NCBI GenBank assembly: GCA_014896315.1
Contig: JADBKP010000012.1
Location: forward strand, 1 to 46,485
Direction: 5' to 3'
Source of the DNA: Limnochordales bacterium
GTDB lineage: Bacteria; Bacillota; Limnochordia; Limnochordales; DUMU01
DNA length: 46,485 nucleotides
Part shown: positions 1 through 46,485 of the stretch, one piece after another
Position numbering within the stretch: position 1 is the stretch's first letter
Layout: each line of letters starts with the position of its first letter
Made by a program: the position numbers and the translations under genes
The notes under the pieces: generated by a model
Databases searched by the model: none
What the model was told of the DNA's origin: nothing
Seen by the model: the letters and a program-made list of their open reading frames with translations, nothing else

Positions 1-56
1 AGCGCCGATGGTACTGCCCTGGCGACGGGGTGGGAGAGTAGGCCGCTGCCGGGAGT
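1..56 (+). rRNA. rrf: 5S ribosomal RNA, 3' end only (5' part lies outside the window)
   Basis: The first bases read like the 3' half of bacterial 5S rRNA: CCGATGGTACTGC, then a GC-rich arm, then the conserved GGGAGAGTAGG block and a closing GCTGCCGGGAG. The 5' partner strand of the terminal helix is outside the window, so the exact 3' end (about 54-57) is estimated. A strong terminator follows about 20 bases later, as expected for the end of an rRNA operon. A small open frame across this stretch is not a gene. Confidence 0.85.
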
Positions 57-73
57 TTGTTCTTGCTCGTTTC

Positions 74-120
74 AAGGGAAGAGGGGTCGGCAGCCAGCCA
101 ACCCCTCTTCCTTTGTTTCT
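74..120 (+). terminator. Intrinsic terminator ending the rRNA operon
   Basis: GGAAGAGGGGT (77-87) pairs perfectly with ACCCCTCTTCC (101-111) around a 13-base loop, followed by TTTGTTTCT. Three A/G bases before the left arm can pair with the first Ts. The oppositely transcribed antiporter gene ends about 75 bases further on, so the hairpin also separates two converging transcripts. Confidence 0.85.
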
Positions 121-193
121 CCCGGTCGTTGCCGGGAGCAATTCCCGAATGACATCTGCCGGGCGACGCTTGTGCGGGATTTCAAAGCGGGTG

Positions 194-1395
194 TCAGCGC
201 GCAGAAGGTAGGTCAGAGGCCTCCCGCTTCTCCCACTTGAAGAGAGCGTTGAGGACACGGTAGATGACCCGCGACTCTCGGGTCAGAAGCGGCCCCATGA
301 TCGCCAGGATGAAGACGTAGAGGGCCGCGAAGGACTGCAGGGTCGGATCGAGTCCGGCCGCTTTGGCGACATTGGCTACTACGATGTTCAGCTCACCGCG
401 GGCGGTGATGGTGACGCCGATGTTCGCCGAGGCTTTGGGCGAGAGACCAGCCGCACGTCCCGCCATCATACCGGCTACGAAGTTACCGACCAGGGTAAAC
501 GCCACGGCAACCAGGACAGGCACAACCGCTCCTCCCAGGAATCGCGGGTCCAAACTCAGGCCAAAGCTGAAGAAAAAGACAGAACCAAAGAAGTCGCGAA
601 AGGGCAAGATCAGGCGCTCGATTCGCTGCCTGTGTTCGGTATCCGCCAGGACCAGGCCGAGCAGGAGGGCGCAGACCGCCTCCGCCACGTGGACGATCTG
701 ACCTAGCCCGGCGACGAGGAAGAGCGCCATCAACACTGCGAGGAGGAAGACGTCTGCGGATTGAATGTCGAGCAGGCGGTTGAGCCAGCGGCGGGCGAGA
801 CGTCCGAGAAGCAGGAAGCCCGCGATGAATCCGATGGCCTTACTGCCGGACACCAAGACTCCGCTCAAGGACGTGGCACGAGTCAGAAAGAGTCCGGAAA
901 AGAGTGACAGGTAGACGGCCAGGAACACATCATCGAACATAATCATGCCGAGGATCAGCTCGGTCTCAGGATTGGCGGTGCGCTTCAGATCAACTAGCAC
1001 CTTCGCCACGATGGCAGTAGAAGTGATCGTGGTGATACCGGCCGCCGCCAGGGTCTCCGCAAAAGGCCACCCCATCAGCTGACCGAAGAGCAATCCCAGG
1101 GTGAAGTTGAGCGAGATGTAAAGGGTGCCGCCGACGAGGATCGACCGCCCCGCCTTGATAAGCCGGCTAAGGGAAAACTCAAGACCCAGGTAGAAGAGGA
1201 GGAAAAGAACCCCGATCCGGCCCATGAACTCGATAAAAGGTGCGCTGTGGGTGAACCTGAGGTCCAGAAACCGGGTCGCCGGGAGGTGGGGTCCTACCGC
1301 CATGCCGGCCAGGATCAAGAGGGGAATTTGGCCACATACCCGGTGAGGGTCATGATGCCGAGCGCGAGGCCGATCTCCAGCGCTACGTGCTCCAT
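194..1395 (-). CDS. khtU: KhtU-like CPA2 potassium/proton antiporter, apparently frameshifted near the start
   Basis: This is a multi-pass membrane protein of the monovalent cation:proton antiporter 2 (KefB/KhtU) family, expected to export potassium in exchange for protons. At least ten hydrophobic segments are visible, with family-like stretches such as ILAGMAVGPHLP, GRIGVLFLLFYLGLEFS, TITSTAIVAKVL and TITARGELNIV. The natural start is probably the ATG at 1395-1393, which gives MEHVALEIGLALGIMTLTGYVAKF and then runs into a stop at 1317-1315. The rest of the protein, from IPLLILAGMAVGP on, is in another frame. An unbroken frame can be opened from 1417, but its first 30 residues are polar and unlike the family. 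The two halves join near 1325-1335, so a small indel (real or an assembly error) is likely. The neighbour khtT encodes the matching cytosolic regulatory subunit. If the frameshift is real this is a pseudogene. Confidence 0.75.
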
Positions 1396-1403
1396 CACTA
1401 TCA

Positions 1404-1901
1404 CTACTCACACCCATTCATTACTAGTGCTAAGAAGGCGTTGATGTGCTCGCGCTCTCCCATGAGCACCAGGACCGTGTCCGGCTTGATCACGTAGTCG
1501 GGTCCCGGATTGATAAATTGGGTCTGGTCTTTCTCGATCACTGCGATGACCGTTGCCCCGGTCTTGCGTCGGATTTCGAGCTCCCCGATGGTCCGGCCGA
1601 TACACGGAGAGTGCGGTTCAACTCTATACCACTCAATGACCAGCTTGTTGAGAGCGACCTCAACCGACTCGAGGCTTTGAGGTCTGTAGGCGAGGCCACC
1701 GATAATGCCAGCTACCTGCCGCGCCTCGGTATCGTCGAGGGTAACCATGGAGATCCAGTTGTCTGGATCGTTAGGATCGGCATGATAGATCTCACGGCGA
1801 CCGTCATCATGCACAATGATTGTTAATCTGTCCCCGCTGCGGGTCTCGATCTGAAACTTCCGGCCAATACCGGGCAGGTCAGACTCACGAATAGCGGGCA
1901 T
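1404..1901 (-). CDS. khtT: KhtT-like cytosolic regulatory subunit of the K+/H+ antiporter (RCK_C domain)
   Basis: A protein of 165 residues. The N-terminal part (MPAIRESDLPGIGRKFQIET) is the small beta-rich KhtT/TrkA-associated region, and the C-terminal half (about 80-160; GRTIGELEIRRKTGATVIAV, then a stretch ending VLVLMGEREHI) is an RCK_C (TrkA_C) ligand-binding domain. In Bacillus subtilis KhtT gates KhtU and binds cyclic di-AMP; this is known for the family and not shown here. The start at 1901 is chosen over an upstream in-frame ATG at 2135 because GAGGAGGA lies just before it and the family N-terminus begins exactly there; the 78 upstream residues are low-complexity. It is transcribed just before khtU, with about 8 bases between them. 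Confidence 0.85.
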   Translation of the reverse strand: MPAIRESDLPGIGRKFQIETRSGDRLTIIVHDDGRREIYHADPNDPDNWISMVTLDDTEARQVAGIIGGLAYRPQSLESVEVALNKLVIEWYRVEPHSPCIGRTIGELEIRRKTGATVIAVIEKDQTQFINPGPDYVIKPDTVLVLMGEREHINAFLALVMNGCE

Positions 1902-1944
1902 AGTCAAGTCCTCCTCGATTATGCCAAGCAAGCGTGTAACCTGC

Positions 1945-1973
1945 CTTATGCTATCAGAAGCTATTGCAGGCAA
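1945..1973 (-). promoter_or_regulatory. Candidate SigA promoter for khtTU
   Basis: On the minus strand TTGCCT (1973-1968) is followed after 17 bases by CATAAG (1950-1945). Each box matches consensus at four of six positions. The predicted transcript would start near 1938, leaving a leader of about 35 bases with the Shine-Dalgarno GAGGAGGA. No riboswitch-like structure fits in so short a leader. Confidence 0.4.
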
Positions 1974-2051
1974 ACAAGCTTCAGCACCGGCTGCCGGACG
2001 GGGCCTGGGTGGGGCAAGGAGGAATGCCCGCGCTCGTCCTGCCATGCATGC

Positions 2052-2080
2052 TAGGCAATCCGGGCCTAGCGTGTTACGAT
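2052..2080 (+). promoter_or_regulatory. Candidate promoter for ligA-gatCAB, extended -10
   Basis: TAGGCA (2052-2057), a 17-base spacer and TACGAT (2075-2080) preceded by TG one base upstream (2072-2073) make an extended -10 promoter. An inverted repeat GCTAGG (2050-2055) / CCTAGC (2065-2070) overlaps the -35 box and the spacer. Confidence 0.4.
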
Positions 2081-2122
2081 TCTTTTCGTGCGGCGTTTGG
2101 GATGTTTCGGGCAGCGAGATAG

Positions 2123-4366
<2,244 letters not shown>

Positions 4367-4375
4367 AAGACGAAG

Positions 4376-4672
4376 ATGGAGAAGCTCTCCCAGGAACAGG
4401 TGGAACATGTTGCCAGGCTTGCCCGCTTGGCCTTGCGGGAAGAGGAGAAAGCGATATTCGCCGAGCAGCTGGGGCAGATTCTGGCTTATGCTGCGAAAAT
4501 CCGGGAGCTGGACCTGGCCAATGTCGAACCGACCGCGCACGTGCTGGGACTCACCAACGTAACCCGCCCGGACGAGGTCCGGCCGTCGTTGAGCCAGGAA
4601 GAGGTGTTACAAAACGGTCCGGAAGTTCAGGACGGTTACTTCCGGGTCCCTCGCATCGTGGAAGAAGGGTGA
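4376..4672 (+). CDS. gatC: Glutamyl/aspartyl-tRNA amidotransferase subunit C
   Basis: A 98-residue GatC that wraps around GatA and GatB and stabilises the amidotransferase converting Glu-tRNA(Gln) and Asp-tRNA(Asn) to the amidated forms. Family features are the opening VEHVARLARLAL, the middle LGQILAYAAKIRELD and the end DGYFRVPRIVEEG. It follows ligA closely and precedes gatA by about 90 bases in which I see no gene. The start is the only sensible ATG; the GGAGGAGG about 14 bases upstream is rather far, so the ribosome-binding site is not ideal. Confidence 0.93.
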   Translation: MEKLSQEQVEHVARLARLALREEEKAIFAEQLGQILAYAAKIRELDLANVEPTAHVLGLTNVTRPDEVRPSLSQEEVLQNGPEVQDGYFRVPRIVEEG

Positions 4673-4762
4673 TCTGGCAGAGTGCGGCAGCGGCAGCGGC
4701 AAGCGGTGGTCGTCCTGGATGACGGGCCAAAGAAGTGATAGTAACCACAGGGAGTGGTAGGT

Positions 4763-6172
4763 TTGCAGATCCACGAGTTGACCCTGGTAGAAGCTACGGA
4801 CATGTTAGAGCGCGGAGAGCTTTCCGCCGCCGAAGTGATAAACGGATTATATGACCGGATAGAGGCGGTTGAAGAGAAGATCAAGGCTTTTCTGGAGATA
4901 GATCGGGAGCGGGTTTTACGGGAGGCCGGAACACAAGTACCGGTGGCGATCAAAGATAATATCTGCACCCGTGGCTGGAAGACAACCTGTGCCTCCCGGA
5001 TGCTCGCCAATTTTCACCCACCTTATGACGCCACGGTAGTCGCCCGCCTGCGCCGCCAGGGCCACGCGGTGCTGGGCAAGACCAACATGGATGAGTTCGC
5101 TATGGGTTCATCCACCGAGTATTCGGCCTTTTACCCGACGCGGAATCCCTGGGATACTGAACGTGTTCCGGGCGGCTCAAGCGGCGGTTCGGCGGCAGCT
5201 GTTGCGGCCGGCGAGGCCCTGGTCGCCCTCGGTTCGGATACCGGGGGATCGATCCGGTTGCCGGCTGCTTTCTGCGGCGTGGTGGGGTTGAAGCCTACCT
5301 ACGGACGGGTGAGCCGGTTTGGCCTTGTCGCTTACGCTTCCTCCCTGGATCAGATCGGTCCGATCACCAGGACCGTCGCCGACTGTGCCCTGGCTCTAAA
5401 CTGGATCGCCGGGCACGATCCACTGGATTCGACCTCGTTACCGGAGGAGGCCCCCGATTACCGCACCTTCCTGCGGCCCGATGTGAAGGGCCTACGTGTT
5501 GGCCTGCCCCGGGAGTACTTTGGCGAGGGGCTCGATTCCGAGGTGCGGGACGCGGTACTGGCAGCCGTACGCCAGCTTGAGGCAGGGGGAGCGAAGGTCG
5601 AAGAAGTCTCCCTGCCCCACACCGAGTACGCCCTGGCCGCCTACTACCTCATCGCTCCCGCCGAGGCCAGCTCCAACCTGGCTCGCTATGATGGAGTCCG
5701 CTACGGTTTGCGGGCAGAGGGCGAGGACGTGGTCCAGCTCTTCAGCAACACCCGCAGCCGTGGTTTTGGCCCTGAGGTTAAACGGCGGATCATGCTGGGC
5801 ACTTATGCCTTGAGCGCTGGCTACTACGACGCCTACTACCTCAACGCATTGCGGGTGCGCACTCTTATCCGCCGGGACTTTGACCGCGTGTTCGAAAAGG
5901 TAGACGTGCTCGCCTGTCCCACATCGCCGACGGTCGCCTTCCGGCTGGGGGAGAAGACCGACGACCCCATGCAAATGTACCTATCCGACATCTACACGGT
6001 TACGGTCAATCTGGCGGGGCTGCCGGCCCTGTCGGTGCCGTGTGCCTTGAATTCCGAAGGGCTGCCTATCGGCTTGCAACTGATCGGCCCGCCGCTGGCG
6101 GAGGGGCGCCTGCTGCAGGTCGGATATGCTTACGAAGAAGCTCGCGGTCCTTTTCCCCGGCCCCGTATATAA
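4763..6172 (+). CDS. gatA: Glutamyl/aspartyl-tRNA amidotransferase subunit A (amidase)
   Basis: This subunit hydrolyses glutamine and delivers ammonia to GatB. The amidase signature is complete: catalytic lysine in VAIKDN (K64 from this start), [14 protein letters not shown] with the cis-serine, and [20 protein letters not shown] with the nucleophilic serine. The TTG at 4763 is preferred because AGGGAG (4749-4754) sits at a good distance and the protein then begins [11 protein letters not shown], as in the family; GTG at 4754 is the alternative. Two oddities: the segment before the catalytic lysine is about 15 residues shorter than usual (it lacks the GPLxGIP part), and the C-terminus ([12 protein letters not shown]) departs from the usual ending. 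gatB follows after 64 bases. Confidence 0.93.
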
Positions 6173-6236
6173 GCCGGTGAGCTGCGACCGCCAGAGGCGT
6201 TCTGCCAGTCGTTACCATGCGAGAGGGGTTTGGCAA

Positions 6237-7727
6237 ATGGCATTGGCAGGAAATGTAAGCAAGGGCGTCGATCTCAGCCGCTGGGAGATTGTTATCGGTC
6301 TGGAGATCCATGTCGAACTGCTCACTGACTCCAAAGTCTTTTGCGGTTGTGCCACCGACTTCGGCGGCGAACCGAACACGCGCGTCTGTCCTGTCTGCCT
6401 CGGGCTTCCTGGCTCGCTGCCGGTACTCAACGCGAAGGCGCTGGAGTATGCGGTCAAGACGGGTCTGGCACTGGGGTGTGAGATTGCCCCGTTCAGCAAG
6501 TTCGATCGGAAGAACTATTTCTATCCCGACCTGCCCAAGGCATATCAGATATCCCAGTACGATCTTCCTCTGTGTCGTCACGGGCATCTCGATATCGAGG
6601 TGAACGGGGAGAAGCGTCGGATAGGTATCACCCGGGTCCATCTCGAGGAGGAGACCGGCAAGTCGCTTCACGCAGGTACGAGCATTGTCGATTCCCCGTA
6701 CACGCTCCTCGACTACAACCGGGCCGGTATTCCCTTGGTTGAGATCGTAACCGAGCCGGATCTGCGTTCGCCCGAGGAGGCCCGCATCTTCCTGGAAGAG
6801 TTGAAGCGAGTGGTGGAGTTTGCCGGCGTCTCCGACGTAAAGATGGAGGAGGGGTCGCTGCGCTGCGATGCCAACATATCGGTGCGGCCAAGAGGCGAGA
6901 CCAGGCTCGGAACGAAGACCGAAGTGAAGAACATGAACTCCTTCCGGGCCGTCCAACGGGCGCTGGAGTATGAGGCGGCCCGGCAGGTGGCGGTCCTGGA
7001 AAGCGGGGGGCGTATCGAACAAGAGACACGACACTGGGACGAGGCTGCCGGTGTCACCAGGGGAATGCGCAGCAAAGAACAGGCCCATGACTACCGCTAC
7101 TTCCCCGAGCCGGACCTGGTGCCGATCGTTCTCACACCCGAACAGATCGAGAAATGGCGGCAAGAGTTGCCGGAACTGCCGGCTGCCCGACGGGAGCGGC
7201 TGATGCGGGAGTACGGGTTGCCGCCCTATGACGCCGAGATTCTCACCACCTCCCGCAAGCTTGCTGATTTCTTCGAGGAGGCAGCCCGGCAGTTTCCTGA
7301 TCCTAAGATGGTTAGCAACTGGGTGATGGGTGAACTCCTGCGGCTTCTCAAGGCCGAAGGGAAGGAGCTCGACCAGGTCAACGTGACCCCGGCCCGCCTG
7401 GTCGGTCTGCTGCAACTCATACGCGCAGGAACGATTAGCGGCGCTACCGCAAAAGAGGTTTTCGAAGAGATGTTCCGCACCGGGCAGGAGGCGGCTGCCA
7501 TTGTTGAGCGGCGGGGGCTGCAGCAGATCTCCGATGAGGAGACCATCCGCCAGCTGGTACAGAAGGCCATTGCCGCCAATCCGGAGGCAGTAGAGTCGTA
7601 CCGGAAAGGGAAGGAAAAGGCCATCGGCGCCCTGGTGGGACAGGTGATGAGGGAGACTCGCGGCAAGGCCAATCCCCAGCTAGTCAACCGCTTGTTGCTC
7701 GAAGCGTTGGGGAAGCCCGGGCAGTGA
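6237..7727 (+). CDS. gatB: Glutamyl/aspartyl-tRNA amidotransferase subunit B
   Basis: Binds the mischarged tRNA and carries out kinase and transamidation steps with GatA and GatC. It opens with [13 protein letters not shown], carries the zinc/cradle cysteines around CGC...CPVCLGLPG, the [16 protein letters not shown] block and the signature [16 protein letters not shown]. The last third is the helical and YqeY-like tail that contacts tRNA. The ATG at 6237 follows GAGAGGGG (6221-6228) at 8 bases and gives 496 residues, slightly longer than usual; an upstream in-frame ATG at 6126 lies inside gatA and is rejected. A complete gatCAB set implies that the organism makes Gln-tRNA, and possibly Asn-tRNA, by the indirect route. 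Confidence 0.95.
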
Positions 7728-7744
7728 GGAGTTCCGTCCCTTTG

Positions 7745-7774
7745 TTGACAGCCAGTAACAACAGCGGGTATACT
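7745..7774 (+). promoter_or_regulatory. Strong SigA-type promoter of the citrate synthase gene
   Basis: TTGACA (7745-7750, perfect) and TATACT (7769-7774, five of six) are separated by 18 bases, just after the gatB stop. Transcription should start near 7781, giving a leader of about 100 bases. Confidence 0.75.
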
Positions 7775-7797
7775 GGATCATCATTCGGCATGGCCGA

Positions 7798-7824
7798 CAC
7801 CCCGCGTGCTCCGGAAGCGGGGTG
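7798..7824 (+). promoter_or_regulatory. Leader hairpin, possible attenuator
   Basis: CACCCCGC (7798-7805) pairs perfectly with GCGGGGTG (7817-7824) around an 11-base loop. It lies in the untranslated leader and is followed by ATTGATTT, a weak T-rich stretch. It could be a leaky terminator or simply a 5' stabilising hairpin; no competing antiterminator is evident by eye. Confidence 0.4.
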
Positions 7825-7883
7825 ATTGATTTCCCGGACGCCAGGCTTGCCCCCGGCGACCCGGGTGGAAAGGGGAGGAGCTC

Positions 7884-9257
7884 GTGGCGAAAAAAACGCA
7901 GCTCGGTCAGCCCACCCGGCCGGTCCGCAAGCTTGTTCACGTAGATGAGCCCAACTTGCTGCGTGAACAGTTCCCGTACACGGAACCGCCTCGTATCCTG
8001 TTTGACGGGGTTCAAGTTCCGTATGATCTGCCGGAGGAGATCTTTATCACGGATACGACTTTTCGAGATGGGCAGCAAGCCCGACCGCCGTTCTCCCGGC
8101 AGCAGATAGTTGATCTTTTCGACATGATGCATCGCTTGAGCGGACCAAACGGCGTGATCCGCCAGACTGAATTCTTCCTGTATACGAAACGGGACCGCGA
8201 GGCGGTGGAAGCCTGTCTTGAGCGGGGGTACCGGTATCCCGAGATCACAGCCTGGATCAGGGCGAACCGGAAGGACCTCGAGCTGGTCAAGAGCATGGGG
8301 CTGCGGGAGACCGGCATCCTGACGTCCTGCTCCGACTATCATATTTTCCTGAAACTTGGATGGAACCGCGAGGAGGCACTGCGCAATTACCTGGATGTGG
8401 TCACAGCCGCTCTGGAGGCGGGCATCCGGCCGCGGTGTCATTTCGAGGATGTTACCCGGGCCGACATCGAGGGTTTTGTCATCCCCTTTGCGCAAGAGTT
8501 GATGCGGCTGCAGGAGATGTCGGGGATCCCTATCAAGGTACGTCTGTGTGACACCATGGGTTATGGCGTTCCCTATCCGGGCGCCGTTCTGCCGCGCAGC
8601 GTTCCACGCCTTGTTCATGCTCTGGTTCACGAGGCAGGTGTCCCAAAAGCACAGCTTGAGTGGCACGGGCACAACGACTTCTACAAAGGCCTGATCAATG
8701 CTTCCACCGCCTGGCTGTACGGCGTGGCGGGTGCCAATGGCACGCTGCTGGGCATTGGGGAGCGGACAGGCAATACGCCTGTTGAGGGGTTGCTCATCGA
8801 GTACGCCGGCCTGATGGGGGGCTTCAACGGCGCCGATCCGACGGTGATCACTGAGATTGCTGAGTACATGACCAAGACCGGAACGGAAATACCGCCCAAT
8901 CAGCCGTTCGTCGGCAAGCACTTCAACACGACCTCAGCAGGGATTCACGCCGACGGCGTCCTGAAGAACGAGGAGATCTACAACATTTTTGATACGCGCC
9001 GCCTGCTCGGCCGTCCCATCGGGGTGGCGGTGACCGACAAGTCGGGGCTGGCCGGCATCGCCTGGTGGGTCAACCGGCAGCTCGGGCTGACCGGTGATAA
9101 GAGGTTGCCCAAGGACCATCCGTTGGTTCGGCAGCTGCACGAATGGGTGCAGCAACAGTACGCGGCCGGGCGTACTACTGCTATCGAGGACGAGGAGTTG
9201 CTGGCCGTTGCCCAGCAGATAGCTCCGCAGCTTTTTGCCGGTGTGGCGGCAAGCTGA
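7884..9257 (+). CDS. Re-type citrate synthase-like enzyme (HMGL / isopropylmalate synthase superfamily)
   Basis: A 457-residue TIM-barrel enzyme of the DRE-TIM metallolyase superfamily, which condenses acetyl-CoA with a 2-oxo acid. Metal and substrate residues are visible in ITDTTFRDGQQARPP (R61-D62) and in the HGHNDF motif (H261, H263); HFEDVTRAD and RLCDTMGYGVPYPG are further core strands. The combination FRDGQQARPP, GVIRQTEFFLY, CSDYHIFLKL and GTLLGIGERTGNTP matches, from memory, the Re-citrate synthases of anaerobes (Clostridium kluyveri type) better than LeuA or NifV homocitrate synthase, which carry FRDGEQ-type motifs. If so it makes citrate from oxaloacetate for glutamate synthesis in a strict anaerobe. 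GGGGAGGAG precedes the GTG start. It stands alone, with its own promoter and a strong terminator. Automatic annotation may call it 2-isopropylmalate or homocitrate synthase. Confidence 0.8.
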   Translation: MAKKTQLGQPTRPVRKLVHVDEPNLLREQFPYTEPPRILFDGVQVPYDLPEEIFITDTTFRDGQQARPPFSRQQIVDLFDMMHRLSGPNGVIRQTEFFLYTKRDREAVEACLERGYRYPEITAWIRANRKDLELVKSMGLRETGILTSCSDYHIFLKLGWNREEALRNYLDVVTAALEAGIRPRCHFEDVTRADIEGFVIPFAQELMRLQEMSGIPIKVRLCDTMGYGVPYPGAVLPRSVPRLVHALVHEAGVPKAQLEWHGHNDFYKGLINASTAWLYGVAGANGTLLGIGERTGNTPVEGLLIEYAGLMGGFNGADPTVITEIAEYMTKTGTEIPPNQPFVGKHFNTTSAGIHADGVLKNEEIYNIFDTRRLLGRPIGVAVTDKSGLAGIAWWVNRQLGLTGDKRLPKDHPLVRQLHEWVQQQYAAGRTTAIEDEELLAVAQQIAPQLFAGVAAS

Positions 9258-9289
9258 ACCGGCATTCGGGTGCTAGATGGCGAGGCAGG

Positions 9290-9353
9290 ATATGTCCTCT
9301 CAGCGGTGAATTCTGCTAAAGATGGCGAACCGCAGGGGGGACATATTGTTTTT
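9290..9353 (+). terminator. Long perfect-like hairpin plus T-tract after the citrate synthase gene
   Basis: Positions 9290-9307 pair with 9329-9346 over 18 positions with one A-A mismatch and two G-U pairs; the loop is 21 bases. TGTTTTTAGG follows directly. It is a convincing intrinsic terminator. The next gene starts only 33 bases after the right arm, leaving little room for a separate promoter, so the hairpin may also regulate read-through into that gene. Confidence 0.75.
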
Positions 9354-9378
9354 AGGGGTAAAAGGAGCGAGAGACGGC

Positions 9379-10836
9379 GTGATCCAGACGATGACCACAG
9401 TGGTGGCGTGCTCAGTGGCGCTGCTCCTGATCTTCCTTGGCGGGAGTCCGATAGAGGCTTCAGAGTCCAAGCCAGTCGGTTCCTCTGATTCGGCCCGCAT
9501 CAGGGAGCTGCTCTTCTGCGAACCCGGTCCCACCGTCGACCCAGGCTTTGCCTACTACCAGGGACGTTCACCGGAGAGCATAGCTGAGGAGATAGCGCTA
9601 CGCGGTTACCGAACCGTGCACCTGGTGATAACCAGTGAAAAGAATGTCAACGCGGCGCTGATCGATGCGTTCCACGACGAAGGTATCGCCGTCTGGGGCA
9701 TGGTCTGGGCGGGCGGTACGTACAGCACGGTTGGCTTTCCGCCCGAGTGGGAAGAGTGGCGCCAGCAACTGATCAAGCCGGCAGCTCCGAGCGGCTTCAT
9801 ATACCTTTCTCCGTACCATCCGGATTTCCGGGAATGGAAGAAGCAGTCTCTAGCTGAGCTGGTGCGTACTTATCCGCTGGACGGGATCGAGCTGGTGGAG
9901 GCGTTCTTCCCCAACTGGGAGGGTCTGCGGTCAGGGGTCTACGGCGACATCGGCCCGTACGCCGAAAAAGCCTTCCGGGAGAGATTTGGCGAGGAGCCGC
10001 CCAACTTCACCGACGTGCGCCACCCGCGGTTTTACACGAAGGTTCCTGACCTTTACAAGAAGTGGGTGCAGTTTCGTGTTGACACGGTGACCGAGTGGCT
10101 CGACTATCTGATAAACAGCGAAGGCGGTATCCGGGATGCTCGCCCGGGCATCCCGGTCGCGACCTGGACTCTGGCGACGGACTGGGCGGGAGCCCTGGAG
10201 AAGTCCCGGGTTGATCTGGGTGAGGATACGGCGGCTATCGTATCCCGGGTAAAGCCGGATATCCATTTCTTGCAGACCAACTGGCCGGACTGGATCAAGC
10301 CCGATCTGCCGCCGGATTACATGCGCAAGTACACTCCTTTCATCGAGGAGATTCGCCGGGTAGCACCGGGTATTCCCATCGGGTTGCAGGGTGACATCGG
10401 TTCACTGGAATCGATGCGGCGTGACTGGGACTGGATCGGTCAATTTGCCCGGGCAGCAAAAGAGACAGGATTTTCCACTTATACCATCTACGAGTACCAT
10501 ATAGGCCTCTACATGTATACTGAAGCACCACGAGTGGTAAAGGTAAGGCGGGGAGGTCCGGGTTGGGTCATTCTTTCGTTCAACAAGCGGGTAGACGCAT
10601 GGTCCGCCCGGGATACGAATAACTTTGCCTTGCCTGCCGGCCTCACCGTCGACCAGGTGCTGGTGGATGGGAATCGGGTGATGCTTCACCTGCAGGGGCC
10701 GGCGGAGCTGATAAACGGTGAAGTGAAACTGATGGTGAGCGGTATTGCCGACACTCCCGAGCTGCGGTTGCTCAAGAATTATCCGGCGCTTACCATGCAG
10801 CCGCAAACAATAACCATACCGGCGGTGGGCTCATGA
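9379..10836 (+). CDS. Secreted TIM-barrel glycoside-hydrolase-like protein with C-terminal Ig-like domain; specific function unknown
   Basis: About 485 residues. A signal peptide (hydrophobic TVVACSVALLLIFLGG, probable cleavage near IEASES) points to export. The main domain (about 35-375) alternates helices and strands in a barrel-like pattern: SIAEEIALRGYRTVHLVI, ALIDAFHDEGIAVWGMVWAG, YPLDGIELVEAFFP, GIPVATWTLATDW, PDIHFLQTNWPDW, GIPIGLQGDIGS. This resembles the GHL/family-10-like putative glycosyl hydrolases; glutamates in DGIELVEAF are candidate catalytic residues, unproven. The last 90 residues (VILSFNKRVDAWSARDTNNFAL...) look like an SbsA-type Ig-like domain. The GTG at 9379 is chosen after AAAGGAG; ATG 9391 is possible, and ATG 9322 lies in the terminator loop. 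Its stop overlaps the start of fur by 4 bases, so the two are probably translationally coupled. I do not recognise the exact family. Confidence 0.6.
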   Translation: MIQTMTTVVACSVALLLIFLGGSPIEASESKPVGSSDSARIRELLFCEPGPTVDPGFAYYQGRSPESIAEEIALRGYRTVHLVITSEKNVNAALIDAFHDEGIAVWGMVWAGGTYSTVGFPPEWEEWRQQLIKPAAPSGFIYLSPYHPDFREWKKQSLAELVRTYPLDGIELVEAFFPNWEGLRSGVYGDIGPYAEKAFRERFGEEPPNFTDVRHPRFYTKVPDLYKKWVQFRVDTVTEWLDYLINSEGGIRDARPGIPVATWTLATDWAGALEKSRVDLGEDTAAIVSRVKPDIHFLQTNWPDWIKPDLPPDYMRKYTPFIEEIRRVAPGIPIGLQGDIGSLESMRRDWDWIGQFARAAKETGFSTYTIYEYHIGLYMYTEAPRVVKVRRGGPGWVILSFNKRVDAWSARDTNNFALPAGLTVDQVLVDGNRVMLHLQGPAELINGEVKLMVSGIADTPELRLLKNYPALTMQPQTITIPAVGS

Positions 10837-11282
10837 CCGATTGGGTGGAGAAGGTGAGGCAGGTCATCGCAGCCCGTGATCAACGGCTGACACCCCAGAG
10901 GCAACTGGTTCTGCAAGTTCTCGCGCGTGAGGGTGATAGCCACCTTTCGGCCGAGGAGATATATCTTCTCGCCCGACGGGAGATGCCGGAGATCGGACTG
11001 GCTACAGTCTACCGTACTCTGGAGCTCTTCGCCGAGCTCGGCGTTATTTCGCGGCTGGAGGTGGGGGCCGGCCAGGCCCGGTACGAGCTGAATCGGCAGC
11101 CAGATCTCCACTACCACCACCACCTGATCTGTCGCAAGTGTGGACGGATCGAGGAGTTTCGCGAGGATCTGCTGGAGGAGCTAGAGCGCCGGGTTGAAGA
11201 GGAGACCGGCTTCAGTATCACCGATCACAACCTGCGCTTCTTCGGTTTGTGCCGCAGCTGTCGCACGAACGGTTCAGCCTAG
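10833..11282 (+). CDS. Fur-family transcriptional regulator
   Basis: A 149-residue winged-helix metalloregulator. The DNA-binding part includes RLTPQRQLVLQVLARE and the recognition helix region LATVYRTLELFAELGVI. The dimerisation and metal part has HYHHHLICRKCGRIEEF and a second CXXC (LCRSCR), together a four-cysteine zinc site, plus the regulatory-site histidines. It could be Fur, Zur or PerR; the sequence alone does not separate them. The ATG overlaps the stop of the upstream secreted protein (ATGA), and there is no own promoter, which is unusual for a global regulator. The following 464 bases hold the valS promoter and T-box. Confidence 0.88.
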   Translation: MTDWVEKVRQVIAARDQRLTPQRQLVLQVLAREGDSHLSAEEIYLLARREMPEIGLATVYRTLELFAELGVISRLEVGAGQARYELNRQPDLHYHHHLICRKCGRIEEFREDLLEELERRVEEETGFSITDHNLRFFGLCRSCRTNGSA

Positions 11283-11344
11283 CAAGGGCCGGAGTCGGTC
11301 GGTCAGCAACAGAAGGCGCAGATCGCCCCCGGGAGCGCGGACAG

Positions 11345-11373
11345 TTGTAGAGAATGGTGTTTCCAGCTATACT
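11345..11373 (+). promoter_or_regulatory. SigA promoter of the T-box/valS unit
   Basis: TTGTAG (11345-11350), a 17-base spacer and TATACT (11368-11373). The predicted start near 11380 lies just before the T-box leader. A palindrome GCTTGCC-A-GGCAAGC (11389-11403) lies immediately downstream. Confidence 0.65.
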
Positions 11374-11420
11374 GGGGTAGACAGACTTGCTTGCCAGGCA
11401 AGCTGCGAGTATGTCTCAAA

Positions 11421-11681
11421 GGCGATGAAGAAGAGGAGTAGGCTGGTCAGGGCAGGAAGCGAGGCGGATCCAGCGGGTGCGAGGTCCGCTCTGTCCACCG
11501 GCTGAAGGTCGCTTCGGAGCTGCTGCGGCGAAATCCACCAGGAGAGTAGCGGCAGACGGTAAACCCCGTTACGGTAAGCGAGAGCCTGTCGAGGGCGTTT
11601 GGTATTGGATTGGGTGCCCGACAGGAATACAGGTGGTACCGCGGAAGATGGCCCTCTTTCGTCCTGTAGACGGAAGAGGGC
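11421..11681 (+). promoter_or_regulatory. T-box riboswitch (valine), upstream of valS
   Basis: The leader carries the T-box landmarks in order: an AGTA-like box (GAAGAGGAGTAGG, about 11428-11441), a stem I distal part (GGTGCGAGGTCCGCTC, about 11476-11492), a specifier region CTGAAGGTCGCTTCGGAGC with GTC (valine) at 11508-11510, the T-box proper AGGTGGTACCGCGG (11630-11643) and a terminator hairpin. Uncharged tRNA(Val) is expected to pair with GTC and, through its CCA end, with the antiterminator bulge, allowing transcription into valS. Boundaries of stem I are approximate. Confidence 0.88.
11651..11681 (+). terminator. T-box terminator hairpin
   Basis: GCCCTCTTTCGTC (11651-11663) pairs with GACGGAAGAGGGC (11669-11681), 13 pairs with one G-U, loop CTGTA. 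Only ATCTGTGTTATT follows, so the uridine tract is poor for a T-box terminator. Confidence 0.75.
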
Positions 11682-11746
11682 ATCTGTGTTATTCGCGCAA
11701 GGAAATACGCGGTGATCGAGGCGCAAGGCAGAGGGGAGATGGGCGT

Positions 11747-14599
11747 ATGGGGTTGGATACGGAAGCAAGCAGGCATCTGGCTGAGACAGAGGTGCTCCGC
11801 ACCGGGGGCGGTGAGGCACGGTCCGGGAGTGTGCGGGGAAACGAGGCCGGCCACACCGGCACTGCGGCCGAACCGCTGCCAAAAACCTTCGATCCCAAGC
11901 AGGTAGAGAGACGATGGTACGAATTCTGGCTTAAGAACCGCCTCTTCCATGCCGAAGTCGATCCGACTCGTGAACCGTTTTCCATGGTGATCCCGCCTCC
12001 GAACGTGACGGGGCAGCTGCACATGGGACATGCCCTGGACAACACGATGCAGGACATTTTCGTGCGCTGGGAGCGCATGCGAGGCAAGAACGCAGTCTGG
12101 ATTCCCGGAACCGACCACGCCGGCATCGCTACCCAGATCCGTGTGGAGGAGGAGCTCGCCAAGGAGGGCAAGAGCCGGTACGACCTGGGACGGGAGAAGT
12201 TTCTCGAGCGGGTCTGGGCTTGGAAGGAACATTACGGTCACCGTATCATCGAGCAGCTACAGCGGCTCGGCAGCTCCTGCGACTGGGATCGGGAACGGTT
12301 CACCATGGATGAGGGTTGTTCCCGCGCGGTGCGGGAAGTCTTCGTCCGCCTCTATGAGAAGGGGCTGATCTACCAGGGGGACTACATCATTAACTGGTGT
12401 CCCCGCTGTCGGACCGCCCTATCGGATATAGAGGTGGAGCATGAGGAGGTGGACGCGCAGCTTTACTACATCCGGTATCCGCTCGTAAGAGCTGCCGCCG
12501 GTGAACCGGAGTACATAATGGTTGCCACCACCCGGCCTGAGACCATGCTGGGGGATACCGGTGTGGCGGTTAACCCGAACGATAAGCGTTACGCCCATCT
12601 TGTGGGGCGCAAAGCGATTCTGCCGCTGGTTTGGCGGGAGATTCCGATCTTCGCCGACGATTATGTCGACCCTGCCTTTGGCACGGGGGCGGTCAAAGTA
12701 ACCCCCGCGCACGACCCCAACGACTTTGAGATGGGCAGGCGTCATGGACTTGGCATGATCAAAGTGATCGACGAGGACGCCCGTCTGACCGATGCGGTTC
12801 CCGCAGCCTATCGAGGGCTCACCCGAGAAGAGGCCCGGCGCAAAGTGCTGGCGGACCTGGAAGCGGAAGGCTATCTGGTCAGGGTCGAACCCTTGCGCCA
12901 CGCCGTCGGTCACTGCCAGCGCTGCGGTACCATTGTCGAGCCGCTTGTCTCCAAACAGTGGTTTGTGCGTATGAAGCCGCTGGCCGAGCCGGCTCTGGCT
13001 GCGGTGCGCGCGGGAAAGATCCGTTTCGTTCCTGAACGGTTCACCACCCTCTTCAACAACTGGGTGGAGAATGTGCGCGACTGGTGCATCTCCCGCCAGC
13101 TGTGGTGGGGCCACCGCATTCCCGTCTGGTACTGTGACGCCTGCGGCCACCAGTGGGCGACCGTCACCGATCCCGTCGCCTGCCCGCGTTGCGCCGCAAC
13201 GGTGGGCGGCGGCCAGGTAAGGCAGGATCCGGACGTGCTGGACACATGGTTCTCCTCGGCTCTCTGGCCATTCTCCACCATGGGCTGGCCGGAGAAGACC
13301 CCCGAACTCTGCCATTGGTATCCCACAACCCTGCTGGTCACGGGGTTTGACATCATCTTCTTCTGGGTCGCCCGCATGGTCTTCATGGGCCTTGAGTTTA
13401 TGGGCGATGTGCCCTTCCGCACCGTCCTCATCCACGGCCTCGTCCGGGATGCGCTGGGGCGGAAGATGAGCAAATCCCTGGGCAATGGCATTGACCCCAT
13501 CGATGTGATCGAAGAGTACGGGGCGGATGCCCTTCGTTTCACACTGGTGAACGGGGTCGGGCCCGGCAACGACATGCGGTATGTGCCCGAACGGGTGGAA
13601 GCCGCCCGCAACTTTGCCAACAAGATCTGGAATGCCTCCCGCTTTGCCCTGCTCAATCTGGAAGGTTTCCAGCCATCGGTAGACGAGAGCGAGATGCCCG
13701 GCTGGGTCGCCGCCTACCGGGAGAAGCTGGCGCTGGCGGACCGGTGGATTCTCTCCCGCTGGAACTCTGCGCTAACGGAGCTCACCCGGCACCTGGAGCA
13801 GTATGACCTGGGGGAGGCCGCTCGGGAGCTCTACGATTTCATCTGGGATGAACTGTGCGACTGGTACATCGAGATGAGCAAGCCACGCCTGTATGGTGCG
13901 GCCGGCCCGGAGCGTGAGGCGAGCCGGCAGGTGCTCTGGTTCGTCCTGCGGGGCACCCTGGAGATGCTCCATCCTTTCATGCCTTTTATCACGGAAGAAT
14001 TGTGGCAGCGCCTGCCATCGCCCGCTGGTGGGAAACGACCAATCTCGATCATGGTCAATCCCTGGCCCAAGCCGGATGAACGGTTGCACGATGCGGAGGC
14101 CGAGCAGAAGGTCAACCTGTTACGGGAGACGATCACCGCCATTCGGAACATACGGGCGGAGATGCAGGTGCCGCCTGGCCGGCGTGTGCAGGCGATCTTT
14201 CATGCTGAGCCGGATAAAGTGAAAGTGCTGCAGGAATCGGCCGTGCTCCTTGAGCAACTGGCCGGTCTTGACCGGCAGGGTCTCGCATTTGCCGGGCTCG
14301 CGGCCGAGCGCCCGAGGGAGGCGGCTGCGGCCGTGGCAGGCGGGGTAGAGATCTATCTGCCCCTTGCCGGGCTGGTGGACCTGGAGAGCGAGAGAGCCCG
14401 GCTTGAGAAAGAGCTGGCCGAGGCCCGCGCCGAGGCGGAGAGGTCGGCGCAGCGTCTAGCTGACGAGAGGTTTGTCACCAGAGCGCCCCAAGCGGTGGTG
14501 GAGCGGGAGCGGGAGCGGCTTGCCCGCTACCAGGCGACCGTTGCGAAGCTGGAGGCCAGGCTCAAGATGCTGGAGAGCGCTGCGGGTAGTAGCCGGTGA
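11747..14599 (+). CDS. valS: Valyl-tRNA synthetase
   Basis: Charges tRNA(Val). Class I motifs: HMGH (residues 92-95) and KMSKS (573-577). The editing (CP1) domain lies between them, followed by an anticodon-binding domain (about 690-850) and a C-terminal coiled-coil arm (about 875-945; [19 protein letters not shown]). The ATG at 11747 is chosen because GAGGGGA (11731-11737) precedes it and it lies after the T-box terminator; the frame stays open back to 11477, but that would place the start inside the riboswitch. The result is 950 residues, with about 45 polar residues before the family N-terminus ([14 protein letters not shown]), so a later start cannot be fully excluded. folC overlaps its stop. 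Confidence 0.95.
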
Positions 14600-15990
14600 C
14601 GAGTATGGCGCTTACATATGAAGAGGCTGTCGAGGTGCTGCGGCAGCGAGAACGTTTCGGCGTGCGGCCGGGGCTTGAGAGAATCGCAGCGATCCTCGAT
14701 CTTCTGGGACATCCGGAGCGGGAGTTCGCCTCCATCCATATTGCTGGAACGAACGGAAAGGGGTCGACCGCTGCCATCCTGGCAGCCCTTCTCCAGACGG
14801 CCGGATACCGGGTGGGGCTCTACACCTCACCCCACCTGATGGCGCCCACCGAGCGTGTCGCCGTTCAGGGCGCTCCTATATCCGCGGAGCTATTTGCCCG
14901 CGCAGTGACGGAGGCGGTGACCGCAGGCGAAGCGCTGGCGGCTGCCCATCCGGAGCTCGGAGCGGCCACGCAGTTTGAGATCTATACTGCGGCCGGGTTT
15001 TGGGCCTTCTCCCAGGAGAGGGTGGATGTGGCCGTGGTGGAGGTGGGGCTGGGCGGCCGTCTGGACGCTACTTCTGTCCTGCAGCCAGAGGTGGCGGTAA
15101 TCACTCCCATCGGCCTTGACCACACCGAGATCCTGGGGCCGACGCTGGCTCAGATCGCCGCCGAGAAGGCTGCCATCATCAAGCCGGGGACGGCGGTGGT
15201 GGTGGCACCCCAGCCGCCGGAGGCCGCAGAGGTGATCGCCTCCCGCATCGCGGAAGTGGATAGCCCGTCAGCTTTCTGGGTGCACGCGGGAGAGGCGGGC
15301 GACGCTCCGGGCCGGTTGCCCGTCACTTATGCTGTCAGGCGGTCCGACTGGCAGGGGACGGAGTTTGCGCTGACGTTACCCGGCCTGACGTTACCTTCAC
15401 TGACTATTCCGCTGGCCGGAGCGCACCAGGCGCTCAACGCCGCGGTCGCTCTGGCGGCTTTTTACGCTTTCGCCGCCCGGCGGGGTGAGAGACGGCTGGT
15501 TGATCCGCGGGTGATTGAGCTGGCCCTGAGACGGGTAGCCTGGCCGGGGCGTCTTGAGATGGTAGCGGAAGATCCCCGGGTAGTGCTGGATGGAGCCCAT
15601 AATCCGGATGGAGCACGCGTCCTTGCTGCCGCGTTGCGAATGCTTTGCCCCTCCCGCCCGCTGGTGATGGTGTTTGGTAGCCTTGCCAGCAAAGATTGGC
15701 CGGCGGTTTTGGCAGAATTGCTACCCCTGGCCGATGGGTTGATTGCTACCGCGCCGAAGAACCCCCGGACTCCCGCTGTTGACCCGGCCCTGGTGGTGGA
15801 ACGGGCGGTGCAGATGCGACCGAAACTGCCCTGCGGGGCCGTGGCAGTTACTCCCCCGGAAAGTGCAGTACGGCTGGCGGTGGAGTGGGCGGAGAAGTCC
15901 GGAACGGTGCTTGTCTGCGGTTCACTATACCTGGTCGGAGATGTGCGGCCCATCTGGCGGCAGGATTGGCGCGCGTACGTAGAGAAGTAA
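14596..15990 (+). CDS. folC: Folylpolyglutamate synthase / dihydrofolate synthase
   Basis: Adds glutamate to folates (and in many bacteria to dihydropteroate). It has the Mur-ligase-like ATP site [13 protein letters not shown] (about residues 50-62), the folate loop [12 protein letters not shown], an omega region with [15 protein letters not shown], the [13 protein letters not shown] block and the C-terminal [13 protein letters not shown]. At 464 residues it is slightly long. The GTG at 14596 overlaps the valS stop (GTGA); the ATG at 14605 is an equally possible start. It probably shares the T-box-controlled transcript with valS, a pairing common in Firmicutes. Confidence 0.94.
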
Positions 15991-16033
15991 GGTTGGTGGG
16001 ATGATCCAGGAAACGTCTGGGAGGGATGGGGAG

Positions 16034-16939
16034 ATGCGTGGGGGCAGACACCGTCCCGGGCGGGGTTCAGGCTTGCCTGCAGGCCGGCCTGCCCACGATG
16101 GTGGGCAGGCATTGCCACCAGGCGGTTTGAAGGTTGCGGCGAGAAAGAAGCGGCCTTACCGGTCGCAACTGACGGTCCTGTACATCATCGCGGTGATAGC
16201 CTGCGTGATCCTGGGCTATATCGTCGGGCAACGGTTGCTCCCCGGCAACGAGGAGAAGGAGCAGCTCGCCCAGTCAACCCTGGCAGGGGCCGGAAGCGGT
16301 CAGGTGGCCGGTGAGAACGCTACCAGCAGTTCCATGGGGACCGAGGCCACGGGGCAGGATTCGGAATCCCTCCTGCCACCTCTCATTACTTCGGGCGCCT
16401 CTTCGGACGTGGTGGGCGCGGGAGTAGATGATACGGCTGGAGCGGCCGGGGATGTGAGGCCGTCCACCTCGCCCCAGGGGTCCGAAGTGCCGCAGGTATC
16501 TCTGCCTGTGCTGGGAGCCGGGGGAGTGGATACCTCGGTCGCGCCGCGGCCGGCGGCGCCGTTCTCTGCCGAAACTTCGGGCAGCTCGACCGCTCGCGTC
16601 AGCTCGCCGGCGAAATCAGGAAAGAAGAGCGGTGAGCAGGCGGTCTCATCCTCTGCCCCGACCGGAGCGGCCGCGCGCCAGACGTCTCCGGCACCAGTTG
16701 GGGGGGCTACCGAGGAGGGACTCTATCGGGTGATAGTCGGAAAACGGGCCAGCCTGAGTGAGGCCAAAGCGCTGGAAGCCAGGGCTAAGGAGGCGGGCTT
16801 GGAAGTGTGGGTATCAGGTAGCGGCCCCTACCAGGTGCAGGTGGGTGCTTTCCGAAACCGTGCTAACGCTGTCGCATATGCGGAGGAGTTGCAGTCCAGG
16901 GGCTTCCCGGAGGCGGAAGTGATCGAACCGGCCTCATAG
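16034..16939 (+). CDS. SPOR-domain single-pass membrane protein
   Basis: About 300 residues: a basic cytoplasmic N-terminus, one membrane segment (LTVLYIIAVIACVILGYIVG), a long Ser/Ala/Gly/Pro-rich extracellular linker (about 85-230) and a C-terminal SPOR domain (about 232-300; YRVIVGKRASLSEAKALEAR, then YQVQVGAFRNRANAVAYAEEL). SPOR domains bind peptidoglycan with denuded glycan strands, usually at division or engulfment septa. GGGAGGG (16019-16025) lies 8 bases before the ATG at 16034, which is therefore preferred to ATG 16001. A TTG at 16127 would remove a low-complexity stretch encoded by a palindromic sequence and also gives a normal N-terminus. A terminator follows the gene. Confidence 0.8.
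   Translation: MRGGRHRPGRGSGLPAGRPAHDGGQALPPGGLKVAARKKRPYRSQLTVLYIIAVIACVILGYIVGQRLLPGNEEKEQLAQSTLAGAGSGQVAGENATSSSMGTEATGQDSESLLPPLITSGASSDVVGAGVDDTAGAAGDVRPSTSPQGSEVPQVSLPVLGAGGVDTSVAPRPAAPFSAETSGSSTARVSSPAKSGKKSGEQAVSSSAPTGAAARQTSPAPVGGATEEGLYRVIVGKRASLSEAKALEARAKEAGLEVWVSGSGPYQVQVGAFRNRANAVAYAEELQSRGFPEAEVIEPAS
16087..16110. repeat. Perfect 10-bp inverted repeat inside the 5' end of the SPOR gene
   Basis: GCCTGCCCAC (16087-16096), spacer gatg, GTGGGCAGGC (16101-16110). It is preceded by overlapping palindromes GCCTGCAGGC and CAGGCCGGCCTG. The arrangement looks like a small dispersed REP-like element rather than coding sequence under protein constraint. Other copies in the genome cannot be checked here. 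Confidence 0.6.
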
Positions 16940-16977
16940 CCTGACTCATTCCCTTCGTACCCCGTTGATAGACGTCA

Positions 16978-17023
16978 GCCCGGCATCGCCCCGTCAGGAG
17001 ATGCCGGGCCTTCTTTCTTGTTG
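16978..17023 (+). terminator. Intrinsic terminator after the SPOR gene
   Basis: GCCCGGCATC (16978-16987) pairs perfectly with GATGCCGGGC (17000-17009) around a 12-base loop, followed by CTTCTTTCTTGTTG. It closes the valS-folC-SPOR transcript. Confidence 0.88.
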
Positions 17024-17180
17024 TAGCGGGATTGCGGCTGCCCCCTGGACGGTGTTCTTCATCCGGGAACGTGCCTGCACGCTTGTTCTTTGGCAGTTCT
17101 AGCGGGCTGTACGGGCTAATACCCCTGTTATCGCCGGTATTGCCGGCCGGAGAGGATCCTTCGGGTCAGGAGGGAATCGG

Positions 17181-18326
17181 GTGGCAGGCAGGTATGAACT
17201 GCCAGTGATCAGCCCCCACCGCGGACCGAAGGCCAGGACATACCACCAGCACCTGCGGCACAGCCGAAAGGGCCGGCGTAGGGGCGGGCTCCCTGCCGAG
17301 CACCTGCGACGCCACCGCAGGGACCGGGGGCTGCCGACGGGTGGATTGCTGGCTCGTTCACTGCTGGCCGTGTTCCTTGGCGTAGTACTGGTGCTGGCCC
17401 TTATCTGGCCGGGCCCGCGGCGGGAGCAGGCGGATGAGGCGGTTCGTTCCGGGCCAACGATCCGCCTATGGGATCACAGCAGCCGGCAACTGCTGGAGAT
17501 GCCGCTTGAGGAGTATCTTCTCGGAGTGGTGGCAGCGGAAATGCCGGCTAATATGCCGCTTGAGGCGTTAAAGGCTCAGGCGGTGGCGGCGCGGACGCTC
17601 GCACTGCGGGCGCTGTACAGCGGGGCAAGAGTGGTTGAAGAGCCGCGGGCGAATCTCTCTTCCGATTACCGCGCGGGCCAGGCGTGGAAAAGCACGGCCG
17701 TGCTGCGCAAGCAGTGGGGGATCTTACTTTACCAGTGGAACATGTACCGGATCCGCAAAGCAGTGCAGGCTACGGCCGGCATAGTGCTTACATACAACGG
17801 GCAGCTGATCTTTCCCGCCTTTCACTCGACCTCGGGGGGTATGACCGAGAACAGCGAGAATTACTGGTCGGAGGCGCTACCTTACCTGCGGTCGGTGATC
17901 AGCCCCCACGAGGACCGGTCCCCCTACCGGGAGCAGGTTGTACGGCTTTCGCCGGCCGATGTGCGAGCCCGGCTGGCAGCCGTGGCCACCGCCCCCTCTG
18001 GATTATCCACGCACCCGGGATCGGAAAGCGGCCGCCAGAATAGCCAGATCAGGGTGATCAGCCGCTATCCTTCGGGCCGAGTTAATCTTTTTGAGTTTGA
18101 GGGCCGGGTGTACACCGGCCGGCAGGTGCGAGAGGCGCTGAACCTGCCGAGCAGCTGGTTCTATGTTACGGTGGAAGGCGGCCAGCTCACGTTCCGGGTA
18201 AAGGGGTATGGCCACGGAGTGGGATTATCTCAGTACGGAGCCGCCGGGATGGCTGAGCGCGGGAGTAAATATCAAGAGATACTTGCCCATTACTACCAGG
18301 GGACGACCCTTGCCCGGGCTTACTAG
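17181..18326 (+). CDS. spoIID: SpoIID-like peptidoglycan lytic transglycosylase
   Basis: SpoIID cleaves glycan strands during engulfment of the forespore, acting with SpoIIP and SpoIIM. The protein has 381 residues: a long, very basic cytoplasmic head (about 1-55), one membrane segment (LLARSLLAVFLGVVLVLALIW) and the SpoIID/LytB domain. The catalytic glutamate is E120 in VVAAEMPANMP, followed by LKAQAVAARTLAL; AFHSTSGGMTE and the terminal GYGHGVGLSQYGAAGMA are family hallmarks. AGGAGGG (17168-17174) precedes the GTG start by 6 bases. The basic head is longer than in B. subtilis. It stands alone between a terminator and the mrp promoter. I see no convincing SigE promoter in the 150 bases upstream, and none of its usual partners are nearby. 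It could instead be the LytB-like paralogue. Confidence 0.88.
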   Translation: MAGRYELPVISPHRGPKARTYHQHLRHSRKGRRRGGLPAEHLRRHRRDRGLPTGGLLARSLLAVFLGVVLVLALIWPGPRREQADEAVRSGPTIRLWDHSSRQLLEMPLEEYLLGVVAAEMPANMPLEALKAQAVAARTLALRALYSGARVVEEPRANLSSDYRAGQAWKSTAVLRKQWGILLYQWNMYRIRKAVQATAGIVLTYNGQLIFPAFHSTSGGMTENSENYWSEALPYLRSVISPHEDRSPYREQVVRLSPADVRARLAAVATAPSGLSTHPGSESGRQNSQIRVISRYPSGRVNLFEFEGRVYTGRQVREALNLPSSWFYVTVEGGQLTFRVKGYGHGVGLSQYGAAGMAERGSKYQEILAHYYQGTTLARAY

Positions 18327-18397
18327 AAGACCACGGGTGCTTCTTCTCCACCTCTTATCCTTTCTTCCCCCCACCACTCCGTTGTTACGCCGCGCCG

Positions 18398-18426
18398 TTG
18401 ACGGGGGTAGCTGCGGGGGTTACCAT
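18398..18426 (+). promoter_or_regulatory. SigA promoter of mrp
   Basis: TTGACG (18398-18403), exactly 17 bases, TACCAT (18421-18426). The leader to the GTG start is about 125 bases and holds no obvious structure. Confidence 0.6.
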
Positions 18427-18557
18427 TAACGTGAACAGCAACAATTAAGCCGGTTTATAAATGACTAACACTACAAACTTGCGGCCTGTTTGTCGCTTCT
18501 GTCACGCGGGTATGGCTCCTCGTGCGGGGCGGCACAAAGCGGATAAGGGGGATAACA

Positions 18558-19652
18558 GTGGCCGTAACCAGGGAACAGATCATCGAGGCCCTGCGAGAAG
18601 TGTATGATCCCGAGCTGCACCGCAGCATTGTGGATCTTCATATGGTCAGGTCGGTTGACATCTGCGGGGGTGCAGTGCGGGTAAAGGTGGCTTTGACCGT
18701 GGCCGGCTGCCCGCTGCAGAAGAGTATCAGCCAGAGCATAAGTGAACGGCTGCGCCGCATTCCCGGCGTTGAGCACGTGGAAGTGGAGCTCGGTACCATG
18801 ACCGACGAGGAACGGAAACGGCTCGTCGCCGAGCTGTCGCCGCGGCCGGAGGTACGCTCGGCCATCCTCGACGAGGATAGCAAGACTATCATAGTAGGGA
18901 TTTCGAGCGGCAAGGGTGGGGTTGGCAAGTCGACGGTCACCACCAACCTGGCGGTGGCTTTGGCCCAGCAGGGATTCAAGGTCGGCATCATCGATGCCGA
19001 TATCTACGGTTTCAGCATTCCGCACATGATGGGGGTGGGGAACGCCCCTGTGGTCCTGGAAGACCGGGCCATCATCCCCCAAACAGCTCATGGCGTGCAG
19101 TTTATCTCCATGGGTTCCTTTGTGGACGAGAAGACACCGGTCGTCTGGCGCGGGCCGATGCTGACCAAGGCCTTCCAACAATTCCTGGGTGACGTGCTAT
19201 GGGCTGATCTTGACTATCTCCTGGTGGATATGCCTCCGGGCACGGGCGACATCGCCCTCAGCATGTACCAGCTGATCCCGCAGGGAATGTTGTTGCTGGT
19301 GACGACGCCGCAGCCGGTGGCGGCCAATGTAGCCTCCCGGGTGGCTGCCATGGCGAAGAAGACTGGGCAGACGCTGCTCGGCATTGTGGAGAACATGTCT
19401 TACTTCCGCTGTCCTCATTGCGAAGAGGTGACACCCATCTTCGGCGCCGGTGCGGGCGAGGCCATGGCGGAGCAGCTGGGAGTGCCCCTGCTTGGCAAAG
19501 TGCCGCTGCAGGTCGAGCTGCGCGAGGGAGCCGATGCGGGCCGGCCGCTCTCCGATCCACACACGGCCGCGGTCTTTGCCGAGATTGCCCATCGCTTCCA
19601 CGAGCGGGCCCAGTCCCTGCGCGGCGGCAGGGTGGGAGCGCGGGCAAAGTGA
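18558..19652 (+). CDS. mrp: Mrp/NBP35-family P-loop ATPase, iron-sulfur carrier, with N-terminal MIP18 domain
   Basis: A likely scaffold or carrier for Fe-S clusters. The N-terminal MIP18/DUF59 domain (about 1-90; VYDPELHRSIVDLHMV and TVAGCPLQKSIS) precedes the ATPase, whose deviant Walker A is SGKGGVGKS (about residues 116-125). DADIYGFSIPHMMG, LVDMPPGTGD and the cluster-binding CPHC in MSYFRCPHCEEVTPIFG follow. The GTG at 18558 is chosen because AAGGGGG (18545-18551) lies 6 bases upstream and the protein then starts at the domain; an in-frame GTG at 18522 lacks this. Its length of 364 residues is normal. tyrS follows after about 90 bases with its own extended -10 element. Confidence 0.93.
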   Translation: MAVTREQIIEALREVYDPELHRSIVDLHMVRSVDICGGAVRVKVALTVAGCPLQKSISQSISERLRRIPGVEHVEVELGTMTDEERKRLVAELSPRPEVRSAILDEDSKTIIVGISSGKGGVGKSTVTTNLAVALAQQGFKVGIIDADIYGFSIPHMMGVGNAPVVLEDRAIIPQTAHGVQFISMGSFVDEKTPVVWRGPMLTKAFQQFLGDVLWADLDYLLVDMPPGTGDIALSMYQLIPQGMLLLVTTPQPVAANVASRVAAMAKKTGQTLLGIVENMSYFRCPHCEEVTPIFGAGAGEAMAEQLGVPLLGKVPLQVELREGADAGRPLSDPHTAAVFAEIAHRFHERAQSLRGGRVGARAK

Positions 19653-19688
19653 CGGTTTCGCGCCGGCGGGCCAAACAGGCAGCGAAAA

Positions 19689-19697
19689 TGCTACAAT
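19689..19697 (+). promoter_or_regulatory. Candidate extended -10 promoter for tyrS
   Basis: TGCTACAAT: the TG-n extension (19689-19690) and TACAAT (19692-19697, five of six). There is no recognisable -35 box 17 bases upstream, so it relies on the extended -10 alone. No T-box is present before tyrS. Confidence 0.45.
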
Positions 19698-19741
19698 GAT
19701 GCACAGATGCCCGCCGTGAGGAGTTCGCCTGGGGGTTGTCA

Positions 19742-21031
19742 ATGAGTATGCGTAACGTGTTGCAGCTTCTGCGAGAACGCGGCTTTGTTCAGCAGGTGAC
19801 TCACGAAGAAGAGCTGGAGAAAATGTTGCAGTCAGAGACCGTGACTGCGTACGTCGGTTTCGATCCCACGGCGGACAGCCTCCACCTGGGCCACCTGCTG
19901 CCCTTGATCGCCTTAAAGCACCTGCAGGAGGCAGGACATCGGCCGATTGTGCTTCTCGGTGGCGGGACGGCGATGATCGGTGATCCCACCGGCAAGACGG
20001 AGATGCGCAAGCTCCTCAGCCAGGAGCAGATCGCTGCCAATGCTGAGGCCATCCGTCGCCAGGTGGACAGCCTCCTCGGCCACGACCGGGTTCTGGTACT
20101 GAACAATGCCGACTGGTTGCTGCCCCTCAACTATGTGACCTTTCTGCGGGAGATCGGTGTGCATTTCTCCGTCAACCGCATGCTCACCGCGGAGTGCTTC
20201 CGTACTCGCTGGGAACGAGGACTATCGTTCATTGAGTTCAACTACATGCTGTTGCAGGCGTACGATTTCCTGACCCTGTACCGCCGTTACGGTTGCCGGT
20301 TACAGATGGGGGGCGACGACCAGTGGTCAAACATCCTTGCCGGCGCTGACCTGATTCGGCGGGTAGAGGGAGTGGAAGCCTACGGGCTCACCTTCCCGCT
20401 CCTTGTGACCAGCAGCGGCAAGAAGATGGGCAAGACGGAAGCGGGCGCAGTCTGGCTCGACGCCAACAAGACCAGCCCGTACGAGTTCTACCAGTACTGG
20501 CGAAATGTCGAGGATAGTGATGTTGGGAGATTCCTCGCTCTCTACACTTTCCTGCCCATGGAAGAGGTCCGGCGGCTGGCGGCTCTGCCGGGCGAAGAGA
20601 TCAATGAAGCCAAGCGTGTGCTTGCCTACGAGGTAACGCGGCTGGTACATGGCAAGGCCGCGGCAGAGGCGGCCCGTGATGCCTCCGACGCCTTCTTCGG
20701 TGGCGGTAGGGCCGGGGATGGTGCTGTGAGCCCGGGTGCAGGAGCGGAAGGTCGGGCGGTTAAGCGTTTGTTGCCGGGAGTTCCTACTGTTGAAGTCAGC
20801 CGGGAGGAATTGGCACGGGGTATTCCCGTGCTGGACCTGCTGGTCCGGGCCGGTCTGGTCTCCTCCCGCAGTGAGGGCCGGCGTCTGATTGACCAGCGCG
20901 GGATCGAGGTGAATGGGGAGCGGGTTGAGAGTATCGAACGGGAGATCGGCATGGACGATGTGGAGGCGGGACTCATCACATTGCGCAAGGGCAAGAAGAC
21001 CTACCGGCAGGTAGTGGTGGTGGACAAGTAA
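19742..21031 (+). CDS. tyrS: Tyrosyl-tRNA synthetase
   Basis: Charges tRNA(Tyr). Class I motifs: HLGH at about 48-51 and KMGKT at about 228-232 (in place of KMSKS). The tyrosine pocket is in YVGFDPTADSLHLGH and FNYMLLQAYDFLTLY; a C-terminal S4 RNA-binding domain occupies about 360-425 (VLDLLVRAGLVSSRSEGRRL). An Ala/Gly-rich linker of about 25 residues (about 320-345) precedes the S4 domain. The ATG at 19742 is used, with GGGGG 6 bases upstream; TTG 19736 and ATG 19748 are alternatives. It lacks the T-box leader that often precedes tyrS in Firmicutes. Confidence 0.95.
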   Translation: MSMRNVLQLLRERGFVQQVTHEEELEKMLQSETVTAYVGFDPTADSLHLGHLLPLIALKHLQEAGHRPIVLLGGGTAMIGDPTGKTEMRKLLSQEQIAANAEAIRRQVDSLLGHDRVLVLNNADWLLPLNYVTFLREIGVHFSVNRMLTAECFRTRWERGLSFIEFNYMLLQAYDFLTLYRRYGCRLQMGGDDQWSNILAGADLIRRVEGVEAYGLTFPLLVTSSGKKMGKTEAGAVWLDANKTSPYEFYQYWRNVEDSDVGRFLALYTFLPMEEVRRLAALPGEEINEAKRVLAYEVTRLVHGKAAAEAARDASDAFFGGGRAGDGAVSPGAGAEGRAVKRLLPGVPTVEVSREELARGIPVLDLLVRAGLVSSRSEGRRLIDQRGIEVNGERVESIEREIGMDDVEAGLITLRKGKKTYRQVVVVDK

Positions 21032-21083
21032 TGGCGGAGGTGATGCCCGCCTCGTGAAGCCAGCCTTGTGAATGTTAGCGCGA

Positions 21084-21112
21084 TTGACTGGCAGGAAGAC
21101 CGGTGTTAGCAT
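21084..21112 (+). promoter_or_regulatory. Promoter of the etfBA-fixCX operon, with flanking direct repeats
   Basis: TTGACT (21084-21089), 17 bases, TAGCAT (21107-21112), with a TG extension at 21104-21105. The heptamer TGTTAGC occurs at 21073-21079 and again at 21104-21110, 31 bases apart, the second copy overlapping the -10 box; this could be a regulator site. Confidence 0.6.
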
Positions 21113-21174
21113 GAGATCGGCAAGGGTAGTAGGGGAAAGGCCCTAGGGTAGGCACCCGGGGAGAGGTGAAACGG

Positions 21175-21981
21175 TTGCATGCGGTAGTTTGTATCAAACA
21201 GGTACCTGATGCCACCGAGGTCCGCATCGATCCGAAAACCAACACGCTGGTGCGTGAGGGGATCCCTTCGATCGTCAACCCATATGACCTGCACGCGGTG
21301 GAAGCCGCAGTTCAGCTGCGGGAGAAATACGGCGGCAGGGTGACGGTAATCACTATGGGGCCGCCTCAGGCGGCCGAAGCATTGCAGAAGTGCATTGCGC
21401 AGGGGGCCGACGAGGCCATTCTGCTTACGGATAGAGGCTTTGCTGGTGCCGATACGCTGGCCACCAGTTATGTGCTGGCGCAAGCGATTCGCAAGTTGAA
21501 CGCCGAAAATCCCGTGGACCTGGTGTTTACGGGGAAGCAGGCGATCGACGGTGATACGGCTCAGGTAGGCCCCGGAATCGCCGCTCGCCTGGGCATCCCC
21601 GTTCTTACTTATATCTGTGCCATACGTTCTTTTAACTTGGAAACGCGGGAGATCGTCGTGGAACGGCTGCTGGAAGAGGGACGCGAGGTGGTAGCAGCTC
21701 GGCTGCCGGTCCTGCTTACCGTCACCAAGGAGCTGAACGAAGTCCGGTACGCCAGCCTCCCCAGCATGCTGCGGGCGGCTCGCTATCAGGTGCGTACGTG
21801 GAACAAGGATGACATCGAGGCTGACCCCAAGCAGATCGGGTTGAAGGGTTCGCCAACCATCGTCAGCCGGATCTTTTCGCCGCCCCAGCGCCAGGCCGGG
21901 CTGCAACTGGCCGGGCCCGCACCAGAGGTGGCGCGGGAGCTGGTCGAACAGCTCCTGCAGCGCGGGGTTCTCACCGCTTAG
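21175..21981 (+). CDS. etfB: Electron transfer flavoprotein subunit beta (EtfB/FixA)
   Basis: Forms the EtfAB heterodimer with the downstream product. Recognisable from the opening HAVVCIKQVPDATEVRID, NPYDLHAVEAAVQL, VTVITMGPPQAAEAL, DLVFTGKQAIDGDTAQVGPG and the late TVTKELNEVRYASLPSM. Its closest relatives by appearance are FixA-type, bifurcating ETFs, inferred mainly from the operon. TTG 21175 is preferred because AGAGGTGA (21162-21169), a near-perfect Shine-Dalgarno, lies just upstream and the family N-terminus begins there; GTG 21166 would add three residues. It is first in a four-gene operon with a clear promoter. Confidence 0.93.
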   Translation: MHAVVCIKQVPDATEVRIDPKTNTLVREGIPSIVNPYDLHAVEAAVQLREKYGGRVTVITMGPPQAAEALQKCIAQGADEAILLTDRGFAGADTLATSYVLAQAIRKLNAENPVDLVFTGKQAIDGDTAQVGPGIAARLGIPVLTYICAIRSFNLETREIVVERLLEEGREVVAARLPVLLTVTKELNEVRYASLPSMLRAARYQVRTWNKDDIEADPKQIGLKGSPTIVSRIFSPPQRQAGLQLAGPAPEVARELVEQLLQRGVLTA

Positions 21982-22010
21982 GGACTGTAAGGTAAAGGAG
22001 CTGGCCGATC

Positions 22011-23462
22011 ATGCCCACGAAACCGATGCCTAAGATCCATGTCTTGAAGGCGAAGTGTATCGGGTGCCAGCTGTGCGTCTCCACGTGCCCCTTCGGTGCT
22101 CTGGAAATGGTGGATGGGCTGGCCAACGAGATTCTGGACAAGTGCACGGGCTGCGGTCTCTGCCTGGTGCCCTGTCCCACCGACGCGCTGGAGCTGGTAG
22201 GACCGCGGGCGGAGGAGATCACCGCCCGGATGATGCGCAAGCGTGAGCTTGAACGGGGCAAGCGGGGCGAACCCGCGGCGGCCGGCGCCGGGGCCGCGGG
22301 CGCAGCGGCTTCCCCGAAGGGAGCCGCAGACGGCGTGGCGGCGCCGGTTGGCGAGCATAAGGGTGTCTGGGTCTTTGTGGAGATTGACTACGTCACCGGC
22401 AAGGCGGCCACCGTCAGCTGGGAGCTGCTCGGTAAAGGACGCGAGCTAGCCGATGACCTCCAGGTGCCGCTTTCGGCCATAGTCCTCGGGCACAACGTTG
22501 AAGAGGTGGCCCGCCAGGCAATAGGGTTTGGCGCCGACCGGGTCTACCTGGCCGATCACCCGGTTCTGGCTCGCTACCGGAATATACCGTATGCCAGGGT
22601 TCTCGTACGGTTGGCCCGGGAACACAAACCCGAGATCCTACTTATGGGTGCTACCACCCTGGGCCGGGATCTGGCAGGATCGGTTGCTACCGAACTTGCC
22701 ACCGGCTTGACGGCCGACTGCACCGAGCTGGCAATTAACAAGGCAGAGCGGCTTCTGGAAGCGAGCCGTCCGGCCTACGGCGGTTCGATCATGGCGACGA
22801 TTCTCTGCCGCGATCGTCGTCCGCAGATGGCAACCGTACGGCCGCGGGTATTCACTGCTCGTCCCTTTGACCGGGAGCGGACGGGAGAGATCATTCAGGT
22901 CGACGTTGATATTCGTGAAGAGGATATTCCCACGCGGGTTCTTGAGTTCATCCATGAAGGCGGGAGCACCGTTCACCTGCAGGATGCACAGGTAATAGTC
23001 GCCGGCGGTCGCGGCCTTGGGGGGCCGGAGGGCTTCAAATTGCTGCAGGAGCTGGCCGATCTGCTCGGAGGCGTGGTGGGAGCAAGCCGGCCCTGTGTTG
23101 ACGCGGGCTGGATCAGTGCCGACCACCAGGTGGGGCAGACAGGCAAGACGGTGCGTCCGCGCCTTTATATTGCCGCCGGCATCTCCGGAGCAATTCAACA
23201 TCTGGTGGGAATGCAGAGCTCGGATGTGATTGTGGCAATCAACAAGGATCCGCAGGCTCCAATCATGCGTATCGCCAACTACGCGATCATCGGCGACCTG
23301 TACGAAGTGATACCGGCGTTGATCGCCGAGCTGAAACGCCGGGGGGTGCGGCCGGTTCATACCGGCATGCAGGCAGAGCTTCTGGCCGCGCCAGGGCCCG
23401 GTGTGGAGAAGCCGGATCGGGCTGTCGGACCCCTGCAGGCAATCCAGAAACAAGCAGGCTGA
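22011..23462 (+). CDS. etfA: Electron transfer flavoprotein subunit alpha with N-terminal 2[4Fe-4S] ferredoxin domain
   Basis: A 483-residue fusion. Residues 8-62 form a bacterial ferredoxin-type domain with two complete cysteine sets (C16, C19, C22, C26 and C45, C48, C51, C55). An Ala/Gly-rich linker (about 75-115) leads to the EtfA domain: GVWVFVEI at the start, FGADRVYLADHPVLARY and ATTLGRDLAGSVA. The C-terminal FAD domain has VVAGGRGLGGPEGF, GASRPCVDAGW, DHQVGQTGKTVRPRLYIAAG and the adenine-contacting AINKDPQAPIMRIANYAIIGD. Both flavin sites therefore look intact. AAGGAG precedes the ATG at 22011. The ferredoxin domain offers an on-board route for low-potential electrons, fitting flavin-based bifurcation. 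Confidence 0.93.
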   Translation: MPTKPMPKIHVLKAKCIGCQLCVSTCPFGALEMVDGLANEILDKCTGCGLCLVPCPTDALELVGPRAEEITARMMRKRELERGKRGEPAAAGAGAAGAAASPKGAADGVAAPVGEHKGVWVFVEIDYVTGKAATVSWELLGKGRELADDLQVPLSAIVLGHNVEEVARQAIGFGADRVYLADHPVLARYRNIPYARVLVRLAREHKPEILLMGATTLGRDLAGSVATELATGLTADCTELAINKAERLLEASRPAYGGSIMATILCRDRRPQMATVRPRVFTARPFDRERTGEIIQVDVDIREEDIPTRVLEFIHEGGSTVHLQDAQVIVAGGRGLGGPEGFKLLQELADLLGGVVGASRPCVDAGWISADHQVGQTGKTVRPRLYIAAGISGAIQHLVGMQSSDVIVAINKDPQAPIMRIANYAIIGDLYEVIPALIAELKRRGVRPVHTGMQAELLAAPGPGVEKPDRAVGPLQAIQKQAG

Positions 23463-23535
23463 GACCGGGCCGCCGCACCACATGTGGGCGAAGCCCGGCC
23501 GGTGGTGGGCCAATGGGTAGATGGGAGCGGTGTGC

Positions 23536-24834
23536 ATGCCAGAGAAGTTCGATGCCATCGTCGTGGGCGCCGGCCCCGCGGGAATCACCGCGGCGTACTG
23601 CCTCGCCCGGGACGGGTTGAAGGTAGTGATGATAGAGCGGGGCGAGCAGCCGGGAACCAAGAACACCATGGGCGGTGTGCTCTACCGCCAGATGCTCGAC
23701 GAGGTGATTCCCGGTTTCTGGAAAGAGGCTCCGCTGGAACGGCATGTCATCGACCAGCAATGGTGGTTGCTGTCGGAAGATAGCGCCGTCAAGTTCGGCC
23801 ATCGCAACAGTGAACATGACAAGGAGCCCTACAACGCCTTTACCGTACTGCGGGCCAAGTTTGACCGCTGGTACGCGCAACAGGCCGTCAAGCAAGGCGC
23901 CCTTCTCATTACCGAAACGGTAGTCACCAGGCTCTTGCGGGACAGTGCTGGGCGGGTGATAGGCGTTGAGACGGACCGGCCCGATGGCGAGCTGCTGGCC
24001 GATGTGGTGATCGTCTGCGAGGGCGCCAACACCCTCGTGCTCGAGGCGTCGGGGATTAAGCCCAAGCCGCGGGCAGATGCGATGGCAGTGGCGGTAAAAG
24101 AGGTGATCTCCCTGCCGCGGGAGGTTATCGAAAACCGCTTTCAGATCCAGGGGGACCAGGGTGCGGTTATCGAGCTTTTTGGCGATCCCACATTGGGCAT
24201 GGTGGGCAACGCGTTCATATATACCAACAAGGATTCGCTTTCGGTAGGGCTGGGGGCCATGATCAGTGAGTTCCAGCGGCGGCGGGTGCATCCGCACCAG
24301 CTGCTGGAACGTTTCAAGCAGCATCCGGTGGTCGCACCGCTGGTGGCCGGCGGAGAGATCAAGGAGTACATGGCCCACATGATTCCGGAGGGCGGTTACG
24401 AGGCGATGCCCCCGCTCTATGGCGACGGTTTTCTGGTCTGCGGGGACGCGGCCGGGATGGTGATCGCCGTTCACCGGGAGGGTTCGAATCTTGCCATCAC
24501 CTCCGGGCGTCTCGCAGCCGAGACGGTGGTCGAGGCGGCCGAGGCCGGTGATTTCAGCGCCCGCAAGCTCTCCGCCTATCGTGAGAAGCTGGAACAGAGC
24601 TTTGTGCTTAAAGATCTGCGGCAGTACCGGCACCTCACCCCGATGATGGAACGGAGCCCGCAGTTCCTCGGTGTTTATCCGGGACTGCTCAACCGGGCGC
24701 TGCAAGAGTTCCTGACGGTGGACGGAGTTCCGAAGAGGCAGAAAGAGAAGCAGATTCTTCGCCGAATCCTGAAAGAACGTCCGGTCACCGCGTTGCTGGG
24801 CGACGCGTACCGTATGTGGAGGGCGTTGGGATGA
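23536..24834 (+). CDS. fixC: FixC / ETF-quinone oxidoreductase-like flavoprotein
   Basis: A 432-residue FAD protein of the FixC/GlpA-like group. The Rossmann motif VVGAGPAGITAAYCLARDG lies at the N-terminus; further blocks are TMGGVLYRQML, DVVIVCEGANTLVLEASG, VCGDAAGMVIAVHREGSNLAITSGRLAAE and a C-terminal region without a cluster, since the cluster is supplied by FixX next door. It is expected to pass electrons from EtfAB to menaquinone at the membrane. The ATG at 23536 is chosen with GGGAGCGG upstream and a family-like MPEKFDAIVVGAG start; ATG 23521 would add five residues. Its stop overlaps the fixX start (ATGA). Confidence 0.93.
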   Translation: MPEKFDAIVVGAGPAGITAAYCLARDGLKVVMIERGEQPGTKNTMGGVLYRQMLDEVIPGFWKEAPLERHVIDQQWWLLSEDSAVKFGHRNSEHDKEPYNAFTVLRAKFDRWYAQQAVKQGALLITETVVTRLLRDSAGRVIGVETDRPDGELLADVVIVCEGANTLVLEASGIKPKPRADAMAVAVKEVISLPREVIENRFQIQGDQGAVIELFGDPTLGMVGNAFIYTNKDSLSVGLGAMISEFQRRRVHPHQLLERFKQHPVVAPLVAGGEIKEYMAHMIPEGGYEAMPPLYGDGFLVCGDAAGMVIAVHREGSNLAITSGRLAAETVVEAAEAGDFSARKLSAYREKLEQSFVLKDLRQYRHLTPMMERSPQFLGVYPGLLNRALQEFLTVDGVPKRQKEKQILRRILKERPVTALLGDAYRMWRALG

Positions 24835-25133
24835 AGAGTGTTACCGTGGAGCTGCCCAACGTTGACGTACAGCGAAAGCTGTTCACCACCCGCTTTAAGG
24901 CGGATAAGACGTCCCACCTGAGCATCAGAGATGTCGACGTGTGCCGGGAGTGCAAGGATAAGCCCTGTCTCTGGTTCTGTCCGGCAGAGGTGTACAAGTG
25001 GGAGGACGAAAGGATCACCATTGCCTTCGAAGGTTGCCTTGAATGTGGCACCTGCCGGATTGGTTGTCCTTTCGACAATATAGATTGGCGCTATCCACGC
25101 GGCGGCTTCGGCGTACAGTATAAGTTCGGGTGA
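24831..25133 (+). CDS. fixX: FixX-like ferredoxin partner of FixC
   Basis: A 100-residue ferredoxin-like protein that completes the FixC module, equivalent to the cluster domain of eukaryotic ETF-QO. Eight cysteines in two sets are visible: C38, C41, C46, C50 and C69, C72, C75, C79. The first set is spaced C-x2-C-x4-C-x3-C, unlike a standard ferredoxin motif, so only the second (C-x2-C-x2-C-x3-C) certainly holds a [4Fe-4S] cluster. The C-terminal WRYPRGGFGVQYKFG is a FixX hallmark. The ATG overlaps the fixC stop and follows GGAGGGCG. Confidence 0.92.
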   Translation: MKSVTVELPNVDVQRKLFTTRFKADKTSHLSIRDVDVCRECKDKPCLWFCPAEVYKWEDERITIAFEGCLECGTCRIGCPFDNIDWRYPRGGFGVQYKFG

Positions 25134-25154
25134 TCATTCGCCGCCGGGCGCAAG

Positions 25155-25202
25155 CGACACCCCGGTGCGGCAACCGGGCGACCGGGCCGTGCCGGGGTGT
25201 CG
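25155..25202 (+). terminator. GC-rich hairpin after fixX, possible terminator without T-tract
   Basis: CGACACCCCGG (25155-25165) pairs perfectly with CCGGGGTGTCG (25192-25202); the 26-base interior can fold further. No run of Ts follows, so it may be a Rho-assisted end or a 3' stability element of the etf-fix message. A new promoter starts about 25 bases downstream. Confidence 0.45.
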
Positions 25203-25226
25203 GCGCGTATCTGACCTGATCGGTCA

Positions 25227-25255
25227 TTGACCGGCCGGAGGTGGACTGGTAAGAT
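25227..25255 (+). promoter_or_regulatory. SigA promoter of the maf-radC-mre cluster
   Basis: TTGACC (25227-25232), 17 bases, TAAGAT (25250-25255). The leader of about 130 bases contains a small GGAAA...TTTCC / GGGCC...GGCCC hairpin (about 25262-25299). Confidence 0.65.
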
Positions 25256-25391
25256 AAGCCAGGAAACCCGGCGGGCCGAGCCGCGGCCCGTCATTTCCAG
25301 GAGTGGAATAAAGATTTGCCCCTCTCAGCCCAGGGATTTGCGCGGTCTTAGCGAATCCAAGCAGCGTTAGGAGAGGGGGTGTGACCTGCCC

Positions 25392-25637
25392 GTGAGACAG
25401 GTGGGTCTGCTGCGGTGGCTGTTGATTCTTCTCGTAGGTGCGCTGCTTGGAACCCTCATCGGCAATTGGGTTGGTGAGTTTGTGCCTGAAGTGGGGAAAG
25501 CTGTCAGTTGGGGCTTTCGGCTTGACGACGTGCACGTTGCCGACGTGTTCACGTTCCAGCTGGGACTGACGTTTCGCTTCAATATCTTCACCCTGGTGGG
25601 CTTGACGATAGCCGCCTGGGTCTTGCGGCATACGTGA
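25392..25637 (+). CDS. DUF4321-type small membrane protein
   Basis: An 81-residue protein with two hydrophobic segments (LLRWLLILLVGALLGTLIG and FNIFTLVGLTIAAWVL) separated by an extracellular loop. Its size, two-helix pattern and place just before maf agree, from memory, with the DUF4321 family of Clostridia; its function is unknown. The GTG at 25392 is the only fitting start; the purine-rich AGGAGAGGGGG lies about 11 bases upstream. It probably leads the maf-radC-mreBCD transcript. Confidence 0.75.
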   Translation: MRQVGLLRWLLILLVGALLGTLIGNWVGEFVPEVGKAVSWGFRLDDVHVADVFTFQLGLTFRFNIFTLVGLTIAAWVLRHT

Positions 25638-25652
25638 AGGAGTGGGTGGAAG

Positions 25653-26282
25653 GTGCAGAGGGCAGCGGTAGCTACCCGGGCGCTGGTGCTGGCCTCGGGT
25701 TCGCCCCGTCGCCAGGAGCTGCTGCGACGCATCGGCCTCACTTTCAGAGTTCGGGTGCCCGGGATAACGGAAGTCAGACGCCCGGGTGAGAAGCCCTGGG
25801 AGCTGGTGGAGCGGTTAGCCCGGGAGAAGGCGATGACCGTTGCCGGGGAGATTGCTGCCGAGGGGGCGGCAGCCGAAGGCACTCTGGTGATAGGTGCCGA
25901 CACCTGTGTTGTGCTCGATGACGAAGTGCTGGGTAAACCGACGGATGAGGACGAAGCGTTCGCCATGCTATCCCGGCTGTCGGGCCGCACCCACCGGGTT
26001 TTCACGGGGGTTGCGGTGGTGGAGATCCGGCGGCCTCCCGAACCCTTCCGATGCCTGGTGGATCATGAAGAGACGGCCGTTACCTTCCGCCCACTGACGC
26101 CGGAGGAGATCCGGCGCTACATCGCATCGGGTGAACCGATGGACAAGGCCGGAGCCTACGGAGTCCAGGGGCTCGGGGCAGTGATCGTGAGCAGGGTGGA
26201 AGGCTGTTTCTTTAATGTCGTCGGATTACCGCTGTCCCGGCTGGCCGGGCTGCTTAGAGAGTTCGGCGTTGAAGTTCTCTAG
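25653..26282 (+). CDS. maf: Maf family nucleotide pyrophosphatase
   Basis: Hydrolyses non-canonical nucleoside triphosphates (dTTP/UTP-type in the bacterial YhdE group); linked to septum inhibition when overproduced in B. subtilis. It opens with VLASGSPRRQELLRRIGL, the nucleotide-binding signature, followed by AREKA, VIGADTCVVLDDEVLGKP, SGRTHRVFTGVAVV and DKAGAYGVQGLGAVIV. Its length of 209 residues is normal. GTG 25653 starts close after the small membrane protein, and radC follows. Confidence 0.93.
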   Translation: MQRAAVATRALVLASGSPRRQELLRRIGLTFRVRVPGITEVRRPGEKPWELVERLAREKAMTVAGEIAAEGAAAEGTLVIGADTCVVLDDEVLGKPTDEDEAFAMLSRLSGRTHRVFTGVAVVEIRRPPEPFRCLVDHEETAVTFRPLTPEEIRRYIASGEPMDKAGAYGVQGLGAVIVSRVEGCFFNVVGLPLSRLAGLLREFGVEVL

Positions 26283-26303
26283 CAGCAGGAGGGAGCGCTG
26301 CGC

Positions 26304-26978
26304 GTGGGTGTGCGGGATCTGGGCCGGGCCGCCCGGCCCCGCGAACGCTTGCTATCGCTGGGAGCGCAGGAGTTGAGCGATGTGCAGCTGCTCGCCTTGC
26401 TTCTGGGGACGGGCGGGGTCTCCCGCTCGGCTCTCGACCTGGCTCAGGAGATGATAACCTACTACGGGAGTCTGGAGCGACTGGCGCGCGTCTCCGCACG
26501 CGAATTAATGAAGCGGCGGGATGTGGGGCCGGCCAAGGCGGGCCGACTGGTAGCCGCTTTTGAACTGGCCCGGCGGATACAGGCGGAGCCGCTGCTTGAG
26601 CGTGTTACCATCAGCTCCAGTGACCAGTTGGCCCGGCTGGTGATGGGAAGGTTGAGTCACCTGGACCGGGAGCGCTTCGAGGTAGTGCTGCTCGATGTGA
26701 AAAGCAGGGTGATCGGGTGTGAGGTGGTTTCCATCGGGCATCTGAGTGGTGCGCCCGTGCATCCGCGGGAGGTCTTCAAGCCAGCTCTGGAGGCTAGCGC
26801 GGCAGCGATTGTTCTGGTTCACAACCATCCGAGCGGCGATCCGACGCCCAGCCGGGACGATCTGGCGGTGACGGAGCGGCTGGTTCAGGCAGGGAAGATT
26901 CTCGGTATTGATGTGTTAGATCACCTGATAATAGGCGCGAAGCAGTACGTCAGTTTGAAGCAACAGGGTTTGTTGTAG
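26304..26978 (+). CDS. radC: RadC-like JAB/MPN-domain protein
   Basis: A 224-residue member of the RadC (YsxA) family. An N-terminal helix-hairpin-helix-like region (RPRERLLSLGAQELSDVQLLALLL) precedes the JAB metalloprotease-like domain with HNHPSGDPTPSRDD (H173, H175, D186). The biochemical role is unproven despite the name; a DNA repair role was withdrawn for E. coli. GGAGGGAG lies 9 bases before the GTG. Its place before mreB is conserved across Firmicutes. Confidence 0.92.
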   Translation: MGVRDLGRAARPRERLLSLGAQELSDVQLLALLLGTGGVSRSALDLAQEMITYYGSLERLARVSARELMKRRDVGPAKAGRLVAAFELARRIQAEPLLERVTISSSDQLARLVMGRLSHLDRERFEVVLLDVKSRVIGCEVVSIGHLSGAPVHPREVFKPALEASAAAIVLVHNHPSGDPTPSRDDLAVTERLVQAGKILGIDVLDHLIIGAKQYVSLKQQGLL

Positions 26979-27010
26979 AGAGGCTCCGGAGAGCCGAAAG
27001 GGGAGCATAG

Positions 27011-28033
27011 ATGCTTGGCAGATTCGGGCGCGATCTGGGGATAGACCTCGGGACGGCGAACACGCTCGTCTATGTTAGGGGACGGGGCATCGTCCTGGAG
27101 GAGCCCTCTGTGGTGGCGATCAACCGGGAGACCAAAGAGATTCTCAAGGTGGGGGCGGAGGCTAAACGCATGGTGGGCCGGACTCCCGGTAACATCATCG
27201 CCATTCGCCCCCTCAGGGACGGCGTGATCGCTGACTTCGACGTCACGGAGAGGATGCTCAATTATTTCATCAACAAAGTCTCCCGCCGCGGTCTCTTCTG
27301 GCATCCCCGGGTGCTCATCGGCGTGCCCTGCGGTGTTACAGAGGTGGAGAAGCGAGCGGTGGTCGATGCTGCACAGTCTGCCGGAGCAAGCGAAGCCCGG
27401 CTTATCGAAGAGCCGATGGCAGCTGCTATCGGCGCCGGTCTTCCCGTGGCGGAGGCCACCGGCAATATGGTGGTGGACATCGGTGGCGGTACGACCGAGG
27501 TGGCGGTCATTTCGCTGGGTGGCATCGTCGCCTTCCGTTCCATCCGGGTGGCCGGGGATGAACTGGACGAGGCTATTGTTCAGTACGTCCGTCGCACATA
27601 CAACCTCCTGATCGGCGAGCGGACTGCAGAGCAGGTGAAGATTCAAATCGGTTCTGCTTATCCCACCGAAGAAGAGGAGTCGGTGGAGGTGCGCGGGCGT
27701 GACCTGGTTTCCGGACTGCCGCGGACGGTGACCGTGACCACCAGTGAGATCCGGGAGGCGCTGAGCGAACCAATTTCCGCCATCGTTGAGTCAGTCCGCA
27801 GCACTCTGGAACGGACCCCGCCCGAACTGGCTGCCGATATCATGGAACGTGGTATTGTGATGACCGGCGGGGGAGCGCTGCTGAGGGGGCTTGACCGCCT
27901 CATCGCCGAGCATACCAGCATGCCGGTGCATGTGGCCGAAGACCCCCTGAGAGCCGTGGTGACCGGCTGCGGTATTGCCCTCGAGCATTACGACCTTCTG
28001 CGGCAGGTTACCATCAGTCCCCGGCGGGCCTGA
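27011..28033 (+). CDS. mreB: Rod shape-determining protein MreB
   Basis: An actin-like cytoskeletal ATPase that guides side-wall synthesis. Actin-fold phosphate and adenosine motifs: [20 protein letters not shown] near the start, [19 protein letters not shown] and ITPTGGG-like [15 protein letters not shown]. Its length of 340 residues is typical. AAAGGGGAG precedes the ATG. It is followed at once by mreC, mreD and mrdA. Confidence 0.96.
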
Positions 28034-28059
28034 TCGCCCGGGGAAGGGGTGGGGCGGGC

Positions 28060-29244
28060 GTGAGCGATTGGGGCGCAGGCAGCCAGCCGGCAATCAGAGC
28101 GAGAACCTGGCGATGGCGGGCATTGCTGGCGTTTCTGGTCCTCCTGGGGGTGCTGATCGGAGGGTATCTCACCCGCCAGGGGGCGGGGCAGCTCGCCTTT
28201 CTTGCTTCCGGTTTGCAGGAAGCCCTGGCCCCGGTGCAAGCGCGTCTGTCCGGCGCGATCACCGCGTTAGGCCAGCGAGTGAACTTCCTTATTCACTACT
28301 GGCAGATAGACTCGGAAAACCGGCGCCTGCGTCAGGAGATCGTCAGGCTGCAACTGGAACTCGCCTCCTTGCGAGAAGCGCGGCGGGAAAACGAGCTGCT
28401 GCGTGAATTACTCAACATGAATCCCCCGCCCAAATACCGGGCGGTAAGCGCTACCATAATCGGGCGCAGTCCCAGGCAGTGGGCGAGCCAGCTGATCATC
28501 GACAGCGGCCAGGATCGCGCCGTGGATGTGGGGGCGGTGGTTGTGGGTACCGGCGGAGTGGTGGGCCGGGTCGTGGCGGCCACCCCCAGTTCGGCCCGGG
28601 TACTATTGATTACCGACCCTGCCAGCGCGGTTGGGGGGCTGGTGGAGCGGACCGGGGATCTCGTACTGGTCGAGGGGATGCCGGGCACTGCGCCCGGATT
28701 GAAGGCACGTACCCTCTCCCCCCACGCCGAGCTCAAACAGGGTGATGTGATCGTGACATCTGGATTGGGCGGTATCTTCCCCAAAGGGTTGCCGCTGGGA
28801 ACTGTGGTTGATGTCAAGGTCGACCCCTACGGGTTGGCTACTACTGCGACCGTGCAGCCGGCCGCCGACTTCGGGCGGATGGAATACCTGCTGGTGCTGG
28901 TTCCCGTGACGGCTGCACGGAAGCCGGCCGGCAAGTCCGAGGATGCCCGACAGGCGCCGGCCCGCGCCGGGGGTGGGAGAGCGAGTTCGCCGGCAAGTCA
29001 GAGCGCCGGCCGCGGTCAGAACCCAGGTTCTCCGCAGAGTGGTGAGAAGAAGGATCCGGCCGCAGCAGAGCCAGCAGCACCGCCTGCCACAGGGGGGCAG
29101 CCCACCGGGAATGTAGCTGCTTCGGAACCGCAGCCCGAATCGATGGCAGGCGTTGAGGCGGAGTCGGAGAGCGGGGAAATGCAGCCTGGGGGGAATGACA
29201 ATGGGACGGCTGCGGCCGGGCCGAGTACTGATGCTGGGCCTTGA
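28060..29244 (+). CDS. mreC: Rod shape-determining protein MreC, with long low-complexity tail
   Basis: A bitopic elongasome scaffold. A cytoplasmic stub is followed by one membrane helix (WRALLAFLVLLGVLIGGYL), a coiled coil (about 85-125; NRRLRQEIVRLQLELASLRE) and the beta-rich MreC core (VSATIIGRSPRQWASQLIID, GGVVGRVV, RVLLITDPASAVGGL, SGLGGIFPKGLPLG) ending near residue 285. The remaining 108 residues are a Pro/Ala/Gly/Glu-rich extracellular tail, unusual for MreC. The last 50 bases overlap mreD in another frame. GTG 28060 is used as the start. Confidence 0.93.
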   Translation: MSDWGAGSQPAIRARTWRWRALLAFLVLLGVLIGGYLTRQGAGQLAFLASGLQEALAPVQARLSGAITALGQRVNFLIHYWQIDSENRRLRQEIVRLQLELASLREARRENELLRELLNMNPPPKYRAVSATIIGRSPRQWASQLIIDSGQDRAVDVGAVVVGTGGVVGRVVAATPSSARVLLITDPASAVGGLVERTGDLVLVEGMPGTAPGLKARTLSPHAELKQGDVIVTSGLGGIFPKGLPLGTVVDVKVDPYGLATTATVQPAADFGRMEYLLVLVPVTAARKPAGKSEDARQAPARAGGGRASSPASQSAGRGQNPGSPQSGEKKDPAAAEPAAPPATGGQPTGNVAASEPQPESMAGVEAESESGEMQPGGNDNGTAAAGPSTDAGP

Positions 29245-29743
29245 ACTGGTTGTTGCCGGGGTATTACAGACGCTACCCATCGGTCCCCCTGACGTCTTCT
29301 GGGGGGGCAGACCGAACTTGCTGGGCCTGCTTGTCCTCGACACCGCTTTACGCGACGGTCCCTGGGCCGGGGCGGCCATGGGACTTTTGGCCGGTGCCTG
29401 GATCGACCTGCTTGCCGGTGAGATCATCGGCGCCGCCGTGGGTGCTTGGCTGATCATGGGTTACGGTATCGGTTTGCTCGGAACCTATCTCTTTCGAGAA
29501 CGCTGGGAGGTTCCTCTTGTAATCGTCCCGCTCGGTTCGTTGGTCGGCCTTACCCTCGAGCTTCTGTTTGGGACGATCTGGAGTCCTGGTCGTGCCGTGG
29601 GCGGGCTCTGGCTGCAGACAGTCGTACCTGCCACTGTCTACAATGGCTTGCTGGCGGTGATGATCTACGGGTTGGGCCACCGGTGGTTCTGGCGACTACG
29701 TCCGTCTGCCTATCACCTGGGGGCAGATATCCATGCCCACTGA
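29195..29743 (+). CDS. mreD: Rod shape-determining protein MreD
   Basis: A 182-residue membrane protein of the elongasome with five or six hydrophobic segments (VLMLGLELVVAGVLQTL, NLLGLLVLDTALRDG, AAMGLLAGAWIDLLAG, AWLIMGYGIGLLGTYLF, VPLVIVPLGSLVGLTLELLF). The ATG at 29195 follows CTGGGGGG and lies within the end of mreC (50-base overlap); ATG 29201 is equally possible. An in-frame upstream start at 29153 lacks a binding site. Its end overlaps mrdA by 11 bases. Confidence 0.9.
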   Translation: MTMGRLRPGRVLMLGLELVVAGVLQTLPIGPPDVFWGGRPNLLGLLVLDTALRDGPWAGAAMGLLAGAWIDLLAGEIIGAAVGAWLIMGYGIGLLGTYLFRERWEVPLVIVPLGSLVGLTLELLFGTIWSPGRAVGGLWLQTVVPATVYNGLLAVMIYGLGHRWFWRLRPSAYHLGADIHAH

Positions 29744-31613
29744 GACGCTGGTCGAGCGCCGGCTATTTGTATTGCGCGTACTGATTGGGGTCATCATCGC
29801 CCTGCTCTTTGTCCGCCTGGTCGAACTCCAACTGGTAAAAGGCGAAGAGTACGCCCGTCGAGCCGAAGGCAACCGTATCCGACTGATGCGGACGGGGGCT
29901 GCCCGGGGCTTGATATACGACCGCTACGGCAGGGTGCTGGTAACCAACCGTACTGCATTTGCGCTGGTTGCCTGGCCCCAAGATCTTACGAAGGATAAGG
30001 ACAGAGTGCTGGCGACGGTAGCGGACATCCTTGACCTACCCGTCGAGAGCTTTCAGGAGACTCTGGCCAAGAACGCGGGATCTCCGGTACCGATCGTTCT
30101 GGCTCGGGATATAGATCCGGCGGCGGTTATTGCCATCGAGGAACGCCGGCAGGAATTGCCGGGAGTCTTTGTCATGGAGATGCCGGCCCGTTCCTACCCG
30201 TATGGGGAGCTGGCAGCACATCTCGTCGGTTACTTGGGACCGATCACCCGGGAGGAGCTGCAGCTGTGGCGGGGCGAGGGATACGTCGGTACCGACCAGG
30301 TGGGGCGCAGCGGTCTTGAACGCCAGTACGAGCGGGAACTGCGGGGCATCCCCGGCGGCCAGCAAGTGGAGGTAGATGCCTCGCTCAAACCCGTTCAGGT
30401 TTTGGGAGAACTACCGCCGGTTCCGGGTTCTAATCTCGTGCTTACCATCGATCTGAGTGTACAGCAGGCAGCAGAAGAGGCACTGGCAGCGGCTCTGAAG
30501 AGGCTCGACCGCTCCCGCCCCGGTACGCCCCATGCCGGTTCGGTGGTGGCTCTCGACCCGCGATCGGGAGCGATTCTAGCCCTGGCCAGTAAACCCGCCT
30601 ACGATCCTGATCGTCTGACGAATGGCCCAGACCGCGGGCGTTACTACGAAACCTTGCTCTCCCAGCCGTCGGCTTTGCTAAACCGGGCTGTGCAGGGGGT
30701 TTACCCGCCCGGATCCGTCTTCAAGCCGGTCACGGCTATTGCTGCTCTAATGACGGGTGTCATTGACCCGGAGACAAAGTACTACGCCGACGGTTACGGA
30801 CCGTATGGCAAGAAGGACTGGATGATCAGTGCAGGAAAAAAGGCCCCCGGTTGGATTGACCTGTACGGGGCAATTGCGATCTCGTCCAACGACTATTTTT
30901 GGGAGATCGGTAGCCGGGTAGGGGTCGACGGGCTGGCTCAGTACGCCCGGCTACTCGGCTTCGGTGAGCCCACAGGCTTTGATTTCTACCCGCCGGAGCG
31001 GTCGGGCACAGTCCCAGACCGTGAATACAAACGCAAGCTTTTTCAAAACCGCGGGCTGTCGGAGCAGATCTGGTACCCTGCTGAGACCCTGGACTTCGCC
31101 ATTGGTCAAGGCTATCTAACGGCCACACCCCTGCAAGTCGCACAGCTCTACATGCTGATTGCCAATCGGGGTACGGCCTTTCGCCCCTACGTCGTCGCCG
31201 GAGTCCTCGACTCTGAATACAACTGGCTGCAGCGGGCAGAACCGGAGGTGACTCGCCAGGTCTCCTTGCCGGTGGAGATCTGGGAGGCGGTTGAACAAGG
31301 GATGCGCCGGGTGGTACAGCCGGGTGGTACAGCCTACGGTTCCTTCCGCACCGCCAAATACCCGGTAGCCGGCAAGACCGGTACCGCGCAAACCAGCTCC
31401 GGGCCGTCCCATGCCTGGTTTGCTGCCTACGCCCCGGTGGGCGCGCCGGAGATCGTGGTGGTAGTCATGGTCGAACACGGGGAGGGCGGCTCTTCCGCAG
31501 CAGCTCCCATTGCCCGCGCAGTGCTGGACGCTTACTTCAAGGAGAAGAACGAGCCGCCGATCCGACCCGCCTGGCTTGGCGAGAGTTCTCCCGACGGGGA
31601 TACAGTTAACTAA
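29733..31613 (+). CDS. mrdA: Penicillin-binding protein 2, peptidoglycan transpeptidase
   Basis: A class B PBP, 626 residues: an N-terminal anchor (LRVLIGVIIALLFVRLVEL), the PBP dimer domain (GLIYDRYGRVLVTNRTAFAL) and the transpeptidase domain with SVFK (S328-K331), SSN (384-386) and KTG (548-550). It crosslinks side-wall peptidoglycan together with RodA. It overlaps mreD by 11 bases and closes the mre block; 111 bases without a clear promoter separate it from minC. Confidence 0.95.
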   Translation: MPTETLVERRLFVLRVLIGVIIALLFVRLVELQLVKGEEYARRAEGNRIRLMRTGAARGLIYDRYGRVLVTNRTAFALVAWPQDLTKDKDRVLATVADILDLPVESFQETLAKNAGSPVPIVLARDIDPAAVIAIEERRQELPGVFVMEMPARSYPYGELAAHLVGYLGPITREELQLWRGEGYVGTDQVGRSGLERQYERELRGIPGGQQVEVDASLKPVQVLGELPPVPGSNLVLTIDLSVQQAAEEALAAALKRLDRSRPGTPHAGSVVALDPRSGAILALASKPAYDPDRLTNGPDRGRYYETLLSQPSALLNRAVQGVYPPGSVFKPVTAIAALMTGVIDPETKYYADGYGPYGKKDWMISAGKKAPGWIDLYGAIAISSNDYFWEIGSRVGVDGLAQYARLLGFGEPTGFDFYPPERSGTVPDREYKRKLFQNRGLSEQIWYPAETLDFAIGQGYLTATPLQVAQLYMLIANRGTAFRPYVVAGVLDSEYNWLQRAEPEVTRQVSLPVEIWEAVEQGMRRVVQPGGTAYGSFRTAKYPVAGKTGTAQTSSGPSHAWFAAYAPVGAPEIVVVVMVEHGEGGSSAAAPIARAVLDAYFKEKNEPPIRPAWLGESSPDGDTVN

Positions 31614-31724
31614 CCAATCAACGGCCAAATCGCAATCATGAGAAGGAAGCTTGAGGGAGTTGTAGAAGTTTTGATGTTAGCCCAGGATCGAAGCTCCCAA
31701 TAACGTGGGCGGTGACCCCCGTAC

Positions 31725-32399
31725 GTGAATAGGCCAAAGGTAGTCTTTAAGGGAACGCGGGATGGATTGCTACTCCGTCTGGACGGCTCCGTACCCTTCG
31801 GAGAGTTGCTCTCCCAGCTTCGGCAACGGCTGCAGATGTCGGCCAATTTTTACCAGGGCGGGCAGGTTCGGGTCGAGTGGGGGGGCCGGCAGGTGCTGGA
31901 GAGTGAAAGAAGGGAGCTGGAACGCGTTATGGCCGAGCATGGCTTGGTGCTGGCTGATTCGGCGACGCCGGGCCCGGTTTCGGACGGGGGGGCGCGGGAA
32001 AAAGCCCAGTCCCCGGCAGGGACCGAGCTAGTTCCGAACGGGCCGGCAGCCGGTGAAACGCGTCCTGACCCGGCCCGTACGCTTTATGTGCGACGGACGC
32101 TCCGTTCGGGGCAGCGTCTGCGCTACGACGGTCATGTGGTGATCATGGGTGACGTGCACCCGGGCGCAGAGGTAGTGGCTGCGGGGGACGTCGTGGTGCT
32201 CGGTCGGCTGCAGGGTGTGGTGCATGCTGGTTCCAACGGCGACCGGAGGGCGGTGGTGGTCGCCCTCGTGTTCGAGCCGATGCAGCTGCGGATTGCCGAG
32301 CTTATCTCGCGTGCTCCAGATGACGCCAGCCCGCCGCGCGGTCCGGAGCAGGCTGAGATCCGCGGGGAGCAGATCGTTGTTCGTCCGCTTCTCGACTAG
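31725..32399 (+). CDS. minC: Septum site-determining protein MinC
   Basis: Inhibits FtsZ polymerisation away from mid-cell. The N-terminal domain (about 1-75; VVFKGTRDGLLLRLDGSVPF) is followed by a linker of about 45 variable residues and the C-terminal beta-helix (about 115-215; RTLRSGQRLRYDGHVVIMGD, VHPGAEVVAAGDVVVLGRLQGVVHAG). Its length of 224 residues is usual. The GTG at 31725 has only a weak binding site (GGGCGGTGA). Confidence 0.93.
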   Translation: MNRPKVVFKGTRDGLLLRLDGSVPFGELLSQLRQRLQMSANFYQGGQVRVEWGGRQVLESERRELERVMAEHGLVLADSATPGPVSDGGAREKAQSPAGTELVPNGPAAGETRPDPARTLYVRRTLRSGQRLRYDGHVVIMGDVHPGAEVVAAGDVVVLGRLQGVVHAGSNGDRRAVVVALVFEPMQLRIAELISRAPDDASPPRGPEQAEIRGEQIVVRPLLD

Positions 32400-32426
32400 A
32401 CGTCGAGCGGGTAGGGGGGCTTTTGG

Positions 32427-33230
32427 ATGGCAGGACGAGTAATTGTGATAACAAGCGGCAAAGGAGGCGTGGGGAAGACTACCACCACGGCAAACCTGGG
32501 CATGGCCCTGGCCCAGCTCGGCCGACGTGTGGTGATGATCGATGCCGACATCGGCCTGCGCAACCTGGACGTGGTGCTCGGGCTGGAGAATCGGATTGTT
32601 TACGACCTGGTCAACGTGGCAGAAGGCACGTGCCGTCTGCGGCAGGCGTTGATCCGCGACAAGCGGTGTGAAACGCTCTACCTGCTGCCCGCCGCGCAGA
32701 CGCGGGACAAAGAGGCGGTCAGTCCCGAGCAGATGCGGAAGATCACCGAGGAACTGGCGCAGGAGTTCGACTATGTCCTGGTTGACTCGCCCGCCGGAAT
32801 TGAACGGGGTTTCAGGAACGCGATCGCCGGAGCCAAGGAGGCTTTGGTGGTAACCACGCCGGAGGTGTCGGCTGTTCGCGATGCCGACCGGATCATCGGT
32901 TTGCTGGAGGCAGAGGAGCTACGCGAACCGCGGCTCATCCTCAACCGGCTCCGTCCGGATATGGTTCGCCGCGGTGACATGATGACCATGGATGATGTGC
33001 TGGAGATTCTGGCGATCAAACCGATTGGCATCATTCCGGACGATGAGAGTATCATAGTTTCTACAAACAAAGGTGAGCCGGTAGTACTGGATCCCCACTC
33101 TCGGGCGGGTCAAGCTTACCGGGAGATTGCACGGAGGCTTGAGGGAGAGGATCTGCCCATCTCGCCGCCGCAGATGGCCGACGGCTTCATGGGGAGGCTC
33201 CGCCGCCTGATTGGACTGCAATCCCGATGA
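32427..33230 (+). CDS. minD: Septum site-determining ATPase MinD
   Basis: A membrane-binding ATPase that recruits MinC. The deviant Walker A is TSGKGGVGKTTTTANLG (about residues 9-25); MIDADIGLRNLDVVLGLENR, YVLVDSPAGIERGF and VTTPEVSAVRDADRIIGLL follow. The C-terminal amphipathic membrane helix is FMGRLRRLIG. Its length of 267 residues is typical. It sits 27 bases after minC; minE overlaps or closely follows. Confidence 0.96.
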   Translation: MAGRVIVITSGKGGVGKTTTTANLGMALAQLGRRVVMIDADIGLRNLDVVLGLENRIVYDLVNVAEGTCRLRQALIRDKRCETLYLLPAAQTRDKEAVSPEQMRKITEELAQEFDYVLVDSPAGIERGFRNAIAGAKEALVVTTPEVSAVRDADRIIGLLEAEELREPRLILNRLRPDMVRRGDMMTMDDVLEILAIKPIGIIPDDESIIVSTNKGEPVVLDPHSRAGQAYREIARRLEGEDLPISPPQMADGFMGRLRRLIGLQSR

Positions 33231-33244
33231 GGGAGGTCTTTGGG

Positions 33245-33523
33245 GTGTCAGTTCTGCAACTATTGCAGCGGCTTTGGAGCAGAGAGAACGAGAAACCCAG
33301 CAAGGATCAGGCCAAGGAACGTTTGCGCCTGGTGCTCGTCCATGACAGGGTGGGAGTCGCCCCGGATCGCTTGCTGCCAATGTTGAAAGACGACCTGATC
33401 GCGGTGATCTCCAAGTACATGGAGATAGATGAGGCGGGTTTGGATGTGACCTTCTCGCAGGAGGACTCGCAGATGGCTCTGGTAGCCAGCATACCGGTAC
33501 GGGGTGTTCGCAGGCACTTTTGA
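33245..33523 (+). CDS. minE: Cell division topological specificity factor MinE
   Basis: Stimulates MinD ATPase and drives its release from the membrane. The start GTG 33245 gives MSVLQLLQRLWSREN, a membrane-targeting amphipathic helix, then AKERLRLVLVHDR, the MinD-contact segment, and ISKYMEIDEAGLDV. GGGAGG (33231-33236) lies 8 bases upstream. ATG 33227, overlapping the minD stop, is the alternative. A full MinCDE set (rather than MinCD with DivIVA) is typical of many Clostridia. Confidence 0.92.
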   Translation: MSVLQLLQRLWSRENEKPSKDQAKERLRLVLVHDRVGVAPDRLLPMLKDDLIAVISKYMEIDEAGLDVTFSQEDSQMALVASIPVRGVRRHF

Positions 33524-33577
33524 TCTTTCCGCGGAGGGGCATGACCGGCAGGCGGCCGGAAGTGGAGGACCAATGGG

Positions 33578-34711
33578 GTGCTGGAACGGCGACTGCTACG
33601 ACACATCGATTGGTATCTCGTGGGCTTGGTCTCGCTTCTGGTTGCTGTGGGAATGCTTGCCATATTTTCCGCCACCCACCGGGGGTTGCCGGGCATCCGG
33701 GTCGGTCCTTACTACTTTCTGATCCGGCAAGCGGCAGCGGCGGTTGTCGGTGTGATCCTGGCCGGATTGGCCCTCATGGTTGACTACCGGCGGCTGGCCG
33801 ACTGGGCGAGACCGTTGTACGCGGGTGCTGTCGTCGCACTCCTTTTCGTGCTGGTCACAGAGGCGATTTCCGGCGCTTCCAGTTGGATCCGTCTGGGTTC
33901 GCTCAGTATTCAACCCTCGGAGCCGGCTAAGCTGGTGCTTATCATCGTCCTGGCCCGTTACCTGGAGGCGCACCCTCCCGAGGGACGATGGCGCGATCTG
34001 TGGGTTCCTTTTTTGATCACCGGGTTGTTGCTCCTGCTTCTGCTGCTCCAGCCTGATTTCGGAACTGCCATCGTCTTTGTCGGCATCCTCTTCGGCATGC
34101 TTTTCGTCGCCGGAGCGAATCCCGTTCATCTTGCAGTGGTGGCTGGCAGCGGTATTGGCCTGATGGTGCTCGCCGCTTATCTGGTGCTGCACGGCGTAGA
34201 CCTGAAACTGATTCACGACTATCAGATCCGGCGGCTTCTGGTTTTCCTCAATCCGTACCAGGACGCGACGGGCGATGGATACAACGTCATACAGTCGATG
34301 ATCGCCGTAGGCTCGGGGGGGCTGACCGGGAAAGGACTCTTTTCCGGGTCCCAGACGCAGCTTTCGTTCCTGCCTGCCCGACACACCGACTTCATCTTCT
34401 CTGTGGTGGGCGAGGAGCTGGGATTCATCGGTGCCACCAGTGTACTGGTGCTTTTCTTTCTTCTCTTGTGGCGGGCCGTTCAGGTGATGCAGATGGCCAA
34501 GGATGTTTTTGGTTTGTTGATCTGCGCCGGCATTGTTTCGATGCTTACTGTGCACCTCCTCGTTAACGTGGGCATGACGGTAGGACTGATGCCGGTGACC
34601 GGTATTCCCCTGCCATTTCTCAGCTATGGCGGCAGCTCGCTGGTGACCAACCTGGTGGCTGTGGCATTGCTGCTCAATGTGGAGATGCGCCGACATAAGA
34701 TCCTATTCTAG
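33578..34711 (+). CDS. rodA: RodA, SEDS-family peptidoglycan glycosyltransferase
   Basis: A 377-residue protein with about ten membrane helices that polymerises glycan strands with PBP2. SEDS landmarks: GASSWIRLGSLSIQPSEPAKL, LQPDFGTAIVF, YQDATGDGYNVIQSMIAVGSG, GKGLFSGSQ, LPARHTDFIFSVVGEELGFIGA and GIPLPFLSYGGSSL. It could be called FtsW or SpoVE by similarity; the mre/mrdA/min context favours RodA. GTGGAGGA lies 9 bases before the GTG. Confidence 0.9.
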   Translation: MLERRLLRHIDWYLVGLVSLLVAVGMLAIFSATHRGLPGIRVGPYYFLIRQAAAAVVGVILAGLALMVDYRRLADWARPLYAGAVVALLFVLVTEAISGASSWIRLGSLSIQPSEPAKLVLIIVLARYLEAHPPEGRWRDLWVPFLITGLLLLLLLLQPDFGTAIVFVGILFGMLFVAGANPVHLAVVAGSGIGLMVLAAYLVLHGVDLKLIHDYQIRRLLVFLNPYQDATGDGYNVIQSMIAVGSGGLTGKGLFSGSQTQLSFLPARHTDFIFSVVGEELGFIGATSVLVLFFLLLWRAVQVMQMAKDVFGLLICAGIVSMLTVHLLVNVGMTVGLMPVTGIPLPFLSYGGSSLVTNLVAVALLLNVEMRRHKILF

Positions 34712-34841
34712 CCCGGGTGCGGGCCGCCCCCTATCCGCCCGGGGCGAAACCGCGGAACTGCCGGACATAAGTGCTGTCCTCGCCAACTAAGGATTCTCGT
34801 GCGTTGGCTGAATACGAGAGCTGATCAGAGGAGAATCCCGG

Positions 34842-35759
34842 GTGTGGATCAGGCTCCGCTGGATTGCAATTGACCCTCTCCTGGTCGTGGTCCTGGCTTT
34901 TCTGGCCGGGGTGGGCCAGCTGGGAGTAGGGTTGTTTTATTTTGGTCTGATACTTGTTCATGAGTTGGCTCACGTCCTGGTTGCATACCGGTTCGGGATG
35001 CGGGTGGCCCGGGTTGAACTGACCCCGCTGGGGGGGCGGGCTTACATACCGGAGTTAAACGTGGTCGATCCGTCGGCGGAAATAAGCATTGCTCTGGCCG
35101 GCCCGCTGACCAATCTGATTCTTGGGGTAGGTCCCGGTCTGGTGGTGGCTGCTCTGGGCGTTGTGCCTGATCGCGACCTCTTGGTTGTGTGGCAACAGAT
35201 AAACCTGAGCCTGGCCTTCTTCAACCTGCTTCCCGGCCTCCCGCTCGACGGAGGGCGGATCTTGCGCGCGTTGCTCACTCCCCGGTTGGGGTGGATCGCG
35301 GCGACTCGTACGGCAGCTCACCTGGGCGAGTGGTGGGGGCTGGCATCAACCGTAGCCGGGGCTGCGCTGATCTGGCGGGTTGGAGGGGTCGCCGGTATGA
35401 GCTTCGTTCTCACCGGTATTTTTCTCTTAGTGGCCGCCCGCCGGGAGGGCGAGACCGGCTCGTTTGCCTTTCAGTTATACGTGCTCGAGCGGGTGCGCAG
35501 CAGCAGCGTCGTACCGGGGAGGATGCGGGAGGGCAGGTGGCTGGTAGCCGCGGGTGATGAATCGTTGCAAGCGGTGGTGCACCGGTTCTTGCCGCACCGT
35601 TACAACCTCGTCATGGTGGTTGACCGCAGCGGGCGTCCCCGAGGTTGGGTGGCGGAGGGAGAGCTTTTTTCACTGGCTCGGCGGTACGGTTTGGGAATCT
35701 CCTTACAAGATGCTGTTGGGAGGTTGCGAGGGCGGGGTATCGGCCACTCATCTCGTTGA
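34842..35759 (+). CDS. spoIVFB: SpoIVFB-like intramembrane metalloprotease (M50)
   Basis: A site-2 protease family member; in Bacillus SpoIVFB cuts pro-SigK in the mother cell. The zinc motif HELAH (residues 40-44) sits in the second hydrophobic segment and the third ligand in NLLPGLPLDGG (about 128-138). A C-terminal CBS-like domain (about 215-295; SSVVPGRMREGRWLVAAGDE, YNLVMVVDRSGRPRGWV) matches SpoIVFB. GAGGAGA precedes the GTG. The usual regulatory partner SpoIVFA is not encoded upstream: only 130 bases separate it from rodA. Its place before rplU is the conserved one. The last codons overlap the next promoter. Confidence 0.9.
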   Translation: MWIRLRWIAIDPLLVVVLAFLAGVGQLGVGLFYFGLILVHELAHVLVAYRFGMRVARVELTPLGGRAYIPELNVVDPSAEISIALAGPLTNLILGVGPGLVVAALGVVPDRDLLVVWQQINLSLAFFNLLPGLPLDGGRILRALLTPRLGWIAATRTAAHLGEWWGLASTVAGAALIWRVGGVAGMSFVLTGIFLLVAARREGETGSFAFQLYVLERVRSSSVVPGRMREGRWLVAAGDESLQAVVHRFLPHRYNLVMVVDRSGRPRGWVAEGELFSLARRYGLGISLQDAVGRLRGRGIGHSSR

Positions 35760-35784
35760 CTGTCATGTTGGAGAATGGTACACT
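35756..35784 (+). promoter_or_regulatory. Strong SigA promoter upstream of rng
   Basis: TTGACT (35756-35761), 17 bases, TACACT (35779-35784). It starts within the stop codon of spoIVFB. The transcript should begin near 35791 and carry a leader of about 315 bases before rng. Confidence 0.75.
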
Positions 35785-35790
35785 TGCCCA

Positions 35791-36104
35791 TGACGAACAA
35801 AGTTTCGTTCGGTTTGGCTCCGGCGACGTATACGGCGATGGAGTTGTATCATCCTAACGCTGAAGAGGGCAAAGGGCGCCGGGTGCAGGCAGCTGGTTGA
35901 CCGCCGGTGAAGCCCACTTGACAGCAAGTTTTGCATTCTGGTTTTTTTCTTTTTCTTTTCGACTGCCTGCCCAAGCCTATCACGCCCGCACATACGCTGG
36001 CGAACCTGATGGTGCGCCGGGATGCTGGCGCTCCTTCTTTATACCTTCCATCGCCGGACCTATTAAGCACCTCGAGCAAGGAGAGACGATGGGAGTGGGC
36101 AGGG
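35791..36104 (+). other. Long untranslated leader of rng with uridine-rich tract
   Basis: No convincing gene lies here. Contents: a small hairpin at about 35796-35815, a short stem ACTTG-acag-CAAGT (35916-35929) and an extreme pyrimidine run, almost all T, at 35941-35960. U-rich single-stranded RNA is the preferred target of RNase E/G enzymes, and the gene downstream encodes one, so self-cleavage is a plausible role. The open frame that covers the last part in the rng frame lacks codon character. Confidence 0.5.
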
Positions 36105-37838
36105 ATGAGCAAAGAGATTCTGATTAATGTGAACAGGATGGAGACTCGTGCCGCCGTCCTGGAAGATGGGCGGCTGGTCGAGCTCCATGTAGAACGGGAA
36201 AGCAACCAGCGGGTGGCCGGTAACATCTACAAGGGTCGGGTAGTCAACGTGCTTCCCGGCATGCAGGCAGCCTTTGTTGACATCGGGCTGGAGAAGAATG
36301 CCTTCCTTTACGTCGCGGACCTCGGAGGTTATCTGCATCAGGCGGAGGAAGAGAACGAAGCGGTCGTGCCGTTCCGCCCGCAGGCCATAAACGAAATACT
36401 CAAGGAAGGCCAGGAGATTGTAGTACAGGTAACCAAGGATCCTATTGGAACCAAAGGGGCCCGGGTGGTCACTCATCTGAGCATTCCCGGACGCTATCTG
36501 GTCTTGATGCCGACGGTGGAATACGTCGGCATCTCCCGCCGAATCGATGATCCCGAGGAGCGCGAGCGCCTTAAGGGACTGGCGCGCAAGATTCGCCCGC
36601 GCAACGCCGGCCTGATCGTACGCACCGCTGCGGAGGGCGAGGACGAGGAGGAACTCAAACGCGATCTTCGCTTTCTCTTGCGCACATGGGAGAAGATCAA
36701 AAGCCGCGCCCGGAAACTGCCAGCGCCGGCGCTGCTCTACAAGGATTACGATCTGGTATACCGCGTCGTCCGGGACATATTCACGGACGAGGTGGACCGG
36801 CTGGTGATCGATTCGCGGGCCGAATACCAGAAGACGCTCCAGTTGTTGAAGGGGATCTCACCCGAGCTGCGGGAGCGGGTGGAACTGTATGACGGGGAAG
36901 TGCCGCTTTTTGAAGCCCGGGGGCTGGAAAATGAGATCGAAAGGGCGCTGAAGCGGAAGGTCTGGTTGCCATCGGGTGGTTATCTCGTCATCGATGAAAC
37001 CGAGGCGCTTACCAGCATCGACGTGAACACTGGCAAGTTCATCGGAAGTACGAATCTCGCCGACACGGTCCTCAAGACCAATCTGGAGGCAACGGCTGAG
37101 ATCGCCCGCCAGTTGCGGCTACGCAATCTTGGAGGGATCATTGTTGTTGACTTCATTGACATGGATTCGGAAGAGGATAAGAAGAAAGTGCTGGCGCAAC
37201 TCATCGAAGAGATCGGTAAGGATAAGACCAAGACGCATGTACTTGGTTTTACCCATCTGGGGTTAGTGGAGATCACCCGCAAGAAGACGCGGCAGAGTTT
37301 GACATCGTTCTTAGAGCGTTCCTGTCCGTACTGTGACGGTACGGGTCGCGTTCTGTCCGAGGAAACAGTAGGAGCCAAAGCCGAAAGAGAGATTCGGAAA
37401 CTCGCGCGCATGGCCGATGTCGAAGCGATACTCGTAGCCCTCCATCCTAGCGTGGCAGCGATGGTAATTGGTACCGGTGGGTCGAATCTGAAGCGACTCG
37501 AAGAAGAGACGCACAAAACCATATACATCAAGGGAAATGACCGCTTGCACATGGAGGAGATACGTGTGGTCGCCGCCGGCAGCAAGGCGGAGGTGGAGGC
37601 CAAGGCGATGCCGGTCCGGGAGGGGCAGGTCGTCGATGTGGAAGTGGAGGAGCCTCACATCACCAATCCCCAGGACGGAATCGCGCGCCTTGAGGGTTAC
37701 GTCCTCAATATCGAGGGTGGCGGCCGGCACGTGGGTGAAAGGCTAAAGGTGGAGATCACGAAGGTGTTCCGCACTTATGCGCGCGGCCGGATGGTGACGG
37801 ATTCGGCAGCGACACCTGCCGGCGCTGGGGGAGTGTAG
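36105..37838 (+). CDS. rng: Ribonuclease G / RNase E family endoribonuclease
   Basis: A 5'-end-sensing endoribonuclease that matures rRNA and degrades mRNA. Order: an S1 domain (about 30-115; VAGNIYKGRVVNVLPGMQAA), sensor and RNase H-like regions, and the DNase I-like catalytic part with magnesium ligands in VIDETEALTSIDVNTG (D297, D306) and VVDFIDMDS. A zinc-link CPYC lies near 406-409. After the core comes a tail of about 110 residues ending in a TRAM-like or S1-like element (EGQVVDVEVEEPH...). ATG 36105 gives MSKEILINVN, the family start, with GGGAG about 9 bases upstream; the frame is open back to 35931, but those residues derive from the leader. The length of 577 residues exceeds E. coli RNase G (about 490). 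Confidence 0.93.
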   Translation: MSKEILINVNRMETRAAVLEDGRLVELHVERESNQRVAGNIYKGRVVNVLPGMQAAFVDIGLEKNAFLYVADLGGYLHQAEEENEAVVPFRPQAINEILKEGQEIVVQVTKDPIGTKGARVVTHLSIPGRYLVLMPTVEYVGISRRIDDPEERERLKGLARKIRPRNAGLIVRTAAEGEDEEELKRDLRFLLRTWEKIKSRARKLPAPALLYKDYDLVYRVVRDIFTDEVDRLVIDSRAEYQKTLQLLKGISPELRERVELYDGEVPLFEARGLENEIERALKRKVWLPSGGYLVIDETEALTSIDVNTGKFIGSTNLADTVLKTNLEATAEIARQLRLRNLGGIIVVDFIDMDSEEDKKKVLAQLIEEIGKDKTKTHVLGFTHLGLVEITRKKTRQSLTSFLERSCPYCDGTGRVLSEETVGAKAEREIRKLARMADVEAILVALHPSVAAMVIGTGGSNLKRLEEETHKTIYIKGNDRLHMEEIRVVAAGSKAEVEAKAMPVREGQVVDVEVEEPHITNPQDGIARLEGYVLNIEGGGRHVGERLKVEITKVFRTYARGRMVTDSAATPAGAGGV

Positions 37839-37873
37839 GTCGGGGCGACGATGACGCTCGCGGCGTTACGGGC

Positions 37874-37902
37874 TTGACCTGGACCGGGGCAGAAGGTAAA
37901 GT
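37874..37902 (+). promoter_or_regulatory. SigA promoter of rplU-prp-rpmA
   Basis: TTGACC (37874-37879), 17 bases, TAAAGT (37897-37902). Transcription should start near 37909. Confidence 0.7.
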
Positions 37903-37908
37903 AAGTTA

Positions 37909-37998
37909 GTGCGCCACAACCGCTCGCCTCGGGTTTTATCGGGCAAAGTGCTGTGCAAGGCACACCTCAGGCGGCGAGTCTGGGAGCGAGGTGGAAAG
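37909..37998 (+). promoter_or_regulatory. Structured leader of rplU, candidate L21 autoregulatory leader
   Basis: CTCGCC (37923-37928) can pair with GGCGAG (37973-37978), enclosing a second hairpin GTGC/GCAC (37953-37956 with 37960-37963). The same CTCGC could instead pair with GCGAG close to the Shine-Dalgarno (about 37986-37990), so two exclusive structures are possible. This fits the idea of the Firmicutes L21 leader, but I cannot align it to the known family here. Confidence 0.5.
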
Positions 37999-38358
37999 AT
38001 GTACGCGATTGTCGAGACCGGCGGGAAACAGGTCAAAGTGGAGCCCGGGATGCGGGTACGGGTTGAGCAACTTCCTGCCGAGGTGGGCAGCCAGGTTGTT
38101 CTGGAACGGGTGTTGCTGGTAAGTGACGCCGGTCGGGTGGAGATCGGTCGGCCATTCGTGCCTGCGGCGCGAGTGGTTGCAACGGTCATGGCCCACGTGC
38201 GGGGGCCCAAGATCTACATTCAAAAGTTCCACTCGAAGAACAACTATCGTCGCCGCACCGGTCACCGTCAGCCCTATACGGATCTGTGGATAGAGAGGAT
38301 TGAGCTGGACGGAGCGGCAGAAGCTGCGCCTGGCGTGGAGGTAGGCGCCGGGGCGTGA
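37999..38358 (+). CDS. rplU: 50S ribosomal protein L21
   Basis: Binds 23S rRNA in the large subunit. It is recognised by MYAIVETGGKQVKVEPG at the start, VVATVMAHVRGPKIYIQKFH and KNNYRRRTGHRQPYT. A tail of about 16 acidic/alanine residues follows the core, giving 119 residues against the usual 103. The ATG at 37999 follows GAGGTGGA; the frame is open upstream, but the start is unmistakable. Its stop overlaps the prp start by 4 bases. Confidence 0.97.
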   Translation: MYAIVETGGKQVKVEPGMRVRVEQLPAEVGSQVVLERVLLVSDAGRVEIGRPFVPAARVVATVMAHVRGPKIYIQKFHSKNNYRRRTGHRQPYTDLWIERIELDGAAEAAPGVEVGAGA

Positions 38359-38747
38359 CCCAGGTAGTCCTCTGGCGGTCGGAGGCGGACAATCAGGGGC
38401 GGCGGCACGTGGAGGGATTTGCCGCCCGCGGCCATACCGGCTATGCAAGGGCCGGGTCGGATATCGTCTGTTCTGCTGTTTCCGCACTGACGCAGGGGAC
38501 GCTACTCGGTATCCTACAGGTGGCGGAGGCCAGGGCCCTGCATGGCAGTGATGAGAAGGCCGGAGAGCTGTACTGCCTGCTGGACCCGGGGACAAGCAAG
38601 GCTGCTCGAGAGAAGGCGTGGATACTTCTGGACACGCTAGCTTTGGCTCTAAAAGAGATCGAGCGGCAGTATCCACGGTATTTGCGTGTTGAAGAGCGAG
38701 ACTGGAATGAGTCGGTTTATGCCTCGTGGAGGCAAGAGAAAGGGTGA
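38355..38747 (+). CDS. prp: Ribosomal-processing cysteine protease Prp (YsxB)
   Basis: Cuts the N-terminal leader off ribosomal protein L27. The catalytic pair lies in [21 protein letters not shown]27 and C39, the same 12-residue spacing as in Staphylococcus aureus Prp. At 130 residues it is slightly longer than usual. GTG 38355 overlaps the rplU stop, and the TGA overlaps the rpmA ATG by one base, so all three are translationally coupled. L27 here keeps the cleavable leader, as expected. Confidence 0.93.
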
Positions 38748-39058
38748 TGGCAGTGTTCCGTCTCAATCTGCAGCTTTTTGCCCACAAGAAGGGGCTTGGC
38801 AGCACCCGCAACGGACGCGACAGCGAGTCCAAGCGTCTGGGTGTCAAGAGGTTCGACGGGCAGTTTGTTCTGGCCGGCAACATCCTCGTGCGGCAAAGGG
38901 GTACGCCCATCAAGCCCGGGCGCAATGTTGGCCGTGGCTCGGACGATACTCTGTTTGCACTGGTAGACGGAGTAGTTCGTTTTGAGGGGCCGAAGGGTGC
39001 CCGTCGAGTAAGTGTGGTGCCTGTTTCGGCGGCCGGTGCAGCGGCAGCAGGGGAGTAA
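38747..39058 (+). CDS. rpmA: 50S ribosomal protein L27 with Prp-cleavable leader
   Basis: L27 reaches the peptidyl transferase centre with its N-terminus. The start is [13 protein letters not shown], the Firmicutes leader with the Prp site between F11 and A12 (numbering from ATG 38747); the mature protein then begins [23 protein letters not shown] 38753, giving [10 protein letters not shown], fits the family even better, with AAGGGTGA 6 bases upstream. A Gly/Ala-rich tail of about 15 residues is extra. A terminator follows. Confidence 0.96.
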
Positions 39059-39063
39059 GGATA

Positions 39064-39106
39064 GCCGCGGGCTCTGGCATAAGCAGGACGTCGGTTCTCC
39101 CGCGGC
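39064..39106. repeat. Inverted repeat between rpmA and its terminator
   Basis: GCCGCGGG (39064-39071) and CCCGCGGC (39099-39106) are perfect 8-base arms around 27 bases. No T-tract follows. It may be a 3' mRNA stabiliser upstream of the real terminator. Confidence 0.4.
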
Positions 39107-39129
39107 AGGAGGGTTAGCTGGATAAGGAG

Positions 39130-39176
39130 AAAACGGCCGACCTGGCGGTGGTGACCGCGGGCCGGTCGTTTTTCTT
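39130..39176 (+). terminator. Intrinsic terminator of the rplU-prp-rpmA operon
   Basis: AAAACGGCCG (39130-39139) pairs with CGGTCGTTTT (39163-39172) with one G-U pair; the interior folds as CGGT/ACCG. TTTTTCTTC overlaps and follows the right arm. It isolates the ribosomal genes from the next gene. Confidence 0.85.
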
Positions 39177-39230
39177 CATAACGAAGAGCCGGGGGCGGAG
39201 GGTCACGCCTACGACCAGGTAGGGAGGGAG

Positions 39231-40976
39231 ATGAGGATGTGGCGCAGCCGGGTGCTTGTCGCCAGGTGGCTCGTGGTCCTTGCCGCAGTCATCTGCGTCT
39301 GGGCCGTTCCGGGCTGGGCGGCCCCGGTGCAGAAGGAGATCCCCCGTGTCGAGTTGATGCCGGACGCACCCGCAACCTATGTGATGCGGGACTGGCGGCA
39401 GGTGGCACGCGATTACGACTCCCTGGTTTTTGACTTTACCGCCGTCGGGGAGTATCTGCCTCTGATCCAGTGGGATAAGAGCCGCCGGAACTTCGACCTG
39501 GATACGTTTTTCCTCCCAAGCTACGTGGGAGATTACCGCCAAGGGCCCGGGAGCCAGGAGGCCATCAACGTGCTGGCTGCCCTACTCGGAGCGACGCTGG
39601 TCGGGATCGACAAGAGCAACCAGCAGGGGTACAACTGGGTCCTTATGGCCAGCCAGTTCTTCAACCCTGGCGACTCGCAGCGTGTCGTGTTAAACAACAT
39701 CGGGGGCCGGTCAGGAAGCAGCTTCTGGTACGAGATCTATCCGGCCATCCTCTTCTTCGCCCTGGTGGATAAATACCCCAAGGTAGCGGGGATAGAGCTG
39801 CCCTTAAGCTGGGGTGAAGGTGGCCTGAGCATGCGGGATATGATGTACGAGACGGCAGATAGATACTGCCTGGCGGTGGCAAAGCTGGTGGGCCGCGATG
39901 GCCGGCCCGATTTTGAGTATACGGCCTTTGATTTTGCCAGGGGCGAGCCAGTGTGGAACGGACGCTGGACCGAGCCGGACGCGGCGGCCGGTATTGCCTG
40001 GCTCGAGTACATGGCCTACGTGACCTTCGGTGAAGACCGTTTTTTGCAGGCAGCGGAACAAGCGCTGGAGTACCTGGAGTCGCTCGATATTAACCCGTTC
40101 TACGAAGTTTTGCTGCCGTATGGCGCCTATCTCGCCGCCCGACTCAACGCTGAGCTGGGGCGGGAATACAATCTGGAGAAGCTGCTCAACTGGTGCTTTG
40201 GACCTTCGTACGCGCGTCCGGGATGGGGAGTGATTACCGGCAAATGGGGACGCTATGCCGTCGACGGCCTGGTGGGCAGCCTGACCGACGGCGGCGGTTA
40301 CGCCTTTGCCATGAACACCTTCCAGATGGCAGCGGCTCTGGTACCCATTGCCCGCTATGATCCCCGCTATGCCCGGGCACTTGGTAAGTGGATCCTCAAT
40401 CTGGCCACGAATGCCCGCCTCTTCTACCCCAGGTATCTGCCCCGGCAGAACCAGTCCAGCGACGATTGGTCGGAGGCAGTGCGTAACGTGGTTGCTTACG
40501 AGGGGCTGCGCAAGGAGTGGGCGGGTATAACTCCCTACGCGGCTGGCGATGCGCGGCGGTCCGGTTGGGCGGCCACCGATTTTGCCCTGTACGGCAGCTC
40601 CCATGTGGGGATGCTGGGCGCAATAGTGGCCACGACCAATGTGGAGAAGATTCTGCAGCTCGATCTACTGGCCACCGACTTCTTCCATGCGCCGGCCTAT
40701 CCGACCTACCTCTACTACAACCCGTATCCGGAGGCGAAGGCGGTCTTGATCGACGTGGGCGAGGGCGCGTACGACCTGTACGATGCCGTCGGCAAGGAGT
40801 TTGTCGCCCGGGCCGTAACAGGGAAGGCAAGCTTTGTTCTTCCCGGCCGTTCGGCAGCCGTCATAGTGGTGGCCCCAGCAGGAGGGCAGATCAGCACGGA
40901 TGGCAATAAGTTGCTGGTGAACGGAGTGCTTGTTGACTACCAGCGAGATAACCTACTCCCAGCTGCAGATAAGTGA
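39231..40976 (+). CDS. Secreted protein with alpha/alpha-toroid-like fold, function unknown
   Basis: 581 residues. A clear signal peptide (basic start, ARWLVVLAAVICVWAVPGWA, cleavage probably before APVQ) indicates export. The body is helix-rich with regularly spaced Trp/Tyr-rich segments, for example GIAWLEYMAYVTFGEDRF, LLPYGAYLAARLNAELGR, NTFQMAAALVPIARYDPRY and ALGKWILNLATNARLFYPRY, which suggests a six-hairpin (alpha/alpha) barrel as in several glycosidases and lyases. The last 100 residues look like a beta domain (GKASFVLPGRSAAVIVVAPAGG). I do not recognise the family and see no catalytic signature. GGGAGG precedes two starts, ATG 39231 and ATG 39237; spacing favours 39237. It interrupts the normally adjacent rpmA-obgE pair, separated from rpmA by a terminator; no clear promoter is visible. 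Confidence 0.6.
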   Translation: MRMWRSRVLVARWLVVLAAVICVWAVPGWAAPVQKEIPRVELMPDAPATYVMRDWRQVARDYDSLVFDFTAVGEYLPLIQWDKSRRNFDLDTFFLPSYVGDYRQGPGSQEAINVLAALLGATLVGIDKSNQQGYNWVLMASQFFNPGDSQRVVLNNIGGRSGSSFWYEIYPAILFFALVDKYPKVAGIELPLSWGEGGLSMRDMMYETADRYCLAVAKLVGRDGRPDFEYTAFDFARGEPVWNGRWTEPDAAAGIAWLEYMAYVTFGEDRFLQAAEQALEYLESLDINPFYEVLLPYGAYLAARLNAELGREYNLEKLLNWCFGPSYARPGWGVITGKWGRYAVDGLVGSLTDGGGYAFAMNTFQMAAALVPIARYDPRYARALGKWILNLATNARLFYPRYLPRQNQSSDDWSEAVRNVVAYEGLRKEWAGITPYAAGDARRSGWAATDFALYGSSHVGMLGAIVATTNVEKILQLDLLATDFFHAPAYPTYLYYNPYPEAKAVLIDVGEGAYDLYDAVGKEFVARAVTGKASFVLPGRSAAVIVVAPAGGQISTDGNKLLVNGVLVDYQRDNLLPAADK

Positions 40977-41068
40977 GTATGGCGTCCAGGGAGATGAAGG
41001 GAGGAAGCGGTTGTCCGTGCCCGCGGCGTCGGGGCCTGCAGGGTGCCGGCGGACAGCCGCGCAGGTGA

Positions 41069-42463
<1,395 letters not shown>

Positions 42464-42517
42464 AGCAGCTAAGCTCTGGTGAGGGCAGCAACCGCTTGGC
42501 CAGAGGGGTGGGAGTCT

Positions 42518-43687
42518 ATGGCCACGCAACGGGCCATGCCAGCAGCATCTGAAGGCGGGGCGATGGGAGCGCGGCAGCGGTTGGCAGCTGCCCGTCGGGT
42601 GGTCGTAAAAGTAGGCACCAGCTCACTCACCTCGCCGGACGGCAACCTCGACCCTGTCAGGCTGGAGGGTCTGGCAGATGAGCTTGTCCGCGCTCAGGCC
42701 GGCGGGCGGGAGCTGGTTCTGGTCAGCTCCGGAGCAGTGGCGGCCGGCCGGGGGCGCTTGGGTCTGTTGGAGCGGCCCGCCTTACTACCGCAGCAGCAGG
42801 CGGCCGCGGCGGTAGGCCAGGGGCTGCTCATGCATGCCTATGAACAGGCTTTCGGTCGCCGGGGTGTGGTGGTGGCGCAGGTGTTGCTCACCCGGGAGGA
42901 TGTCTCCCGGCGCGAGAGGTATCTGAACGCCCGCAACACATTCCTGCAGCTGCTGCGGTGGGGTTGTTTGCCGATCGTAAACGAAAACGATACCGTTGCC
43001 GTCGAGGAGCTGCGCTTTGGCGACAATGACACGTTGTCGGCGTTGGTAGCAACCCTCATCGGCGCAGACGCTCTGGTGATATTGACGGATGTGGACGGGC
43101 TCTATTCTGCCGATCCCCGCAAGGATCCGGAGGCCACCCTGCTCCCGGAGGTAGAGGAGATCACTCCCGAACTTCTGGCCGCCGCGGCCGGTCCAGGTGA
43201 CCCCGGCCGGGGGCGAGGGGGAATGCGCACCAAACTGGAGGCGGCCCGCATTGCCACGGCCTGTGGGACCGTAGTGGCCCTGGCTGCAGCGCGGCCAGGT
43301 GTCCTGGGGCAGGTCCTGCAGGGAAAGGAGATTGGCACGGTTTTCGCGCCGCGCGGCTTTCAGCCGGCCTGGAAACGGTGGATCGTCGGTCACGACCGTC
43401 CCCACGGCCGGATCGTGGTGGACAGCGGTGCGCAGGCGGCATTGCTCAACGAAGGGAAGAGCCTGCTGGCTGCCGGGGTAGTGCGCGTGGAGGGCAGTTT
43501 TCCGCGGGGAGCTCTGGTCCAGGTAGTCAACGAAAGCGGACGGGAGCTCGCCCGGGGGATCACCAACTACTCGGCGGCGGAGATTGCGGCGATCAAAGGA
43601 GTTCATACCTGCGATATCGAACGAATCCTCGGGCGGCGTGACTTTGACGAGGTGATTCACCGGGACAACCTGGTGATTTCCTGGTAA
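42518..43687 (+). CDS. proB: Glutamate 5-kinase
   Basis: First step of proline synthesis: phosphorylates glutamate. Amino-acid kinase fold: VVVKVGTSSLTSPDG, LVLVSSGAVAAGRGRLG, PIVNENDTVAVEELRFGDND and LTDVDGLYSADPRKDP, GRGRGGMRTKLEAARIATA. The C-terminal PUA domain starts near residue 285 (GRIVVDSGAQAALLNEGKSL). ATG 42518 has GGGGTGGGAG upstream; ATG 42563 (MGARQRLAAARRVVVK) matches the family start better and is possible. proA follows after 16 bases. Confidence 0.95.
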   Translation: MATQRAMPAASEGGAMGARQRLAAARRVVVKVGTSSLTSPDGNLDPVRLEGLADELVRAQAGGRELVLVSSGAVAAGRGRLGLLERPALLPQQQAAAAVGQGLLMHAYEQAFGRRGVVVAQVLLTREDVSRRERYLNARNTFLQLLRWGCLPIVNENDTVAVEELRFGDNDTLSALVATLIGADALVILTDVDGLYSADPRKDPEATLLPEVEEITPELLAAAAGPGDPGRGRGGMRTKLEAARIATACGTVVALAAARPGVLGQVLQGKEIGTVFAPRGFQPAWKRWIVGHDRPHGRIVVDSGAQAALLNEGKSLLAAGVVRVEGSFPRGALVQVVNESGRELARGITNYSAAEIAAIKGVHTCDIERILGRRDFDEVIHRDNLVISW

Positions 43688-43703
43688 GAGAGGGTAGCCG
43701 ACT

Positions 43704-44984
43704 ATGGACGTGACGGGACTGCTAGAGAAAGCTGAGCAGGAGGTTGCAGAGAAAGGGCGAAAGGCTCAAGCCGCCAGCCGGCAGCTGGCAGTGCTGCGCA
43801 GTGCTGTCAAGGATCGGGCGCTGCTGGCCATGGCTGACGCGTTACTGGCCCGACAGGAAGAGATCCTGGAGGCCAATCGAAAGGATTACGAGGAGGCAGC
43901 GGCTGCCGGCCGTACCGGGGCATTGCTGGACCGGTTGAAGCTGACGCCCGAGCGGATCGCGGGGATGGCCCGCGGCCTGCGCAACGTGGCCGCTCTACCC
44001 GATCCGGTCGGCGAGGGGGTTTCCCGTACGGTTCGCCCCAACGGTCTGGTGATTGAAGAGGTTCGTGTCCCGCTCGGGGTGGTCGGTATCATATACGAGG
44101 CCCGGCCGAACGTGACGGCCGATGCTGCTGGGCTCTGTTTGAAGGCGGGCAACGCCGTAATCCTGCGAGGGGGACATGAGGCGCTCCGTTCCAACATGGC
44201 CATTGTGCGCGCCTTGCACGCTGGGCTTGAGGCGGCCGGGGTGGTGCGGGAGGCGGTGCAGCTGCTCGAGTTTCCCGGGAGGGAATCTGCCCAGGCGCTC
44301 ATGCGCGCTCGCGAGTATGTGGACGTGCTGATTCCCAGAGGCGGAGCCGGGCTGATCCAGACGGTGGTTCGGGAAGCGAGAGTGCCCGTGATCGAAACAG
44401 GAGTGGGTAACTGCCATACGTTTGTGGATGCCACCGCCGACCTGCAGATGGCTTTGAACATTGTGATTAACGCCAAATGCCAGCGGCCCTCAGTCTGCAA
44501 TGCCATGGAGACGCTGCTAGTTCACAAGGATGTGGCTGCCACCTTCCTGCCGCAGGTAGCGGAGGCGCTGCGGGAACGGGGAGTAGAGCTGCGAGGCTGC
44601 CCGCGGACGCAAGCACTGGTTCCCGATGTCAAACCGGCTACAGAAGAGGATTGGTATGCTGAGTACCTCGACCTTATCCTGGCCGTCAAAGTGGTCGATA
44701 GCCTGGAGGAAGCGATCGCTCACATCAACCGCTACGGGAGCCGCCATTCCGAAGCGATAGTGACCAACGACTACACGGCCGCGCAGCGTTTCCTGGACGA
44801 AGTGGATGCTGCTTGCGTTTACGTGAATGCTTCTACCCGTTTCAGCGATGGGGAGCAGTTTGGCCTGGGGGCGGAGATCGGTATCAGTACGCAGAAGCTG
44901 CATGCCCGCGGACCGATGGGTTTGCGGGAGTTGACCACCGTCAAGTTCCGTGTGTACGGCAACGGCCAAGTACGGGAGAGCTGA
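43704..44984 (+). CDS. proA: Gamma-glutamyl phosphate reductase
   Basis: Second step of proline synthesis: NADPH-dependent reduction of glutamyl phosphate. An aldehyde dehydrogenase fold, 426 residues, with the catalytic cysteine C265 in [16 protein letters not shown]. Other family blocks are [46 protein letters not shown] and [23 protein letters not shown]. It is co-transcribed with proB and ends 9 bases before nadD. Confidence 0.96.
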
Positions 44985-44993
44985 GGGGTAGAC

Positions 44994-45647
44994 GTGGGCG
45001 CAGGCAGGTCTATTCGCAAACTGGGTATCATGGGCGGCACCTTTGACCCCGTTCACTACGGGCACCTGGTTACGGCCGAGGCGGTGCGGGCAGAGTTCCA
45101 CCTGGATCAGGTCCTATTTGTCCCGACGGGGCAGCCGCCACACAAGCCGCCCGGGTCAACCACCGACGCGAAACATCGCTACACCATGACGGTCCTGGCG
45201 ACGCTGACCAATCCGCACTTCGAGGTCTCCCGGGTCGATATCGAGCGTCCCGGATATACGTACACCATCGACACCCTGCATGATCTGCGTCGGATCTACG
45301 GACCGGAAGTGGAGATGTACTTCATCACAGGGGCCGATGCTATTCTGGAGATACTAAGCTGGAAAGAGCCGGATGAACTTTTCCGGCTCTGCACCTTTGT
45401 GGCGGCCACGCGCCCCGGCTACGATCTGGGACGGCTCGAACAGCAACTGGGAGAGCTGTACCGGCGGCATGCCGACCAGATCAAAGTTCTGGAAGTGCCA
45501 GCAATGGCCATCTCTTCAACGGACATACGGGAACGGGTACGCACCGGCCGGCCCATTCGTTATCTAGTGCCAGAAGCTGTCGCTTCGTACATATACAAGA
45601 ACGGTCTCTACGGAGCGACGACCCCGGTGCCTCCCGATGACCCGTAG
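44994..45647 (+). CDS. nadD: Nicotinate-mononucleotide adenylyltransferase
   Basis: Makes deamido-NAD from nicotinate mononucleotide and ATP. Nucleotidyltransferase motifs: [15 protein letters not shown] (about residues 12-26, with the T/HxGH ATP site) and [21 protein letters not shown] near the C-terminus. The substrate region [10 protein letters not shown] is present. Its length of 217 residues is normal. GAGGGGT lies just upstream of GTG 44994. The nadD-yqeK-rsfS order is standard in Firmicutes. Confidence 0.95.
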
Positions 45648-45656
45648 CCGGGAGAG

Positions 45657-46400
45657 GTGGCTTCTGGGATCTGCCCTGCGGGGGGTAGTCTGGCTTTGGA
45701 TTATGCGACGCCCAGGGAGAGACTGGAGTTGTGGGAAGCCCGGGCGCGGGAGATGGCGACCCATCTTTCCCCCATGCGGCGGGCGCATGTGGAGGGGGTA
45801 GTGCAGACCTGCGCCAGTCTCTGTCGCCGATTTGACGAGCCTGAGTACCGTGGCCGGCTCGCCGCCTGGGTCCACGACCTGGCCAGGGAATGGCCGGCGG
45901 AGCGACTGTTGCAGCAGGCAGAGGCGTTTGGTATAGTGGGCGACGACGTGGAGCGGGAGATGCCGTTCTTGTTGCACGGGCCGGTCATCGCTGCCTGGGT
46001 CAGGCAGGAGTGGGGGCTCGACGACATAGAGATACTGAAGGCTGTCGCCAATCATACCACTGGACGGCCGGGCATGGGCAGGCTCGAGTTGATACTGTAC
46101 GTGGCGGACGCTATTGAGCCGGGGCGCAGCTTCGCCGGGGTTGAGGAGTTGCGGCGGCTAGCCTCGGATGATCTGGAGAGGGCGGCCCTGGCGATCAGCG
46201 AAAGCATGATTCACTACCTGCTTGGGGCAGGCCTGCTGATACACCCCCAGACTCTACTGACGCGCAACGATCTTCTAAGGCGCGTGCGCGCTCGGAGCGG
46301 AGGAAACGGTGTTACCGGTTGGAAGACAGAGCTGGCGCAAAGCGTTCAAGGCTGGCGGGCAGGACGAGGGAAGGAGGTTGGTGATGGCAATCCCGGGTGA
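45657..46400 (+). CDS. yqeK: YqeK-like HD-domain phosphohydrolase
   Basis: Family members hydrolyse diadenosine tetraphosphate symmetrically. HD metal residues: H in RRAHVEGVVQTC, the HD pair in AAWVHDLARE, LLHGPVIAAW and a late VADAIEPGR aspartate, with VANHTTGRPGM between. The GTG at 45657 abuts a purine run and is a poor start; TTG 45696, preceded by GGGGGG at 45680, would give MDYATPRERLELWEARAREM and is perhaps the true one. The C-terminal 45 residues are extra, and the 3' end overlaps rsfS by 17 bases. Confidence 0.88.
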   Translation: MASGICPAGGSLALDYATPRERLELWEARAREMATHLSPMRRAHVEGVVQTCASLCRRFDEPEYRGRLAAWVHDLAREWPAERLLQQAEAFGIVGDDVEREMPFLLHGPVIAAWVRQEWGLDDIEILKAVANHTTGRPGMGRLELILYVADAIEPGRSFAGVEELRRLASDDLERAALAISESMIHYLLGAGLLIHPQTLLTRNDLLRRVRARSGGNGVTGWKTELAQSVQGWRAGRGKEVGDGNPG

Positions 46401-46485
46401 GGAGCTGGCCCGGAAGGCGGCACAGGCAGCAGAGGATAAGAAGGCTAATGATGTCGTCATCCTTGACGTTCGGGAGCTCACGCCG
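46384..46485 (+). CDS. rsfS: Ribosomal silencing factor RsfS, 5' part only
   Basis: The first 34 codons before the window ends. ELARKAAQAAEDKKANDVVI followed by LDVRELTP matches the start of RsfS (YbeB/Iojap), which binds L14 and blocks subunit joining in starvation. AAGGAGGT (46371-46378) lies just before the ATG. It overlaps the end of yqeK in another frame. Confidence 0.85.
   Translation, partial: MAIPGEELARKAAQAAEDKKANDVVILDVRELTP

Follow-up and report, generated by a model that had tools for sequence, protein, structure and literature searches.

Endo-beta-1,2-glucanases of the GH144 type are (alpha/alpha)6 enzymes that feed an ABC transporter and a phosphorylase, and enzymes of GH127 employ a catalytic cysteine mechanism. 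For mannose chains, beta-1,2-mannan is found in the cell walls of Candida (PMC4599007) and as the reserve mannogen of Leishmania, in which the MPT family comprises beta-1,2-mannan phosphorylases of GT108 (PMC8950772). In Thermoanaerobacter, import of 1,2-beta-oligomannan followed by its phosphorolysis has been proposed, and according to the same study the genus had no identified potential source of 1,2-beta-oligomannan (PMC4264767). No endo-beta-1,2-mannanase is named in the excerpts of the beta-1,2-mannosidase and phosphorylase literature that we examined (including PMC8950772, PMC4264767 and PMC4599007), and the records found for Limnochordia and mannan appeared to be unrelated matches. In this paper, we report a computational analysis of the fold, gene neighbourhoods and relocation of a gene that represents an unnamed family of predicted glycan-active proteins.

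The window (the whole stretch of DNA analysed, i.e. 46,485 nucleotides of contig JADBKP010000012.1 from a Limnochordales bacterium) carries an open reading frame of 581 amino acids on its forward strand, between rpmA and obgE (Table 1). A preliminary description had recorded an exported protein of this length and place and did not recognise its family; the reading frame, a signal peptide seen by eye and the absence of matches in the Pfam, NCBIfam and PDB libraries all agree with that account. From their sequences, we take the genes on the 5' side to be rplU, prp and rpmA (the last from the L27 sequence) and those on the 3' side to be obgE, proB and proA. The ATG start codon is preceded by the purine-rich GGGAGGGAG, and the encoded N-terminus has a hydrophobic helix and an A-x-A-like site near residues 28-31 (by eye), as in a Sec-type signal. 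The reading frame is considered a real gene because its orthologue in a genome of the same genus (G001) is 79% identical in protein and 75% identical over 1.6 kb of DNA. The genome holds one copy of the gene, and promoter scans were empty, with no sigma-70-like promoter found for the reading frame.

Table 1. Features of the rpmA-obgE region, in window coordinates
Feature	Position	Strand	Basis
rpmA (presumed ribosomal protein L27), upstream neighbour	38747..39058	+	ATG at 38747, stop at 39058; orthologues adjoin obgE in 17/17 genomes
Short inverted repeat, 8-bp arms 39064-39071 / 39099-39106	39064..39106	+	Fold z -1.95; marginal
Intrinsic terminator, probably of the rplU-prp-rpmA operon	39126..39178	+	Fold z about -5; terminator scan; comparable hairpin in the sister genome
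Gene for exported (alpha/alpha)6-barrel protein, unnamed family, predicted glycan-active enzyme	39231..40976	+	ORF, homologues, AlphaFold2 model, fold search
Predicted signal peptide, residues 1-31	39231..39323	+	By eye; N-terminal helix in the AlphaFold2 model, then low pLDDT
Predicted (alpha/alpha)6 barrel, residues about 45-490	39363..40700	+	AlphaFold2 model and fold search
Predicted C-terminal beta domain, residues about 490-570	40698..40940	+	Strands in the model, pLDDT mostly >90
obgE, downstream neighbour	41069..42463	+	GTG start at 41069; orthologues in 18/18 genomes

Elsewhere in the window, Rfam searches detected a ribosomal L21 leader 5' of rplU (37908-37991, forward strand) and a T-box leader 5' of a valyl-tRNA synthetase-like ORF (11416-11669, forward strand). 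A second exported barrel protein that had been remarked upon (9322-10836, forward strand) gave one weak Pfam match, to GHL10 (PF02638), with an E value of 7.9e-6 and 25.6 bits, below the cut-off of 27.9. At loci L046 and L048 (G007 and G004), the gap between prp and rpmA measured about 515-530 bases, which would be enough for one further small gene.

The gene had also been described as preceded by an inverted repeat and a strong terminator. The terminator was upheld, as the hairpin with its T-run has a predicted energy of -31.9 kcal/mol and 0 of 200 shuffled sequences were equally stable; the repeat proved marginal, with 8 of 200 shuffles reaching the same stability. A hairpin and T-run, missed by a stricter scan, also occur in the rpmA-obgE gap of G001, hence the terminator is probably part of the rpmA operon and probably older than the arrival of the 581-residue gene. 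The 92 bases that separate this gene from obgE showed no terminator-like site, so that co-transcription of the two is possible.

Orthologues of obgE were found in all 18 genomes searched and, with the window's own genome left out, the rpmA-obgE gap was compared in 17. It measured 69-246 bases in every one of these, against 2010 bases in the window's genome, so the insertion is peculiar to the window's species and is not an arrangement common in the lineage. The possible co-transcription with obgE could speak for a functional placement that co-regulates the gene with ribosome assembly. We consider this highly improbable, since none of the 17 relatives carries the gene there, the same-genus orthologue is located elsewhere and a terminator separates the gene from rpmA. 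Any significance of the housekeeping setting remarked on in the preliminary description found no support, and comparison with the sister genome points instead to one recent relocation. The G001 orthologue, placed as sister in the tree at 100/99 support, is found on a different contig, where genes for a LacI-type regulator and solute-binding proteins follow it directly. In the window's genome these same genes are on contig C14 at 277-281 kb, where no trace of the family gene was found. As the sister keeps the gene at this sugar locus and the window's genome has the locus without it, the gene appears to have moved, and a single recent relocation into the rpmA-obgE gap is the simplest reading; the location beside obgE is then probably incidental, a chance event in one lineage. 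A search of the edges for long direct repeats yielded none and showed only a weak 16-nt inverted pair (81%). An assembly error may possibly underlie the placement, but it would require two erroneous joins. Horizontal gain from outside was rejected on the grouping with the same-genus copy (100/99), on an identity (79%) like that of rpmA (79%) and proB (80%), and on the fitting G+C content.

Pfam and NCBIfam returned no family for the 581-residue protein at E ≤ 10, and a PDB sequence search returned nothing above chance. The same was true of a family profile and of nine members searched against the three libraries, the Pfam matches of the nine being at chance level only (PRY 0.13, T2SSN 0.22). 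Homologues were detected in 7 of 60 relatives, in 9 of 72 genomes of the class and, with the window's own genome counted, in 4 of 398 genomes sampled across the phylum. The family also extends to Armatimonadota, where 29 of 291 genomes have it (the phylum searched being that of L017, an Armatimonadetes MAG), and to MAGs of Planctomycetota, Aerophobetes and Halanaerobiaceae; a search of the class of the Halanaerobiaceae member L013 gave 1 of 59 genomes and gained no new one. No relative was found in viral contigs. Eight residues (E110, D127, E292, R329, E424, R427, D440 and D518) are invariant in all 19 aligned full-length members.

Most members begin with a signal peptide (judged by eye). Those without one are L016, L019 and one of the two G038 copies, in which the upstream gene is too near to conceal it. 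The two G038 copies (L014 913-8349 / L079 9446-16882) flank DUF1861, GH130 and GDSL lipase genes and, with the signal peptide present on one and absent from the other, are possibly an outside/inside pair. An in-frame TAG divides the G045 gene (L006 1498-3513) into two ORFs, which points to either a pseudogene or a sequencing error.

AlphaFold2 was run on nine sequences and gave five models with pLDDT values from 64.8 to 85.5, the best having a pTM of 0.88. A structure prediction and fold search for an (alpha/alpha)6 barrel had been suggested at the outset, and the barrel was found: in the predicted model, residues of about 45-490 superpose on solved glycoside hydrolase structures. The initial guess of a carbohydrate enzyme of this type is in line with the predicted fold and with the sugar-operon contexts of relatives, and the label "helix-rich" suits the barrel but not the C-terminal domain, which is beta in the model. 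Among the 50 VIA-align matches listed (Z 21.5 to 16.6), GH76 mannanases stand at the top, followed by GH88 unsaturated glucuronyl hydrolase (Z 19.6; PDB titles name D115 and D175 mutants) and others. Foldseek placed GH127/GH146 arabinofuranosidases first (best E 2.2e-6, TM about 0.35). The modelled fold is thus that of many glycoside hydrolases; drimenyl diphosphate synthase, which is terpene cyclase-like, was also matched (VIA Z 16.9), and the common fold therefore does not settle the function.

Two readings without hydrolysis were weighed on this evidence. The fold matches include AGE-type epimerases and a mannose isomerase, and some signal-less members adjoin a cytoplasmic GH130, as would suit an AGE-like epimerase, an isomerase or some other sugar enzyme of this barrel type that does not hydrolyse its substrate. 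We nevertheless regard such an activity as very unlikely, given that most members look exported (from their N-termini, by eye), that a C-terminal beta domain is predicted in them and that GH76 and GH88 give higher VIA Z scores than the AGE enzymes. A polysaccharide lyase or a non-catalytic glycan-binding barrel seems scarcely probable: helical barrels are common to other glycan-acting proteins, but the invariant E110, D127, E292, E424 and D440 look catalytic in the alignment, GH130 handles neutral mannosides and no lyase is among the fold matches listed.

The gene neighbourhoods point to mannosides. GH130 (Pfam) adjoins the family gene in L014, L016, L019 and L007, and DUF1861 (Pfam) adjoins it in L013 and L014. 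Leishmania MPT structures (E 2e-58 to 4e-48) are among the matches of the L013 DUF1861 neighbour, as is 2b4w, a Leishmania-like hypothetical protein (E 9e-61); from the match to the MPT structures, DUF1861 would correspond to GT108. For the GH130 neighbours of L014, L016 and G233, the best PDB match is a beta-1,2-mannobiose or 1,2-beta-oligomannan phosphorylase. In G233 and G305, which belong to one genus and are hence not independent, one strand carries genes for LacI, GH130, a GT108-like protein and two successive sets of a solute-binding protein with permeases; these are followed by a gene for a small protein, the family gene and one for a PGM/PMM mutase. Several of these names are presumed from the sequence.

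Eight of 17 genomes (G038, G050, G056, G233, G305 and those of L013, L016 and L019) have a GH130 and/or GT108-like gene on the contig of the family gene and no more than 16 kb from it, against about 0.6 expected, a rough figure for which copy numbers were entered by hand and partly assumed. The other nine genomes of this first set are without GH130 nearby, with short contigs or contig ends limiting the view in G046, G068, G069 and G090. In a second set, consisting of 20 of the 29 family-bearing Armatimonadota genomes (one of them, G457, also counts in the first set, under L017), six have a same-strand GH130-like gene immediately upstream and 14 have no GH130 nearby; three of the six (L137, L138 and L139) have what we presume from the sequence to be solute-binding and permease-like genes downstream. 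The only GH130 of the window's genome is on contig C17, with Lin0857 as the best PDB match and Uhgb_MS, a mannoside synthase solved with 1,2-beta-mannoside, as the next. Both here and in G001, GH130 is on a contig other than that of the family gene and DUF1861 is absent, so that the link to mannosides is made through relatives only. Across the class, GH130 is present in 44 of 72 genomes, namely in 9/9 carriers of the family and 35/63 others (Fisher p 0.008, uncorrected for phylogeny); as GH130 is this common, co-occurrence by itself lends weak support.

Some loci also carry GH127 (G056 and G045), a sulfatase (G045) or DUF5696, and the substrate may therefore vary or differ. A glycoside hydrolase that shares this fold but acts on another glycan, e.g. 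an arabinofuranoside-, glucoside- or uronide-containing polymer of which the GH130 neighbours merely finish one component, is a possibility that we hold to be the minor one. It would account for the GH127 and sulfatase neighbours, for the GH127/GH146 structures being the best Foldseek matches and for the absence of GH130 near more than half of the loci. On the other side, the enzyme that recurs most often as a neighbour is GH130, profile comparison with a GH127 neighbour showed no similarity, and no cysteine is invariant in the 19 members, so the cysteine mechanism of GH127 is not available to the family. DUF5696 (PF18952) recurs in the same ABC-transporter loci (L074 11338-14001 and L079 3148-6153).

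Our preferred reading, in which we place middling confidence, is that of an unnamed (alpha/alpha)6-barrel family that cleaves glycans, most likely as glycoside hydrolases working with the GH130/GT108 mannoside phosphorylases. We infer the hydrolytic chemistry, the mannoside substrate and the catalytic residues as follows. The exported form would cut an extracellular beta-linked, perhaps beta-1,2-linked, mannan or mannoside, with catalysis by two acids from among the five invariant Glu and Asp residues E110, D127, E292, E424 and D440. An ABC transporter would import the resulting oligosaccharides, which GH130 (and GT108 where present) would phosphorolyse to mannose 1-phosphate for a phosphomannomutase to channel into glycolysis, and the signal-less members would act in the cytoplasm on imported oligosaccharides. 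In the window's species, the gene would have moved from an ancestral locus for sugar utilisation to a site 3' of the rpmA terminator, and it may now be transcribed together with obgE. The family may thereby supply a missing step in the breakdown of mannose chains. The narrower proposal of a depolymerase dedicated to beta-1,2-mannan, supplying GH130/GT108 with oligomers, and with it a new multi-phylum glycoside hydrolase family, is doubtful and offered tentatively. With a predicted glycosidase fold, a clear set of invariant acids and genes placed beside such phosphorylases in several phyla, the question of the oligosaccharide source becomes assayable.

Compared with described systems, the GH130 and GT108 mannoside phosphorylases are partners of the family in its neighbourhoods and not its homologues, having a five-bladed propeller (PMC8950772) unlike the barrel predicted here. 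The GH76 alpha-1,6-mannanases share the (alpha/alpha)6 barrel (4v1s, Z 21.5, rmsd 4.1 over 325 residues), but identity is about 10%, the family has no Pfam match and has an extra C-terminal beta domain, and its gene context is one of beta-mannosides, not of alpha-mannan. Membership in GH76 was rejected because the adjacent catalytic Asp pair (D136/D137 and D163/D164 in PDB titles) is not conserved in the sequences of the 19 members. The GH127/GH146 beta-L-arabinofuranosidases resemble the family in giving the best Foldseek E-values, in aligning over most of the length and in the order of barrel then beta domain. They differ in the low TM score, in the lack of profile similarity (hhalign probability 0.3 to a GH127 neighbour) and in their cysteine, the PDB title of 8qf2 calling its inhibitors cysteine-directed; with no cysteine invariant or nearly invariant in the 19 members, this assignment was also rejected. 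The GH144-type endo-beta-1,2-glucanases offer an analogy only, in which the expected sugar of the family is mannose and that of GH144 is glucose.
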